64,000 nucleotides of DNA from Ostreibacterium oceani. GTDB lineage: Bacteria; Pseudomonadota; Gammaproteobacteria; Cardiobacteriales; Ostreibacteriaceae. Both the position numbers and the translations under genes were made by a program. The notes beneath the pieces are model-generated. The model was not told where the DNA came from. It was given only the letters and a program-made list of their open reading frames with translations, and did no database searches. Position 1 is the first letter of the stretch; each line of letters opens with the position of its first letter. Below are positions 1 to 64,000 of this stretch, piece by piece. The stretch spans positions 124,001-188,000 of the forward strand of contig NZ_WHNW01000003.1 in the NCBI RefSeq assembly GCF_009362845.1, in the 5' to 3' direction.

Positions 1-2
1 AT

Positions 3-590
3 AGCTGGTTGATGGGTATTAATACGAATTTACCTAAGACCATCAGGGTGCGCTGGGTCAAACCCGTTACAGCCGATTTTCACGCCCGATTTTCGGCGCA
101 ATTTAGGCGTTATCACTATGTGATTTATGATCATTCAGTGAGCTCGGCTGTGTTACACGGGTTGGTGACGCCGTGGCATTGCCGACTCAATGGTGAATTG
201 ATGCATCAGGCTGGGCAAATACTCGTTGGAGAACAAGATTTATCCAGTTTTAGAGCAGCAAACTGCCAATCTAACTCACCGTTTCGTTGCGTGCACCATC
301 TTCGCGTGATGCGCCATCGTCGGGCACTAGTGATTGATATTCAAGCCAATGCCTTTTTATACCATATGGTTCGAAATATCGTGGGTTCGTTAATTTGGGT
401 GGGTATGGGGAAAAAAGACAGCGCTTGGTTTGAAACGGTTTTTTATACAAAAGACCGTCGCTTAGCCGCACCAACGGCGCCACCAAATGGGCTATATTTA
501 GTCGCAGTTGGTTATGATTTGAGGTATAATATCCTTTCTGGTGATTGTTGTGACGATAGTTGCGATAGCCAAATGATTGCTACTTTTTAA
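3..590 (+). CDS. truA: tRNA pseudouridine(38-40) synthase TruA, 5' part outside the window
   Basis: This is the C-terminal part of TruA, which converts uridines 38-40 of tRNA anticodon arms to pseudouridine. The frame is open from the first full codon at position 3, so the visible TTG/ATG codons at 9-14 are internal and the gene starts before the window; the catalytic Asp motif is not included. Visible family features are the segment DFHARFSA followed by RRYHYVIY, and the C-terminal FLYHMVRNIVGSL block with the G-L-Y-L-V ending typical of TruA. The tail after VGYDLRYN is a short non-conserved extension. Identity is firm from these blocks. Confidence 0.93.
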   Translation, partial: SWLMGINTNLPKTIRVRWVKPVTADFHARFSAQFRRYHYVIYDHSVSSAVLHGLVTPWHCRLNGELMHQAGQILVGEQDLSSFRAANCQSNSPFRCVHHLRVMRHRRALVIDIQANAFLYHMVRNIVGSLIWVGMGKKDSAWFETVFYTKDRRLAAPTAPPNGLYLVAVGYDLRYNILSGDCCDDSCDSQMIATF

Positions 591-613
591 ACGTGTGTTC
601 TAAGGTGATTTAG

Positions 614-877
<264 letters not shown>

Positions 878-943
878 GCTATTTCGTTGGTTAACCGATA
901 ACTACGTGGTTTTTATCCGTGTGGTATCAATATACCAATGAGT

Positions 944-975
944 CAACGAACCAACGAACCAACGAACCAACGAAT
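944..975 (+). repeat. 8-bp tandem repeat CAACGAAC, four copies
   Basis: Three perfect copies of CAACGAAC are followed by a fourth ending in T, in the gap between the ferredoxin and the ABC binding protein. Related but looser CCAACGAA and TAACGAAT words continue to about 1015. It sits upstream of the binding-protein start, where copy-number change could alter promoter or leader spacing; that is inference. Confidence 0.9.
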
Positions 976-1039
976 TGATCCAAAAGCCAACGAATCTCAA
1001 AATCTAACGAATCTCAACATCGAAAATAGGTGAATTCAA

Positions 1040-2230
1040 ATGCTCAAACCATGTCTTGTGTTAATGTCTTTATGGGTTGCAACCGTTGGCTTGGCGCAGT
1101 CGCAGTCGCAAAATCAAACGCAAACGCAAAATCAAACGCCACCTCAAGGCGAGCCAATAACAATAGGTGCTATTCTCCCGTTTAGTGGTGGATTGGAGTT
1201 GTTTGGTGAGCAAGCAAAAGCAGGAATTGATTTGGCAGTGTCTGAGATTAACGCAGCGGGCGGTGTGTATGGGCGACCCTTAGCAGTCATTTACGAAGAC
1301 AATAAAACGGACCCTAAAACTTCAGTTGAAAAAGCCAACAAACTCATCCGCCAAGATGGTGCAATTGCCTTAATCGGTCCAATTACGTCAAACGCACGTG
1401 ATGCCATACAGCCAACCAGCGCTCGATTCGGTGTGCCACTGCTCTATGCGACGAATTACGAAGGCGGTGTCTGTCCACAAGACAATGTCTTTGCGTTTAA
1501 CACCGTGCCAAACCAAGAACTCGCACATTTGATTCCCGCGATGGCGATTCGCTCAGGAAAATCTTTTTATCTATTCGGTGCGGATTATGTTTGGCCGCAA
1601 AAAATGTTTGAGGCAGCCGATCAGCTTATTGCCGATATTGACGGCGAAGTCGTAGGCAAGTCTTTGACACCATTTGGCGTCAAAGACTTCACCCCATCTA
1701 TTCGACAGATTATGCGTAGCGAGGCCGATGTGTTGGTATTTGCGCTGCCAGGGGCGGATGGCGTGACTTTTATGAAGCAGGCGATTGAGTTAGGGTTGAC
1801 AAAACAAGTCAGTATTGCCTTTTTAGGCTTTTCAGAGACTTATTTGGGCGTGTTTGGCGCGCAATCGGATTTAGATATTTGGGTAACCGTTCCGTTTGTT
1901 TCTACGCTGCCTGCTGCCCAAAAATTTGTACAGGCGGTGCAAGCAAGCGATAAAAATATCCAAGGCGTATCACATTATGCCTTTAGCCACTATACGGCGA
2001 TTCAGTTTATGGCCAACGCGTTAAATCAGATTGACGCCAACCAGCTTTCTGCTAAATCGTTGAGTCAGGAGCTTAGCTCAACAGGCGTGGATGCACTGAC
2101 TGGCCGTGTTATCATGGACGAGACACACCATGTCTCGTTACCGATGTATTTGGCGCACTCTCAGGGTGAGCGTTTAGAAATGGTGTTGCCGCTTGGCATC
2201 AAACAGCCAGCGCCCAACTGCCAACGTTAA
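1040..2230 (+). CDS. ABC transporter substrate-binding protein, Liv/Urt (HAAT) family
   Basis: This periplasmic binding protein (396 aa) belongs to a hydrophobic amino acid / amide / urea type importer. It starts with a signal peptide (MLKPCLVLMSLWVATVGLA) followed by a low-complexity Q/N/T linker, then the Peripla_BP_6 fold beginning at ITIGAILPFSGG. The segments FYLFGADYVWP and ALPGADGVTFMKQ resemble the UrtA / amide-binding branch more than classic LivJ, but substrate cannot be fixed from sequence. An AGGTG ribosome site precedes the ATG. It heads a cluster with two ATPases and two permeases. No urease or amidase gene is nearby in the window. Confidence 0.88.
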   Translation: MLKPCLVLMSLWVATVGLAQSQSQNQTQTQNQTPPQGEPITIGAILPFSGGLELFGEQAKAGIDLAVSEINAAGGVYGRPLAVIYEDNKTDPKTSVEKANKLIRQDGAIALIGPITSNARDAIQPTSARFGVPLLYATNYEGGVCPQDNVFAFNTVPNQELAHLIPAMAIRSGKSFYLFGADYVWPQKMFEAADQLIADIDGEVVGKSLTPFGVKDFTPSIRQIMRSEADVLVFALPGADGVTFMKQAIELGLTKQVSIAFLGFSETYLGVFGAQSDLDIWVTVPFVSTLPAAQKFVQAVQASDKNIQGVSHYAFSHYTAIQFMANALNQIDANQLSAKSLSQELSSTGVDALTGRVIMDETHHVSLPMYLAHSQGERLEMVLPLGIKQPAPNCQR

Positions 2231-2250
2231 TTGTATTGTTGCCATTGGGT

Positions 2251-2352
2251 GTCACAGGGTATCACAGGGTATCACAGGGTATCACAGGGTATCACAGGGT
2301 ATCACAGGGTGGGTATCACAGGGTGGGTATCACAGGGTGGGTATCACAGGGT
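2251..2352 (+). repeat. Intergenic tandem repeat (10-bp then 14-bp units) inside the ABC operon
   Basis: Six copies of ATCACAGGGT (the first starts GTC) are followed by three copies of the 14-mer GGGTATCACAGGGT, which is the decamer plus a duplicated GGGT. The block fills most of the gap between the binding protein and the first ATPase gene, so copy-number change would alter spacing within the transcript. No coding potential is evident. Confidence 0.95.
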
Positions 2353-2397
2353 GGGTGGCATTGAGTACCATTGTTGCTATTATTGGTAAAGTAGCCG

Positions 2398-3174
2398 ATG
2401 CTTTTGGTTGACAACTTGACCAAACAATTTGGCAATCAGCCAGTGCTAACTGGGTGTCATCTGGAGATTGCCAAGGGTAGCTTGACCGCGATTATTGGAC
2501 CGAACGGATGTGGCAAATCGACACTGTTTAATGTATTAACAGGGGATTTGGCTGCCGATCGAGGGCGTGTCGTGTTCTGCGGCCAAGATATCGCCCAAAA
2601 ACACCCGCGTCAAATTGCACGGCAAGGGCTATTGCGAAAATTCCAAATTCCTGGCGTTTATGCCAATCTCACGGTTGCGGCGCATTTGCAATTAGCAACA
2701 TCGCTGTTGCCTCGTCAATCAAACCCACGTTGGTCTTTTTTTATGCGTTCATCCAGCCGCCATAAACGGCGCCAAAATTGCGCTGAAGTCCAAGATGCGA
2801 ATATCCAAACGCACGCCAATACGCTGGGGCTAGGTAAGCTATGGGATACGCAAGCAAAACACCTGTCGACTGGGCAAAAACAGCGTTTAGAATTAGCCAT
2901 GTTATTGTTACTGAAACCCAAGTTGCTGCTATTGGATGAGCCCATTGCCGGAATGAGTGCAAAGGAAGCCGCAGAAACCCTAGATTTACTCAAACAACTC
3001 AATGCGGATGGTCTCACCATTGTCGTGATTGAGCACAATATGGATTTTGTCAAGCGATTGACTGAAGATATCGCGGTATTGATGTCTGGGCAGTTTCAGC
3101 TACGAGGGCATTATGACCTCATCAAGGCTGACCCAAATATTCGGAAAAACTACCTCGGGACGATTTATGCCTGA
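2398..3174 (+). CDS. ABC transporter ATP-binding protein, LivG/UrtD type
   Basis: This is the first of two cytoplasmic ATPases of the importer (258 aa). Walker A is GPNGCGKST near residue 36. The signature is degenerate, LSTGQKQRLE rather than LSGG, and is followed by Walker B LLLLDEPIAGMS and the H-loop VIEHNMDFV. The RKFQIPGVYANLTV segment is typical of LivG/UrtD proteins. A 40-residue stretch rich in Arg, Ser and Asn (around residues 103-140) is a poorly conserved insert. The gene overlaps the start of the next ATPase by 8 bp, which suggests coupled translation. Confidence 0.9.
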   Translation: MLLVDNLTKQFGNQPVLTGCHLEIAKGSLTAIIGPNGCGKSTLFNVLTGDLAADRGRVVFCGQDIAQKHPRQIARQGLLRKFQIPGVYANLTVAAHLQLATSLLPRQSNPRWSFFMRSSSRHKRRQNCAEVQDANIQTHANTLGLGKLWDTQAKHLSTGQKQRLELAMLLLLKPKLLLLDEPIAGMSAKEAAETLDLLKQLNADGLTIVVIEHNMDFVKRLTEDIAVLMSGQFQLRGHYDLIKADPNIRKNYLGTIYA

Positions 3175-3940
3175 CGCACCGATTTTAGCCTGTCAGCAGT
3201 GGGCGTTAGGCTATGATGCGCCAACGGTTTTGAGCGGAATTAACTGGCAGTTAGCCGCGCAGTCGATTGTCGCGTTGGTCGGGCAGAATGGTGTTGGAAA
3301 ATCCAGTTTTTTAAAATCTATCATGGGGCTAATGCCCGCAGTGCAGGGCGATTGTTATTTCCAAGGACAATCGCTTGCAAAACGGAAAACCGTCGATATT
3401 GCGCGTCTGGATATTGCCTATGTGCCACAGGATAACGCGGTTTTCAATCAGTTAACCGTGGCGGAGCATTTTGCCTTGGTAAACCAATTACCGATCGAGG
3501 TGAATTTGCAGCATTTTCCGCAGCTACAGCGTGCACCCCAAAAACTGGCTGGGAAGTTATCGGGCGGGCAACGCCAGCAACTTGCGATTGCCTTTGCCTT
3601 GGCGAGTTCGCCTTTGCTATTATTGCTCGATGAACCCAGTGCAAATATCCAGCCCTCGATTGTCGAACAGTTAACCGAGACGCTATCTGATATTCACCAA
3701 CAAACGGGGCTGGCGATTATTTTAGCCGAACAAAATCTATCGATGATTTCACAGTTGGCAAACACTGCGTACTTGATTGAACCTGAGCGTTTTATTGAAA
3801 CCCCGATACCTATCGACACAACCGACCCTAAACAACTATCCGAGGCGTTATCGTCATTGTCTTCGCTGTCTACGTTGTCTGCGTTGTCGGACTTGGCAGG
3901 ACATCAAACGGGATTAACCAATCCAGCGAAGCGAGGTTAA
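3167..3940 (+). CDS. ABC transporter ATP-binding protein, LivF/UrtE type
   Basis: This is the second ATPase of the importer. The start at 3167 (MPDAPILACQQW) overlaps the end of the preceding gene, and family length fits this start better than the upstream ATG at 3113. It has Walker A GQNGVGKSS, signature LSGGQRQQLAIA, Walker B LLLLDEPSANIQP and an H-loop equivalent ILAEQNL in which Gln replaces His, a change common in LivF proteins. The last 40 residues are a Ser/Leu-rich repetitive tail (LSSLSSLSTLSALSDL) encoded by short repeats and are not part of the ABC domain. Confidence 0.9.
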   Translation: MPDAPILACQQWALGYDAPTVLSGINWQLAAQSIVALVGQNGVGKSSFLKSIMGLMPAVQGDCYFQGQSLAKRKTVDIARLDIAYVPQDNAVFNQLTVAEHFALVNQLPIEVNLQHFPQLQRAPQKLAGKLSGGQRQQLAIAFALASSPLLLLLDEPSANIQPSIVEQLTETLSDIHQQTGLAIILAEQNLSMISQLANTAYLIEPERFIETPIPIDTTDPKQLSEALSSLSSLSTLSALSDLAGHQTGLTNPAKRG

Positions 3941-4024
3941 CGGTGAAATCATGTTAAGCCCGTACGATAATAGCAGGATTTTTCTCCGTGAGCTACGGTG
4001 CGCAGTAATACAAGGGATCAGCGT

Positions 4025-4858
4025 ATGATTGTAGTGCTAGATATCCTCTATAGCGTATTGGTGTTGATGATGGTTGTGCAAGGGCTTGCGATTATTTTTG
4101 GCTTGCTACGGGTGATTAATTTGGCGCATGGTGAACTGATGATGCTAGGTGCTTACAGCCTTTGGTTACTGTCGCAAACGCCTGTACCATTTGTGTTTTC
4201 TTTGCTGATTACCGCCGTTGGTATGGCAGCTGTTGGTGGCGTGATGTACTACTTGGTGATTAAGCGTATCCGCCATCGGTTATTGGACACGATTTTGGCA
4301 ACGTGGGGCGTTTCTATTGTGTTGCAACAGTTGATTCGTCTGTGTTTTGGCTCAGGCAGCCAACACCTAGAAGCGCCGACTACGCAGTTGATTTTGCTAT
4401 TTGGGCACGATTATCCGCTCTATCGCTTAATCGTGATGGGGCTAAGTCTATTGAGCTTGGCGGGGCTGTATGTGTTGTTTTTTGGTACGCGTTTTGGGGT
4501 AAAAGCGCGTGCAGTGATTAGCAACCCAACCCTTGCCACTGCCGCAGGACTGCCTGCGGAAAAGCTGTATTTGATTAGTTTTATGATTGGCGGCATGATG
4601 GCCGGTGTGGCTGGCGCAGTTATCGCACCAACCATGAGTATTTCGCCATTGATGGGTGGGGATTATTTGGTACCAGCGTTTTTGTCGGTGTTAATTGGCG
4701 GTTTGGGTAGTATTATCTCGGCGTTGAGTGGCGCAGCGGTGATTGCAGGTAGTCAATCGTTACTCACGGTGTTATTTGATCCCGTGATTGCACAACTGGG
4801 CATGCTGGGTCTTGCCATTGCGTTATTAAAATGGTTTCCTAGCGGGTTGTTTAAATGA
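4025..4858 (+). CDS. ABC transporter permease, LivH/UrtB type
   Basis: This is an inner-membrane permease subunit with about eight hydrophobic segments. The N-terminal block GLLRVINLAHGELMMLGAY is the hallmark of the LivH/UrtB family, and LIGGLGSI near the C terminus is the usual ATPase-contact region. The start at 4025 has an AAGGGATC ribosome site 5 bp upstream and is preferred over the ATG at 3998. It is the short form without the large N-terminal domain of many UrtB proteins. The stop overlaps the next start by 4 bp. Confidence 0.9.
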   Translation: MIVVLDILYSVLVLMMVVQGLAIIFGLLRVINLAHGELMMLGAYSLWLLSQTPVPFVFSLLITAVGMAAVGGVMYYLVIKRIRHRLLDTILATWGVSIVLQQLIRLCFGSGSQHLEAPTTQLILLFGHDYPLYRLIVMGLSLLSLAGLYVLFFGTRFGVKARAVISNPTLATAAGLPAEKLYLISFMIGGMMAGVAGAVIAPTMSISPLMGGDYLVPAFLSVLIGGLGSIISALSGAAVIAGSQSLLTVLFDPVIAQLGMLGLAIALLKWFPSGLFK

Positions 4859-5862
4859 TACGGTGGCGACAAGACAATCAGGGTAAATTAATCAGCTTGG
4901 CCCTATGGTTGCTGTTGTTGTTATTGCCGATAGGGATGAGTGGCTATAGTTTATCGCAGTTTTCGATTTATTTTTGTTATGGGATTTTTGCCATGAGCTT
5001 GGCTTTTTTATGGGGTCAAGTTGGGCTGTTATGCTTAGGGCAGGCGATTTTTTTTGGTGTTGGCGCGTATAGCATGAGCTTAGCAACTTTGGGGATGCTA
5101 CCTACGCTGTCCACGCTATCTATGCTGACGGGTAATCATGAATTAATGGTAACGACAGCAGGGGGCGAAATGACGCGGCAGTGGCTGGGTATTGGCTTGG
5201 CTGTGCTGTTGCCGATGTTCATTGCTTTGTGCATGGCGTGGTTGTTGTTTAACGGCAATACGTTAGATGGTGCATTTTTGGGCTTGGTCACCTTGGCATT
5301 GGCCGTGATTGCTGAACGCTTATTTGGACAGTGGTCATTTGTGGGTGGCAGTAATGGGTTATTTAACATTCCACCACTACTGTGGCAGGGTAATTGGCTA
5401 TCAGAAACAAGCGTTTATTTTGTGACGCTAGGGGTTGCGTTTGTGATTTGGGTGGGGTTAGTTGGGCTGCAAAAAAGTCCGCTGGGTCTCATCGTTCGCG
5501 CCGTGCGTGACAACGAACACCGCAGCAGCCATTTAGGGATTCATACCGTCAAAGTCAAAACGCTGTCACTGGTATTGAGTGCGGGCATTGCTGGGTTGGC
5601 AGGGGCGTTGTTTGTGACGCAATTTTACTTTGTATCACCCGATTTGGTTGGGTTTAGGTTATCCACGGAAGTCTTGATTTGGGTGGCCGTCGCAGGGCGG
5701 TTATCGTGTTCGGCCGCTTTTTTTGGGGCTATTAGCGTGCGCCTATTAGAAGGCTACTTGGGTGATGTGTTTGGTGATTACTGGTTGTTGTTGCTGGGTT
5801 TGCTGTTCATTCTCGTGGTGATGTATTTGCCCAAAGGGTTGTTGGGCAAATGGTTGGATTGA
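4855..5862 (+). CDS. ABC transporter permease, LivM/UrtC type
   Basis: This is the second permease subunit (335 aa, about ten hydrophobic segments). The block LWGQVGLLCLGQAIFFGVGAY matches the LivM/UrtC signature, and the conserved cytoplasmic loop S-P-L-G-L-I-V-R-A-V-R-D-N-E follows near residue 205. The ATG overlaps the LivH stop (ATGATA). It closes the importer operon; the next gene runs in the opposite direction. Confidence 0.9.
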   Translation: MIRWRQDNQGKLISLALWLLLLLLPIGMSGYSLSQFSIYFCYGIFAMSLAFLWGQVGLLCLGQAIFFGVGAYSMSLATLGMLPTLSTLSMLTGNHELMVTTAGGEMTRQWLGIGLAVLLPMFIALCMAWLLFNGNTLDGAFLGLVTLALAVIAERLFGQWSFVGGSNGLFNIPPLLWQGNWLSETSVYFVTLGVAFVIWVGLVGLQKSPLGLIVRAVRDNEHRSSHLGIHTVKVKTLSLVLSAGIAGLAGALFVTQFYFVSPDLVGFRLSTEVLIWVAVAGRLSCSAAFFGAISVRLLEGYLGDVFGDYWLLLLGLLFILVVMYLPKGLLGKWLD

Positions 5863-5901
5863 TGGTAAGGCGACTTCCGTCAATCAAGCATCAATCAAGC
5901 A

Positions 5902-6534
5902 TCAACCAAAAGCCAGCCAAATAGCGACACCAATCATTAATGAGCCAGAAATGCGGTTAATGAGTTTGACGTTGCCTGTGTTTTGCAATAAGCGGCGTAG
6001 GGTTTTGCCGCCTTCGCAGTACAGGCATAAACTGGCAAATTCAATCAACACAATCAGCCCAATCAAAATGATGAGCTGAGGGTATAGTGGTTTGCTTTGG
6101 TCGATAAAAGGCGGTAATAAGGCAATAAAAAATGCCCAGCCTTTGGGGTTTGAAACAGCGGTAATCAATCCTTGAAACATCAGTGCCATTCGGCTAGGGC
6201 TTCGCTGTTCTAGTGGGTTTAGGTTAAGTGCAAGTTTACCCTTGGATAGCCACATATTAATCCCGATATAGGCCAGATACAACCCGCCACCGTATTTGAT
6301 GACCATGAAAATTTGTGGGTAGTTTAGCAGGATGACCGCGACACTCATCACGGACGCAATCGCGACAATCGCAACACCAATTAACTCACCAAACATTAAC
6401 CACAGTGTTTTTTTAAAACCAATCTGCATGCCCATCGTTAGCGCCAAAGTCATACAAAGCCCAGGTGTTAATGAGACAAAGGCAAAGGTAGCGATAAAAC
6501 CCGTCAAAATGGCGACATTAATCGATTCTAGCAT
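5902..6534 (-). CDS. LysE/RhtB-family exporter
   Basis: This is an inner-membrane amino acid exporter of the LysE/RhtB family (210 aa, about six membrane segments). Family features are the N-terminal T-P-G-L-C-M-T-L-A block (usually T-P-G-P), the central NPKGWAFFIALLP motif, and a C-terminal RISGSLMIGVAIWLA helix. The start has an AGGAATG site upstream. Its 3' end faces the end of the importer operon at a distance of 39 bp. Substrate is unknown; homoserine, threonine or other amino acids are typical. Confidence 0.88.
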   Translation of the reverse strand: MLESINVAILTGFIATFAFVSLTPGLCMTLALTMGMQIGFKKTLWLMFGELIGVAIVAIASVMSVAVILLNYPQIFMVIKYGGGLYLAYIGINMWLSKGKLALNLNPLEQRSPSRMALMFQGLITAVSNPKGWAFFIALLPPFIDQSKPLYPQLIILIGLIVLIEFASLCLYCEGGKTLRRLLQNTGNVKLINRISGSLMIGVAIWLAFG

Positions 6535-6742
6535 AAAGCATTCCTGTCAGGTAAGCTGTTGTTAATAGGGTTTTTTGGCTTTTTTGCGATATTTGCTTGT
6601 GTTGCGTCCAATCAGCCAATCAGCCAATTAATTAAATAGCAATATAGCCGATATTGTGCAACAAGTCTATGGCTAGGCGTGAAATTATGGGTGATTTTTT
6701 TGCTTGGTAACGGGCAGAGAAATTGGCGGCGTATCTGTTGAT

Positions 6743-7285
6743 TCACGTATCGGTGTCAGGGGCTGCTAATTCTGGCTTACTGCATTCGATAACCGTAGTT
6801 TGAGTGCTATTTTTACTCTCTGTTTTGTAGATATAGAGCGTTTGATTGGGGTTGATGAGTGCTTGGCAAGTATCGTTTTGGCAGTCGATTGCCGCCGTAA
6901 TGTCTTGAAAGCTCGAGGCAAAAGCAGGTGGCTCTCCTGCCACGTAGAGTTTGTTGCCCGTTTCGTTTAGCGTGATAACGCGAATTTCACGGCCAAAAAG
7001 CTGCTGGTGTTGGGTTGGGCGATAGCTGTCTTTGGCAAACCGTTTATAGCCAATTTCGTTGATAATATCGGCTTCGGTTTGGATGGCTTGGGCGCTAAGC
7101 TGGCATAGCGCAATGGATTCCATATCGCTTAATGCCTGTGTTTCAGATGTCGTTTCAGGCGTGGTTTCAAGCGTCGTTTCAGGCGTGGCTTCAAATGCCG
7201 TGGAGTTTGCCGTTTGGCTCGCACAGCCTGACAAGCTGACCGTGCTGAGCAAAACGGATAGGCAAAACACAACACGATGAACCAT
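6743..7285 (-). CDS. Predicted lipoprotein of unknown function
   Basis: I do not recognise a family. The chosen start (MVHRVVFCLSVLLST) opens a lipoprotein signal with lipobox V-S-L-S-G-C. An upstream GTG at 7354 would add two copies of a 20-bp-class repeat and is unlikely. After the lipid Cys comes a tandem Thr/Glu segment (ETTLETTPETTSET), then a 130-residue domain with several Cys residues near the C terminus. It follows fabI by 71 bp on the same strand and may share its transcript. Confidence 0.6.
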   Translation of the reverse strand: MVHRVVFCLSVLLSTVSLSGCASQTANSTAFEATPETTLETTPETTSETQALSDMESIALCQLSAQAIQTEADIINEIGYKRFAKDSYRPTQHQQLFGREIRVITLNETGNKLYVAGEPPAFASSFQDITAAIDCQNDTCQALINPNQTLYIYKTESKNSTQTTVIECSKPELAAPDTDT

Positions 7286-7356
7286 GCGGCTTGTGCTATG
7301 TGATTGTGCGGTAGCGGCTTGCACGATAGGGGTTTGTGCGGTAGCGGCTTGCACGG

Positions 7357-8151
7357 CTAAGACTCTAGCCCTGTCATGGCAACCGTATTGAAACCAGCAT
7401 CCACATAAAGAATTTCGCTAGTGATGCCCGAGGCAAGGTCTGAGGTTAGGAATGCCGCCGCATTGCCAACTTCGTCAATCGAGACGCATTTGCGTAACGG
7501 CGCGGATTTCTCGAATTGTTCTAGCATTTTTCTAAATCCCGAGATACCCGATGCCGCGAGTGTGCGAATGGGACCTGCTGAGATGGCGTTGACGCGCACA
7601 CCAGATTCGCCAAGTGCCGCCGCTAAATAGCGTACGTTTGCCTCTAATGAGGCTTTGGCAACGCCCATCAGGTTATAGTTAGGGATGACTTTGACCGCGC
7701 CCAAATAAGTCATGGCAAGGACTGAGCCTTGGTTTTTTTCTAGCATTGGGCGTGCGGCTTTGGTGAGCGCGACTAGTGAGTAGGCGCTGATGTCGTTTGC
7801 CATGGCGAAGTTTTCACGCGATATGCCGTCTAAAAAGTTGCCTTCTAGCGCTTCGCGCGGCGCAAATGCAACCGAGTGAACCAAGCCATCTAACCCGTCC
7901 CAATGCTGATTTAATGCGGCGAAAACGGCATTGATTTCGTCATCAGACGTGACTTCACAAGGGTAAATAAGGTTGGTGTCACAACCGAGTTCTTCGGCCA
8001 TTTTGACGACGCGGGATTTTAGCTTGTCGTTTTGATAAGTAAAAGCTAACTCAGCGCCTTCGCGTTTCATGGCTTTGGCGATGCCCCAGGCGATAGACAG
8101 GTTAGAAGCCAGTCCTACGATTAAAATTTTCTTATTGGTTAAAAAACCCAT
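7357..8151 (-). CDS. fabI: Enoyl-[acyl-carrier-protein] reductase (NADH) FabI
   Basis: FabI reduces trans-2-enoyl-ACP in the last step of each fatty acid elongation cycle. The start at 8151 ([13 protein letters not shown]) is supported by a CGAGG site; the frame is open 21 codons further upstream but that region is repetitive. Features are the dinucleotide-binding segment [15 protein letters not shown] and the catalytic Y-x6-K pair in [14 protein letters not shown]. The length of 264 aa is normal. The gene is transcribed divergently from the YejB-like permease. Confidence 0.95.
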
Positions 8152-8287
8152 AGTCGATACCTCGATGACGTAAAGTTGGTTTGCTGAAAGTTGGTTTGCT
8201 GATAAACTAAGCAAACTATTTTATCATAGTTAGGGTAAATAAGTGGTGTGGATTTTTAAGTGAAGTTTAACGGTTGATATCGAGATT

Positions 8288-9307
8288 ATGGGCGCGTATT
8301 TTATTCGACGATTATTATTAGTCATTCCGACTTTTATTGGGATTACTTTTTTGGTGTTTTTAATTACGCGGTTAGTGCCTGGTGGCCCGCTAGAAGAACT
8401 CCTGCAACAAATTCAATTGGCGGGCGCTGATGGTGCAGGAAACAGCCAAACGAATAGCGGCGAAACGTTATCTGACGAACAATTAGCAGAATTAGAACAG
8501 TTTTTTGGGCTCGACCAGTCCATCCCCCAAGCCTATATGGCGTGGATGGGTAAATTATTACAGCTTGATTTTGGGGTGTCTACGCGCTTTCAAGACCCTG
8601 TATTGACTTTAATTAAAGAGCGATTGCCGATTTCGTTGTTTTACGGCATTGCGACGTTGGTGATTGTTTATAGTGTCTGTATTCCATTAGGCATTGTCAA
8701 AGCGATTCGGCACAATACGTCATTTGATTATGTGAGCTCGATTTTGGTGTTTATTGGGTTTGCCATTCCAGGCTATGTGATTGGGATTTTGTTACTCAAT
8801 ACCTTTGCTTATTACTATGATTGGTTGCCGCTAGGGGGATTTGTCAGTGATGAATTTGAAACGCTAGGATTTTGGGGGAAAGTCAATGATGTCTTTCGTC
8901 ATGCTGTTTTGCCGTTGATTGCTTATGTCGCAGGGAGCTTTGCCATGCTGACACTGCTGATGAAAAATTCGCTGATGGAAAATCTCGCCAAAGACTATAT
9001 GAAAACAGCCATTGCCAAAGGGCTGTCGTTTCGCCAAGCGGTGTTTCGCCACGCGTTGCGTAATTCGTTGGTGCCGATTGCGACAGGGTTTGGCGGGGTG
9101 CTGAGTGTGGTGTTGACGGGGTCTTTTTTGATTGAAAGTATTTTTAATATTGATGGCATTGGCTTGTTGGGTTATGAATCGGTGGTCAAGCGCGATTATC
9201 CTGTGGTGATGGGGATTTTGGTGATTTCTTCGTTGCTGTATTTGTTAGGTAATATTTTGTCTGACATTTGTGTGGCGCTGGTCGATCCGCGTGTTAAGTT
9301 TGACTAG
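8288..9307 (+). CDS. Peptide-type ABC transporter permease (DppB/OppB fold, YejB-like)
   Basis: This is an inner-membrane permease (339 aa, six membrane segments) of the BPD_transp_1 family. The start F-I-R-R-L-L-L-V-I-P and RLVPGGP are typical of the OppB/YejB N terminus. A long periplasmic loop follows the first helix, and the EAA-like ATPase-contact loop is at AIAKGLSFRQAVFRHALRNSL. The insert around residues 45-65 (GNSQTNSGETLSDEQ) and overall length resemble YejB. Partner genes (second permease, ATPase, binding protein) are absent on either side in the window, which is unusual for this family. Confidence 0.85.
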   Translation: MGAYFIRRLLLVIPTFIGITFLVFLITRLVPGGPLEELLQQIQLAGADGAGNSQTNSGETLSDEQLAELEQFFGLDQSIPQAYMAWMGKLLQLDFGVSTRFQDPVLTLIKERLPISLFYGIATLVIVYSVCIPLGIVKAIRHNTSFDYVSSILVFIGFAIPGYVIGILLLNTFAYYYDWLPLGGFVSDEFETLGFWGKVNDVFRHAVLPLIAYVAGSFAMLTLLMKNSLMENLAKDYMKTAIAKGLSFRQAVFRHALRNSLVPIATGFGGVLSVVLTGSFLIESIFNIDGIGLLGYESVVKRDYPVVMGILVISSLLYLLGNILSDICVALVDPRVKFD

Positions 9308-9333
9308 TCGTCAGTTTTATATTAGATAATGTG

Positions 9334-10026
9334 ATGAAATTAAATAACAAAAAAACAGATTTAAACCAGTCAGTGGAAAGCCAGTCAGGGGAAAAACCGA
9401 CAATTATTCTCATTCATGGGATTTATTTTCATGGCGCATTAATGAAGTACATGCAGCTAAAGCTTCAGCAGCGCGGTTATACGGTATTAGCATTTTCGTA
9501 CAAATCGGTGACGCAGCCCCTTGCAGAGAATGCCAAACAGCTGGTTGAATTTGTGCGTACGAATTGCCAACCAGAGGATGTCGTGCATTTTGTCGGCCAT
9601 AGTCTGGGTGGTTTGTTGGCACGGCAGGCATACGAATTAGCCCCTGAGCTATTTACAGGGCGTATTGTGACGCTAGGTACGCCGCATCAAGGTAGCGCAA
9701 TGGCGCGGGTGATGCAGACAATTCATAAGCGCATCATCGGTGGTGCGTTTTTTCAGGCACTTGATGGCGATTTGCCCGATTGGCAAGGCCAAGTGGCGCT
9801 GGGGTCTATTGCTGGCAGCATGCCAGTTGGTCCAGGTGTGTTGGTGGTTAGATTTGATGAGACCAGTGATGGCACGGTGGCTTTGTCTGAGACGCAACTA
9901 GCCAATCAAGCCGATCACCTTGTGTTACCCATGTCGCATACGGGATTAGTCTATTCTAAGCGGGCAGTGGCTCAGGTGGATTATTTTTTGAGGCATGGTA
10001 AATTTGACCATAACGCAGTACAATAG
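9334..10026 (+). CDS. Alpha/beta hydrolase, lipase/PGAP1-like
   Basis: This is a cytoplasmic alpha/beta hydrolase of about 230 aa without a signal peptide. The oxyanion region is ILIHGIYFHG, the nucleophile elbow is GHSLGG near residue 98, and LGTPHQGSAMA is shared with triacylglycerol lipase / PGAP1-like esterases. The catalytic His is probably in MSHTGLVYS. The substrate is unknown. It follows the permease gene by 26 bp and may be cotranscribed, but no functional link is evident. Confidence 0.8.
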   Translation: MKLNNKKTDLNQSVESQSGEKPTIILIHGIYFHGALMKYMQLKLQQRGYTVLAFSYKSVTQPLAENAKQLVEFVRTNCQPEDVVHFVGHSLGGLLARQAYELAPELFTGRIVTLGTPHQGSAMARVMQTIHKRIIGGAFFQALDGDLPDWQGQVALGSIAGSMPVGPGVLVVRFDETSDGTVALSETQLANQADHLVLPMSHTGLVYSKRAVAQVDYFLRHGKFDHNAVQ

Positions 10027-10150
10027 GCGCGATTGGGGCGCGATTGGGCGCATTTGAGGCGCGACTTTACTTGCGGCAATTCACGAACTGAACGAATATC
10101 ACAACACAATATCACAACACTAAAAAACAATACATAGATTGAGGTAATGC

Positions 10151-10879
10151 ATGGCAGGGCATAGTAAATGGGCAAATATTAAGCACAAAAAAGCAAAAGA
10201 AGACGCCAAACGCGGCAAGGTATTTACACGGTTGATTCGTGAGCTGACGGTTGCGGCACGCAATGGTGGCTCTGACCCAGATATGAATCCGCGCCTTCGG
10301 CTGGCGGTATCCAAAGCACAAGCAGCCAATATGCCCAAAGATACGATGGAGCGCGCAATCAAACGCGGTGCAGGTGAGCTAGACGGACAAGTCCTTAGTG
10401 AAATTCGTTACGAGGGATACGGGCCAGGTGGCGTTGCCGTGATGGTTGATTGCTTATCTGATAACCGCAACCGCACGGTTGGCGAAGTTCGCCATGCGTT
10501 TAGTAAATTCGGTGGGAATTTGGGCACGGATGGCTCGGTGGCTTTTCAATTTAGAGAAGTCGGTATTTTATCCTATGAATCAGCCGATGAAGACGCGATT
10601 ATGGAAGCGGCACTCGAGGCAGGCGCAGAGGATGTCGTTGCAGAAGCGGGTGCCATAGAAGTCATTACTAGTCTCAAAGACTATACCAGTGTCTATGATG
10701 CGATGGTTGCGGCGGGGTTTGAGCCCGATGAGTCCGAGATTACCCAACGCGCTGACAATTTGTCGCCGGTTGTTGGCGAAGATGCCGAAAAGTTGCTGAA
10801 ATTACTGGATGTGTTAGAAGACTTAGATGATACACAGACGGTTTCAACGAATGCCGATTTTCCAGAGGATATGGCGTAA
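10151..10879 (+). CDS. YebC/PmpR-family protein
   Basis: This 242-aa cytoplasmic protein begins [14 protein letters not shown], the signature of the YebC/TACO1 family. Members act as DNA-binding regulators or as translation factors that help ribosomes through proline stretches. The three family domains are all present, with the acidic ELLE-type C-terminal part ([18 protein letters not shown]). In many gammaproteobacteria yebC sits by ruvC; here iscX and pcnB follow instead. Confidence 0.93.
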
Positions 10880-10936
10880 ATTGTGGTCAATGAAAATAAC
10901 CGATAACCGATAACCGACAAAAAAGAGGGAAACGCG

Positions 10937-11140
10937 ATGGAAATAACGTGGTCTGATGTGCAATTAATTGCTGAAATGTTATACGATGAACACCCAGATG
11001 TCGATCCGCAGTGGATACGATTTACCGATTTGCACGCGTGGGTTTGTGCTTTGGATGGGTTTGTTGATGATCCTGAAAAATCAAATGAAAAAATCCTAGA
11101 GGCCATACAAATGGCGTGGATTGAAGAGGCAGAGGAATAA
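10937..11140 (+). CDS. iscX: Fe-S cluster assembly protein IscX
   Basis: This 67-aa acidic protein matches IscX/YfhJ throughout: W-S-D-V-Q-L-I-A-E-M-L near the start, then HPDVDP, I-R-F-T-D-L-H-A-W-V and the C-terminal ILEAIQMAWIEE. IscX binds IscS and modulates Fe-S assembly. It is found here away from the isc operon, which is not in the window. A strong AAGAGGGAAA site precedes the ATG. It ends 5 bp before pcnB. Confidence 0.93.
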   Translation: MEITWSDVQLIAEMLYDEHPDVDPQWIRFTDLHAWVCALDGFVDDPEKSNEKILEAIQMAWIEEAEE

Positions 11141-11145
11141 TCACC

Positions 11146-12420
11146 TTGCCAAAATCAGTGACTAAATATACCCGCGATCAACACCCCATTTCGCGCAGCC
11201 AAATGCCGAAAACCGCACTAAAAGTGCTCTATCGGCTCAAGGAATCGGGGTTTCGTGCGCTGTTGGTTGGCGGCTGTTTGCGCGACTTATTGCGCGGCAA
11301 AGCCCCCAAAGATTTTGACGTAGTAACCGATGCAACCCCCGATGAGATTAAACAGTTATTTTCTAACTGCCGTTTAATTGGTCGGCGGTTTCGTTTGGCG
11401 CATATCCATTATGGACGCGAAATTATCGAAGTTGCGACCTTTCGTGCTGATGAAAAAGGCTTTACAGACGACCAAGGTCAAGTCATCCAGCACAATACCT
11501 TTGGCACCATAGAAGACGACGTACAGCGGCGTGATTTCACGCTAAACGCGCTGTATTATGACATCGAAGACTTTAGCTTAATCGATTATGTTGGCGCGTT
11601 AGATGATATCGAAGCAGGGATTATTCGTATTATTGGTGATGCCAATGAACGCTACCAAGAGGACCCTGTGCGTATGTTGCGCGGTGTTCGATTTGCTGCC
11701 AAGCTTGATATGCGGCTTGCTGCCGAGACGGAGCGTGCGATTGCGGATAACAAAGATTTGTTACAAAACGTGCCCAGTGCAAGACTGTTTGATGAGACAT
11801 TAAAATTATTCATGAGTGGCCATGCGTTGGCGTCTTATGAAGCGTTACGGTTGTATGATTTATTTGGTGTCTTGTTCCCGCAAACTGACACGATTTTCAA
11901 TGATTTCTCAGCACCCGAACATGCACGTTACAAAAAATTACTCAAACTGGCGCTGAAAAATACCGATTATCGTTTGGCGCACAACGAACCCGTTACGATT
12001 GGATTTTTGTATGCGGTTATTTTATGGCCGGTTTATGAGCAGTTACTTACCGATAGCTTAGCGGCAGAAACGCATTGGCACAAAGCCATGCACGAGAGTA
12101 TCGACCACGTTTTTCACCAAGCAGCCATGCGCGTTGGTATCCCGATGCGCCACAAAACAATGGTTCGCGATATTTGGGTGATGCAAATGCGCTTGATGGC
12201 GGACAAACCGACGACCAAAAAAATCCGTGGCGTGCTGGCGCACAAGCGATTTCGAGCAGGGTATGACTTTTTGACGTTGCGAATGCAAGCAGGCGAAGCG
12301 TTAGAATCGACGTATGAGCTGTGGACACAAGCACAGATAGACTATCCCATTGAAAAAGTCGTGTATCATGACGATGATGCGCCAGAGGGCGTGCGTAAAA
12401 AACGCAGGAGACGGCGTTGA
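11146..12420 (+). CDS. pcnB: Poly(A) polymerase PcnB
   Basis: PcnB adds 3' poly(A) tails that speed RNA decay. The TTG start at 11146 is supported by an AGAGGAA site and by the conserved N-terminal Y-T-R-D-Q-H-P-I-S-R. The nucleotidyltransferase signature is LVGGCLRDLLRGKAPKDFDVVTDATP with the catalytic Asp pair; RRDFTLNALYYD and the RNA-binding RYQEDPVRMLRGVRFAAKL block follow. The C terminus ends in an Arg/Lys-rich tail. The length of 424 aa is usual. The stop overlaps the folK start. Confidence 0.94.
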   Translation: MPKSVTKYTRDQHPISRSQMPKTALKVLYRLKESGFRALLVGGCLRDLLRGKAPKDFDVVTDATPDEIKQLFSNCRLIGRRFRLAHIHYGREIIEVATFRADEKGFTDDQGQVIQHNTFGTIEDDVQRRDFTLNALYYDIEDFSLIDYVGALDDIEAGIIRIIGDANERYQEDPVRMLRGVRFAAKLDMRLAAETERAIADNKDLLQNVPSARLFDETLKLFMSGHALASYEALRLYDLFGVLFPQTDTIFNDFSAPEHARYKKLLKLALKNTDYRLAHNEPVTIGFLYAVILWPVYEQLLTDSLAAETHWHKAMHESIDHVFHQAAMRVGIPMRHKTMVRDIWVMQMRLMADKPTTKKIRGVLAHKRFRAGYDFLTLRMQAGEALESTYELWTQAQIDYPIEKVVYHDDDAPEGVRKKRRRRR

Positions 12421-12947
12421 ATGGCGTCGCCGCCTATATTGCTCTGGGGAGCAATCTAGATAATCCGCTGCAACAAATTGAAACGGCGATTGCACAAATC
12501 GCCGCGCATCCCGCCATGCAATTAATCAAACGCGCCAAGTGCTATCGCAGCAAACCTGTTGGTCCAGCGGATCAGCCTGATTTTATCAATACAGCGGTGA
12601 TGATAGAGACCACGTTGTCGCCACGGGATTTATTGCAGGCATTGCAAGCTATCGAACAGGCGCAGCACCGCGTCAAAACAGCGCACTGGGGCCCGAGAAC
12701 GATTGATTTGGATATTATTTTGTATGGGGATACGGTGTTGACGACTGAGACGCTGATCATTCCGCATGCCCAGGCGCATTTACGCGCGTTTGTGTTGCAG
12801 CCGCTGTTAGACCTTGATGAGACGCTGACGTTACCGCGTTATGGTCGTGTGGCAGCGTTACTTTTTGCACTAAATGCACAACAAAATACACAACAAGATC
12901 AAGCACAATTACATGAAATAAACCCACACCACAGCAAATGCAGGTAA
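12417..12947 (+). CDS. folK: 2-amino-4-hydroxy-6-hydroxymethyldihydropteridine pyrophosphokinase FolK
   Basis: FolK transfers pyrophosphate to the pterin precursor in folate synthesis. The TTG start overlaps the pcnB stop (TTGA), as in the common pcnB-folK pair. Signature segments are YIALGSNLDNP at the N terminus, the pterin-binding FINTAVMIET, and the catalytic loop WGPRTIDLDIILYG. The last 25 residues (QQNTQQDQAQLHEINPHH) are a low-complexity tail beyond the usual length. The panB gene follows after 6 bp. Confidence 0.94.
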   Translation: MNGVAAYIALGSNLDNPLQQIETAIAQIAAHPAMQLIKRAKCYRSKPVGPADQPDFINTAVMIETTLSPRDLLQALQAIEQAQHRVKTAHWGPRTIDLDIILYGDTVLTTETLIIPHAQAHLRAFVLQPLLDLDETLTLPRYGRVAALLFALNAQQNTQQDQAQLHEINPHHSKCR

Positions 12948-12953
12948 TCACCG

Positions 12954-13742
12954 ATGAGCCAACCAAATACGATTGAACGCCTTAGACGTAAAAAAGCCAA
13001 GCAAGAAAAATTTGTAGTCATTACCGCCTACGATGCCAGTATGGCAAGGATTTGCGAAGCCGCTGGCGTGGATATGATTTTAGTTGGCGATTCGTTGGGG
13101 CAAGCCGTGCAAGGCCATGAAACCACCGTGCCCGTGACAGTCGATGATATTATTTATCATGCCAAAGCGGTCACCCGTGGGTCGCAGTCGGTGCTTAAAA
13201 TGCTGGATATGCCGTTTATGAGTTTTTATTCGGTCTCGCAAGCCCTAGCGAATGCAACCCGCTTGATGCAAGCAGGCTTTGCCGAGATTGTCAAAGTCGA
13301 AGCAGGTGCTTATCAAGTCGATATTATTCGTGCGCTAAGTGATAATGGTATTCCTGTTTGTGCGCACCTTGGGCTGACACCGCAAACGGTACATAAATTA
13401 GGCGCATATCGCACCGTGGGTAACCGCACCGACGAAGCCAAACGCTTACTTAGCGAAGCCGCCGCCTTAACCGAGGCAGGCGCTGACCTGTTGTTACTCG
13501 AATGCGTGCCAGCAGCACTTGCCAAACAAATCACCGATAATAGCCCCGTGCCTGTGATTGGTATTGGCGCTGGCGTGGATGTGGATGGGCAAGTATTGGT
13601 GATTAATGATGTGATTGGTGTCTCAGCGCATGTGCCACGTTTTGCTAAAAACTTCATGCCAGAAGCGGGCTCGATTATTGGCGCAATTACCGCCTATGTT
13701 GACGCGGTGAAATCAGGGCAATTTCCTGAGAAAGATACCTGA
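12954..13742 (+). CDS. panB: 3-methyl-2-oxobutanoate hydroxymethyltransferase PanB
   Basis: PanB makes ketopantoate, the first committed step of pantothenate synthesis. The 262-aa sequence shows VITAYDASMARI, the metal-binding LVGDSLGQAVQGH with its conserved Asp, and the G-A-G-V-D-V-D-G-Q-V-L-V stretch near the C terminus. It continues the pcnB-folK-panB-panC order seen in many gammaproteobacteria. Confidence 0.95.
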   Translation: MSQPNTIERLRRKKAKQEKFVVITAYDASMARICEAAGVDMILVGDSLGQAVQGHETTVPVTVDDIIYHAKAVTRGSQSVLKMLDMPFMSFYSVSQALANATRLMQAGFAEIVKVEAGAYQVDIIRALSDNGIPVCAHLGLTPQTVHKLGAYRTVGNRTDEAKRLLSEAAALTEAGADLLLLECVPAALAKQITDNSPVPVIGIGAGVDVDGQVLVINDVIGVSAHVPRFAKNFMPEAGSIIGAITAYVDAVKSGQFPEKDT

Positions 13743-13835
13743 AATAGATACCTGAAATAGCTATCTGAATAATTAATAAGATATTGATATTTAAATAAAT
13801 AAATTAAAATCACAACTTAAAACAACGCCGCCGCC

Positions 13836-14714
13836 ATGACGCAGCCACTTATTTTACGCACGCTTACCGACATTAATCAATACCGACAAACGCATTTGCG
13901 CTCGGGGGAAAAACTCGTGCTGGTGCCCACGATGGGAAATTTGCACGCAGGACATTTGGCATTGGTTGACAAAGCCAAAACCTACAGCGATAACGTGGTG
14001 GTGAGTATTTTTGTCAACCCCACGCAGTTTGGCCCAACAGAGGATTTGGCGACATACCCACGAACTTTTGCTGATGATTGTGCAAAATTAGCAGCGCGGG
14101 GCGTGTCGGCTGTTTTTTACCCCGAGGTGGCGACGATTTATCCACATGGAGTGACACAGACGTTATCGATTGATTTTAACGATACGCTGACCAAAATACT
14201 GTGTGCAGCAGATCGCCCCACGCATTTCCAAGGGGTGGCAACCGTAGTGGCTAAGCTGTTTCAGCTAATCCGCCCCGATGTGGCGATTTTTGGGCAAAAG
14301 GATTATCAGCAATTGGCGGTTATTCGGCGCTTAGTCGATGAGTTATTTATGCCGATTGTGATTGATTCGATTGCGATACGGCGCGAGGATAACGGACTGG
14401 CAATGAGTTCGCGTAATCAGTACCTATCCGATGACCAGCGCCAGTTAGCTGGTGAAATTTATGCTACTTTGCAGCGCATCAAGATCGCTATTTTGGCAGG
14501 TAACCCCGCGCAACCAATCATCGATGCGGCAATGGCTGCATTGACCACCCGTGGCATCGCGGTGGAGTATTTGGCATACCGCGATGCCGATGATTTGACG
14601 CAATCCCTATGCGAAACGAACCCGCCGCGGCAATGCCGTAGCATTCTGCTAATCGCTGCCCGTATCGGCAGCACACGCCTGATTGATAATTTGTTCGTGT
14701 GTGACAGTTTTTAG
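13836..14714 (+). CDS. panC: Pantothenate synthetase PanC
   Basis: PanC joins pantoate and beta-alanine using ATP. The HIGH-like nucleotide motif is PTMGNLHAGHLALV, and FVNPTQFGPTEDLATYPRT, FGQKDYQQLAVIRR and the KMSKS-like MSSRNQYLS are all present. The 292-aa length is normal. An AT-rich 93-bp gap with three loose copies of ATAGATACCTGAA-like words separates it from panB. It ends 175 bp before cas1. Confidence 0.95.
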   Translation: MTQPLILRTLTDINQYRQTHLRSGEKLVLVPTMGNLHAGHLALVDKAKTYSDNVVVSIFVNPTQFGPTEDLATYPRTFADDCAKLAARGVSAVFYPEVATIYPHGVTQTLSIDFNDTLTKILCAADRPTHFQGVATVVAKLFQLIRPDVAIFGQKDYQQLAVIRRLVDELFMPIVIDSIAIRREDNGLAMSSRNQYLSDDQRQLAGEIYATLQRIKIAILAGNPAQPIIDAAMAALTTRGIAVEYLAYRDADDLTQSLCETNPPRQCRSILLIAARIGSTRLIDNLFVCDSF

Positions 14715-14781
14715 GTGGTTTTGCTAGTTCGTTAAGTATTACTTATCAATTTATTTTGTTAATTCACATTATATCAATGCA

Positions 14782-14811
14782 TTAGACTAATACCCCTGGC
14801 CGTATTATACT
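14782..14811 (+). promoter_or_regulatory. Possible cas1 promoter
   Basis: A good -10 box TATACT (14806-14811) has a poor -35 candidate TTAGAC 18 bp upstream. It lies 78 bp before the cas1 ATG in the only gap long enough to hold a promoter for the adaptation genes. The assignment is by eye. Confidence 0.35.
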
Positions 14812-14847
14812 AGGTATGCGCACTTTGGATGCTACGCGCGTCTAATC

Positions 14848-14878
14848 GACGACTAACTAGGATGACGACTAACTAGGA
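14848..14878 (+). repeat. 15-bp direct duplication in the cas1 leader
   Basis: GACGACTAACTAGGA occurs twice (14848-14862 and 14864-14878), separated by one base. The second copy runs into the AGGAGG ribosome site of cas1, so the duplication yields a decoy half-site upstream of the real one. Confidence 0.9.
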
Positions 14879-14888
14879 GGCAAGGCTA

Positions 14889-15887
14889 ATGGATAACCTA
14901 ACTAATTTAAAGGCGATTTTGCATTCCAAAAGAGCTAATATTTATTACCTCGAAAAATGCCGAGTCATGCAAAAAGATGGGCGTGTACTCTACCTGACTG
15001 AAGCAGCAAATGAAAATCAGTATTGGAACATTCCTATTGCGAATACCACCTGTCTGTTATTAGGGACAGGCACTTCAATTACTCAGGCTGCGATGCGTAT
15101 GATTGCTTCAGCGGGCGTGTTGGTTGGTTTTTGTGGTGGCGGTGGAACCCCGTTATTAATGGCAAATGAGATTGAGTGGTTAACTCCGCAAAGTGAATAC
15201 CGTCCTACTGAATATATGCAAGGCTGGATGTCGTTTTGGTTTGATGAAGTACGTCGTTTTCAAGCTGCCAAGGAACTTCAGCAAGCACGAATTACTTATC
15301 TGTTGCAGGTGTGGAGCAAGGATAAAGCCCTGAAAGCCGAAGGTTTTGTCGTTGAAGATATCTTGATTCAAAATGCATTACAGCAATACGGCGATAAAAT
15401 GCAGCTAGCCACCAGCACCAACCAATTACTATTAATCGAAGCAGAGCTGACTAAACAGCTATACAAATACGCAGCCCAGACAACTAAGCACCAGCGATTC
15501 ACACGGCAACACGATGCGGTTGATTTAGCCAATACGTTTTTAAATCATGGAAACTACCTTGCCTATGGATTAGGCGCAACGACATTGTGGGTATTAGGTA
15601 TACCCCATGGTTTTGCGCTGATGCACGGCAAAACACGTCGCGGCGCACTGGTTTTTGATGTGGCGGATTTAGTAAAAGATGCACTGGTGTTACCGCTGGC
15701 ATTTATTTGCGCCAAAGAAAACGCGACAGAACAAGAGTTTCGTCAACAATGCTTACAGGCCTTTGCGGATCACAAAGCGCTTGATTATCTGTTTAATCAA
15801 GTCAAATCAGTGGCATTGTCACACCATCAATGCAGTGATGATGAGGCAACAGAGGCCCCGTCTAGTGAAATAGATAATCGGAAATAG
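14889..15887 (+). CDS. cas1: CRISPR-associated integrase Cas1, type I-F
   Basis: Cas1 is the integrase that, with the Cas2 domain of Cas2-3, inserts new spacers at the leader end. The 332-aa sequence matches the I-F subfamily: K-A-I-L-H-S-K-R-A-N near the start, FCGGGGTPLL, then a helical C-terminal domain. The metal-binding triad is visible as Glu in LLIEAELTKQ (about 184), His in IPHGFALMHG (about 240) and Asp in VFDVADLVKD (about 256-260). A strong AGGAGG site precedes the ATG. The last 20 residues are an acidic tail. It appears intact. Confidence 0.96.
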   Translation: MDNLTNLKAILHSKRANIYYLEKCRVMQKDGRVLYLTEAANENQYWNIPIANTTCLLLGTGTSITQAAMRMIASAGVLVGFCGGGGTPLLMANEIEWLTPQSEYRPTEYMQGWMSFWFDEVRRFQAAKELQQARITYLLQVWSKDKALKAEGFVVEDILIQNALQQYGDKMQLATSTNQLLLIEAELTKQLYKYAAQTTKHQRFTRQHDAVDLANTFLNHGNYLAYGLGATTLWVLGIPHGFALMHGKTRRGALVFDVADLVKDALVLPLAFICAKENATEQEFRQQCLQAFADHKALDYLFNQVKSVALSHHQCSDDEATEAPSSEIDNRK

Positions 15888-15911
15888 ATAATCGTTAATA
15901 ATAAAGAGCCT

Positions 15912-16883
15912 ATGAGTAAATCTGATAAAAAACAATTGCTAAACCGCATACTCAAAAATCGCCGTTACCCTGTGCCAATGCGTGATTTGACGAGAGCCTT
16001 GGAATGTACCGAGAGAACAGTATATCGCATCATCGAGTCTTTGAGCGTTGAGCTTAATGCGCCGATTGAATATGTTGAAAACCAGGGTTATCAAATTCGC
16101 CAAGACGAGGCAGCGTTAATAGAGTTGCCAGGCTTATGGATGACAGTCGATGATATGCAGTCAATGCTGGTTGTGCTCAATTTATTAAAAAAACTACATG
16201 GCGGCATGATACATGGCAGTATTGATGTATTTGAAGAAAGCATCCAAGCACAGCTAAAATCATTAAATATTGATAGCCAAAAATTGATTACTGCGCTAAA
16301 AATAGTGCCGATTGGTCACAAAATGGTCGTGTATTCGACTTATCAAACCATTTTAACGGCGTTATTGACAGGAAAACAAATAACTATCGGATACGATACC
16401 TACAGTGGTGAGCAATCAAACCGTGTCATTAGCCCACTAACGCTGGTTTACTATCGTGAAAACTGGTATGTTGATGCGTGGTGTCATCTCAGAAACGAAT
16501 TGAGAACGTTTCAAATTGCACGTATTTCAAATATCGAGTTATTAACACAGCAGTCAAAACAGATTTCAGAGCAAGCATTGGCACAATACTTTACGCAAAG
16601 CTATGGTGTGTTTTCAGGACGTGCAAAATACACCGCCTGTTTGCGGTTTTCAGCAGCCATTGCGCATGAAGTATCAAAACAAATTTGGCACCCAGACCAA
16701 CAAAGCCAATGGCAAGGTGATGATTATCTGTTGTCCGTGCCGTACTCAGACGACAGAGAGCTACTCCAAGATTTATTAAAATTATCGCCTCACGTTTACG
16801 TGCAGTCCCCAGATTGTTTGCGCGAAAAGCTGCTTGAGAAACTGACTATGGCATTACAAAAAAACGCTTCAGCGGAAAAATAG
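15912..16883 (+). CDS. HTH-WYL transcriptional regulator inserted in the cas operon
   Basis: This 323-aa protein has an N-terminal winged helix-turn-helix (residues about 5-60, L-T-R-A-L-E-C-T-E-R-T-V-Y-R-I-I) and a WYL domain around residues 140-210. The diagnostic segment is YYRENWYVDAWCHLRNELRTFQIARI. A C-terminal WCX-like part follows. WYL proteins often bind nucleic acid or nucleotide ligands and several are linked to CRISPR or phage defence. It lies 24 bp after cas1 and 81 bp before cas3, where canonical I-F operons have nothing. The inference that it regulates the cas genes rests on position and on the inverted repeat just downstream. Confidence 0.85.
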   Translation: MSKSDKKQLLNRILKNRRYPVPMRDLTRALECTERTVYRIIESLSVELNAPIEYVENQGYQIRQDEAALIELPGLWMTVDDMQSMLVVLNLLKKLHGGMIHGSIDVFEESIQAQLKSLNIDSQKLITALKIVPIGHKMVVYSTYQTILTALLTGKQITIGYDTYSGEQSNRVISPLTLVYYRENWYVDAWCHLRNELRTFQIARISNIELLTQQSKQISEQALAQYFTQSYGVFSGRAKYTACLRFSAAIAHEVSKQIWHPDQQSQWQGDDYLLSVPYSDDRELLQDLLKLSPHVYVQSPDCLREKLLEKLTMALQKNASAEK

Positions 16884-16900
16884 TGAAATATTTTTTCTTA

Positions 16901-16919
16901 ACTGACATGTTTTGTCAGT
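16901..16919 (+). promoter_or_regulatory. Inverted repeat upstream of cas3, candidate operator
   Basis: ACTGACATGTTTTGTCAGT has perfect 7-bp arms (ACTGACA / TGTCAGT) around a 5-bp centre and sits 45 bp before the cas3 ATG. It directly follows the WYL regulator gene, so it is the natural candidate for that regulator's binding site. A TTAAGAT -10-like word follows at 16928-16934. The role is inferred. Confidence 0.55.
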
Positions 16920-16964
16920 CACCTTTGTTAAGATGAAGAAATGAAAAAAGATTGGACTTAAAAA

Positions 16965-19900
16965 ATGATGGTTACCTTTGTCTCGCAATGCGAAAAAAAC
17001 GCACTCAAGCGCACACGCCGTGTATTAGATGCCTTTGCCAATCGTATCGGGGACAACGTGTGGCAAACCGTCATCACGCAAGAAGGGTTAGCCGCAGTCA
17101 AGAAATTGCTTCGCAAAACCGCCAGTAAAAGCACGGCAGTCAGTTGCCACTGGATACGCGGTAGAGTACGGACAGAATTACTCTGGGTGGTTGGAAATAA
17201 ACGAAAATTTAATAGTGAGGGGATGGTGCCGGTGAATAGGACGCAGCGTAATTTGTTAAAATCTCAGATTGAAAGTGATTGGCATTATCTACCACTAATC
17301 AAATCATTAGTAGCTTTGGCGGCATTGCTGCATGATTGGGGTAAAGCAACCGCGTTGTTCCAACAGAAATTAAGTCCAAAAAATAAACAGAAATTCAAAG
17401 GGGATCCAATACGACATGAATGGATTTCAATATTGTTGTTAAAAGCACTAGTTCAGGCAACAAAAACTCAAACAGACGAGGAATGGTTGCTGAAATTAAA
17501 ATCGGGAGATATAGATGAAAAATTGCTTAAACAATATATTAAGAGAAATGAATCCAATCCATTTAGTAATTTACCCCCTACAGCAAAGTTAGTTGCATGG
17601 TTGATCGTGTCGCATCATAGATTGCCGTTACCGGCTAATGACCGTTGGAATGATTATATTTCAGAAGGAGCAGAGACCTTAGATATTATGCTTGCTCGAA
17701 TCTCACTAAATTGGGGGTATGAGAACCGTTTTGATGAAACTGAGTACAATGAACGAATAGCGGCATGTTTCGATTTACCAAAGGGCTTGCTAGTAAATTC
17801 TAAGCCATGGATGAAGCAGGTGAAAAAATGGTCCGTACGTTTATTAGATTGCCAGAAACAAGCCGAAAATACTATTCAAGATGGGAGTTATCGCATTGTT
17901 TTAAATCATGCTAGGCTTTGTTTGATGCTAGGAGACCATTATTACTCTTCGCAGGATGCACATCAAAAATGGCAGGGACAATCAGGTTTATTCGCGAATA
18001 CAGATCGTTCGACTAATACACTGAAGCAAAAGTTGGACGAACATCTAGTTGGCGTTGCCAAACATGCATTGAATACTGCACATTTGCTTCCATCATTTGA
18101 GAAAGAACCACCTTGCGCTGAAGACCTTAACAATTTGAAAGCACGAAGTCCGTCTCAATTTAGATGGCAAGATGTAGCGGTTGAGAAAATCAATTCTTGG
18201 CAAAAAGAAAATTTCAAAAAAGACGATTTAAAATATGGTTTTTTTGCTGTTAATATGGCGAGTACAGGCTGTGGGAAGACCTTTGCTAACGCTAAAATCA
18301 TGCGAATTCTCTCGCATGATTCAGAAAGTCTGCGTTATATTTTGGCGCTTGGATTGCGTACTTTGACTTTGCAAACAGGAGATGAGTATCGTCAACGTGT
18401 GGGATTAGATAATAGTGAGCTTGCTGTGTTAATTGGCTCTCGTGCAGTTATGGAGCTGCATAAACAAATCGAGATCGACAGCGAGGAAAATAGCTATGAA
18501 AACAGTGGGTCATTGTCACAAGAGGCTTTGTTAGAAGAAGAAATTGATTTCGAGTGTGCAATACCAGAGGATGGCTTGAGCACAGTGTTAACTTGCAATC
18601 GAGATAAAAAATTTTTATATGCGCCAGTGCTTGTCGCGACAATCGATCATTTAATGGCTGCCACAGAGACAAAGCGAGGTGGACGTTATATTCTACCGAC
18701 GTTACGACTTATGTCTTCTGATTTAGTGATAGACGAAATTGATGATTTTACTGGCGATGACTTAATTGCTATTGGCCGTCTCATTCATTTAGCAGGCATG
18801 CTGGGGCGAAAAGTAATGATATCATCGGCAACAATACCACCATTTCTAGCCGAAGGGTACTTCAAAGCTTATCGAGATGGTTGGGCGTTGTATTGTAAAA
18901 GCCGTACAGCTAACCCAACAATTGGTTGCGCATGGATAGATGAATTCAGCACCCAAGTTTTTAGTAATGACGAAATGGATGTGTCGAAGTCAGTTTTAGA
19001 GAGCTATAGACCTCAGCACACTAAGTTTATTGATAAAAGAGTAAATGAATTAAAGCGACAACCAGCGAAACGAAAAGCAATTATTTCGGATTGCCACATG
19101 ATAATTGATCAATATAAGAATCAAAATCATAAAGATAAGGAAGTACTAGAAAGTAAGCAATCGGCTTATTTCAATGTGGTCGTGAAAAGTATATTGAATT
19201 TGCATGAAGCACATAATTTTACTGATAAAATGACTAATCTTAAAGTTTCTTTTGGTGTGGTTCGTGTCGCTAATATCCCTCCTTGCATTGAGCTGACTAA
19301 ATATTTATTAGGAATAGATTGGCCAGATGATACAGAAATAAGAGTTATGGCCTATCACAGTCAGCAAGTGCTATTGATGCGTTCAGTACAAGAGTGGCAT
19401 CTGGATCAGGTATTAACCAGAAAAGAAGAGGAAAGAAATCCTCCAGAGGCATTAAATAATCCGATTGTACGGGCGCATTTAAACACGGCTAAAAAAAAAT
19501 CGAATATAAAAAATGTTGTTTTTATATTGGTAGCTACACCAGTTGAAGAGGTTGGGCGTGATCATGATTTCGATTGGGCGGTGATTGAACCATCATCTTA
19601 TCGCTCTATAATTCAATTAGCTGGTCGAGTTCGCCGTCATAGGCAAGGCGAGGTTAACCAAGCTAATGTGGCATTATTGCAATATAACTTGAAAGGTGTT
19701 AAAAATTATCATGATGAAAATGCAGTCGTATTTAGTAGACCAGGATTTGAAGACTTTATCAGACTTAAGAGTCACGATTTAAGGCAATTAGTCGATGTGG
19801 ACGCCATCTATGAAAGGTTAGATGCGGTTCCGAGAATTCAATGTTTGTCTCATTTAAATATTAATTATTTGCGTTCAATTAATCGGGCAGATAGTTTGGT

Positions 19901-20210
19901 TGAGTTAGAACATGCAGCAACTTGGTTTTGGTTGGCAAATTACAAGATGAGCGGTCAGGGTGCACAAATAAGCCCAGCGACCTTGCAAGGATGGTTAAAT
20001 CATCATTGGTTTTTATGTGCGCTGCCACAAGCTCTTTCTCCATTTAGGAAAGGGCAGCCGAGCTTGAAAATATTTTTAGTTTTCAATGAATCGCAACAAG
20101 TCAGTCAATTTTGCGAAAAAGATAATCAAGGCTATCCAGTTGAGCGTGAGAATTTGTTAAGTATTCAGCGTGTTGAATTAAGTGAACGAGCAAAAGTAGG
20201 TTATGGTTAA
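16965..20210 (+). CDS. cas3: Cas2-Cas3 fusion, type I-F nuclease-helicase (C terminus in another frame)
   Basis: Cas2-3 is recruited by the Csy complex to unwind and degrade target DNA and also serves adaptation with Cas1. The first 100 residues are the Cas2-like domain. The HD nuclease motif LLHDWGKA is at about 121-128, with SHHRLPLP as a further His pair. Helicase motifs are Walker A STGCGKT (about 434), DEAD-type VIDEIDD (about 587), SSATIPP, and motif VI QLAGRVRRHRQG. The frame stops at 20210 after VELSERAKVGYG, but a continuation of about 50 codons lies in the -1 frame immediately after, so the protein seems to be cut short by one missing base. RBS is weak. Confidence 0.93.
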   Translation: MMVTFVSQCEKNALKRTRRVLDAFANRIGDNVWQTVITQEGLAAVKKLLRKTASKSTAVSCHWIRGRVRTELLWVVGNKRKFNSEGMVPVNRTQRNLLKSQIESDWHYLPLIKSLVALAALLHDWGKATALFQQKLSPKNKQKFKGDPIRHEWISILLLKALVQATKTQTDEEWLLKLKSGDIDEKLLKQYIKRNESNPFSNLPPTAKLVAWLIVSHHRLPLPANDRWNDYISEGAETLDIMLARISLNWGYENRFDETEYNERIAACFDLPKGLLVNSKPWMKQVKKWSVRLLDCQKQAENTIQDGSYRIVLNHARLCLMLGDHYYSSQDAHQKWQGQSGLFANTDRSTNTLKQKLDEHLVGVAKHALNTAHLLPSFEKEPPCAEDLNNLKARSPSQFRWQDVAVEKINSWQKENFKKDDLKYGFFAVNMASTGCGKTFANAKIMRILSHDSESLRYILALGLRTLTLQTGDEYRQRVGLDNSELAVLIGSRAVMELHKQIEIDSEENSYENSGSLSQEALLEEEIDFECAIPEDGLSTVLTCNRDKKFLYAPVLVATIDHLMAATETKRGGRYILPTLRLMSSDLVIDEIDDFTGDDLIAIGRLIHLAGMLGRKVMISSATIPPFLAEGYFKAYRDGWALYCKSRTANPTIGCAWIDEFSTQVFSNDEMDVSKSVLESYRPQHTKFIDKRVNELKRQPAKRKAIISDCHMIIDQYKNQNHKDKEVLESKQSAYFNVVVKSILNLHEAHNFTDKMTNLKVSFGVVRVANIPPCIELTKYLLGIDWPDDTEIRVMAYHSQQVLLMRSVQEWHLDQVLTRKEEERNPPEALNNPIVRAHLNTAKKKSNIKNVVFILVATPVEEVGRDHDFDWAVIEPSSYRSIIQLAGRVRRHRQGEVNQANVALLQYNLKGVKNYHDENAVVFSRPGFEDFIRLKSHDLRQLVDVDAIYERLDAVPRIQCLSHLNINYLRSINRADSLVELEHAATWFWLANYKMSGQGAQISPATLQGWLNHHWFLCALPQALSPFRKGQPSLKIFLVFNESQQVSQFCEKDNQGYPVERENLLSIQRVELSERAKVGYG

Positions 20211-20362
20211 TGCGTGATTATGATCAATGTTGTTTAAATTTAGCTGACCAAAAGGAGCTTAATCAAAGTTTGATTTCACTGCGCTATGGCGAGTTAAATT
20301 TTTATTTTTATGAAGGAAATAAATATGGCTATAACGACCAACTGGGGTTGTTTAAACTGTAA
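20210..20362 (+). pseudogene. Displaced C-terminal end of Cas3 (or a 50-aa coupled ORF)
   Basis: A 50-codon reading frame starts at an ATG overlapping the cas3 stop (TAATG) and ends at 20362. This frame is open upstream to 20186, where it reads LWLMRDYDQCC. With one extra A in the AAAA run at 20192-20195, cas3 would continue smoothly through R-L-W-L-M-R-D-Y and SLRYGELNFYF to a final D-Q-L-G-L-F-K-L. From memory this resembles the usual end of I-F Cas3 (a RYG motif and a final LGF), but I could not align it. Alternatives are a genuine small coupled gene, programmed -1 frameshifting, or a sequencing error. Confidence 0.6.
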
Positions 20363-20381
20363 AAATCATGATTCATTTGAT

Positions 20382-20457
20382 TAAATAAGCTGCCTATGCG
20401 GCAGTGGATATCTATAGGTAGACAAATTATTTCTAAGCTGCCTATGCGGCAGTTTTT
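20382..20457 (-). CRISPR. Minus-strand mini-array: two degenerate I-F repeats around a 20-nt spacer
   Basis: On the minus strand, two copies of the I-F repeat core ACTGCCGCATAGGCAGCTTA occur (complement of 20430-20457 and 20382-20409). The core differs from the main array by one loop base (T for C). The first copy keeps the full 3' handle CTTAGAAA but has AAAA in place of the 5' GTTC; the second has degenerate ends on both sides. Between them is the 20-nt sequence TAATTTGTCTACCTATAGAT, shorter than the 32-nt spacers of the main array. Both hairpins should be recognised by Csy4. This is the layout of a cas-regulating guide RNA, not of a normal array. Confidence 0.85.
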
Positions 20458-20459
20458 AT

Positions 20460-20488
20460 ATTATAGCGCAAACTTTGAAACTTAGTAA
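20460..20488 (-). promoter_or_regulatory. Minus-strand promoter for the mini-array
   Basis: Reading leftwards there is a TTACTA -35 (complement of 20483-20488), a 17-bp spacer and a perfect TATAAT -10 (complement of 20460-20465). Transcription would begin about 7 nt later, right at the first degenerate repeat, so the transcript would be almost entirely repeat-spacer-repeat. Confidence 0.7.
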
Positions 20489-20510
20489 TCTTGCATCGCT
20501 TTTAATGCTA

Positions 20511-20532
20511 AATTATAGTAAAACTAATTAGG
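20511..20532 (-). promoter_or_regulatory. Candidate self-target (protospacer plus PAM) of the mini-array guide
   Basis: On the minus strand this site reads CC followed by TAATTAGTTTTACTATAATT. Against the mini-array spacer it matches 14 of 20 positions: 1-5, 7, 8, 10, 13-17 and 20. CC is the type I-F PAM. Mismatches at 6, 12 and 18 fall on positions that are flipped out and unread in type I complexes. The site ends 2 bp before the csy1 -35 box. Partial pairing of this kind is expected to allow binding and repression without cleavage. Confidence 0.7.
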
Positions 20533-20534
20533 TT

Positions 20535-20563
20535 TTGATAAAATGGGTGGGCTGTGTTAATAT
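20535..20563 (+). promoter_or_regulatory. Promoter of csy1-csy2-csy3-csy4
   Basis: TTGATA (20535-20540), a 17-bp spacer and TAATAT (20558-20563) form a good sigma-70 promoter 33 bp before the csy1 start. An AAAGAGGAG ribosome site lies between. It implies that the Csy complex genes have their own promoter, separate from cas1-WYL-cas3. Confidence 0.7.
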
Positions 20564-20595
20564 GTGCTTATTCTAATGAGAAAGAGGAGTAAATT

Positions 20596-21900
20596 ATGAT
20601 TGATGATGCAATAACGACTTTTCTTGATGACAGAAAAGATGCATGGCTAAAAAAGAATATCAGTTCGTCTATGAACGAAGAAGAAATAACAGAAAAAGAG
20701 TTGGAATGTGAGACTATTTTTACGTTGCAGCATTGGCTACCAAATGCGGCTAAAAGAGCAGGGCAAATGTCGATGAGCTCTCACCCATGTACATTTAGCC
20801 ATCCCAGTTCTCGCAAAAATAAAAATGGCTATGCAACTTCTGTAATTGCCAATAGTAAACGTTCTAATGATGGGTTTCTAAGAAGTGGGAATGTAACAGT
20901 AGAGCTAGATGCTTTAGGTAATGCTGCCGCATTGGATGTGTACAAATTTTTGACGCTTAAAATGAATGACGGTATGAGTTTAATTGAGCATATTGAAAAA
21001 GATACTGAATTAGCCGTAAAGTTGCTCACTTTATCAAATGTTAATGAGGAGTTAAATTATTTAGCACTTAAAAAAGATTTTCTAGAAATGGTGTCAGTAG
21101 GTAGTGAAATAGTAACTAGCTCTAAAATAAAACAAGTGTTTTTTCCGATTGAGAAAGATTGGTCGGAGAATAAATCATATAATGCAGAATCCTATCATCA
21201 ACTATCAATTTTAACGGCCTCAGGTATTTTATTTGAATTAAGGAATCGTCTAGATGCAATGCGGTTTGGTGATGAAATAAAATTTGCTAGGGAAAGCAAG
21301 AGAATGAACCAAAAACACCCTGGATTTAAAGAAATCTACAATCTAACGACAATTGGTTACGGTGGGACAAAACCGCAAAACATTAGTGTGTTAAATAATA
21401 AAAATGGAGGTAAAGCCCATATGTTTATGTCAGTGCCTCCTAAATTAAAACAACGTGACATTCATTTTCCTCAGACTGACTTTTTTCGTCAGACTGTGCA
21501 TTATTTTCAATGCAAAAATCAGTTCTACCAGTTACATAAGTTGTATAGTCGTGAAAATAATAACAAGCTTATCCGTGATATGCGAGATGAGTATTATCAA
21601 AGCATAATTGATCATATTATTGAAAAAATGTGGCAGATTCGTAGTGTGGCTACAGAGCAATTCAGCACTAATGAAAATCAATTACCTTTAGTGCAAAAAA
21701 TTTGGTTATGTGACCAACTGGAATATTCTGAGCAGCGCGAAAAAATGGATGACTGGCTCGTTGAAATAGAAGATTCAATTGCAAAATTTTTATTTCATGG
21801 ATATGAAAAGGTACTAGGTAAAAATGCTATTAAGCTTAGTGATGAAGAATATAAACATATGCACAAAAAAGTGTTTTCAAATAGAGAGGCATTACGATGA
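20596..21900 (+). CDS. csy1: Csy1 (Cas8f), large subunit of the type I-F surveillance complex
   Basis: Csy1 forms a dimer with Csy2 at the foot of the crRNA complex, holds the 5' handle and reads the CC PAM. The 434-aa sequence has the family start (aspartate-rich, then EEEITEKELECE and LQHWLPNAAKRAGQMS), the THPC-like SSHPCTFSHPSS stretch, the NGYATSVI segment, and NLTTIGYGGTKPQNIS, a conserved Csy1 block containing the GGTKPQN motif. AAAGAGGAG precedes the ATG. The stop overlaps csy2 (ATGA). Confidence 0.94.
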   Translation: MIDDAITTFLDDRKDAWLKKNISSSMNEEEITEKELECETIFTLQHWLPNAAKRAGQMSMSSHPCTFSHPSSRKNKNGYATSVIANSKRSNDGFLRSGNVTVELDALGNAAALDVYKFLTLKMNDGMSLIEHIEKDTELAVKLLTLSNVNEELNYLALKKDFLEMVSVGSEIVTSSKIKQVFFPIEKDWSENKSYNAESYHQLSILTASGILFELRNRLDAMRFGDEIKFARESKRMNQKHPGFKEIYNLTTIGYGGTKPQNISVLNNKNGGKAHMFMSVPPKLKQRDIHFPQTDFFRQTVHYFQCKNQFYQLHKLYSRENNNKLIRDMRDEYYQSIIDHIIEKMWQIRSVATEQFSTNENQLPLVQKIWLCDQLEYSEQREKMDDWLVEIEDSIAKFLFHGYEKVLGKNAIKLSDEEYKHMHKKVFSNREALR

Positions 21901-22835
21901 TAGGGGAAGTTAAAAAGCTATTAATTATTCCACATATTAAAATCCATAATGCCAATGCGCTATCGAGCCCGTTTACTATTGGTTTTCCGGCAATGACTGC
22001 TTGGTTGGGTGCGGTGCATGCAATGCAAAGGAAGTTGTGCGAAAGAGGTGTGCCTGCTAACTTTTTAGCGGTTGGAGTTGTTTGCCATGATATGGAATTA
22101 CAAACTTATAAAGGAGAAGGCGACTTTGTGCATTCAATAATTGGTACAGCTAACCCATTGGATAAGACGGGCGCCAGATCACCATTTATTGAGGAGGCTA
22201 GATGCGATATCGAGGCAAGTTTAGTTATTCAGTACGATAACATAACAATAGACGAGCGTGAAAAATTATTAGATAACATTGACCATTTGTTGCATTCACA
22301 GATGAAAATTGCCGGAGGTGATATCAATGGCTTTCAACCCCCATTTTGTATAAATACGCAAGAGGATGATGAAAAAAGTTTGAGGGATTTTCGACGTTTA
22401 CTGATGCCTGGTTATGCCATATTTGAGCGACGCGATCTCATGATAGATGCCATGGAAAAGGGTGCGGATGCATTAGATGCCTTGATAGAGTATTTAGCGA
22501 TTCATCATTGCTGCGATATAGATGATGAAGGCAATGTTACTTGGTCTAGTCATCGTAAATCGCTGGATAATAAACCTGCAGGATGGATAGTTCCAATTGC
22601 TACAGGATTTCATGGTATTAGCGAGTTGGGTGAAGCAAAAAATCAACGAGACTCGGATACCTCGCATCGATTTGCGGAATGTATTGTTACATTAGGTGAA
22701 TTTAGAATGCCACACCGCATACGATTTGTAGAAGATATGCTATGGCGCTATAGCACTGATGGTGATTTATATTTGTGCCAACAAAAGGCACAAACTACTC
22801 AAAAAACAAAGTATTCATCAGAATCAGAATTTTAA
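21897..22835 (+). CDS. csy2: Csy2 (Cas5f), type I-F surveillance complex
   Basis: Csy2 caps the 5' handle of the crRNA together with Csy1. The family opening is visible: LLIIPHIKIHNANALSSPFTIGFPAMTAWLG, a typical Csy2 block that includes the N-A-N-A-x-S-S-P-x-T-x-G-F-P pattern. AGGDINGF and LMPGYAIFERRDL follow in the middle of the protein. The 312-aa length is normal. The start overlaps the csy1 stop. The last 12 residues are Gln/Thr/Ser-rich and not conserved. Confidence 0.94.
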   Translation: MIGEVKKLLIIPHIKIHNANALSSPFTIGFPAMTAWLGAVHAMQRKLCERGVPANFLAVGVVCHDMELQTYKGEGDFVHSIIGTANPLDKTGARSPFIEEARCDIEASLVIQYDNITIDEREKLLDNIDHLLHSQMKIAGGDINGFQPPFCINTQEDDEKSLRDFRRLLMPGYAIFERRDLMIDAMEKGADALDALIEYLAIHHCCDIDDEGNVTWSSHRKSLDNKPAGWIVPIATGFHGISELGEAKNQRDSDTSHRFAECIVTLGEFRMPHRIRFVEDMLWRYSTDGDLYLCQQKAQTTQKTKYSSESEF

Positions 22836-22866
22836 TTTTTATTAATCAAGTTAGAGGAGAGTTATT

Positions 22867-23892
22867 ATGGCTAAAAAAGAAAATATTGCATCTGTACTGG
22901 CATTTGAAAAGAAATTGGTGTCTAGTGATGCTTTTTTGTATGGTACTACTTGGGAAAATCGTGAACAAATATCCCCATTAACATTACAGGAAAAATCTGT
23001 TAGAGGCACTATTTCGAATCGGCTGAAAAGTGCAGTCAAAAACGACCCAGCTAAACTCAATGCAGAGGTAGAAAAGCCCAATTTACAACGAGTTGATTCT
23101 TGTAATCTAGGTATGGAGCAAGATACGCTAAACCTAAAGTTTACTGTTAAGGTTTTAGGTGGTATTGCCAAACCATCTGCTTGTAACAATGCATTATTCA
23201 AACAAAGTTATAGCGCTGCCGCAAATGCTTATATAGGCAATCACGGTTTTGTAGAATTAGCGCGTCGTTACGCTGCTAATATTGCCAATGCCCGTTTTTT
23301 ATGGCGTAATCGTGTCGGTGCAGAAATGATTGAAGTACATGTGAATGCTCAAAACAGGCAGGTTAATAAATCATATATGTTTAACGCTACAGAATACCCT
23401 ACTCGGCATTTTGATTATGATGATGACTCCATTAATGAGCTAGCAAACTATATTGCGGAAGCATTAGCAAGCAAAGATGATTTTTTAATGCTGGATATTA
23501 ATTGTTTTGCCAAGGTTGGTAAGTCGCAAGAAGTTTACCCGAGTGAAGAGTTAGTGCTAGATAAAGGTAGAGGTGAAAAAAGTAAAATCCTATATGATGT
23601 CAAGGGTATTGCGGCCATGCATTCTCAAAAAATTGGTAATGCACTCCGAACGATTGATACATGGTACCCAGATTTCACGAATCCAGAAACAAGTGCAGGG
23701 CCTATTGCAATAGAGCCATATGGTGCTGTCACTAATTTAGGTAAAGCATATCGAACACCTGCTGACAAACAAGATTTTTATACTTATTTTGATGTCTGGG
23801 CGCGTGGGGAAAAGCTAAATCGAATCGAAGATGAGCATTATGTGATGGCAACACTGGTGCGTGGTGGTGTCTTTGGAGAGAGTGATAAATAG
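22867..23892 (+). CDS. csy3: Csy3 (Cas7f), backbone of the type I-F surveillance complex
   Basis: Csy3 polymerises (six copies in characterised complexes) along the spacer part of the crRNA. The 341-aa sequence carries SVLAFEKKLVSSDAFLYGTTW, then LGGIAKPSACNNALF, RYAANIANARFLWRNRVGAE and the C-terminal DFYTYFDVW, all typical of the family. A TTAGAGGAG ribosome site stands 7 bp before the ATG, strong as expected for the most abundant subunit. Confidence 0.95.
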   Translation: MAKKENIASVLAFEKKLVSSDAFLYGTTWENREQISPLTLQEKSVRGTISNRLKSAVKNDPAKLNAEVEKPNLQRVDSCNLGMEQDTLNLKFTVKVLGGIAKPSACNNALFKQSYSAAANAYIGNHGFVELARRYAANIANARFLWRNRVGAEMIEVHVNAQNRQVNKSYMFNATEYPTRHFDYDDDSINELANYIAEALASKDDFLMLDINCFAKVGKSQEVYPSEELVLDKGRGEKSKILYDVKGIAAMHSQKIGNALRTIDTWYPDFTNPETSAGPIAIEPYGAVTNLGKAYRTPADKQDFYTYFDVWARGEKLNRIEDEHYVMATLVRGGVFGESDK

Positions 23893-23900
23893 AGGTGTCT

Positions 23901-24527
23901 ATGAAATATTATCTAGAAATCACCCTATTGCCAGATGCAGAAGCAAATCTTGGTTTCCTTTGGTATAAAGTTTTCCAGCAGATACATATTGCTTTGGTGG
24001 ATAATAAGATAGGAGAAAACCAATCGGCTGTCGCGCTGTCAATTCCGGGGTATCAATCCGGTGATTCCAATGACAAGGCTTTCCCTTTAGGTAGTAAACT
24101 GCGTTTGTTTGCTGAATCTGAAGCCATATTGGCTAATTTGGATATACAAAAATGGCTAAATAGATTACGCGATTATGTGCAAGTTGCTTCAATAACAGCA
24201 GTGCCAAATTCGGTTTCTTATGTTGGTTTTAGGAAAAAAAGGGTGAAAGGCAAAAAAAGGCTTGAGCAGTCGCTTCATAAAAAGGCCAAGCACCTTTCGA
24301 ATAAATTTAACCTCGACTTTGACAAGACCTTGCAAATGCTAGAAAAGAAACATTCGTTTAATGAAGAAAAGTTGCCCTTTGTACATATAGAAAGTCAATC
24401 TAGTGTAGCTGATAAGCACAAGCCTAGATTTAAGTTGTTTATTGAAAAAGTAGAATCGGCAGCACCTCAACAAGGGATATTTGACTGCTACGGTCTATCC
24501 AAAACGGCAACGGTGCCTTGGTTTTAA
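23901..24527 (+). CDS. cas6f: Csy4 (Cas6f), crRNA-processing endoribonuclease
   Basis: Csy4 cuts the pre-crRNA at the base of each repeat hairpin and stays bound. The start at 23901 (MKYYLEITLLPD) is preferred because AGAGGTG lies just upstream. With this start the conserved His falls at residue 29 (Q-Q-I-H-I-A-L-V), the same number as the catalytic His29 of Pseudomonas Csy4. The active-site Ser region is HIESQSS, the Arg/Lys-rich RNA-binding helix is RKKRVKGKKRL, and the end CYGLSKTATVPWF is canonical. It appears fully functional. Confidence 0.95.
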   Translation: MKYYLEITLLPDAEANLGFLWYKVFQQIHIALVDNKIGENQSAVALSIPGYQSGDSNDKAFPLGSKLRLFAESEAILANLDIQKWLNRLRDYVQVASITAVPNSVSYVGFRKKRVKGKKRLEQSLHKKAKHLSNKFNLDFDKTLQMLEKKHSFNEEKLPFVHIESQSSVADKHKPRFKLFIEKVESAAPQQGIFDCYGLSKTATVPWF

Positions 24528-24565
24528 CCAATTATTATGCTCTTTAAAAAATAGTCAATAAAATC

Positions 24566-24604
24566 AATAACCAATATTTTCATTAAAAATATTGGTTATT
24601 TTTT
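24566..24604 (+). terminator. Intrinsic terminator between csy4 and the CRISPR leader
   Basis: A perfect 15-bp hairpin (arms 24566-24580 and 24586-24600, five-base loop) is followed by TTTT. It lies 38 bp after the csy4 stop and separates the Csy operon from the array, so the array should use a promoter in the 53-bp AT-rich leader that follows (24605-24657). Confidence 0.85.
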
Positions 24605-24657
24605 ATCAATACCCCGAAAAGTTTTGTTAATCAAGTCTTTTGGGTTATTATGTTACT

Positions 24658-27085
24658 GTTCACTGCCGCACAGGCAGCTTAGAAAATCACTGACCTGCTC
24701 ATCAACGCACCCCTGCAGTTCACTGCCGCACAGGCAGCTTAGAAAATCTGCCACAATTCATCGGCCGCGGGGTTAATGTTCACTGCCGCACAGGCAGCTT
24801 AGAAACAGTACGCAAATCGTGATAAGTCGTTGCTATCGTTCACTGCCGCACAGGCAGCTTAGAAAGCTGATAGGTTAGTCAGTTTTTCACGTATGACGTT
24901 CACTGCCGCACAGGCAGCTTAGAAAACGATATTGCACACGTTGTCGGACATAGAGACGTTCACTGCCGCACAGGCAGCTTAGAAAACCGCTGGGAGTGTC
25001 GTATCCTGTTGCTAAGTGTTCACTGCCGCACAGGCAGCTTAGAAACCAACTAAACAGCATTGCACAGTCATATCCTCGTTCACTGCCGCACAGGCAGCTT
25101 AGAAAAAACACTTTGTATGCTGTATTGATTAGTGTGCGTTCACTGCCGCACAGGCAGCTTAGAAAAAGCACATAACAGATAGCGAGTGGGCTTATATGTT
25201 CACTGCCGCACAGGCAGCTTAGAAATAGAACGTATAACATATATATAGCTTATATTTGTTCACTGCCGCACAGGCAGCTTAGAAAATCATAATCAAATGC
25301 TTGTTTTATTTTGTCTAGTTCACTGCCGCACAGGCAGCTTAGAAATAAGTCATCGTTACCATTGCACTCTTTTAGTTGTTCACTGCCGCACAGGCAGCTT
25401 AGAAATCAGCTTTGCAACCGCCTTTTCACCGACTTTGGTTCACTGCCGCACAGGCAGCTTAGAAAAGCCGCCTAGCCTCTTTGTTAAGCGGCACGTTGTT
25501 CACTGCCGCACAGGCAGCTTAGAAATTTGGCGCGGTGTCAAATGAGAAAGGACAACAGTTCACTGCCGCACAGGCAGCTTAGAAACCATATCATTCTGAA
25601 TAAAAACCAAAGCCCAAGTTCACTGCCGCACAGGCAGCTTAGAAAATCGTAATGGATAAGGTCGTTGTTGTCGTAAAGTTCACTGCCGCACAGGCAGCTT
25701 AGAAATGAAGTTCACAAGTATATAATAAATAACTTATGTTCACTGCCGCACAGGCAGCTTAGAAATTTGATGAGCTTTCTGAGTACTTATCTAAGTTGTT
25801 CACTGCCGCACAGGCAGCTTAGAAATATGGATAGACTTTAGCAATATTGCTAACACCGTTCACTGCCGCACAGGCAGCTTAGAAAGATAAACGAACATGA
25901 GGAATAGATAATGACTTGTTCACTGCCGCACAGGCAGCTTAGAAATGTAAAAATGCCATCGTCTTTCATTGATTCTCGTTCACTGCCGCACAGGCAGCTT
26001 AGAAAGAGAAGAGATAGCGCTTGCAACGGAGGGCATGGTTCACTGCCGCACAGGCAGCTTAGAAACGTGAACAATAAATGTTCGTCAGATTGCGCTAGTT
26101 CACTGCCGCACAGGCAGCTTAGAAATATCCGAGAGGTTGACGACGGGCTATTGGATGGTTCACTGCCGCACAGGCAGCTTAGAAATTATAATCATATTCC
26201 GCAACTTAATAATGGAAGTTCACTGCCGCACAGGCAGCTTAGAAATAAAAAACTAAAACATTTTAACTTTTTCCTAGGTTCACTGCCGCACAGGCAGCTT
26301 AGAAATCATCTGTGTAATATTCATACTCAGGCAATGGGTTCACTGCCGCACAGGCAGCTTAGAAATCGCGAAACAGCGATAGCAATAAGGCCTCTTCGTT
26401 CACTGCCGCACAGGCAGCTTAGAAAAAATACAAGTTTCCTCGATAATATCGTCTGAAGTTCACTGCCGCACAGGCAGCTTAGAAATTAAACCGTTCCCAC
26501 ACGGAGGCATTGACGCTGTTCACTGCCGCACAGGCAGCTTAGAAATGTTTAATTGGGGTGTAAAGTTTGGCGCTACAGTTCACTGCCGCACAGGCAGCTT
26601 AGAAATCGCTGTTCGTTTATCGGGATGTTGTAGGCAAGTTCACTGCCGCACAGGCAGCTTAGAAATTGTACGTTATATCCCAATCTAGCCCCTCGGAGTT
26701 CACTGCCGCACAGGCAGCTTAGAAAGCTCAGTCATTTAGTGATGGAAACACCTATCTGTTCACTGCCGCACAGGCAGCTTAGAAATTATTCATTACGATG
26801 GATGGACTATGTGCGGAGTTCACTGCCGCACAGGCAGCTTAGAAAGCTAAAGCTAAAGAAAATGGCTTTGATATTATGTTCACTGCCGCACAGGCAGCTT
26901 AGAAATTTTTCGCGCATTTCGTCTCTATACGCGAATAGTTCACTGCCGCACAGGCAGCTTAGAAAAATCACCGCTAAAAATCGCAACAACCAGCTCGGTT
27001 CACTGCCGCACAGGCAGCTTAGAAAATCGTAACTTGCTTACGTCGCAAATAATCTCGGTTCACTGCCGCACAGGCAGCTTAGAAA
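24658..27085 (+). CRISPR. Type I-F CRISPR array, 41 repeats and 40 spacers
   Basis: The 28-bp repeat starts GTTCACTGCCGCACAGGCAG and ends CTTAGAAA, the I-F consensus with a CTGCC-GGCAG stem. Repeats recur every 60 bp exactly, so all 40 spacers are 32 bp. By eye all 41 repeats are identical, including the last at 27058-27085. The AT-rich leader is on the csy4 side, so spacer 1 at 24686 should be the newest. The spacers look unrelated to each other and I recognised none. The array is transcribed in the same direction as the cas genes. Confidence 0.99.
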
Positions 27086-27139
27086 CAAATACAATTTGTC
27101 ATCGATGACAACTGGACAGGGGGGGAATTAAACCATGAA

Positions 27140-27448
27140 TCACTTTAACGACGCATCGGGTCGTTGCTCGACCAATTTTTTAACATCCTCGCCGCCGTAT
27201 ATTTGCTCGGCTTGCCATAGGTCATACTTCATTTGTCCACGTAGCCACGACTCGGCACTACCACCAAACGCCGTTGCTAACTTTATCGCGGTTTTGGGTG
27301 TGATGCCACGTTTGCCGTGGATAATTTCAGACAACGCAGCGCGCGTCATACCGAGTGCTGTGGCGGCATCGGTGATGCTTAGCCCCAATTCGTCTAGATA
27401 TAACCCCTTTAGCACTTCGCCAGGGTGGGGCGGATTGTACATACGCAT
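27140..27448 (-). CDS. higA: HigA-type antitoxin
   Basis: This is a 102-aa HTH_XRE antitoxin of the HigA family, which binds its toxin and represses the operon. The family opening N-P-P-H-P-G-E-V-L and the helix-turn-helix (S-I-T-D-A-A-T-A-L-G-M-T-R-A-A-L-S-E-I-I-H) are clear, as are TPKTAIKLATAFGGSAESWL and LWQAEQ. The start at 27448 (MRMYNPPHPGE) has GAAGAGGAAA upstream. It lies after its toxin gene with 25 bp between them, the usual higB-higA order, and 55 bp beyond the CRISPR array on the opposite strand. Confidence 0.92.
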   Translation of the reverse strand: MRMYNPPHPGEVLKGLYLDELGLSITDAATALGMTRAALSEIIHGKRGITPKTAIKLATAFGGSAESWLRGQMKYDLWQAEQIYGGEDVKKLVEQRPDASLK

Positions 27449-27473
27449 AATACTTTTCCTCTTCAATTGCTTG

Positions 27474-27751
27474 TTAATGATAATCTTGATAATCGACGAT
27501 ATAAGCATCGCCATTTTCAAAGGCAAATGTCATCCGCCAGTTGCCACTCACTTTAACGCTCCAATGCCCTTTAAAATCATCTTTAAGCGGATGCAAATTT
27601 GCACCCGAAAAGTCCAGTCATTAATCACATTGGCATCGTCCAAGCGCGACAGGAGCAGTCTCAATCTTGCGATATGCGCGGGCTGTACGCCGCTGCTATC
27701 ATTTTTTGTAAACAACTTTTTCAGGCCTTTATGCTTTATTGTTTTTATCAT
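27474..27751 (-). pseudogene. higB: HigB-type toxin, frameshifted
   Basis: HigB is a ribosome-dependent mRNA endonuclease. The first part reads MIKTIKHKGLKKLF and QPAHIARLRLLLSRLDDANVIND; the rest, DFSGANLHPLKDDFKGHW and VSGNWRMTFAFENGDAYIVDY, is in another frame. One base is missing near + strand position 27617 (AATGAC followed by TGGAC, where an added A restores V-I-N-D-M-D-F). With it the protein would be 92 aa, the normal length. As given, the frame ends early after a nonsense tail lacking the conserved C-terminal half. A genuine mutation or an assembly error could explain this. Confidence 0.85.
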
Positions 27752-27758
27752 AGCACCT

Positions 27759-27775
27759 ATTATATCGTACCGATA
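27759..27775 (-). promoter_or_regulatory. -10 box and candidate HigA operator
   Basis: A perfect TATAAT (complement of 27759-27764) precedes the higB start by 7 bp and overlaps an inverted repeat TATCG-TAC-CGATA (27763-27775). An operator covering the -10 box is typical for autoregulation by HigA. The very short distance to the ATG implies a near-leaderless transcript. Confidence 0.5.
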
Positions 27776-28021
27776 TTCGATACGCAGTATAAAAATAAGC
27801 AAATTCGCGTGCTCGGAGTAATACGATGATGATGTCATGGGGGATGTTTGTGTTTGGGTATGTTTGTATTTGGTTTGTCCACCTTGCCATACCAAGCGCT
27901 ATCGCGCGCCAGCGCATGGCGAGCCCCGACTAATTTGTGCATAAATGACAATAACTTACTTGCTGAAATGGGGTGTTTGGGTAATAATGGGGGCGATATT
28001 TTATCGTTAATCGGAGGCAGT

Positions 28022-28474
28022 ATGAAAAAAGTGATTTTTTTTATTGGAATATGGGTAATGCAGTGGAGCCACGCCAGCGAGGGACTAGTGGCCGTCGAAA
28101 GTCAATTTGATGTCAATACGACAGCAGAGCGTTTGGTTGAGGTGCTAGAGGCTAAGGGAATGACGGTCGTGTCGCAAGTCAATCATGCACAAGCCGCCAA
28201 TAAAGTGGGTATCGAATTGCGCGAGACACGGTTGGTTATTTTCGGCAACCCCAAGGTAGGCAGTCCGTTAATGCAGTGCGCGCAAGCCGTTGCCATTGAT
28301 TTGCCACAAAAAGCCTTGATCTGGCAAGACGACGCAGGTAAAGTCTGGCTAGGGTACAACGATGTTGACTATTTAAAACAGCGCCATAATATCAAAGGCT
28401 GTGATGCAGTGATTACCAAGGTAAAAGGCGCGTTGGCAGCATTTGCAGCGGCGGCAACGGCTGGCGATAAATAA
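28022..28474 (+). CDS. DUF302-like exported protein
   Basis: This protein of about 150 aa has a signal peptide (MKKVIFFIGIWVMQWSHAS) and a DUF302-type domain: TTAERLVEVLEAKGMTVVSQVNHAQAA followed by ELRETRLVIFGNPKVGSPLMQCAQAVAIDLPQKALIW. The function of DUF302 is not established. The start at 28022 is chosen for its CGGAGG site 4 bp upstream; the frame is open further up but without a signal. It ends in an Ala-rich helix. Confidence 0.8.
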   Translation: MKKVIFFIGIWVMQWSHASEGLVAVESQFDVNTTAERLVEVLEAKGMTVVSQVNHAQAANKVGIELRETRLVIFGNPKVGSPLMQCAQAVAIDLPQKALIWQDDAGKVWLGYNDVDYLKQRHNIKGCDAVITKVKGALAAFAAAATAGDK

Positions 28475-28591
28475 ATCATTAGTTCGGTGGCGGTTAGTTC
28501 GATAGCGGCTAACATGATTGGTTAAACACGGCTGAATGAAGTGGGATTTAAGCTGAATTCGGTGGTTTGAGAAATTTATTCAGCTTAGCCC

Positions 28592-28620
28592 TTGCTAATT
28601 CATCGTAAGGTTGTTACTAT
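28592..28620 (+). promoter_or_regulatory. Promoter of the initiator tRNA gene
   Basis: TTGCTA (28592-28597), a 17-bp spacer and TACTAT (28615-28620) lie 12 bp before the tRNA. Confidence 0.6.
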
Positions 28621-28632
28621 AGTCGCACTTGA

Positions 28633-28709
<77 letters not shown>

Positions 28710-28725
28710 ATTAAATAATAATTAT

Positions 28726-28755
28726 AAAAAGGCCTCTTGATAGGCCTTTTTTTTG
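28726..28755 (+). terminator. Intrinsic terminator after tRNA-fMet
   Basis: AAAAAGGCCT and AGGCCTTTTT form a 10-bp stem around a six-base loop, followed by further T. It lies 17 bp after the tRNA, so rimP probably starts from its own promoter or by readthrough. Confidence 0.9.
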
Positions 28756-28908
28756 TTTCTACACGGTGGTGTTGGTGTGATTCTGCTGTTATTGCGTGTT
28801 ATTGCACCTTTGTTAGCGTGTTGATAGTTACATATTGATAGTTAAATAGTAAATCAGACAGCCAGTAAATTAAAAAACCATTGAAAAGACCAGTAGCGTA
28901 ATAAAACC

Positions 28909-29394
28909 ATGCAAAAAAATGAAAAACTAACGGCACTATTAGCCCCGACCGTAAATGACTTGGGCTATGAATTAGTCGGTGTGGCTTATCACCCCAATTC
29001 GGTGAATGCGTTATTGCGTGTTTATATTGATAAAGAAGGCGGGGTTAATTTAGACGATTGCATGGCGGTTAATCGTCAAGTGAGCGCGGTTTTAGATGTA
29101 GAGGATCCGATTGCGAGCAAATACACGCTAGAGATATCGTCGCCTGGCTTAGATAGGCCGCTGTTTTCTTTGTCGGATTTTGAAAAATTTATCGGCAAGC
29201 AGGTCAAGATTCGACTGACCCGACCGATTGAGCGTCAGCGTAATTTTAAAGGGCGCATTCAATCGGTGGCCGAGGAAAGGATTGTTTTAGCAGTAGAAAA
29301 ATCGACCAAAGCGCAAGATTCTGAGCAGCTTGCAGAGCAGGCGCTACATTTTAATGATATTGAATCAGCCAGACTGGTGCCTGAATTTGATTAG
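28909..29394 (+). CDS. rimP: Ribosome maturation factor RimP
   Basis: RimP assists maturation of the 30S subunit. The 161-aa protein shows the family order: L-T-A-L-L-A-P-T-V-N-D-L-G-Y-E-L-V-G-V, then LRVYIDKEGGVNLDDC, SAVLDVEDPI, and LEISSPGLDRPLF. The C-terminal Sm-like domain follows. It is first in the conserved rimP-nusA-infB-rbfA-truB cluster. Confidence 0.95.
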   Translation: MQKNEKLTALLAPTVNDLGYELVGVAYHPNSVNALLRVYIDKEGGVNLDDCMAVNRQVSAVLDVEDPIASKYTLEISSPGLDRPLFSLSDFEKFIGKQVKIRLTRPIERQRNFKGRIQSVAEERIVLAVEKSTKAQDSEQLAEQALHFNDIESARLVPEFD

Positions 29395-29495
29395 ATTGTT
29401 GAATAGGCTGTTGAGTAGACATTTAAATAGGCATTTAATAAATAGGCATTTCATTGGCCTTTTGATTAGGTTTTAGACTAGGAGTAAATACCAAG

Positions 29496-31001
29496 ATGAA
29501 CAGAGATTTGTTGAACGTTGTTGAGGCGGCCTCAAATGAAAAGGCAGTATCTGAAGAAGTAATTTTTGACGCGCTAGAGACTGCCCTAGAAGCAGCAACG
29601 CGAAAACAATACGAAGACGAAATTGAAATTCGGGTGGCGATTGATCGGTTTACCGGTGATTACGAAACGTTTCGCTGTTATTCGGTATTGGCTGAGGACG
29701 ACATTGAAATCCCCAGCGCTGAATTAACACTGGCCGAAGCCAAAGCCATTGATGAAAATGCAGAAATTGGCGGAATTGTCGAGGAAAAAATCGAAAACTT
29801 GCCGTTTGGACGCATTGGTGCGCATTTGGCCAAGCAGGTCATCATCCAAAAAGTACGCGAAGCCGAGCGTGAAAAAGTTTACGAAGAATACATTGATTTA
29901 GAAGGCCAAGTCGTGCACGGCACGGTCAAGCGATTAGAGCGTGGCAATGTCGTCATTGATTTGGGTGGCAACGTTGAGGGGATTATTTATAAAGAAGACC
30001 TCATCCCGCGTGAAAACACACGCCAAGGCGAGCGGCTACGCATCTTTATTAAACGGGTAGTGCGAGAAAATCGAGGCCATCAGATTGTGCTTAGTCGTGT
30101 TGCCCCTGAGTTATTAAAAGAACTCTTTCGTGTTGAAGTACCAGAAATCGCCAGCGGCACGATTGAAATAAAAGGTGCGGCGCGTGACCCAGGCGTGCGT
30201 GCCAAAATTGCCGTCTATAGCGAAGATCCGCGAATCGATGCAGCGGGTGCGTGTATCGGTATGCGGGCATCGCGTGTGCAAAATATTACAAATGAACTCA
30301 GCGGCGAGCGCATTGATATCGTCATTTGGGATGAAGCGCCAGCCGAATTTGTCATCAAAGCCATCGCCCCCGCTGAACCAACAGCGATTGTGGTTGATGA
30401 AGAGCTACAAAGCATGGATTTGGCGTTTGCCGAAGACCGTTTGCCGATGGCCGTTGGGCGCGGTGGGCAGAATGTTCGATTGGCGAGTGAGCTGACGGGC
30501 TGGCGGCTAAATGTCATGAGCGAAGAGGAGTTTGCCGAAAAAACGGGTGCTGAACAAGAAAGAGTCGCAAGACAGTTTGCTGAGCAACTAGACGTCGATG
30601 AAGATATCGGCATGGTGCTAGTGGAAAATGGGTATACCACGCTAGACGAAATCGCTTATGGCGATGTTGATGAATTATACGCAATTGATGCGTTTGATAC
30701 GGAGTCGGTGGATGAGCTCCGTGCGCGCGCCAGTGATGTATTGTTGACGCAAGCCATTAGCCGTGAAGAGGCGATTGAAGCCTCTGATGCTAACCCGATT
30801 GAAACACTCGAGGGCATGGATGAGCATTTGTTGTTGCAGGTGAAGCTAAATGGCATCCATACATGGGATGATTTGGCTGAGCTATCGGTTGATGAGCTGT
30901 CAGAAATGACAGGCATTGATGAAGCCGAATCCGCAGAGTTAATCATACGTGCACGCGAACCGTGGTTTCGTGACGAAGGGCAGGGGGTAGATAATGAGTG
31001 A
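29496..31001 (+). CDS. nusA: Transcription termination/antitermination factor NusA
   Basis: NusA binds RNA polymerase and controls pausing, termination and antitermination. The 501-aa protein has the N-terminal polymerase-binding domain (to about 130), an S1 domain ([20 protein letters not shown]), two KH domains with [19 protein letters not shown], and two C-terminal acidic helix-hairpin-helix repeats that interact with the polymerase alpha subunit. The long form with acidic repeats is normal for gammaproteobacteria. Its stop overlaps infB by 8 bp. Confidence 0.96.
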
Positions 31002-33612
31002 AGTGACCGTTAAAGCACTAGCGACACAAGTCGGTATTGAAGTAGATAAATTATTGGTGCAGTTTAAAGAAGCAGGGATACCTGTGACTGACGCAAGCCA
31101 AATGGTTTCTGATGATGAAAAAAAACAGCTGTTGGCTTATCTCAGGCAATTGCATGGTAAATCAGACAAACCACGCCCCAAAATTGCGCTGAAAAAGCGT
31201 AGCACAATCGCAGTAACCGGCAAAAAAGACGGGGTTTCGGTTGAGGTGCGCTCGAAAAAAGTGGTGGTTAAACCAGGCGCAGAAGGCACTGATGAGACAA
31301 GCAAAAAAACCACCGAAAGAAAACCATCGGCGGCTGAAATCGCCAAAAAATTAGCCGAAGCAAAACGATTGCAACAAGCCGATGCAATGCGCGAATCACA
31401 AGAAGCACAGCGTCAAAAAGAGTTAGAAGAGACCAAAAAACGCACCGAAAAAGAACAGGAAGCACGCCGCGAAAAAGCCGAATCTGCCAAGCGCAAGCAA
31501 GTCGCGGATAAAGAAAAAACAGAAGGCGCCGCTAAGCGCAAAGCCGCTGAGTCAGAAGCCAAGGCAAAAGCCGAAGCAGAGCGCCTGAAAAACCTAGAAG
31601 CCGAAGCCAAAGCCAATGCTGAGGCAGAGCTTGCCAAACAAGCATTACGCGAAAAAGCGTCATCAAAAACCCGAGAGCAAGACGAGCTAGCGCGAAAACA
31701 AGCGGATGAAGAATACCAACGTCAGTTGAAAAACGAACAAATGGGCGAAGGTAAATTCCGCATCAATCAAAAAGAAAAGCGCAAAATCACCAGAAAATCG
31801 TCTAAGCCAGTTGAGTTGCAGAATAAACATAAATTTGAACGCCCACAAAAAGAAGTCGCGGTAGAAGTTGCCTTGCCAGAGACGCTAACGGTTGGTGAAT
31901 TAGCGCAAAAAATGAATCGCAAAGCCTCGGAACTTATCATGGTGATGATGAAAATGGGCTCTATGGTGACAATTAACCAAGTATTAGACCGTGATACAGC
32001 GACGCTACTGCTCGAGGAAATGGGGATTGCTTATCAGTATATTAACGAAAATCAGGCTGAAGAAGCCTTGATGGAGGCAGCGCAGTCGCAGATGGAAGAT
32101 GTGCGCGCGCGTGCGCCAATCGTTACTATCATGGGGCATGTCGACCATGGAAAAACGTCGTTGCTAGACTATATTCGCAAAACCCGTGTCACTGCAGGTG
32201 AGGCAGGTGGTATTACCCAGCACATTGGGTCGTACCACGTCGAGACGGAAAACGGCATTGTTACCTTTTTAGACACACCAGGCCACGCGGCATTTACCGC
32301 AATGCGCGCACGCGGCGCAAAAGTAACCGATGTTGTGGTGATTGTCGTTGCCGCAGATGATGGTGTTATGCCACAGACAATCGAAGCAATACAGCACGCC
32401 AAAGCCGCCAAATCACCGATTATTATTGCCATCAATAAAATCGACAAACCAGACGCCGATCCAGAAAAAATCAAAGGGGAGCTAACCCAGCACGAAATCG
32501 TTCCCGAAGATTGGGGTGGTGATGTGATGGTGACTAGCGTATCGGCGCACACGGGCGAAGGCGTTGATGATTTGTTGGAAAAAATCTTGTTACAAGCCGA
32601 AGTGTTAGAGCTAAAAGCGCCACACAAAGGCCCTGCCCAAGGGATTGTTATTGAGTCACGCATTGATAAAGGGCGTGGTGTGGTTGCCTCGGTTTTGGTG
32701 CAAAAAGGCGAGCTACACAAAGGCGACTTTGTCTTGTCGGGGCTAGAATACGGTCGCATTCGCGCCATGGCGGACGAAGACGGCAAACCCATTATTAATG
32801 CAGGCCCTTCCATCCCCGTTGAGATTTTGGGATTGTCGGGGGCGCCACAAGCAGGCGATGAAATGATGGTGGTTTCGGATGAAAAAACCGCCAAAGAACT
32901 CGCGAATAAACGCCAAATCAAAATCAAAGAAGCCAAATTGGCGCGTCAACAAAAGGCCAAACTGGAAAATTTATTTGCCAATGTGGGTGAAAACGCCATT
33001 GAATCAGTCAATGTAATGATTAAAACCGATGTACACGGCTCGTCAGAGGCGTTACGTGATTCGTTGTTAAAGCTATCGACTGATGCTATTTCGGTGACGG
33101 TGGTTGGTGCGAGTGTCGGTGGTATCACCGAATCGGATGTGAATTTGGCGATTGCATCGCAGGCGATTATTATTGGTTTTAACGTCCGTGCAGAAGCAGG
33201 CGCTAAAAAACTCGCCGAGGTAGAAGGCGTTGATTTACGCTATTACAGTGTCATCTATGATGCAATCGAAGACGTTAAACAAGCCATGCTGGGCAAAATG
33301 TCTACCGAATTTAGCGAAGAAATTGTGGGTATCGCCGAGGTGCGCGAAGTCTTCAAAGCACCAAAAATCGGACAAATCGCAGGCTGTATTGTTATTGATG
33401 GCTATGTCAAGCGCAATAACCCGATTCGCGTATTGCGTGATAACGTAGTGATTTACGAAGGCGAGTTAGAGTCTTTGCGTCGTTTCAAAGACGATGTTGC
33501 TGAGGTTAAATCGGGTACTGAGTGCGGCATTGGCGTTAAAAATTACAATGACGTGAAAATTGGCGATCAAATCGAATGTTTTGAGCGCAAAGCGATGGAG
33601 AAAACCTTATAA
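30994..33612 (+). CDS. infB: Translation initiation factor IF-2
   Basis: IF-2 is the GTPase that brings initiator tRNA to the 30S subunit. The 872-aa protein has the N-terminal IF2_N module, a long charged Lys/Glu/Ala coiled region (about 120-270), a second IF2_N-like part ([17 protein letters not shown]), then the GTPase: G1 [13 protein letters not shown]3 DTPGHAAF, G4 NKID. Domains II-IV end with [18 protein letters not shown]. The shared cluster position with the fMet tRNA is conserved. Confidence 0.97.
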
Positions 33613-34035
33613 ATGGCGTCAAATGAACGAGTTCGTCGTGTTGCAGAACAAATACGACGGGATTTAGTGGCGATTTTACCCGATGTGATTAGGCACGAAA
33701 AAATCAATTTTGTGTCGATTACGGGGTTGGATTTGTCTCGAGATTTCAAGTACGCAACGGTGCATTTTACCGTGATTGGCGATGAGGCGTTACAACAAAC
33801 CATGGTAGCACTGCTTAACGAAAAACAAGGGCAAATTCGGCATCAACTCGCACAGCAGTTAATGACTCGAACCGTCCCCCTAATGACGTTTAAATATGAT
33901 GAGTCAATTGCTTATGGTGCGCGCATGGAGTCGCTGTTGTCTGATTTGGTGAAAGATGAAAACGATGGCGATGATGGCGATAACGGAGATAACGGCAACA
34001 ACGGCAACAACGGCAACGGCAACGATAATCAGTAA
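33613..34035 (+). CDS. rbfA: 30S ribosome-binding factor RbfA
   Basis: RbfA helps mature the 5' end of 16S rRNA, mainly in the cold. The sequence has the family start (R-V-R-R-V-A-E-Q-I-R-R-D-L), FVSITGLDLSRDFKYATVHFT and the C-terminal L-M-T-R-T-V-P-L-M-T-F-K-Y-D-E-S. It starts directly after the infB stop. The last 25 residues are a Gly/Asp/Asn repeat tail (about 33958-34032) encoded by GGCAACAAC-like triplet-multiple repeats and absent from typical RbfA. Confidence 0.93.
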   Translation: MASNERVRRVAEQIRRDLVAILPDVIRHEKINFVSITGLDLSRDFKYATVHFTVIGDEALQQTMVALLNEKQGQIRHQLAQQLMTRTVPLMTFKYDESIAYGARMESLLSDLVKDENDGDDGDNGDNGNNGNNGNGNDNQ

Positions 34036-34074
34036 CTGACATCGCGCTAACCCCTCTAAATACGCTAATATGGC

Positions 34075-35268
34075 ATGGCGAAATACGGCATGGCGAAAAA
34101 TAATACAAACAACAATAATAGCAGCAATAACAGTAGCAATAACAGCGGCAATAACAATAACAAGAAAAACACCACGCGACAATCGATTGATGGTGTTTTT
34201 CTTTTGGATAAAGCCGCCGACCTGTCTAGTAACCATGCTTTGCAACAGGTTAAGCGACTTTATGCGGCAAAGAAAGCAGGGCATACTGGGACACTGGATC
34301 CCTTTGCCACGGGCTTGCTGCCGATTTGTCTAGGGCAAGCAAACAAATACGCACGCTGGCTGTTGGATGCCGATAAAACCTATGAATTTACGGCGATTTT
34401 AGGCCGCGCAACCACGACAGGAGACTGCGACGGCGAGGTTATTGAAGAATGCCCAATTCCATCGATTGACGCGGCCAGTCTAAAGCGCGTACAACGCCAG
34501 TTTAGCGGCGACATCACACAAACACCGCCAAAATATTGTGCCCTAAAAATTAACGGGGTTCGTGCTTATCAATTAGCACGTCAGGGCGTGGACTTTGACG
34601 TGCCAACACGCCAAGTCAATATCAAGCAGCTATCCATTGAATTTGTACCACCAAATCGTTTGATTGGTCGAGCAACGGTGTCTAAGGGGACGTATATCCG
34701 CAGCTTGGTGATTGACATTGCGAACGACTTGGGTACAACGGCTTATTGTCAGACATTACGGCGGACACAGATTGGCGAGCTAGGGGCAACGGCTTTGCCG
34801 ATGATGACTTTCGCTGAGCTGGAAAAACAAAACGATACCGAGCGATTTGCCCAATTACTGCCGATGGACACCCTGTGCCAACAATTTGCGCCGTTGGCGA
34901 TTGACGCAAATGCCTGGGCGTTATTGTGTTTGGGGCGTGTCGTCTCGCTATCTGCCCAGGACCTTGAAAAACACCTTGACCAATACCCTAATCAATACCC
35001 TAATCAATACCCTAATCAAGACCCTAATCAAGACCCTAATCAAGACCCTAATCAAGACCCTAATCAAGACCCTAATCAAGACCCTAATCAAGACCCTAAT
35101 CAAGACCCTAATCAAGACCCTAATCAAGACCCTAATCAAGACCCTAATCAAAGCCCTGCGCGGTTAGTGCGGCTGTATCACGACAATCAGTTTTGTGGTT
35201 TGGCTAGCCTGTCACAGGGTTGTCTTAAGGGCTTTCGTTTGATTAATACTGAAAATGCCATCATCTAA
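34075..35268 (+). CDS. truB: tRNA pseudouridine(55) synthase TruB with repetitive extensions
   Basis: TruB makes pseudouridine 55 in the tRNA T arm. The catalytic core starts at IDGVFLLDKAADLSSNHALQ, has the catalytic Asp in GHTGTLDPFATGLLPICLG, and continues through TPPKYCALKINGVRAYQLAR and SKGTYIRSLV. Two low-complexity parts are unusual: an Asn/Ser-rich N-terminal extension (about 10-35) and, in the C-terminal part, a run of QYPN/QDPN repeats between KHLD and ARLVRLYHD. The last 35 residues after the repeats resume normal TruB sequence, so the repeat is an insertion, not a tail. Confidence 0.94.
   Translation: MAKYGMAKNNTNNNNSSNNSSNNSGNNNNKKNTTRQSIDGVFLLDKAADLSSNHALQQVKRLYAAKKAGHTGTLDPFATGLLPICLGQANKYARWLLDADKTYEFTAILGRATTTGDCDGEVIEECPIPSIDAASLKRVQRQFSGDITQTPPKYCALKINGVRAYQLARQGVDFDVPTRQVNIKQLSIEFVPPNRLIGRATVSKGTYIRSLVIDIANDLGTTAYCQTLRRTQIGELGATALPMMTFAELEKQNDTERFAQLLPMDTLCQQFAPLAIDANAWALLCLGRVVSLSAQDLEKHLDQYPNQYPNQYPNQDPNQDPNQDPNQDPNQDPNQDPNQDPNQDPNQDPNQDPNQDPNQSPARLVRLYHDNQFCGLASLSQGCLKGFRLINTENAII
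34981..35157 (+). repeat. 12-bp coding minisatellite within truB
   Basis: Fourteen full 12-bp units lie head to tail: three CAATACCCTAAT and then eleven CAAGACCCTAAT, followed by a degenerate end. The unit is a multiple of three, so copy number can change without a frameshift, and each unit adds Gln-Asp/Tyr-Pro-Asn. All copies of each type are identical, which indicates recent expansion or ongoing homogenisation. Confidence 0.98.
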
Positions 35269-35299
35269 CCATGTGCTATAATTAAAAAAACTGTTTGTT

Positions 35300-36061
35300 A
35301 TGATTAATGATTTTATCCAAGGCATTAAATATGCGTTATCTGGTTTCTCATGGATTGTTAAGCCATCAATTCGACGTTTTGTTTACCTACCACTACTGAT
35401 TAATACCTTGTTTTTTAGTGTGGCAATTTGGTTTGTGGCGACGGCTGCAAACCGCTGGATTGCGCACTGGTTAGGTGAAAAAGCAGATTGGGTATGGGGT
35501 ACGCAATGGCTGTATGATTGGGCTTATCCTGTGTTGTCTGTGTTGATTTATGTGACATTGGCGTTGGTGACCTATTTTTTGTTTTTATCGGTTGCCAATG
35601 TATTGGCGGCGCCATTTAATGCGTGGTTGGCAAAATCTGTTGAAAAGCAATTGACTAACCAACAAGCTAGCTTTTTAGAAATGACACTGTGGCAAGAAAT
35701 CCGTATCACGGTACAAAGCGAGCTGTTTAAGCTGCTGCGTTTTTTGATTGTTGCGATGCCACTGCTGTTATTACTCTTTATTCCTGTGCTAAATGGGTTG
35801 TTTCCTTTGTTATGGTTGCTTTTTATGTCGTCGATTTTGGCGCTGCAGTATATTGATTATCCGATGGCGAATCATGGTTATTTTTATGCAACGCAACGCC
35901 GCGTATTAAAACAAAATCGGTGGCAGGGTTTGGGGTTTGGTTTGGCGGCTAATGTGATGTTGTTTATTCCCGTGGTTAATTTTTTGGCGATGCCTGTTTG
36001 TGTTTGTGGGGCAACCGTTTGGTGGCATGATGGTCTACGCGATGCAGCAACTAAAAAGTAA
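35300..36061 (+). CDS. cysZ: CysZ-like sulfate transporter / EI24-domain membrane protein
   Basis: This 253-aa inner-membrane protein has about five hydrophobic segments and matches CysZ along its length: F-I-Q-G-I-K-Y-A-L-S-G near the start, PLLINTLFF, VLAAPFNAWLAKSVE and YIDYPMANHGYFYATQRRVLKQNRW. CysZ mediates sulfate uptake for cysteine synthesis. It lies 31 bp after truB; rpsO and pnp, which follow truB in many relatives, are not here. Confidence 0.87.
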   Translation: MINDFIQGIKYALSGFSWIVKPSIRRFVYLPLLINTLFFSVAIWFVATAANRWIAHWLGEKADWVWGTQWLYDWAYPVLSVLIYVTLALVTYFLFLSVANVLAAPFNAWLAKSVEKQLTNQQASFLEMTLWQEIRITVQSELFKLLRFLIVAMPLLLLLFIPVLNGLFPLLWLLFMSSILALQYIDYPMANHGYFYATQRRVLKQNRWQGLGFGLAANVMLFIPVVNFLAMPVCVCGATVWWHDGLRDAATKK

Positions 36062-36291
36062 ATAACAAGTAAATGATAAGTAAATAATAAGGCAAGCAAC
36101 AACGTAACAATTCGATGAATGTCGACATTTTTTTGCGGCATAATGAAACTAACCTGGTTTAAATGGCGTATAATCGAGTGAACGCTTTAATAAGTCGTAT
36201 TAAAAAAACGTAGCATGAGTATGTGATACGATTTTAAATAGATTGCTTATGGCGTATCAACTATCGATAATTTATTATGAGGAATATGAAA

Positions 36292-36552
36292 ATGCAAACA
36301 GTTAAAAATAAAACCACACTAGCAATCGCTATTTCTGCTGCTGCAATGATTTCTGGTCTAGCCGTTTCAACGACTGCACAAGCAGATGAAACCAAAGGCA
36401 AGTGCATGGGCGCAAACGAATGTAAAGGTCAAACAGCGTGTGCAACAGCCGAAGGTTCATGTGCGGGAACGAATTCTTGTGCAGGTAAAGGCTGGATTGT
36501 GACTACTGAAGCTGAGTGTGCTGAAAAAGGCGGCGAATTCGAAGCCATGTAA
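36292..36552 (+). CDS. Bufferin-type (BufA2-like) Cys-rich precursor, Sec-exported
   Basis: This is an 86-aa predicted precursor of a bufferin, a ribosomally made, post-translationally modified copper-binding peptide. The signal peptide ends A-Q-A before DETKGK. The mature part has six Cys spaced as C-x5-C-x5-C-x6-C-x5-C-x12-C and the KGW motif that typifies BufA2. The start at 36292 is preferred over ATGs at 36277 and 36286 because GAGGAA then sits 7 bp upstream. A TATAAT occurs at 36169-36174. Modification by the DUF692 enzyme downstream is inferred from context. Confidence 0.75.
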   Translation: MQTVKNKTTLAIAISAAAMISGLAVSTTAQADETKGKCMGANECKGQTACATAEGSCAGTNSCAGKGWIVTTEAECAEKGGEFEAM

Positions 36553-36635
36553 TTCAAGGCCTATTACGTTAATCTGATTGATTAATAGTAAAAAGTAGTA
36601 AAAATTTTAAAAAATATATAAACAGGAGGTTCCAA

Positions 36636-36923
36636 ATGGGACTAAAAACAAAAGGTACTGGTATTGCGTTAGCGGTTAGCGCGTCTATGTTAATTGCAGG
36701 TTGTGCATCTAATCAACAGCAAGCAGATGCAAGCTCGCATGGTTCTGCTGACGGTATGGTTCAATGCCACGGCGTTAACTCATGTAAAGGCACGTCTAGC
36801 TGTAAAGCCGAAGGCAGCAGCTGTGCAGGCAAAAACGCTTGTAAAGGTAAAGGCTGGTTGCCAATGAGCCAAAGCGAATGTGAAAGCCACGGTGGCCGTA
36901 TGGGTGGCTTTAACATGAACTAA
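36636..36923 (+). CDS. Bufferin-like Cys-rich peptide with lipoprotein signal
   Basis: This 95-aa protein shares the C-x5-C-x5-C-x6-C-x5-C-x12-C core and GKGWLPMSQSEC ending with the precursor upstream. Its N terminus is different: MGLKTKGTGIALAVSASM followed by lipobox L-I-A-G-C, so it should be lipid-anchored at Cys 23 rather than released. The mature protein has six further Cys residues and a His in QCHGVNSC. A very strong AGGAGG ribosome site precedes the ATG. It ends before a strong terminator. Confidence 0.75.
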   Translation: MGLKTKGTGIALAVSASMLIAGCASNQQQADASSHGSADGMVQCHGVNSCKGTSSCKAEGSSCAGKNACKGKGWLPMSQSECESHGGRMGGFNMN

Positions 36924-36950
36924 TAATTAGCGATAATTATTAGCATGTTT

Positions 36951-36989
36951 AAATTAAAAAGGTCACTAGATTAGTGGCCTTTTTAATTT
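36951..36989 (+). terminator. Strong bidirectional-looking terminator after the second precursor
   Basis: An 18-bp stem with one G-T wobble (arms 36951-36968 and 36972-36989, three-base loop) has AAATTAAAAAGG on the left and CCTTTTTAATTT on the right. It could stop transcription in either direction and separates the first two precursor genes from the third. Confidence 0.88.
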
Positions 36990-37323
36990 AAAGCCCCCCA
37001 TTACGCTTATTAACAACCCATAATAAATGCTTCCATAAATACCTCCATAAATGCCGCTATGGCAATCGACATGGCAATCGACATGGCAGGCGCCATGGAA
37101 AGCAAAGGGATTAAATATCGTTAATGAAATGAGGGTTTGATTTTTGTTAATATGTCTATTGGGTATGGGATTAAACTGGGATTAGACTGCGATTAAACTT
37201 TATAAGTAGCCGTTTATGACCGACCTAGTCAATCAATTTAACGCGTAATTTATGGGGTAAATTGACTGGCTTGCTAGTTGAATAGACTAGTTAAATAGTA
37301 ATAATCAAAATAGGAGAACCCCG
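36990..37323. other. Gap before the third precursor gene
   Basis: I see no gene in these 334 bp. They hold a 12-bp direct repeat ATGGCAATCGAC (twice, from 37059) followed by a variant ATGGCAGGCGCC, and loose GGGATTAAACT repeats near 37165-37200. The region probably contains the promoter of the third precursor; an ATAGGAG ribosome site precedes its ATG. Confidence 0.6.
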
Positions 37324-37758
37324 ATGGGATTGAAAACTAAAAAAACAGGTATCGCGTTAGCGGTTACGGCGTCTATGTTAATCGCAGGCTGTGCATCTAA
37401 TCAAGAGCAAGCCAGCGCAAAAGGGCACGGTCACGGCCATGGGCATAGTCACGGCGCTGATAACATGGGTCAATGTCACGGTGCGAACTCGTGCAAAGGC
37501 AAAGGCTCTTGTGGTGCGGCAATTGCAGATAGTTGCAAAGGGACTGATTCTTGTAAAGCCAAGAAAGACAACAGCTGCAAGGGTAAAGCTGCATGCAAAA
37601 CCAAAAAAGACAATAGCTGCAAGGGTAAGTCTGGTTGTAAAGCAAAAGCCGAAGCACACAGTTGTGCTGGCATGAATAGCTGCAAAGGCAAAGGCTGGTT
37701 ACCCATGAGCCAAAGCGATTGTGACGCTAAAGGTGGTCGATTCAAAGGCGCTAAATAG
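37324..37758 (+). CDS. Expanded bufferin-like lipopeptide precursor with His-rich and Cys/Lys repeats
   Basis: This 144-aa paralogue of the previous gene has the same MGLKTK start and L-I-A-G-C lipobox. After the lipid Cys comes a His/Gly run (KGHGHGHGHSHG), then a core with 12 Cys in place of six. The added part consists of near-repeats of CKAKKDNSCKGKAA. The end CKGKGWLPMSQSDC is conserved. Cys and His content suggest metal binding, and Lys-rich repeats give it a strong positive charge. It has its own ribosome site and terminator. Confidence 0.75.
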   Translation: MGLKTKKTGIALAVTASMLIAGCASNQEQASAKGHGHGHGHSHGADNMGQCHGANSCKGKGSCGAAIADSCKGTDSCKAKKDNSCKGKAACKTKKDNSCKGKSGCKAKAEAHSCAGMNSCKGKGWLPMSQSDCDAKGGRFKGAK

Positions 37759-37778
37759 CCACTTAAAGCTGACGACCG

Positions 37779-37820
37779 AAATCAAAAAAGGTCATTAGGG
37801 TGGGCCTTTTTTGATTTTTT
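37779..37820 (+). terminator. Intrinsic terminator after the third precursor
   Basis: AAATCAAAAAAGGTC (37779-37793) pairs with GGCCTTTTTTGATTT (37803-37817), with one G-T wobble, followed by TTT. The modification genes downstream therefore probably have a separate promoter. Confidence 0.85.
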
Positions 37821-38015
37821 AAAAACAGTCAACTAGATTTAATTAGCGGAAACTAGCAGAGACTACAGTAATTAGTAGCTGATGGTTTTCATTATTGGAT
37901 TTAGCTAGTTAGTATTTAATACCCTGTTTTGCGTTTTATCTGGTATCACGTTGAGGGCTAAATAGAGGGCATGGTTTGATTTTGTGGAAATCGTTAATAT
38001 CACTGGACAAAAAAT

Positions 38016-38888
38016 ATGAGTCAAGAAAAACACAACGAAGAAAAACCATATCTGGGGTTTGGTCTCGGACTACGCACCGAATATTATGAGACGATTTTTG
38101 AGGAAAAACCCAAATCTATTGAGTGGTTTGAGGCAATTTCTGAGAACTTTATGGTCGAAGGCGGTCGGCCGCTACACAATCTAGATAAAGTACGCCAAGA
38201 TTACCCGATTGTGCTGCACGGTGTGTCGATGTCGATTGCGGGTGAGCATGAGATTGATTATGATTATTTAGATCGGCTGAAGGTATTAATTAATCGTGTT
38301 CAACCTGCTTGGGTTTCTGATCATCTCGCGTGGACGCGCGGCAGTGCCCATAATTTACACGATTTGCTACCCTTGCCTTATACCGAAGAATCTTTGGCGC
38401 ATGTGGTTGAACGTGTCAAGCGTGTGCAGGATTACTTGGGGCGACAGATTTTATTAGAAAACCCATCTACCTACGCTACGTTTACGCATAGCTGTCTGCC
38501 TGAATATGAATATTTGAACGCGCTGTGTGAACGCAGTGATTGTTTATTGATGCTAGATGTTAATAATGTCTTTGTGAGTGCAGAAAATCACGGGTGGGAT
38601 GCATTTGAGTATATCTCTCGAATTAATGCCGATCGTGTTTGGCAACATCATTTAGCCGGGCATACTTATAGTTATGCAGGCAAGCTAATTGTTGATACGC
38701 ATGACCAGCCTGTACGTGAAGAAGTCTGGAATTTATACGCCCACGCGGTCAAGTGTCTAGGGCAGGTGTCGACGATTATCGAGCGTGATGACAATATGCC
38801 GCCGCTAGACGAATTAGTCCAAGAGTTAGATTTTGCGCGGTCTGTGCAGGCAGACGCGCTTAAAAAACACGCAGCCCAATTGGTGTGA
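38016..38888 (+). CDS. DUF692 multinuclear iron oxidase (MNIO), BufB-like
   Basis: This 290-aa cytoplasmic TIM-barrel enzyme belongs to the DUF692 family, whose members (MbnB and relatives) use two or three irons to modify Cys residues of peptides. Metal-site blocks are visible in order: I-V-L-H-G-V-S-M-S-I, WVSDHLAW, ILLENPSTYATF, LMLDVNNVFVSAENH, QHHLAGH and DTHDQPV. The neighbours, Cys-rich precursors and a DUF2063 gene, are the classic bufferin set. It is likely to act on the three precursors upstream. Confidence 0.9.
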   Translation: MSQEKHNEEKPYLGFGLGLRTEYYETIFEEKPKSIEWFEAISENFMVEGGRPLHNLDKVRQDYPIVLHGVSMSIAGEHEIDYDYLDRLKVLINRVQPAWVSDHLAWTRGSAHNLHDLLPLPYTEESLAHVVERVKRVQDYLGRQILLENPSTYATFTHSCLPEYEYLNALCERSDCLLMLDVNNVFVSAENHGWDAFEYISRINADRVWQHHLAGHTYSYAGKLIVDTHDQPVREEVWNLYAHAVKCLGQVSTIIERDDNMPPLDELVQELDFARSVQADALKKHAAQLV

Positions 38889-38890
38889 TA

Positions 38891-39658
38891 ATGAGTTTTT
38901 ACCAAGCATTTGAAGCCTATCTCAAGGGCGAAGACAATGAAATTACCGAACTCATTGTGTCGGATGAAAAGGGTGACGCCAAGGAACGCATGAATATTTA
39001 TCGGGATGCGTATGCGTTGCGGTTGATTGATATTTTGTTCGGTGATTTTCCCACCATTCACCAAATCCTCGGTGATGAAGCCTTTTTTGAAATGGCGCAA
39101 AAATACGTTAAAACCTATCCGTCTACGGCGTTTACCGTGCGCTATTTTGGACAGCACTTGGCTAAATTTTTAAATGATGAAGCGCCTTATTCATCGCATC
39201 CTTATTTATCGCAAATTGCGGATTTTGAATGGGCTAAGGGGACGGTTTTTGATGCACCTGATACGCCAATTTTTACCCTAGAACAATTGGTTAATATACC
39301 CGCTGAAGCGTGGCCAAATGCAACATTTGAGTTTGTGCCGGCGATGGTGCGCTTGGTGTATGATTATAATGTGCCACAGATTTGGCAAGCTATCCAAGCG
39401 GATGAACAAGACCACATGCCAACGCCGCTTGAGAATCCAATGCCGTGGGTGATGTGGCGCAAAGCCTTAAACCCACATTGGTATTCTATGCCAGCAGATG
39501 AGGATTGGATGTTTATCCACGCGAGACAAGGCAAATCCTTTGCCGAGCTGTGTGATGGGCTGACAACGTGGCACGATGAAGACGATGTTGCCCCCCGCGC
39601 CGCTGAGGTTGTTAGGCGTTGGATTGATGAAATGTTATTGGTCAATATTAAGTTTTGA
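38891..39658 (+). CDS. DUF2063 putative DNA-binding/partner protein, BufC-like
   Basis: This 255-aa protein has the DUF2063 N-terminal domain (RMNIYRDAYALRLIDILFGDFPTIHQILGDEAFFEMAQKYV in part) and a C-terminal domain that in known RiPP systems helps deliver the precursor to the MNIO enzyme. The ATG at 38891 follows the BufB stop by 2 bp; the upstream GTG at 38885 overlaps that stop. Close coupling supports a two-component enzyme. Confidence 0.88.
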   Translation: MSFYQAFEAYLKGEDNEITELIVSDEKGDAKERMNIYRDAYALRLIDILFGDFPTIHQILGDEAFFEMAQKYVKTYPSTAFTVRYFGQHLAKFLNDEAPYSSHPYLSQIADFEWAKGTVFDAPDTPIFTLEQLVNIPAEAWPNATFEFVPAMVRLVYDYNVPQIWQAIQADEQDHMPTPLENPMPWVMWRKALNPHWYSMPADEDWMFIHARQGKSFAELCDGLTTWHDEDDVAPRAAEVVRRWIDEMLLVNIKF

Positions 39659-39762
39659 CCGCGCTAGTCGCCGACCAGTAGTTTGCTAAGAATTTGCTAG
39701 TGTTAAACTTTGACAATCATTTTACTTAACAGCTACTTAGCAACCAAGAGGGTTGCCACGGC

Positions 39763-41157
39763 TTAGTCATGATAAGTTTCATGGTATAGGCCATCATGCG
39801 TTGCGTCATCATATTCTGATTCTAGTGCCAGATCACCGATTAATTCAGGTGCGATGACGGCTTCAAAGGTCTCGCGGCGGCGGATAAGCGTCGCCTCATC
39901 ACCGTCGATAAGGATTTCTGCAGGACGCATTCGCGTGTTGTAATTTGACGCCATAACAAAACCATAAGCCCCAACGTCATGGATAGCTAAAATATCGCCT
40001 GCTTGGCTTTTGAGGCGCCGTTTTTTGGCAAAAAAATCACCTGATTCGCAGACTGGACCGACAATGGCTTGTTCCATAGGTTGCTGTTCTATGGGCTGCT
40101 GTGTCGCAGTATCTGGTGGTATCGTTTGCTGGCTGTCGGCTGTGTAATCGTCGGCTGTGTAATCGTCAATTGTGCAATCACTGAGTGCGCCAAGGTTGCT
40201 AATCTGGTTGTAGGCTTGGTACAGTGCCGTTCGAATATAGTCATTCATCCCCGCATCGACAATGGTGAAATGTTGATCTTGATGAGATTTGACGTAAAGG
40301 ACTTCGGTTAATAACACCCCTGCATTGGCGACGATAGACCGACCTGGCTCCATAATAAGGGTTATGTTAGGGTCTGGGTAGGTCGATGAGACGAGCTGGG
40401 CAAACGCATCTAGGGCGATGGGTTGTTCGTCTTGGTAACAAACACCAATGCCACCACCGATATTGATGTGCTGGAGCTTAATGTCTAGTGTGTGCGTTAG
40501 GTGTTTGACGAATGCCGCTTGTTCGCTTAGTGCATTGGCGAAGGCATCAATATCAGTGATTTGTGATCCGATATGCATATTAATACCAACGATATTAATC
40601 CATGGGCTGTCTTTGGCGCGTTGATAGGCGAGGGTTGCTTGTGATTCGGTTAAACCAAACTTACTTTCTTTGAGCCCAGTAGAGATATACGGGTGGGTTT
40701 TGGCATCGACGTTGGGGTTAAAGCGAATAGAAATCGGTGCAATGGTTTCGGTTGCTTCGGCGGCTTGGATAATGGTGTCGAGCTCAGGCAATGATTCGAT
40801 GTCAAAGGCTTCTATGCCAATATCTAGCGCCATAATGATTTCTTCTAGCTGTTTTCCCACGCCTGAAAAAATGGTTTTTTTTGGGTCGCCGCCTGCCATG
40901 ATGACGCGCTGAAGTTCACCGATAGAAACAATGTCAAACCCAGCGCCTGCTGCTGCGAGTAGTTTTAAGATATGCAAGTTGGAATTGGCTTTGACAGCAT
41001 AACAAATTTGGTGGCGACGATGCTTAAATGCCGCTTGGTAGGCTGTTAGGTTGTTGAGTATGCAGTTTTTGTCATAGACATAGGCTGGTGTGCCGTATTG
41101 CTTAGCCAGCGCAAGTAGTAACGAATGCTTGGGTAAGGTGGTCGTGGGTTGTGTCAT
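39763..41157 (-). CDS. lysA: Diaminopimelate decarboxylase LysA with an internal low-complexity insert
   Basis: LysA makes lysine from meso-diaminopimelate with PLP. The PLP Lys is in ICYAVKANSN, and HMHIGSQI is replaced here by NMHIGSQI; GGGIGVCY, EPGRSIVANAG and the substrate-site VCESGDFFA are all present. Between LYQAYNQISNL and the VCESGD block lies an insert of about 45 residues rich in Asp, Thr, Gln and Pro (repeats of DDYTAD and QQP, near 40065-40190). The family has only a short loop there. The 464-aa length reflects this and an acidic C-terminal tail. Confidence 0.93.
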   Translation of the reverse strand: MTQPTTTLPKHSLLLALAKQYGTPAYVYDKNCILNNLTAYQAAFKHRRHQICYAVKANSNLHILKLLAAAGAGFDIVSIGELQRVIMAGGDPKKTIFSGVGKQLEEIIMALDIGIEAFDIESLPELDTIIQAAEATETIAPISIRFNPNVDAKTHPYISTGLKESKFGLTESQATLAYQRAKDSPWINIVGINMHIGSQITDIDAFANALSEQAAFVKHLTHTLDIKLQHINIGGGIGVCYQDEQPIALDAFAQLVSSTYPDPNITLIMEPGRSIVANAGVLLTEVLYVKSHQDQHFTIVDAGMNDYIRTALYQAYNQISNLGALSDCTIDDYTADDYTADSQQTIPPDTATQQPIEQQPMEQAIVGPVCESGDFFAKKRRLKSQAGDILAIHDVGAYGFVMASNYNTRMRPAEILIDGDEATLIRRRETFEAVIAPELIGDLALESEYDDATHDGLYHETYHD

Positions 41158-41954
41158 CTTAGGGTTTTCTCCACTTGAATATAAAGGTCGATTTGTTCGG
41201 CAGTTTCTATCATGAAATCCGTTTTGCCAATGCGAATAAGCGCTGGGTTGTCTGCGAAATATTGGCGCGCAACGCTGAGTGTGTCTGGGATACTCGTGTA
41301 ATCGCTGGGTAGGTTTCTAAATCGTAAATACGTACCTGACGCAATCGACAGCGAATCGACTGAATTAGGGTGATTTTCTACTTGGCCAACGAGCATATTG
41401 ATGGCGCTTAATTCAGGTGACAAAATATCGTCACTAAAAACAAGATAACGTAAACCGCTAAACGCAGGCGTTAGGCGGTTGGTTGGTGGGTTATTGGTTG
41501 TTAAATTATTGCCGGTTAGATTAGTATCTGCTGTGGCTTTTAACGCAGGGTCAGAGAGTAAAGTTTGCCACGCTTTGGCGGTCGTTTGTGTCAACTGTGT
41601 ATAAGTCCCATTAATGGTCAGTGTGTTGAGCTGAATAATGGTTGGTGTGATGCGCTGTTCGTCGTCCACGCTGGTCTTGTCAATGCTTGCAAAGACATCA
41701 ATTTGGTCAGGTTTTGCCGTGGTGTCTTGGTAGGTTAATGGACCTTTTTGTCCGCAGCCCGCTAGGGTAAGCGTTAAGGCAATCGTTAAGGCAGGCGTTA
41801 AGGCAGTCACGAATACGGGGTAAAGGACGCGCCAACAGTAAGGAAAGTAATGTGTACAGTAACGAGAACTGGGCTTGTTAGCGCAATGCTTAGGGCGTTG
41901 AGTGGCGCATTGAGTGGCGTGTTGACTGACGTGTTGAGTGACGAATGGATTCAT
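41154..41954 (-). CDS. LptM-like lipoprotein with a large C-terminal domain
   Basis: A lipobox L-T-L-A-G-C is followed directly by G-Q-K-G-P-L-T-Y, the hallmark of LptM (YifL), a small outer-membrane lipoprotein that assists assembly of the LPS translocon. LptM normally ends after 40-60 residues; here about 200 more follow, with no family I recognise. The start is uncertain because the region before the hydrophobic signal is repetitive (TQHVSQHATQCATQ). The gene overlaps lysA by 4 bp, and lptM-lysA linkage is conserved in gammaproteobacteria. Confidence 0.7.
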   Translation of the reverse strand: MNPFVTQHVSQHATQCATQRPKHCANKPSSRYCTHYFPYCWRVLYPVFVTALTPALTIALTLTLAGCGQKGPLTYQDTTAKPDQIDVFASIDKTSVDDEQRITPTIIQLNTLTINGTYTQLTQTTAKAWQTLLSDPALKATADTNLTGNNLTTNNPPTNRLTPAFSGLRYLVFSDDILSPELSAINMLVGQVENHPNSVDSLSIASGTYLRFRNLPSDYTSIPDTLSVARQYFADNPALIRIGKTDFMIETAEQIDLYIQVEKTLR

Positions 41955-42173
41955 GGAATTTATCTAGCTGATACGAAAGGATAAGAAAATAGGGTGCAAT
42001 GAACGTTAGTAAGGGTGTCGTTGCGTGATAAACGTAGTATAATGCCAATAATCAAGGTCAATAAATCAAGGCTAATAATCAAGACCAACAATCAAAAGCC
42101 TACATTGAATTGGCTAAGCGCTGGCTAAACGGCCAATCGAAACATAAACCACCATTTCGCTCATCATAACAAA

Positions 42174-42884
42174 ATGACAATAATTGACAAGCCCTCAAAT
42201 CAGCACGATAACAACTCACCGACACCCGCACTCGATACGACAAAGATCATCGAGCCACCGACACCCGCGCGTGCTGCGATTATTTGGTTGCATGGACTAG
42301 GCGCTGATGCCAATGATTTTACTGGTATTGTGTCTTACTTGCCCATCAAAGACTACGCGATTCGAATGGTGTTTCCTAATGCACCCAAACGTGCCGTGAC
42401 GATAAATCAGGGGATGATAATGCAAGCTTGGTATGATATTACCGATATCACCTTGCGTGACGCGGATATCGAGGGTATTTGTGCCTCGCAACAACAAATT
42501 AACCGATTGATTGATGCGCAAATTGAGGCGGGTATTCCCTGTGACAAGATTGTGTTGGGTGGGTTTTCTCAAGGCGGTGCAATGTCGCTTTATACGGGGC
42601 TGCGGTATGCAAAACGATTGGCGGGTGTTGTGTGTTTTTCGGGCTATTTGCTGACACCAGCGGTGCATGCATCACAATGCTCAGATGCCAACCAAGCAAC
42701 ACCGATATGGATGGCGCACGGACAATACGACCAAGTGGTTGCTTTGCAATTGGCCAAATCCAGTGCGACGACGTTACGCAACACGCACCCCCAGATAAAC
42801 ATGCGCGAATATGCTATGGGGCATGAAGTCATTGCCCCCGAAATTGCAGATTTTACTAGGTGGTTGCACGAGGTATTGGCATGA
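42174..42884 (+). CDS. Carboxylesterase / acyl-protein thioesterase-like hydrolase
   Basis: This 236-aa cytoplasmic alpha/beta hydrolase belongs to the Abhydrolase_2 family. The opening AIIWLHGLGADANDF is characteristic, the nucleophile is in GGFSQGGAMS (about 128), the acid in HGQYDQVV and the His in AMGHEV. The first 25 residues are a variable Thr/Pro-rich extension. The stop overlaps the next start by 4 bp. Confidence 0.9.
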   Translation: MTIIDKPSNQHDNNSPTPALDTTKIIEPPTPARAAIIWLHGLGADANDFTGIVSYLPIKDYAIRMVFPNAPKRAVTINQGMIMQAWYDITDITLRDADIEGICASQQQINRLIDAQIEAGIPCDKIVLGGFSQGGAMSLYTGLRYAKRLAGVVCFSGYLLTPAVHASQCSDANQATPIWMAHGQYDQVVALQLAKSSATTLRNTHPQINMREYAMGHEVIAPEIADFTRWLHEVLA

Positions 42885-44293
42885 ATATCTTGCTTTCAAC
42901 CCAGCGGCTGCTGGGTGGCACGCTGATGCTATTTATCAGCTTGTTCTTAATGATGTTGGGTAATGGGTTGCAAGGGTCGTTGCTCAGTATTCGAGGGGGG
43001 GACGAAGGGTTTAGTACCTTGGCATTATCCATTGTGATGACAGGTTACTATATCGGTTATTATATGGGGTCTTATATCACGCCTACGTACATTAAGCGGG
43101 TGGGGTATGTCCGTGTTTTTGCGGCAATGGTCGCGTTTGCTTCGGTGGCGGCATTGATTTATGCCATGTGGGTGACCGAGCATGCGTGGTTCTTGATGCG
43201 ATTTTTGACAGGGTTCTCATTCGCAGGCATATATGTTGTGGCAGAGAGCTGGCTAAATTATCAAACGCATAACGAAAACCGCGCTAAGGTGTTGGCGGTT
43301 TATGTGATTGTACTTTACCTTGGTATGGTCGCAGGCCAAGCGTTTTTGAATTTGGCTGATACCAATGGCTACTTCTTATTTGCCTTGTCATCGGTGGTTA
43401 TCTCGATCGCGGCAGTCCCATTGCTGTTGACCAGTCGCCCCAGTCCAGTCATAGAAGAGACCGACAGCATGAGCATAAAACAACTCTATCGGCGTTCGCC
43501 GCTGGGGGTTGTGTCGGTGTTTTTAACGAATTATGTGTGTGGTGGCTTGCTGGCCATGTCGGCGATTTATGCAAAATCCATTGGCATGACGACCAAAGAA
43601 ATTTCGATTTTTATTAGTAGCGCGTTTATTGGGATTATCCTTTTTCAGTTTCCGATAGGGTATATTTCTGATCGCATCGATCGGCGCAAGGTAATCATTA
43701 CGTTAGGGTTTGTCGGTGCTTTATTGACAGCGGTTGCCGTATTGGTTGATACGTTTTTATTATTGGTGCTTGTTTTTGGGCTGTTTGGTGGGTTGATACT
43801 GCCGCTTTATGCGATTTGTATTGCCTATGTTAATGACCGCTTGACGCCACAAGAGATACTTCCTGCGACATCGGTATTGTTGAAAATATCGGGGATTGCG
43901 CAGATGTTTGCGCCTATTTCTATCGGTTATATGATGTCTGTGTATGGTGTTCAGGCGTATTTTGTGGTGTTGGGGGTGGTTTGTCTGGCAATTGCTTTAT
44001 TCGGTCTGTATCGTGCGATGACCTCTGCTAATCAAGTTGATGTCGAGGATATGAGTGATTACACACCAATGGTAATGAATGCGACGGTATCAAGTTTTTC
44101 TTTGGCGCATGACAATTTGCAATTAGAATTTGACTTTAGTGGTGCACAAAATCCTCCCGATGATGACGATAGAGATGACAATGACAATGACAATCGTAGT
44201 CGCGCTGATAGTGACGACAGTGACGATAGTGGTGACGATGGTGACGATAGTGACGAAAATAACGAAACGCATGTCAATCAAGCAACACATTAA
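42881..44293 (+). CDS. MFS transporter, YcaD-like, with acidic tail
   Basis: This is an inner-membrane major facilitator protein with twelve predicted segments (about residues 10-400). The cytoplasmic loop GYISDRIDRRK between segments 8 and 9 region and the early GYYMGSYITPTYIKRVG loop fit the family. The start at 42881 gives ATGA overlap with the esterase and is preferred over 42860. After residue 400 comes a long Asp/Asn/Ser tail (DDDDRDDNDNDN, SDDSDDSGDDGDDSD) encoded by GATGAC-type repeats; the next gene starts inside it. The substrate is unknown. Confidence 0.85.
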   Translation: MNILLSTQRLLGGTLMLFISLFLMMLGNGLQGSLLSIRGGDEGFSTLALSIVMTGYYIGYYMGSYITPTYIKRVGYVRVFAAMVAFASVAALIYAMWVTEHAWFLMRFLTGFSFAGIYVVAESWLNYQTHNENRAKVLAVYVIVLYLGMVAGQAFLNLADTNGYFLFALSSVVISIAAVPLLLTSRPSPVIEETDSMSIKQLYRRSPLGVVSVFLTNYVCGGLLAMSAIYAKSIGMTTKEISIFISSAFIGIILFQFPIGYISDRIDRRKVIITLGFVGALLTAVAVLVDTFLLLVLVFGLFGGLILPLYAICIAYVNDRLTPQEILPATSVLLKISGIAQMFAPISIGYMMSVYGVQAYFVVLGVVCLAIALFGLYRAMTSANQVDVEDMSDYTPMVMNATVSSFSLAHDNLQLEFDFSGAQNPPDDDDRDDNDNDNRSRADSDDSDDSGDDGDDSDENNETHVNQATH

Positions 44294-45731
44294 AATCAAA
44301 CAAGGCAGCAAAGTCAAACAAGGATTGGTGTTATTCATTGTCTGGCTAAGCGGTGCCTTGGGGCTTGCCTATGCACAGAATATTCCAGATTTGGGTAACG
44401 TGTCCGAGACGCTGTGGTCTAAGCACGAAGAAATCAGCATCGGTCAGACAGCTTATCATCAAATGCAACGTCGTGGTATGATTCATCAAGCCCCTGCTGA
44501 TGTTGATTATCTCAATTATTTAGGGCAAAAAATTGGCAGTTTGGCGCAGACCCGAGTCGGACTGCATTTTTATTTGACGCAGTCTTTATCGGTCAATGCG
44601 TTTGCGATGCCAGGTGGTTACGTGGGTGTTAATGCGGGGTTGGTGTTGCTTACGGATAATGAACACGAATTAGCGGGTGTGCTGGCGCATGAAATCGCAC
44701 ATATCTCACAAAACCACATTGCCCGCAGTGTATTGGCTGCCAAAGACCGACAATGGGCAAACGCGGCAGCAGCGGCTGCCAGTATTTTGCTGGCGACGAC
44801 AAGCGATAGCAGCGATTTAGGGGCAAGCGGTGTGTCTGCTGTTATTGCTAACGAAACCCAGCAGCAGTTAAATATCATTCGTCAGCATGAAAAAGAGGCC
44901 GACCGTGTGGGACGCGATCTAATTGAAAAATCGGGATTTAATCCGTTAGGGATGCAGTTATTCTTTGCCAAATTATTTACCCCTGAATATGCGGCCAATA
45001 CGCCGGCTTTTTTGCTAACACACCCCATGCCAGTTGATCGTCAAGCTGACATTGATGACTTGCGTCAAAAAAATCAGCAGCTTAGCAGTAGCGACGAATA
45101 CTATCTATTTCGCGCCCGATTACAAGCAGACTATTTGGCGCAAGAAACCATTGATAGCACCGTGACACAGGCACTTGCTAGTGCTAGCCCGCAAGTTCGT
45201 AGCGCTGGGCATTATTTATCAGCATTGCAGGCAGTCAAGCAAGGGCAAATTAACCAAGCCCAACGCACGATTGAAAAAATGTCGTCACGAATGCAAAAAA
45301 ATCGAGATGTGCAGCTATTGATGGCGAAACTGCATTTGTTACAGAATGAAACCAATGCGGCCATGCGGCTTTATGAAAGGCTGTGGGGGAAATTTATTGG
45401 TGACAGTGTGGTTGGTTATGACTTTGCCCATTTTTTGAACGAGCGCGGACAGCACCAACGCGCCGCTGAGATACTGAGTCAATTGATTGATGCGAATCCA
45501 TTAAATGCACAGCTTTATTGGCTTTACGGCGAAGTGTTAGGTCGATTGAATCAGGTCGGGATGCAGAAAAAAGTGGTTATTCGTTATTACGAAACCGTTG
45601 GCAATTTTGAGCAGGCGCTGATTCAGGTTAATATTGCACTACAGCAAACCACGCTAGACTGGCAAGACAGAGCCGCGCTTGAAGCCAAAGCGAAAACGCT
45701 AAAGCAACAAATTGAGCAAAGTGAGCGCTAA
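44271..45731 (+). CDS. bepA: BepA-like M48 periplasmic metalloprotease with TPR domain
   Basis: BepA checks assembly of outer-membrane proteins such as LptD. The start at 44271 (MSIKQHIKIKQG) gives a signal peptide ending at G-L-A-Y-A; a longer frame upstream is only the complement-like readthrough of the acidic repeats of the preceding gene. The zinc motif is HEIAHISQNH and the third ligand Glu is in KEADRVG. LTHPMPVDRQADI precedes the C-terminal TPR helices (about 270-480). The gene overlaps the transporter by 23 bp. Confidence 0.88.
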   Translation: MSIKQHIKIKQGSKVKQGLVLFIVWLSGALGLAYAQNIPDLGNVSETLWSKHEEISIGQTAYHQMQRRGMIHQAPADVDYLNYLGQKIGSLAQTRVGLHFYLTQSLSVNAFAMPGGYVGVNAGLVLLTDNEHELAGVLAHEIAHISQNHIARSVLAAKDRQWANAAAAAASILLATTSDSSDLGASGVSAVIANETQQQLNIIRQHEKEADRVGRDLIEKSGFNPLGMQLFFAKLFTPEYAANTPAFLLTHPMPVDRQADIDDLRQKNQQLSSSDEYYLFRARLQADYLAQETIDSTVTQALASASPQVRSAGHYLSALQAVKQGQINQAQRTIEKMSSRMQKNRDVQLLMAKLHLLQNETNAAMRLYERLWGKFIGDSVVGYDFAHFLNERGQHQRAAEILSQLIDANPLNAQLYWLYGEVLGRLNQVGMQKKVVIRYYETVGNFEQALIQVNIALQQTTLDWQDRAALEAKAKTLKQQIEQSER

Positions 45732-45807
45732 ACGAAATATACCGCATTATACGGTGTGTCCAAGCGATATTTGATGAACGAGAGAACGACAACAACGAGT
45801 ATAGATA

Positions 45808-47205
45808 ATGACTGCAGATAATTTTAAATGGCTAAAACAATCCAAAGAAAAAATTGGAACAACCGTGACCCTTTCTGGTTGGGTGCGAACGATTAGAACG
45901 ACCAACGCTGGGGTTTCTTTTTTGAGTCTGTTTGATGGGAGTGATTTATCAGGGATTCAAGCGGTGGTGCCTGATACGCTAGCCAATTACGAACAAGTCA
46001 TTGATCAAGTCAGTGGTTGTGCGGTTTGTGTGACCGGTGAGTTAGTGGCCTCACAAGGTAAAGGCCAGCAAGTCGAGGTGCAGGCTTGTCATGTTGATAT
46101 TATCGGTGAGGTCGAAGACCCGCAACACTATCCTATCCAACCGAAACGCCATAGCATGGAGTTTTTGCGCTCAGTCGCTCACCTACGTCCACGAACCAAT
46201 GTATTTGCTGCCGTGACGCGGATTCGACACGCGGTATCGATGGCGATTCATCAACATATGAGTAACGCGGGGTTCTACTGGATTCATACGCCAATTATTA
46301 CTGGCTCTGACTGTGAAGGAGCGGGTGATTTATTTCGGGTGTCTACACTGGATGCACTAAAGCCACCATTGAATACCTCAGGTGAGGTAGATTTTACACA
46401 GGATTTTTTTGGCAAAGAAACGTTTTTGGCGGTATCGGGGCAGTTAAATGTCGAAGCATTCGCGCAGTCAATGCGTCATGTTTATACATTTGGTCCCACC
46501 TTTCGTGCGGAAAACTCAAATACCAGTCGCCACCTGGCTGAATTTTGGATGGTTGAGCCTGAAATGGCGTTTACCGACTTGTCGGGCTGTGCTGATTGTG
46601 CAGAGACCCTGCTCAAAGGCATTTGTCAATCATTATTGACGCATCACAGTGAAGACCTTGCGTTTTTTGATCAATTCGTTGAAAAAGGCGTGCTGGCGCG
46701 CGTGACCAATTTAGCCAGCCAAGGGTTTGAGCGACTCACGTATAGCCAAGCCATCACCATTTTAGAACAATCAGGGCAGGCGTTTGAATACCCTGTCAAA
46801 TGGGGGATTGATTTACAGTCTGAGCACGAACGATTTTTGGTCGAATCCCACTTTAAAAGGCCGGCTGTTGTGACGGATTACCCCAAAGACATTAAGAGCT
46901 TTTATATGCGGCTTAATGACGATGAAAAGACGGTTGCCGCGATGGATGTGCTGGCGCCAGGCATTGGTGAGATTATCGGCGGTTCACAGCGTGAAGAACG
47001 CTTGGATGTGCTGACCAAGCGTATGCTGGAAAGTGGGCTAAATCCAGATGATTATGGTTGGTATTTAGATTTGCGGCGTTATGGCAGTACACCGCATAGC
47101 GGGTTTGGCTTGGGTTTGGAACGTTTGGTGAGCTATGTCACAGGTGTCAGCAATGTGCGTGATGTGATTGCCTTTCCGCGTACGCCAGGACACGCGCCGT
47201 ATTAA
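45808..47205 (+). CDS. asnS: Asparaginyl-tRNA synthetase
   Basis: This is a class II synthetase of 465 aa. It has the OB-fold anticodon domain (V-T-L-S-G-W-V-R-T-I-R, GSDLSGIQAVV), motif 2 (FRAENSNTSRHLAEFWMVEPEMAF), and motif 3 (GLGLERLVSYVTG). ITGSDCEGAGDLF and GSQREERLDVL are specific for AsnS. It is intact. Confidence 0.96.
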   Translation: MTADNFKWLKQSKEKIGTTVTLSGWVRTIRTTNAGVSFLSLFDGSDLSGIQAVVPDTLANYEQVIDQVSGCAVCVTGELVASQGKGQQVEVQACHVDIIGEVEDPQHYPIQPKRHSMEFLRSVAHLRPRTNVFAAVTRIRHAVSMAIHQHMSNAGFYWIHTPIITGSDCEGAGDLFRVSTLDALKPPLNTSGEVDFTQDFFGKETFLAVSGQLNVEAFAQSMRHVYTFGPTFRAENSNTSRHLAEFWMVEPEMAFTDLSGCADCAETLLKGICQSLLTHHSEDLAFFDQFVEKGVLARVTNLASQGFERLTYSQAITILEQSGQAFEYPVKWGIDLQSEHERFLVESHFKRPAVVTDYPKDIKSFYMRLNDDEKTVAAMDVLAPGIGEIIGGSQREERLDVLTKRMLESGLNPDDYGWYLDLRRYGSTPHSGFGLGLERLVSYVTGVSNVRDVIAFPRTPGHAPY

Positions 47206-47229
47206 TGCGTAATCGTGATATAAACTGAT

Positions 47230-48273
47230 ATGACTGACGCAAAAAACAGAAAACCGAAACGCAACGAGCCGAAACGCAACGAGCCGAAACGCAACGAGCC
47301 GAAACGCAACGAGCCGAAATATATCTGGCCTAACAGCGAGGCAAGTATTGACATGAATTCTGAGGCGATGTTAGCTAGCGATTTAGCATCCTCAGCCGTG
47401 TTACGCATTGGCGAAGTTAACACGCTGACCGCGGTTAAAATGGTTGATTTTGGGGTGTATTTGGACGGTTATGAATGGGGTGAAATTTTGTTGCCCAAAC
47501 GTTATATGCCCGTGGATTTGGCGTTGGGCGATGCCGTTGCCGTATTTATTCATTTTGACTCTGAAGATCGAATTATCGCAACCACCGAGACACCCAAAGC
47601 CATGGTGGGTGATTTTGCTTTTTTAACCTGTGTTGATAAAATGCGTGATGGCGCGTTTTTGGACTGGGGATTGCCTAAGGATTTATTTGTGCCAAAAGCC
47701 GCCCAGTCTGTGCCCATGCGTGTTGGGGAATCGTACGTTGTGTATGTGTATTTGGATGACATTACACGGCGGGTTGCTGCGACGTCAAAGTGGCAAAAAT
47801 ATGTTCGCAAAATCCCGTATTACCCATACCATCCCGAACAGCCAGTCGATATTATGATTGGTCGAAAAACGGAACTAGGCTATCAAGTCATTATCGATAA
47901 TCAGTTGTTGGGCATGATTTATCACAATGAGATTTTTGCCACGGTGACTGTCGGTCAACGATTGCCAGCAAAGGTGAAAAGATGCCGCCCAGACGGTAAA
48001 ATAGACGTACAAATCGTGACGCCACCCGTGGATGATTTGATGCAAGCTATTCTGCAAGCGCTTGATTCAAATCATGGTCGCTTGGCACTGTCCGACCGCA
48101 GCGCGCCCGAGTTGATTTACCAGCAATTTGGTGTCAGTAAAAAACAGTTTAAGCAAACGCTAGGCAAGCTATACAAGATGCGCCAAATTTTGATAGGACC
48201 AGCGGAAATTACGCGGGTTGATACGACTAAAAAAACCCCTAAAAACAACCCAAAAAACAACCCAGCGCAATAG
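47230..48273 (+). CDS. CvfB-like S1 RNA-binding protein with repeat-encoded N terminus
   Basis: This matches the CvfB/YitL family of S1 and winged-helix RNA-binding proteins: LRIGEVNTLTAVKMVDFGVYLDGYEWGEILLPKRY is the typical first S1 domain, in which the family start would lie near residue 55. Further S1-like parts and a C-terminal winged helix (FGVSKKQFKQTLGKLYKMRQI) follow. The first 30 residues are repeats of K-R-N-E-P plus a linker. The last residues (Lys/Asn/Pro) are also low-complexity. Confidence 0.85.
   Translation: MTDAKNRKPKRNEPKRNEPKRNEPKRNEPKYIWPNSEASIDMNSEAMLASDLASSAVLRIGEVNTLTAVKMVDFGVYLDGYEWGEILLPKRYMPVDLALGDAVAVFIHFDSEDRIIATTETPKAMVGDFAFLTCVDKMRDGAFLDWGLPKDLFVPKAAQSVPMRVGESYVVYVYLDDITRRVAATSKWQKYVRKIPYYPYHPEQPVDIMIGRKTELGYQVIIDNQLLGMIYHNEIFATVTVGQRLPAKVKRCRPDGKIDVQIVTPPVDDLMQAILQALDSNHGRLALSDRSAPELIYQQFGVSKKQFKQTLGKLYKMRQILIGPAEITRVDTTKKTPKNNPKNNPAQ
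47254..47313 (+). repeat. 15-bp coding repeat in the CvfB-like gene
   Basis: Four perfect copies of CCGAAACGCAACGAG encode K-R-N-E-P repeats at the protein's N terminus. The unit is a multiple of three, so copy change keeps the frame. Confidence 0.97.
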
Positions 48274-48476
48274 CGCGGCAACATAACACATTGGATTAGG
48301 TGTCGCCAGCGGATAATTCAGGGTGTTTAGCGGTGATTCAGGTGCTTGCGAGATAGTCATGGGCGTGCTAGCATAACCAAAACATACTGGCTTCAAAATA
48401 TACTGGCTTACTGGTTGATGCTTTGTTTTGGCGCTTTGTTTATTTTCCGCCCAATTAACCTTGGAAATTTCTTGTT

Positions 48477-49850
48477 ATGAATATTAACCATCTGATTGAA
48501 AATAATAAAAATCGCTATCTAGAAGAATTGATGGACTTGCTACGAATACCGTCTGTTAGCGCTGATCCCGCGTACCAACCCGCAATGAGAAAATGTGCAG
48601 AATGGGTCCAAAAAAGCTTGCTTAGTGCGGGTGTTGATTCGGCAGAAGTCATTGAAACCGATGGTCACCCAGTGGTTTATGCGGAAAAGCACATAGGCAG
48701 CCAGTATCCAACGGTATTGGTCTATGGGCATTACGATGTGCAGCCACCAGATCCACTGGAATTATGGGATAGCCCGCCGTTTGAGCCAGTCATAAAGTCA
48801 GGCAATATTTATGCGCGTGGTGCAGCGGATGACAAGGGGCAATTTTACATGCATATCAAAGCGTTTGAGCTATTAGCCGAGCAGCAAGCATTGCCAGTCA
48901 ATATCAAATTTATGATTGAAGGCGAAGAAGAAGTCGGGTCAGCGAATCTCAGGTCATTTTTGCTACAGCACCAATCCCGTTTAGCCGCGGATGTCATTTT
49001 GGTCTCAGACACAAGTATGGTTGGGCTGGATACACCGAGCATAGAGACAGGGCTGCGTGGATTGGCTTATTTAGAGGTGACTGCAACAGGGCCTAACCGC
49101 GATTTACATAGTGGGGTTTATGGTGGCGCGGTTGCTAATCCAATTAATGCGTTGTGTGCTATGATTGCGTCGCTACACGATGAATCAGGGCGCATCAATA
49201 TACCAGGGTTTTATGATGAGGTCGTTGAGCTAAGCCAAGACGAACGTACCGCCATGGCCAAAAGACCGTTTGATTTGGCGGCTTATCAATCAGCGCTTGG
49301 GGTTGATGCCGTGGCTGGAGAATCGGGTTATTCCACCATTGAACGCACAGGAATTCGCCCAACGTTAGATGTGAATGGCATCTGGGGCGGCTATACAGGC
49401 GAAGGCGCCAAAACGGTATTGCCGTCAAAGGCGCATGCAAAACTGAGTATGCGGCTAGTGCCGAACCAGTCTTCTGAGAACATTGCGGCATTGTTTACCG
49501 CCCATTTTCGTGCCATTGCGCCGCCTGGTATTCGAATTGACGTTCGTCCCCACCATGGTGGCGAGCCTGTGGTGACGCCGACTGATATGCCGGCTTACCG
49601 TGCCGCGACCTTAGCGATTGAGCAAACCTTCGGGAAAAGTCCCGTGCCAACGCGTGGCGGCGGCAGTATTCCAATTATTGCGTTGTTTGAAGAAATTCTC
49701 GGGCTAAAAACCGTGTTAATGGGGTTTGGCTTAGATAGTGATGCGATTCATAGCCCGAACGAACATTTTGGCATCGAGAATTTTTTAAAAGGGATTGAGA
49801 CAATTGCACACTTTCATCAACAATTTGCAGTGCTTGCTGAGCACAAATAA
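48477..49850 (+). CDS. M20-family dipeptidase
   Basis: This is a cytoplasmic zinc peptidase of 457 aa. Metal ligands are visible: His in VLVYGHYDVQPPDP, Asp in GAADDKGQ, the Glu pair in IEGEEEVGS, Asp in VSDTSM and His near DAIHSPNEHF. The dimerisation (lid) domain lies between (about 190-320) with RDLHSGVYGG. It is closest to the dipeptidase/carnosinase-like group; the substrate is unknown. Confidence 0.9.
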   Translation: MNINHLIENNKNRYLEELMDLLRIPSVSADPAYQPAMRKCAEWVQKSLLSAGVDSAEVIETDGHPVVYAEKHIGSQYPTVLVYGHYDVQPPDPLELWDSPPFEPVIKSGNIYARGAADDKGQFYMHIKAFELLAEQQALPVNIKFMIEGEEEVGSANLRSFLLQHQSRLAADVILVSDTSMVGLDTPSIETGLRGLAYLEVTATGPNRDLHSGVYGGAVANPINALCAMIASLHDESGRINIPGFYDEVVELSQDERTAMAKRPFDLAAYQSALGVDAVAGESGYSTIERTGIRPTLDVNGIWGGYTGEGAKTVLPSKAHAKLSMRLVPNQSSENIAALFTAHFRAIAPPGIRIDVRPHHGGEPVVTPTDMPAYRAATLAIEQTFGKSPVPTRGGGSIPIIALFEEILGLKTVLMGFGLDSDAIHSPNEHFGIENFLKGIETIAHFHQQFAVLAEHK

Positions 49851-50146
49851 TGGTTTATTGCTTGCTTGCCGCTTTCCTTGCCTGTCCTGTTACTTTTCTG
49901 TTGCTGGCGCAGAATCGTTAAAATCGCTAATAAAAGGGCAAATTAATGTTTTTGATAAAATTACCGCGTTGATATGGTGGTAGAATGCGTCAGTGAATTT
50001 GAGCGGGTAGCGAGAGCGAAGCAGCGTCCAATTAAGCGCCAAATTAAGCGCCAAACTAATGGTAACCGCGAATTAATTGATTGCCCATGCATGATGGGAT
50101 TTGCACGGCGGCATCGACACGGCGCGACTAATTAACTAACTTGATA

Positions 50147-51658
50147 ATGATAAGAAATAAAAACAGTTCGTTTGCAGAACAAGGCAACATTATCTTGGTG
50201 GCCATGTTCGTCTATGCCTTAAGTATTGGTCAATTGTCGGCGCAACATGCTGATTTAGAAGAAAGTCTGTCCAGCACGCAGGGCAACACGCAGGGCAGCG
50301 CACAAACCATTACAAAATTACCTGCAGCGGTTGATGCGCTGATTAAAAAATCCTCCGTCAAGCGCGATGCCATGAGTTTATGGGTGGCGCCGACTGACAC
50401 TGGCGTACCAATTGTGGATTTTCAATCGACTATTGCCCGTAACCCTGCTTCTGCCGAAAAAGCGGTCACAACAGGGGTTGGATTGCTTTTGTTGGGTGAG
50501 GATTATCGATGGAAAACCGAGTTCTATACGGACGGTAAGGTGGTTGATAAGGTCTTGCGAGGCAACCTCTACATCAAAGGGTATGGCAACCCTTATATGG
50601 TCGAAGAACGATTGATGGACATGGTGGTCGCATTGCGAAATGTGCCCATTGATGTGATCGAAGGCGATGTTATTCTCGATAACAGTTATTTTGAAAACCG
50701 CGTGGAAGACCCCGATGCATTTGATGGTCACGGCACCGCGCTCTATAATGCAATTCCCAATGCGCTGGCTATTAATTTCCGTGCCGTCGATTTAATCGTG
50801 GAAAATCAAGACGGTGCCATTGCGTTAAGTACCGATCCGCCCTTGCATTATACGCAGTTAGATAATGCAATGCAGTTTAATTCACACGCAGCGTGTAAAG
50901 GCCGAGAAGGGTTTGCGCCGATTGTAACGGTTGATCGCGCACAGGATTTGGTGTCTGTGAGTGGCACATTGTCTCGTCATTGCCAACGTGAGCAATTACG
51001 ATTGGTGTTAACCGATGCTGGAGATCAATATTTTGGTCTGTTTAAACAGGCGTGGGAGCTAACGGGTGGTCAGCTGTCGGGTGATTGGTATTATGGACAA
51101 GTTGGCGCCGATTTTACGCGTTTACACCAAGGGCTTTCTCGCCCATTGCGCGAACAAATACAACCGATGAACAAGCTAAGCAACAACATTATGACACGTC
51201 AATTATTTTTGACCTTAGGCGCAGAGCTGACACAGCCGCCAGGCACGCTAGAGAAGGCGCGTGCGGTGGTTAAAAATCAGTTGCAGCGTATGGGGATTGA
51301 TACCGCAGGGTTGTATATGGATAATGGATCAGGGCTGTCCCGTGATTCGCGTATTTCAGCGCGACAAATGGGTGAGTTTTTGGTCGGTATTGCGCAGACC
51401 AATGTCGCGCCGGTTTTTTTTGAATCGCTGTCGATTGTGGGTGTCGATGGTACGCTACGTCGGCGCTTAAAAAACACACCAATTGCCAACAATGCGATTG
51501 GTAAAAGCGGCACATTGCGTGATGCGAGAGCGGTAGTTGGTTACTTAACGGCCAAAACGGGCAGGCAATACGCTTATGTAATGCTTTTTTCAGGTGCTTC
51601 ATCGCCACAGTCGCGGCCGCTCATGGATGGTATGATGCAATGGCTTTACGAACAATGA
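50147..51658 (+). CDS. dacB: D-alanyl-D-alanine carboxypeptidase/endopeptidase (PBP4, DacB)
   Basis: PBP4 trims peptidoglycan cross-links in the periplasm. A signal peptide (ILVAMFVYALSIGQLSAQ) is followed by an S/T/Q linker. The active-site motifs are SxxK as P-A-S-A-E-K (about 105), SxN as KLSNNIM, and KTG as GKSGTLRDA. VEERLMDMVVALR, D-N-S-Y-F and MDNGSGLSRDSRISA are family blocks. The SAEK form deviates from the usual S-x-M-K but keeps Ser and Lys. The ATG at 50147 was chosen over a TTG two codons upstream. Confidence 0.92.
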   Translation: MIRNKNSSFAEQGNIILVAMFVYALSIGQLSAQHADLEESLSSTQGNTQGSAQTITKLPAAVDALIKKSSVKRDAMSLWVAPTDTGVPIVDFQSTIARNPASAEKAVTTGVGLLLLGEDYRWKTEFYTDGKVVDKVLRGNLYIKGYGNPYMVEERLMDMVVALRNVPIDVIEGDVILDNSYFENRVEDPDAFDGHGTALYNAIPNALAINFRAVDLIVENQDGAIALSTDPPLHYTQLDNAMQFNSHAACKGREGFAPIVTVDRAQDLVSVSGTLSRHCQREQLRLVLTDAGDQYFGLFKQAWELTGGQLSGDWYYGQVGADFTRLHQGLSRPLREQIQPMNKLSNNIMTRQLFLTLGAELTQPPGTLEKARAVVKNQLQRMGIDTAGLYMDNGSGLSRDSRISARQMGEFLVGIAQTNVAPVFFESLSIVGVDGTLRRRLKNTPIANNAIGKSGTLRDARAVVGYLTAKTGRQYAYVMLFSGASSPQSRPLMDGMMQWLYEQ

Positions 51659-51689
51659 CTTTACGAACAATGAGTGACGGAGCATACTG

Positions 51690-52061
51690 ATGGATTTTAT
51701 TGCGGTTTTGTTAGTTATCGTTATCAGTTTGGGGACACTGCTGTTTTTTGTCGGTTATGGTATCCTGTTTGTGAGTGCATTTTCATTTAACCTAAAATTT
51801 AGCGTATTCTGGTTGGTCCTATTGGGATTTAGCAGTGTTCTGTTTTTGCTGATCGGGTACCCATGGTATTTTGCGTTGCCGTTTTGGTGTTTACCGCCAA
51901 TTGCCGCCCAGTGGATGTTGCCCGCCAGTCGGCATAAGAAACTCGCTATTATGGCGTTTTGGCTAGGATTTTTGTGTCTTGTGGCTGGGTTGTTTGTGTT
52001 GTTTTATAGTGCTTTTCCTTATATTGATTGGACGCAATTTGGGCTTGATTCGACAGGGTAA
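51690..52061 (+). CDS. Small membrane protein of unknown function
   Basis: I do not recognise a family. The 123-aa protein has four hydrophobic stretches (about 1-30, 35-60, 62-80 and 90-115) and few charged residues, so it is probably a polytopic inner-membrane protein. It follows dacB by 31 bp. Confidence 0.55.
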   Translation: MDFIAVLLVIVISLGTLLFFVGYGILFVSAFSFNLKFSVFWLVLLGFSSVLFLLIGYPWYFALPFWCLPPIAAQWMLPASRHKKLAIMAFWLGFLCLVAGLFVLFYSAFPYIDWTQFGLDSTG

Positions 52062-52146
52062 GCAACGCGTGTGAATGGCTGTGTGAGCTTTTAAAATACT
52101 GATTTTATGTGTTTTTTTTGTGTAATGCATTGATTGGGAGAGGGGG

Positions 52147-52995
52147 ATGAATCTGAATTTGAATGTGAATGTGGATGTGATGAATGTTATGAAGGGCTGC
52201 GAGCAGATCTGCTCAAAACGTGTTGCGATACCAGTGAAACGCTGGCGTCATGGCGTGCTGCGATTCGGTTTACGATTCGGTTTGGTATTCAGCCTGGTAT
52301 TTGCCATAGTAGGGGTTAGCCTGTCAAATGTTGCCCAGGCCTCGAACCGTATCAGCCAAGATAGCCGACAAAAAATCCAACGTGAATTGCCTATATTGGG
52401 GCTGTCCGTTGGAGATGAGGTGTTTGTCAGGGTGTTTAAGCAAGAGTCACAGCTTGAGCTTTGGATGCGACCGAAGCAGCAAAAAGAATTTGTATTATTT
52501 AGGACGTACCCAATATGCTATTATTCTGGTGGGCTGGGTCCGAAAATTCGCACAGGGGATAAAATTTCACCCGAAGGTTTTTACGGCATCACGGCATCGA
52601 ATTTAAACCCGTTTAGTAATTATCATTTGTCGATGGATATGGGTTTTCCCAATGCGTATGACCGTTTTCATGGGCGCACAGGGTCGTTATTAATGATTCA
52701 CGGCGCGTGTGATTCGCGTGGTTGTTTTGCGATGGGTAATGCGCAAATTGAAGAGATTTATTTTTTGGTTAAATCGGCATTGAAAAACGGGCAATCAGAA
52801 GTGCCAGTCCATGCGTTTCCATTTCGATTGTCGTTAGCAAATTTAAAAGCCCACCAAGACAATCAATGGTACCCATTTTGGCTGCAGCTAAAGGCAGGTT
52901 ATGATGAATTTAATCAGACATATAAGCCGCCATCAGTCAGCGTGATTAATGGTGAATATGTGATTGGTTTGCCTACCGTCGCAGGTCAAGAATAA
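52147..52995 (+). CDS. L,D-transpeptidase (YkuD fold, YafK-like)
   Basis: A GAGAGGGGG site precedes the start. A long N-terminal region with Asn/Val repeats and a basic stretch leads to a signal segment (LVFSLVFAIVGVSLSNVAQA). The YkuD catalytic block is visible as IHGACDSRGCFAM, with the catalytic Cys after S-R-G and the usual H-G. G-D-K-I-S-P-E-G-F-Y-G-I is the conserved upstream segment. YafK-type enzymes act on peptidoglycan peptides or release Braun-type lipoproteins. The unusually long N terminus may in part not be translated. Confidence 0.85.
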   Translation: MNLNLNVNVDVMNVMKGCEQICSKRVAIPVKRWRHGVLRFGLRFGLVFSLVFAIVGVSLSNVAQASNRISQDSRQKIQRELPILGLSVGDEVFVRVFKQESQLELWMRPKQQKEFVLFRTYPICYYSGGLGPKIRTGDKISPEGFYGITASNLNPFSNYHLSMDMGFPNAYDRFHGRTGSLLMIHGACDSRGCFAMGNAQIEEIYFLVKSALKNGQSEVPVHAFPFRLSLANLKAHQDNQWYPFWLQLKAGYDEFNQTYKPPSVSVINGEYVIGLPTVAGQE

Positions 52996-53191
52996 TCAAG
53001 AATAATGGCGCACAAGCACGCTACAAGTTGAATGAGCAACGATTGACGAATTGATGGCATGATAAACAGCGGATGATAACAGCGGGATTAATCGCTAAAG
53101 TTTAATGCAGTGGTTTCAAAAAACAGCGGAAATCGCTCTATAATGCTAACAAATATCGTCATCGTCAACTGATAACTTGTGAATAGTACCC

Positions 53192-54631
53192 ATGGCCACT
53201 ATAAAAATAACTAAAAAAACGGCAAAAACCACGCTTGCGGGGTTGTTACTCTTTGTCTGCTTTCTTTTAATCTCACCGTTAATTGCAAATACGCAAATGT
53301 CTGCTCGCCAGTCGGCGACGGCAGATACGCATAGAAATGCGTCGATTGAAACACTAAATATTGCTAGTCAGCAGCCTCAGGCGCAGCCGCAGGGGCAACA
53401 ACAGGGGCAACAACAGGGGCAACAACAGGGGCAGCAACAGGGGCAATCCCTCGGGCAAGCGGAAACGCTAGCCGTGAAAACTAGCGCAATAAACACAGCG
53501 GATTCGAATACATCGCAACCAGCCAGCACATCGGAAAGCGCACCAACGGAAAGCGCGTCAACGGAAAACGCGTTAACGGAAAGCGCATCAAACAAAACTG
53601 AGGCGGCTGAACCAGCCTCGTCGGCTGTGAAATCTGAACAATCCGAGCGGTCTCAGCAGTCTCAGCAGTCTGGGGCGCAGACAGAAAAAACAACCATTTC
53701 TCCGTATTTGCTCCGTATGGGTAGTGGCACATTAGGTGGTAATTATTTTGTGTTGGGCCAAGCCATAGGCGGGGTGATTTCTCACCCAAAAGGTTCGCTG
53801 GTTTGTGGTCAAGGTGGGACTTGTGGTGTCACAGGGCTTCAGGCTTTAAATGTTGCGACCTCTGGCTCGATAGATAACCTGAATAAACTCAAAGCAGGGG
53901 AAATTGATACAGGCTTCGTTCAATCGGATATTGCCTACTGGGCTTATACAGGAACTGGGCTTTTTGAAAATCGAGAAAAGCAAGGTAACCTTCGCGCGAT
54001 TGCTAGTCTTTATCCTGAGGCAATCCACATTCTTGTTAGGCGAGACGCGCAAATTAACGCCATTGAAGAGTTAATTGATAAACGGGTTTCTGTTGGTGAC
54101 AGGCGCTCAGGAACCTTGCTCGGCGCGCGGTTAGTGCTGGATGCGCACAACATCACCGAAGACGATATGCAAACCGAATATCTAAATAACTTGCAAGCCA
54201 TAGAAAAACTAACCGCAGGGCAGTTAGATGCGATGTTTTTTTCGGTTGGCGTGCCTGCACCATCGATTACCGCGCTGTTTAATGAAAATGCCACGGATTA
54301 TCAGTTGCTTTCAATCGCCGATAGTGCGCAAAAAACCATCATGAGAGCGGGGCATTATTTTTCACCTTATCAAATTCCTGCTGGTGCTTATAATGGGGTT
54401 GAGGCCGTTAATACGATCTCGGTCTATGCATTGTGGTTAACTACCGATACGATGGAAGAAGCACTGGTTTATGAGCTGACTAAGGCATTATGGCATGATG
54501 AGTCAAAGCGCTTATTGCAGCAAAGCGCAACAGGCCAATCTGTGACCATAGAATCGTCTTTAGAGGGGGTGGGCATTCCTTTGCACGATGGGGCTAAACG
54601 TTACTACGATGAAATTGATAAACGGTTTTAA
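53192..54631 (+). CDS. TAXI-family TRAP solute-binding protein with repetitive linker
   Basis: This exported protein has a signal segment (residues 12-35), a 120-residue low-complexity linker rich in Gln, Ser, Glu and Thr, and a C-terminal TAXI-type binding domain. The domain starts [25 protein letters not shown] and continues with [19 protein letters not shown] and [25 protein letters not shown] proteins usually serve a fused TRAP permease; none is in the window. The stop overlaps the ispG start (TAATG). Confidence 0.88.
53390..53449 (+). repeat. 12-bp coding repeat in the TAXI protein gene
   Basis: Three copies of CAGGGGCAACAA, then variants CAGGGGCAGCAA and CAGGGGCAATCC, encode a Q-G-Q-Q run in the linker. 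The unit keeps the reading frame. Further short repeats (AGCGCATCAACGGAA-like) follow near 53536-53590. Confidence 0.95.
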
Positions 54632-55860
54632 TGCAACAGTATCCTGTTATTCCTGAATTCAGGGAAAAATATTCAGTCAAGGTGGGCGGTGTCACCGTTG
54701 GTGGTGGTGCGCCTGTGGTGGTACAATCGATGACCAACACAGATACCGCACATGCCCTCAAAACAGCCATTCAAATTGCAGAGCTGCACCGCGCAGGTTC
54801 AGAGGTTGTGCGCATCACCGTCAATAATGAGGCCGCTGCTAGGGCGGTTCCCAAAATTAGTGAGCAGTTGGACAAAATGGGGATTGTTGTTCCGCTTATT
54901 GGTGATTTTCACTATAACGGACACAAGCTATTAAATGCGGTGCCAGAGTGTGCTGCCGCCTTAGCAAAATATCGTATTAATCCAGGGAATGTCGGTCGAG
55001 GCAGCAAACGCGATGTACATTTTACTGACATTATTGAGCAGGCTATTCGTTATGATAAAGCCGTACGTATTGGGGCGAATTGGGGCAGTATTGACCAAGC
55101 CATACTGGCACGATTTATGGATGAAAATAGTCAACGCAAAAATCCGCTACCGACCAACGAAATTATTTATCAGGTTCTCATTGCTTCGGTATTAGAAAGT
55201 GCCGCTTTGGCAGAAAAAGTGGGGTTACCATCGAATAAAATCCTCCTCTCAGTCAAGATGTCGCAAGTACAAGACCTGATTAACGTGTATCAGCTATTGC
55301 ACCAACGTTGTCGTTATCCACTGCATTTGGGCCTGACCGAGGCAGGCATGGGGAGTAAAGGGATTGTTGCCTCTACCGCGGCGCTTGCAGTTTTGTTGCA
55401 GCAGGGTATTGGTGACACGATTCGTATATCACTCACACCTGAGCCTGGCGAGTCTCGCACAAAGGAAGTCATCGTGGCGCAGGAAATTTTACAAACGATG
55501 GGGCTGCGTCATTTTGTCCCGCAAGTGACCGCGTGTCCTGGGTGTGGACGAACGTCTAGTGACTTTTTTCAGCACTTAGCAAAAGACATCCAAACCTTTT
55601 TACGCGAAAAAATGCCAGAATGGCAAAAAACGCACCCTGGCTGTGCACAAATGCAGGTGGCTGTGATGGGCTGTGTGGTTAATGGCCCAGGGGAGTCAAA
55701 AGCAGCCAATGTTGGGATTAGTTTGCCGGGTAATGATGAGGCACCCGTTGCGCCAGTTTATGTGGATGGCGAGAAAACTGTCACGCTAAAAGGCGACAAT
55801 ATTGCGCAGGACTTTATGCAAATCGTCGAAGATTATATCGCGACGAATTACGCAGCATAA
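54631..55860 (+). CDS. ispG: 4-hydroxy-3-methylbut-2-en-1-yl diphosphate synthase (flavodoxin), IspG
   Basis: IspG is a [4Fe-4S] enzyme of the MEP isoprenoid pathway. The N-terminal barrel opens with [34 protein letters not shown] and NPGNVGRG follow. The cluster ligands are in [13 protein letters not shown] and [14 protein letters not shown], with the conserved Glu after NGPG. The 409-aa length is the two-domain bacterial form. Confidence 0.96.
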
Positions 55861-56285
55861 ATCGGGTTGAGTCAACAAGATTAGCAGCATTAGTATAATT
55901 AGCCTAATCAGCCTAATTAGGCTAATCAGCCGCATCGCGCTTGACGCTATTAGCTTCAAATACAAATACAAATAGCATGCCTGTGCGGTATATCGGATGT
56001 GGTTAATCTGAGGGTGACTTATTTGAGACTCATTTAAGGCTCATCTGATACGGCTTATTTGACACGACAGAGCTGGTGCTTTGGGCAGTAAAATGCTTTC
56101 CAATAGCCGTATCGGACAATCAGTGCACGTTACAAAAAATTCATGAGTCGTCCACACTGCCTAGCATTGTGGGCAATATCCCTTTATACTATATTAAATA
56201 CTATTAATTGGCTGACACTGGCTTAGACGATGGCGCTTGCCGAGAAAAGTCGCACAGGGTTCGCAACCGCAGCGAGGAAATTAGT
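55861..56285. other. Gap between ispG and the SLC13-type gene, with a hairpin
   Basis: No gene was seen. A perfect 11-bp inverted repeat ATTAGCCTAAT / ATTAGGCTAAT (55898-55908 and 55916-55926) with a 7-base loop lies 37 bp after ispG. It lacks a T run, so it may act as an RNA-stabilising or weak termination structure. The rest contains short direct repeats such as ACAAATACAAATA-like words and a TATACT word at 56185-56190. Confidence 0.6.
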
Positions 56286-58247
56286 TTGGAAGGTAGAAAT
56301 GAAACACATGAAGGGCGGATACTGCGTTTAACAGGCGCAGCAGCGCTGTTTGTGGTGTTGGGTGCTTGGGTGATTTTACAAACGCCTAGCACGGCAGTTG
56401 CTTGGGTGGTTGGTTTTTTGTTATTGACTATCTATTTGTTTGTTTTTGAAGTATTGCCGGTTGATGTGGCAGCCATTGCCATTATGGTTTTACTAGGGCT
56501 TAGTGCGTTATTTTATCCCTATATGGGGTTGTCTGCGGCACTTGTGCCTGATGGCGCACTGTTTGATGGATTTAAGTCTAATGCGGTGATGTCGATAATT
56601 GCGGTGATGATTATCGGGGCAGGATTAGATATGACAGGTGTAATGGGGGTGGTGGCAAAATTCATTATGCGGCTCGGTGGTAGCAGTGAGTCGCGTATCA
56701 TTTCGGTCATTTCTAGCTCGGTGGGAGTAATCTCAAGCTTTATGCAAAATGTCGGTGCAGCCGCGCTATTTTTGCCTGTGATTGGGCGGATTTCTTCTCG
56801 CTCAGGTATCGCGATGTCAAGGCTATTAATGCCCATGGGATTTTGTGCGATTTTAGGCGGCACGATGACCTTGGTTGGTTCTAGTCCATTAATTCTATTG
56901 AATGACTTGATTGATTCGGCAAATATGAATTTGCCTGCAGATCAACAGATAGCACGGTTTGGTTTGTTTTCAGTCACGCCAATCGGGCTAACAATGATTT
57001 TTGTTGGTGTGCTGTATTTCATCGTGCTCGGTCGATGGGTCTTACCTAAAAGCAAAGCCCTCAAAACGGACGCCAGTATGTCACTGTCTTATTACAAAAA
57101 AACCTACGGACTAAACTTTACTATTGTTGAAGTGCAAGTGCCTAATGCCAGCGAGTTAGTTGGGAAAACCTTGGGCGACTTTGAAACGCGATTCAATGTG
57201 CGTGCCGTTGCCATGTTGTCGCAAGGCGTGAGTAAGCATGGCGCGGGTTACCTGCCTTTGTCGGAAACAGTGGAAGGGCTAGATATTTTAGCGCTTGTTG
57301 GCGACGTCGATTCGATTGATGCGTTTATAGAGAAGTATGATCTGATTCAAGCTAAAAAAATCAATCGATTAAGTGAAATCATTAATCCATCACAGTCAGG
57401 GTTATCAGAGGCGGTTGTTCATCCGAGTTCGCCATTAGTCGGCTCATCTGCGCGTGATATTCGTCTGCGTAGCGAACACGGAATGTCGGTGCTTGCCGTT
57501 ATTCGCGGCGAAGAAGTCGTGAGTATCGGTCAGGATGTTCGCAGTATGCCGTTCGTTGCAGGAGATACTTTGGTTTTTTATTCTAACTGGAAGGACTTAA
57601 ATGATTTTGAAGATCAGCGGGATATGGTTGTTGTGACATCAAATTACCCCAGAGAGAAAAATCGCCCGAATAAAGTCGGCATCGCTTTGTTTTCACTGGT
57701 CGTTGCGCTTTCTTTGGTGTTGTTTACGTCATTGCCGTTATCGGTTTCGTTGTTAGTTGGTGCACTAGGAATGGTGTTAGGCGGTGTGCTTAACATGGAG
57801 GAGGCCTATGCGGCGGTTAGTTGGAAAACGGTTTTTTTATTGGCCAGTTTGATTCCGCTGGGTATGGCAGTCGAGCTGTCGGGTACGGCCAAATGGATTG
57901 CCGATTTAACCTTGACGGCATTAGATGGTTGGCCTGCTTGGCAAATTCAGCTGGCGGTTGCGATATTGGCGACTTTGTTTACGTTAGTGATGTCTAATGT
58001 CGGGGCGACAGTTTTGTTGGTTCCGCTGGCGATTAATATTGCTATCGGGATTGATGCCAATCCTGCGTTATTTGCATTGACGGTTGCGTTGGCGACATCG
58101 AATTCATTTTTGATTCCGACCCACCAAGTCAATGCCTTGATTATGGGGCCAGGCGGGTATGCAGTCAAAGACTTTATCAAAGCAGGGGGCATCATGACCG
58201 TGTTGTTTTTGCTCGTTTTGATGCTGATGCTGACGTGGTTTTACTGA
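56286..58247 (+). CDS. SLC13/DASS-type transporter with TrkA-C domains
   Basis: This inner-membrane protein (653 aa from the chosen start) has about ten or more hydrophobic segments split by a central soluble part. That part holds two TrkA_C-like domains (about 240-320 and 335-420: VEVQVPNASELVGKTLGDFETRFNV and AVVHPSSPLVGSSARDIRLR). The membrane parts carry IISSFMQNVGAAALFLPV and VMSNVGATVLLVPLAINIA, the paired SxxN-type motifs of the DASS family. A TTG start at 56286 has GAGGAA 6 bp upstream; an alternative TTG at 56208 has no ribosome site. The substrate could be sulfate or dicarboxylates. Confidence 0.88.
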   Translation: MEGRNETHEGRILRLTGAAALFVVLGAWVILQTPSTAVAWVVGFLLLTIYLFVFEVLPVDVAAIAIMVLLGLSALFYPYMGLSAALVPDGALFDGFKSNAVMSIIAVMIIGAGLDMTGVMGVVAKFIMRLGGSSESRIISVISSSVGVISSFMQNVGAAALFLPVIGRISSRSGIAMSRLLMPMGFCAILGGTMTLVGSSPLILLNDLIDSANMNLPADQQIARFGLFSVTPIGLTMIFVGVLYFIVLGRWVLPKSKALKTDASMSLSYYKKTYGLNFTIVEVQVPNASELVGKTLGDFETRFNVRAVAMLSQGVSKHGAGYLPLSETVEGLDILALVGDVDSIDAFIEKYDLIQAKKINRLSEIINPSQSGLSEAVVHPSSPLVGSSARDIRLRSEHGMSVLAVIRGEEVVSIGQDVRSMPFVAGDTLVFYSNWKDLNDFEDQRDMVVVTSNYPREKNRPNKVGIALFSLVVALSLVLFTSLPLSVSLLVGALGMVLGGVLNMEEAYAAVSWKTVFLLASLIPLGMAVELSGTAKWIADLTLTALDGWPAWQIQLAVAILATLFTLVMSNVGATVLLVPLAINIAIGIDANPALFALTVALATSNSFLIPTHQVNALIMGPGGYAVKDFIKAGGIMTVLFLLVLMLMLTWFY

Positions 58248-58437
58248 TGAGGCGAGCATAGTATTGATGATTGACGGTTTTTAAATAGGCTGGTGTGTTT
58301 TCTGGGTTAGAAAGTGGGTGTCGGATGATTGGGGGGTAATCGGTTGCTGGCAAAATTTTAGCGCTTGAAACGACAAAGATAAAGTGCAAACAAAGTCCAT
58401 TATAATCGATTTTTTTGCGATTTTTAGCGGAAAAAAC

Positions 58438-58467
58438 TTGCGAAAATATGTTTTGACGTTATTATAT
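58438..58467 (+). promoter_or_regulatory. Possible promoter of tRNA-Lys
   Basis: TTGCGA (58438-58443), an 18-bp spacer and TTATAT (58462-58467) precede the tRNA by 16 bp. Confidence 0.45.
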
Positions 58468-58483
58468 GCACTTCCAACCAAGT

Positions 58484-58559
58484 GGGTCGTTAGCTCAGCT
58501 GGTAGAGCAGTTGGCTTTTAACCAATTGGTCATAGGTTCGAATCCTATACGACCCACCA
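58484..58559 (+). tRNA. tRNA-Lys (TTT)
   Basis: This is a 76-nt tRNA with encoded CCA. The acceptor stem GGGTCGT pairs with ACGACCC, the anticodon loop is CTTTTAA, and the D and T arms (TTCGAATC) are standard. It stands alone. Confidence 0.97.
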
Positions 58560-58877
58560 CTTAATCTCATTCTTAAATCTCATCATTCAATTCCCCTTTC
58601 CCCTTTCTTTTTATTCTTATTGCATCGCTAGGTGAGGTGATTGTTTTTGCCTAAATGCCTGCTTGCGTGTAATTTTGCAGGTGAGTCTATCTATTGAATA
58701 GGCTGTTTAATAGGCTGTCTTATAGGTTGTCTAATGGGCCGTGTTCGCGCTAGCAGTGATAAAATCACGATTAATAGTTTTTAATGTCGGGTAATTTTGA
58801 TAAACTATGTCGGTATTAGATTATATTAAATTAATCGAAGCGCTTCATCTAACTCTCAGATTAAAAAGGTGTTATCA
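58560..58877. other. Gap before sdhC with repeats and a likely sdh promoter
   Basis: No gene was seen. Loose repeats of TAGGCTGTNTNATAGGCTGT type occupy 58696-58740. TTGATA (58797-58802), an 18-bp spacer and TTATAT (58821-58826) form a plausible sigma-70 promoter for the sdh operon 51 bp before sdhC. AAAGGTG at 58865-58871 is the sdhC ribosome site. Confidence 0.5.
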
Positions 58878-59246
58878 ATGTCTACTGACAATCGTCCAAC
58901 GTCGCCGCATTTGCAAGTTTATCGCTGGCGTATCACCATGCTTAGTTCAATATTACACCGTGCAACGGGGCTATATATGTGTTTGGGGCTGGTTGTTTTG
59001 GTTTTGCACCTAGCGACAATAGCCATGGGGGGTAGCAGCCATTTTTCGGCGAGCGGATTTTTGATGAATGCTTTTTGGTTTGTTTGGTGTTTGTGCATTT
59101 ATTTCCATCTATGTAATGGATTACGCTATCTTGGCTGGGATTTAGGGTATGGTTTTTCGATTAAATGCGCGGAAAAATCGGCATTAATGGCGCTGGTTGG
59201 TGCGGTGGTTTTGACCGTGTTGACTTGGTTATTCCGTTTATTTTAG
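58878..59246 (+). CDS. sdhC: Succinate dehydrogenase cytochrome b556 subunit SdhC
   Basis: SdhC is a membrane anchor that binds heme b and ubiquinone. The start at 58878 (MSTDNRPTSPHLQVYRW) is preferred over the GTG at 58869. The family block SPHLQVYRWRITMLSSILHRATG contains the quinone-site Ser and the S-I-x-H-R-x-T-G motif; FHLCNGLRYLGWDLG holds the heme His. It has three membrane segments. Confidence 0.95.
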   Translation: MSTDNRPTSPHLQVYRWRITMLSSILHRATGLYMCLGLVVLVLHLATIAMGGSSHFSASGFLMNAFWFVWCLCIYFHLCNGLRYLGWDLGYGFSIKCAEKSALMALVGAVVLTVLTWLFRLF

Positions 59247-59256
59247 GAGCGATACG

Positions 59257-59637
59257 ATGAAATTTAGAACGCCACTAAAAAAGGCCAAAGGTCAAGGCGC
59301 AGCAGGCAGCGGGACAGCGCATTTTATTCATCAACGTTTTACGGCGGTTGCGTTGATTCCATTGACTTTTTTGTTTGTTTGTTTTTTGATGTCATTGCTT
59401 GCGGCTGAGCGTTTTTCCGAAGTTGCTGATAAGCTATCGAATCCCTTTTGGACCACAACACTACTGTTATTTTTGTGTGCCGCTTTTTATCACGGTATGC
59501 TCGGTGTGCAAATTATTATCGAAGACTACATTAGTTCGAAAAAAGCCAAATTAGCCCTATTGATTGCCCTACGATTGGCTGTGGCATTTTTTGCCTTATT
59601 AGGCATCCTATCTGTATTATTTATTGCGCTTAGCTAA
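59257..59637 (+). CDS. sdhD: Succinate dehydrogenase membrane anchor subunit SdhD
   Basis: SdhD is the second membrane anchor. The 126-aa protein has R-T-P-L-K-K-A-K-G-Q-G-A-A-G-S-G-T at the start, HFIHQRFTAVALIPL, and the heme/quinone helix FYHGMLGVQIIIEDYI. It has three membrane segments and lies 10 bp after sdhC. Confidence 0.94.
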   Translation: MKFRTPLKKAKGQGAAGSGTAHFIHQRFTAVALIPLTFLFVCFLMSLLAAERFSEVADKLSNPFWTTTLLLFLCAAFYHGMLGVQIIIEDYISSKKAKLALLIALRLAVAFFALLGILSVLFIALS

Positions 59638-59656
59638 CCACCAAGGGGATTGACGA

Positions 59657-61459
59657 ATGCAAACTGATTACGAAATTATTGAACATGTCTATGACGTTGT
59701 TGTTGTCGGCGCAGGTGGTGCGGGATTACGGGCGACGTTTGGCATGGCTGAAAAAGGATTAAAAACTGCCTGTGTCACCAAAGTGTTTCCGACACGTTCG
59801 CATACCGTTGCCGCGCAAGGCGGTATGTCCGCGGCACTTGGCAATATGGGCGAAGACAAATGGCAGTGGCATATGTACGATACGGTCAAAGGCTCAGATT
59901 GGCTAGGCGACCAAGATGCGATTGAATACATGTGTCGCGAGGCCGTGCCAGCTGTCATTGAGTTAGAGCACCAAGGCGTACCATTTTCACGCACCGAAGC
60001 GGGTAAAATTTACCAGCGCCCATTTGGTGGTATGACGACTAATTTTGGGGAAGGCCAAGCACAGCGCACCTGTGCCGCAGCAGATCGTACAGGTCATGCG
60101 ATTTTACATACACTGTACCAACAGTCATTAAAGCACGAAGCAGAATTTTTTATTGAATACTTTGCCACAGACTTGTTGATGAGTGAAGATGGCGAAGTAT
60201 GCCGAGGCGTGCTCGCGTGGGATTTAGCGACAGGCAAATTACATGTTTTTCATGCCAAGATGGTCGTGCTAGCCACAGGTGGTTATGGTCGTGCGTACTT
60301 GTCAGCAACGTCTGCCCATACGTGTACAGGCGATGGCAATGCCATGATTTTACGCGCAGGGTTGCCATTACAAGACATGGAATTTACACAGTTTCATCCA
60401 ACGGGTATTTATGGCTCAGGGTGCTTGATGACCGAAGGTTGTCGCGGTGAGGGCGGTTTTTTAACCAATAGCGAAGGCGAACGCTTTATGGAGCGTTACG
60501 CTCCAAATGCCAAAGACTTGGCTTCACGAGATGTGGTTTCTCGCGCCATGACGATGGAAATAAACGAAGGACGTGGTGTTGGTAAAAACAAAGACCATAT
60601 CTTTTTGCACCTAGAGCATCTAGGCGCAGATGTGATTAACAAGCGTTTACCTGGCATTGCGGAGACGGCAAAAATTTTTGCAGGTGTCGATGTTAGCAAA
60701 GCCCCCATCCCAGTATTGCCAACGGTGCATTATAATATGGGGGGTATTCCCACGAATTATTTGGGTGAAGTGGTGACGCAAAAGGGCGATAACCCTGACC
60801 ACGTTGTCCCTGGATTGATGGCGATTGGCGAAGCGGCTTGTGTTTCTGTGCATGGCGCTAATCGCTTGGGGTCTAATTCGTTGTTAGATATTGTCGTATT
60901 TGGTCGAGCAGCGGCGATTCGTTGCCAAGAAATTATCGATACCGAAGCAACCACGATCAAAGCCCCTGCGGCGGCTATCGACAAGGCGATTGCCCGATTT
61001 GATCAGTTTAGAAACGCCAGTGGCTCATGTAAAACAGCAGACATTCGTGCTGAAATGCAACAGACAATGCAAACCCATGCGGCGGTTTTCCGTACAGGTG
61101 ACATCATGCGCCAAGGCATAGAAAAATTAGAAAAAACCTATGCGAGCTTTGCTGATGTGGCCGTGGCGGATAGAAGCTTGGTCTGGAATACCGATTTGGT
61201 CGAAACGTTAGAATTGGAAAATTTATTGCAGTGCGCGATGGTTTCGATTAAAGCCGCTGATAATCGTACAGAATCCCGTGGTGCGCACGCCCGTGATGAT
61301 TTTAGCGATAGGGATGATGACAATTGGATGAAGCATACCTTGACGTGGTTAGATGTAAATAGCAATGATGGCAAGGTTCGCATTGATTATCGTCCTGTTC
61401 ATACCTATACATTGACAGATGAAGTGGCTTATATCGAGCCTAAAAAACGTGTTTATTAA
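59657..61459 (+). CDS. sdhA: Succinate dehydrogenase flavoprotein subunit SdhA
   Basis: SdhA oxidises succinate to fumarate with covalent [23 protein letters not shown] is the dinucleotide fold, and the FAD-linked His is in [11 protein letters not shown]. The catalytic site shows [28 protein letters not shown] and [19 protein letters not shown]. The 600-aa length is normal. Confidence 0.97.
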
Positions 61460-61489
61460 TTAGCACAAGCTTACTAAGAGGTTATCACT

Positions 61490-62275
61490 ATGGCAGAGTT
61501 TACATTACCAGCCAACTCGATTATCAAAAAAAATGGGCAAATCTATCGAGCGCCCAATGGTGCAACGAATATACGCACGTTTAAAATTTATCGATGGGAA
61601 CCTGATACGGGTGAAAATCCACGCTACGACACCTATGAGATTGATATGGATCAATGCGGGCCGATGGTGTTGGATGCGCTGATTAAAATCAAAAACGAGG
61701 TTGATACCACACTGGCATTCAGACGTTCTTGCCGCGAGGGGATTTGTGGTTCGTGCGCGATGAATATCGGTGGTGAAAATACCTTGGCGTGTACCAAAGC
61801 CATCGAAGATTTTAAGGGTACTATCGACATCTCGCCACTGCCACATATGCAGGTAGTTAAAGACCTAATCCCTGATTTGACCCACTTTTATGCACAGTAT
61901 GCTTCGATTAAGCCGTGGTTACAGTCTGATACACCAGCGCCGCCAGACAAAGAACGACTTCAATCTATTGAAGATCGTACAGAATTAGACGGTTTGTATG
62001 AGTGCATTTTGTGTGCCTGTTGTTCGACATCGTGCCCCTCGTATTGGTGGAACAGTGAGCGTTATTTAGGGCCCGCTGCATTACTGCAAGCCAATCGGTG
62101 GATAAAAGATTCGCGTGATGAAGCGACAGGTGAGCGCCTTGATGCGTTAGAAGATCCATTTAAAGTGTATCGCTGTCATACCATTATGAATTGTACACAG
62201 GCGTGCCCCAAAGGGTTAAACCCAGCCAAAGCTATCGCGGAAATCAAGCTAAAAATGGCCGAACGCCAGCTGTGA
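61490..62275 (+). CDS. sdhB: Succinate dehydrogenase iron-sulfur subunit SdhB
   Basis: SdhB carries electrons through three clusters. The [2Fe-2S] ligands are in [21 protein letters not shown]; the [4Fe-4S] and [3Fe-4S] ligands are in [16 protein letters not shown] and [17 protein letters not shown]. The first 20 residues form a modest extension compared with the short enterobacterial protein. Neither sdhE nor sucA follows. Confidence 0.97.
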
Positions 62276-62306
62276 CTGCTGTATATTGTAACTAAGTCCA
62301 GGCGTA

Positions 62307-62356
62307 AGCGTAACTAGGCGTAACTAGGCGTAACTAGGCGTAACTAGGCGTAACTA
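62307..62356 (+). repeat. 10-bp tandem repeat TAACTAGGCG
   Basis: About five copies of TAACTAGGCG (first and last degenerate) lie 30 bp after sdhB. More scattered CTAGGCA/CTAGGCG words continue to 62450. No terminator-like hairpin with a T run was seen for sdhB. Confidence 0.9.
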
Positions 62357-62500
62357 AGTGGTATCTAAACTAGCTCTAGGCGGTACTTAAACAGTACTTA
62401 GGCAGCGCCTAGTTCGCTACTAGGCAATTGCTAGGCAACTGTTAGGCAATTCTAGGTAGTAGGAAAGCATGCAGAAGCAGCCAATAAAAAAAGAAAAAAT

Positions 62501-62855
<355 letters not shown>

Positions 62856-62862
62856 AGCACGT

Positions 62863-62890
62863 ATTGTAACGGCTTTAATCAAATAGTAAA
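62863..62890 (-). promoter_or_regulatory. rnpB promoter
   Basis: On the minus strand TTTACT (complement of 62885-62890), a 16-bp spacer and TACAAT (complement of 62863-62868) precede the RNase P RNA 5' end by 7 bp. Confidence 0.65.
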
Positions 62891-62990
62891 GCCCATTGTG
62901 GTTATGTGTTGGTTATTTGTGTAAGCAGTCGTTAAACTTATGTTAATATGTAGGGACAAACAATTTTTATAAAATTTAGAGGTATGTGTT

Positions 62991-64000
62991 TTGATTAAAC
63001 GATTAATGAGAAAATGCTTGATGACTTTAGCAGCATTGCTATTTAGTTCGTTAGGGTTTGCTGATTTTATTGCAGTGGCGCATAATGGTGCCGATCCTAA
63101 CAGTAGTAATATTACTTTGTATGTTTTTGGTGAGCCTGGGGTGACGGGCGCAATTAATAGCAATGATGGGATATTCAATAATACGGCTTTTACGATTGGT
63201 GTCGATGGCTATGTGGAAATTGTCGTGCCGAAATCTCAAATATTATTAAATGCTGATGCAGACAGCATTGAGCAAAAGGCGCTGTTGGTCACATCAAACA
63301 GTCCTATCAGCGGCTATCTGCTCAATCAAGACAATCCAACGACGGACATGACTTATTTGCTTGATTTGGAAGCATTAGGGACGGAGTACCGAGTCGTCAC
63401 CTTCCCTAGCTTAAATGTTAACAGAGCTGCACAAATGTCAATTACGGCGACGGTTGACAATACGACAGTGACGGTTGTGCCTAATGTCGATTTGGATTCA
63501 GGGCAACCTGCTGGTGTTCCGTTTAATGTGGTCTTAGATGCTGGGGAATCCGTCTTGTACATCGCCTCAAACGGTACATTAACAGGTAGTTTAGTTAGCG
63601 CAGATAACCCGATAGCCGTATTTTCGGGGAATAAGCATCTCTATATTGGAACAAATTCAGCATTTGATCACCTATTTACGCAATTGCCACCAACGAGCCA
63701 GTACGCAACAACATACGTCATTCCAGAAACTGAATTTGCGAATGAGGGAAATTTGGTTTATGTCGTGGCAAATACAGATAATACTGAGGTTACCTTAAAT
63801 GGCGCATTAGTTGCGACTATCAATGCAGGGGAGTTTTATCAATTTGACACCACATCAGGAGATTACTTAACAACCAGTGAGCCTGTTTTGGTCGCGCAAC
63901 TGCTAAAAAGTAATATCATTGCCGGCGATGGTGACCCAGGGTTAACTTTTCTGCCCGGCGCCGACCAAGGTTTAGACACCTATGTTTTTTTTGCGCCTGA
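62991..64000 (+). CDS. Secreted IgGFc-binding-domain-like protein, 3' part outside the window
   Basis: The frame is open from a TTG at 62991 to the window end (336 codons). TTG is preferred because AGAGG lies 8 bp upstream; the ATG at 63006 has none. The start is a signal peptide (K-C-L-M-T-L-A-A-L-L-F-S-S-L-G-F-A). The rest is beta-rich with Asn/Thr repeats, including QYATTYVIPETEF and VLVAQLLKS, which resemble the IgGFc-binding N-terminal domain found in bacterial and eukaryotic adhesin or matrix proteins. It is probably a large surface or secreted protein. Confidence 0.7.
   Translation, partial: MIKRLMRKCLMTLAALLFSSLGFADFIAVAHNGADPNSSNITLYVFGEPGVTGAINSNDGIFNNTAFTIGVDGYVEIVVPKSQILLNADADSIEQKALLVTSNSPISGYLLNQDNPTTDMTYLLDLEALGTEYRVVTFPSLNVNRAAQMSITATVDNTTVTVVPNVDLDSGQPAGVPFNVVLDAGESVLYIASNGTLTGSLVSADNPIAVFSGNKHLYIGTNSAFDHLFTQLPPTSQYATTYVIPETEFANEGNLVYVVANTDNTEVTLNGALVATINAGEFYQFDTTSGDYLTTSEPVLVAQLLKSNIIAGDGDPGLTFLPGADQGLDTYVFFAP

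What the first reader, a model, noticed from the sequence alone, without database searches (positions are those of the whole stretch)
20382..20563. Mini-CRISPR guide predicted to repress the csy operon of its own I-F system
Seen: on the minus strand two degenerate copies of the I-F repeat flank a 20-nt spacer-like sequence, TAATTTGTCTACCTATAGAT, directly behind a TTACTA-17-TATAAT promoter. Also on the minus strand, CC followed by TAATTAGTTTTACTATAATT (20532 down to 20511) matches it at 14 of 20 positions, including seed positions 1-5, 7 and 8. The target ends 2 bp before the TTGATA -35 box of the csy1 promoter. Known: type I-F uses a 5'-CC PAM, every sixth guide base is unread, and short or mismatched guides allow binding without Cas3 cleavage; cas-repressing CreR-type guides are described for other CRISPR-Cas types. 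Inference: Csy4 processes this RNA and the Csy complex shuts off its own operon, so loss of the complex (for example by anti-CRISPR proteins) would raise cas expression.
Basis: partly seen in the sequence, partly recalled or inferred. Interest (0 to 1): 0.92.

Follow-up and report, generated by a model that had tools for sequence, protein, structure and literature searches.

The report
CRISPR guide repressing its own cas promoter
Next to its CRISPR genes this bacterium carries a miniature CRISPR unit whose short guide matches the promoter of those same genes, so the CRISPR machinery very probably switches itself down; the same arrangement recurs in dozens of related systems and belongs to an already described class of self-regulating guides.

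Summary
Two degenerate type I-F repeats flank a 20-nt guide (20382-20457, minus strand). A CC-flanked target sits 2 bp before the csy1 -35 box and matches 13 of the 15 read bases among guide positions 1-17. No shuffled guide reached that (0 of 4000), nor did any of the system's own 41 array spacers.

I surveyed 121 type I-F loci. All 31 that have such a repeat pair also have a CC-flanked target at 13-15 of 15, although guide and target sequences differ between loci. A looser search adds 6. Positions 1-5, 7-11 and 13-17 match 95%; the unread positions 6, 12 and 18 match at background. In 24 of 27 comparable loci the PAM directly abuts a -35-like box, usually about 60 bp before csy1, as here.

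The Acinetobacter I-F CreTA layout differs: its target lies about 200 bp upstream, with an RNA-toxin mini-ORF in between. The window lacks that toxin.

It is a new member of a known kind. From memory, Shmakov et al. 2023 predicted such mini-arrays widely and tested one from type I-F1. No RNA or repression data exist for this strain.

The parts
20382..20409 (-). psi-R2: second degenerate I-F repeat. Hairpin intact; 3' tail degenerate (CTTATTTA instead of CTTAGAAA). Would supply the 20-nt 3' hairpin of the processed guide.
20410..20429 (-). 20-nt guide (psi-spacer) TAATTTGTCTACCTATAGAT
20430..20457 (-). psi-R1: first degenerate I-F repeat. Hairpin and CTTAGAAA 5' handle intact; 5' flank degenerate. 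Would supply the 8-nt 5' handle.
20460..20488 (-). mini-array promoter: TATAAT (20465-20460), 13 nt before the psi-R1 stem, with a weak TTACTA (20488-20483) 17 nt upstream; the -10 position is conserved in relatives
20511..20530 (-). guide target (protospacer strand) TAATTAGTTTTACTATAATT; matches the guide at 13 of 15 read positions among 1-17
20531..20532 (-). CC PAM of the target (GG on the + strand)
20535..20563 (+). csy1 promoter TTGATA-17-TAATAT; the -35 box lies 2 bp from the PAM, a position conserved in relatives
20596..21900 (+). csy1 (cas8f), first gene of the presumed regulated operon
21897..24527 (+). csy2 (21897-22835), csy3 (22867-23892), csy4/cas6f (23895-24527): the rest of the operon, encoding the complex that would carry the guide
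16965..20210 (+). cas2-3 (Cas3f), upstream of the regulatory intergenic region; its C-terminal about 50 aa continue in another frame to 20362

Best explanation
This is a CreR-type mini-array that autorepresses the csy (cas8f-cas5f-cas7f-cas6f) operon. Transcription from the -10 box beside psi-R1 yields a short RNA. Csy4 cuts both hairpins to give a 48-nt guide (8-nt handle, 20-nt spacer, 20-nt hairpin). The Csy complex loaded with it binds the CC-flanked target beside the -35 box of the csy1 promoter, forming an R-loop of about 17 bp, and blocks RNA polymerase. Because pairing stops near position 17 and the spacer is 20 nt rather than 32, no complete R-loop forms and Cas2-3 is not recruited to cut. 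Loss of free Csy complex (little Csy, many competing crRNAs, or anti-CRISPR proteins) would raise csy expression. Shown by sequence: the anatomy, the match, the PAM, the promoter geometry and the covariation. Inferred: transcription, processing, binding, repression and the response to anti-CRISPRs.
For: Match far above shuffles, random 20-mers and native spacers. 31 of 31 paired-repeat elements in the cas3-csy1 region, defined without reference to any target, have a CC target at 13/15 or better; among the 16 possible dinucleotide PAMs the counts are CC 31 and all others 0-2. The per-position pattern over 34 non-duplicate loci shows the I-F 6-nt periodicity: 95% at read positions, background at 6, 12 and 18-20. 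Cognate pairs score 13-15; non-cognate pairs average 6.0, with 0.5% at 13 or more. The PAM abuts a -35-like hexamer in 24/27, against 14% at other GG sites, p about 6e-18; most targets end 61-68 bp before csy1, the window's at 65. A -10-like hexamer lies about 13 nt before psi-R1 in most relatives. The parts kept are those a processed guide needs: psi-R1 handle 7.8/8 against psi-R2 tail 4.0/8 (psi-R1 was partly selected for its handle). The published I-F CreA has the same 8+20+20 nt mature form and represses transcription through the Csy complex with a similar match pattern (PMC10097628). No creT mini-ORF is present.
Against: Two read positions, 9 and 11, are mismatched here, at the low end of the family. 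In the Acinetobacter CreA, breaking pair 9 abolished function, so repression may be weak in this strain. The mini-array's -35 box is poor. Four other 13/15 CC sites occur in the genome. No RNA or expression data exist. The window's own family has no second genome in the collection, so conservation was tested only across families.
Confidence: 0.88

Rival explanations
1. It is the antitoxin half (creA) of a CreTA module as in Acinetobacter: the target promoter drives a small RNA toxin, and csy1 is only a neighbour.
For: Same genes, same intergenic position, same 20-nt psi-spacer and CC PAM as the published Acinetobacter I-F creA (PMC10097628).
Against: The scan recovers the published-type creT in LoGeW2-3 (mini-ORF with a ribosome site) and a candidate in ANC 7970, but no ribosome-site-plus-mini-ORF in the window. 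The target ends 65 bp before csy1, against 202-203 bp in the CreTA loci. In the window the PAM abuts a csy1 -35 box, as in most other loci.
Confidence: 0.05
2. It is a decayed relic: a once functional regulatory mini-array whose guide is now too mismatched to act.
For: The match is 13/15 read positions, the lowest class in the survey, with mismatches at 9 and 11. The last 50 aa of cas2-3 are out of frame, so the system may be decaying.
Against: Both hairpins, the CTTAGAAA handle, the PAM, seed positions 1-5, 7 and 8, and positions 13-17 are intact; csy1-4 are intact. Other loci also score 13/15. The cas3 frameshift lies in an A-run and could be an assembly error.
Confidence: 0.06
3. Chance: two repeat relics whose spacer happens to resemble an A+T-rich promoter.
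For: The region is A+T-rich, and four other 13/15 CC sites exist genome-wide.
Against: 0 of 4000 shuffles reach the score within the intergenic region. The same arrangement with matching guide-target changes recurs in 31/31 paired-repeat elements.
Confidence: 0.01

Closest known systems
CreR, cas-regulating RNAs from mini-CRISPRs (Liu et al. 2023, Cell Host Microbe)
   Same: A mini-array guide with limited complementarity to the promoter of its own cas operon; autorepression by its own effector, relieved by crRNA competition or anti-CRISPRs (described).
   Different: Shown for types I-B, I-E and V-A, not I-F; here repression is inferred only.
CRISPR-derived regulatory mini-arrays, including an experimentally tested type I-F1 one (Shmakov et al. 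2023, NAR 51:8150; existence confirmed by citation, content from memory)
   Same: Standalone repeat pairs whose spacer partly matches the promoter of cas genes, cas8 in particular, in type I loci including I-F1.
   Different: None known in kind. The full text is not held, so whether this genome or the PAM-at-the-35-box geometry was reported could not be checked.
CreTA of Acinetobacter type I-F (PMC10097628)
   Same: Mini-array in the cas3-csy1 intergenic region, minus strand, 20-nt psi-spacer, CC target, 48-nt mature guide, natural mismatches at positions 6, 11 and 18.
   Different: CreA represses a toxic RNA (creT); the target is about 200 bp from csy1 and downstream of the creT promoter. No creT in the window.
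Autoregulation of type II-A Cas9 by a natural single-guide RNA (Workman et al. 2021, cited)
   Same: An effector guided by a natural partial-match RNA to its own cas promoter; repression relieved by anti-CRISPRs.
   Different: Uses a long-form tracrRNA (own knowledge) and Cas9; a different system and a different RNA origin.

Membership tests
CreR-type cas-regulating mini-array | Repeat pair inside or beside the cas locus, distinct from the immune array | tested here: met
CreR-type cas-regulating mini-array | Spacer partly complementary to a PAM-flanked site in the promoter of its own cas operon | tested here: met
CreR-type cas-regulating mini-array | Guide and target conserved together in related loci | tested here: met
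CreR-type cas-regulating mini-array | Guide RNA transcribed and processed by Cas6/Csy4 | not testable with these tools
   hairpins and handle intact and a -10 box present, but no RNA data
CreR-type cas-regulating mini-array | Represses cas transcription through the effector complex | not testable with these tools
   needs a reporter assay
CreTA (type VIII toxin-antitoxin), I-F type | creA-like mini-array in the cas3-csy1 intergenic region with a CC target | tested here: met
CreTA (type VIII toxin-antitoxin), I-F type | creT mini-ORF with a ribosome site downstream of the target promoter | tested here: not met
   positive control LoGeW2-3 found

The most novel reading that the evidence does not exclude
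Autorepressing mini-arrays are a default feature of type I-F1 loci that have a cas3-csy1 gap: about 35 of 49 such loci here. They follow one fixed design, in which the PAM sits directly against the csy1 -35 box and the guide is functionally 17 nt. The guide and promoter therefore co-evolve as a matched pair independent of their actual sequence. Part or all of this may already be in Shmakov et al. 2023.
Probability: 0.35. Interest if true: 0.55.

Novelty: new member of a known kind. Interest (0 to 1): 0.42.

Why it matters
If the guide works as predicted, the Csy complex senses its own free level. Surplus complex shuts the operon, while competing crRNAs or anti-CRISPR proteins reopen it, which limits autoimmunity and counters phage inhibitors without any protein regulator. 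The comparative set gives a direct natural read-out of which guide positions matter for binding without cutting in type I-F (1-5, 7-11 and 13-17, but not 6, 12 or 18-20). That is useful for designing I-F gene silencing. For this genome it is one more instance of a described principle.

Tried and rejected
Considered the upstream TTGCAT-17-TATAGT pair, whose -10 lies inside the target, as the true csy1 promoter. Considered creT: searched both strands for ribosome-site-plus-mini-ORF and the published creT core, and found none in the window. A second 13/15 match at 27386 (+) and a near-identical one on contig C13 looked at first like a second target; the window one appears to lie within coding sequence, probably a HigA-type antitoxin gene read by eye and not confirmed by a family search, so it was treated as background. 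A single-sequence Cas3 scan of genome contigs found nothing; the Csy1 alignment worked. The key NAR 2023 paper is not held.

Full report
What is there. The window carries a complete type I-F cas locus on the + strand: cas1 (14889-15887), a WYL-domain regulator (15912-16883), cas2-3 (16965-20210), csy1 (20596-21900), csy2, csy3, csy4 (to 24527) and then a CRISPR array of about 41 repeats. Between cas2-3 and csy1, on the minus strand, lie two degenerate repeats (20457-20430 and 20409-20382) around a 20-nt guide (20429-20410). Both carry the same single loop change from the array repeat, CTGCCGCATAGGCAG instead of CTGCCGCACAGGCAG, and no other place in the 2.18-Mb genome carries that variant. The hairpins fold as expected. 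A perfect TATAAT stands 13 nt before the first hairpin, with only a weak -35.

The target. A CC-flanked site at 20532-20511 (minus strand) matches the guide at 14/20. Of the six mismatches, three fall on positions 6, 12 and 18, which type I-F complexes do not read (established knowledge). Scored on the 15 read positions of 1-17 it is 13/15. 4000 shuffled guides, about 4000 random window 20-mers and the 41 native array spacers reached at most 12, 12 and 9 in the same region. Genome-wide, four other CC sites reach 13/15, so the case rests on place and conservation.

Conservation. I collected cas3-csy1 regions from 121 type I-F loci: same-order and same-class genomes, 80 named genome contigs found with a Csy1 alignment and plasmids. 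A search that asked only for two hairpins at mini-array spacing plus an 8-nt handle found 31 loci with such a pair. All 31 had a CC target at 13/15 or better, and no other dinucleotide PAM gave more than two. A looser search added six more (one a duplicate sequence), all in loci with an intergenic gap, and none in the loci that lack both a gap and a paired element. Among 49 loci with a gap of at least 150 bp, about 35 have the element. They include Thalassotalea, Colwellia, Shewanella, Legionella, Oceanisphaera, Fangia, Amphritea, Vibrio, Methyloprofundus and Sulfurimonas genomes, and three same-order relatives of the window (L013, L015, L018).

The match pattern. Over 34 non-duplicate loci, positions 1-5, 7-11 and 13-17 match 485/510. 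Positions 6 and 12 match 23/68, and position 18 is 11/34, all at background. Guides and targets differ from locus to locus but stay matched: cognate scores are 13-15, non-cognate mean 6.0. Because loci were kept only if they scored at least 11 of 15, the read positions are somewhat enriched by selection; positions 6, 12 and 18-20 were not used for selection.

Geometry. Aligning the loci at the target shows a -35-like box 0-2 bp after the PAM in 24 of 27 minus-strand, non-Acinetobacter loci, against 14% of other GG sites in the same regions, often followed by a -10-like box at 17 bp. Targets cluster at 61-68 bp before csy1; the window's is at 65. The published Acinetobacter CreTA arrangement is different: target at 202-203 bp and an RNA-toxin mini-ORF between (PMC10097628). 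The same scan finds the LoGeW2-3 mini-ORF and none in the window.

Mechanism. Shown here: anatomy, match, PAM, promoter geometry, conservation. From published work on the I-F CreA: an 8+20+20-nt guide made by Csy4 and used by the Csy complex to repress transcription without Cas3 (PMC10097628). Inferred for the window: the guide represses csy1-4 by occluding the -35 box, and relief follows loss of free complex. The mismatch at position 9 is a caution, because pair 9 was essential in the Acinetobacter CreA; three other surveyed loci also mismatch there.

Novelty. CreR autorepression is described for types I-B, I-E and V-A. From memory, Shmakov et al. 2023 (NAR; cited, text not held) predicted such mini-arrays against cas8 promoters and tested one from type I-F1.

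Noticed in passing
20195-20362: The last 50 aa of Cas2-3 (MRDYDQ...YNDQLGLFKL) are in a different frame from the rest; the frames appear to break at an A-run near 20195. Either an assembly error or a truncated Cas2-3.
   Followed up: partly
15912-16883: A WYL-domain transcription regulator sits between cas1 and cas2-3, a possible second regulator of the locus.
   Followed up: no
27386-27405 (+): Another CC-flanked 13/15 match to the guide, apparently inside a HigA-type antitoxin gene beside the array; a near-identical site is on contig C13. Treated as background.
   Followed up: partly
L010 and L011 (cas3-csy1 gap): Two same-order relatives have a single repeat-like hairpin (CTGCTGAAAAAGCAGCTTAGCGG) just before csy1 with no partner; meaning unknown.
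   Followed up: no
L058, L070, L015, L018, L116: In these loci the target lies on the + strand rather than the minus strand, so the complex would sit on the promoter in the opposite orientation.
   Followed up: no
L134 (Psychrobacter plasmid pA11BP5): A plasmid-borne I-F locus with a guide matching 15/15 read positions of its csy1-upstream target.
   Followed up: no
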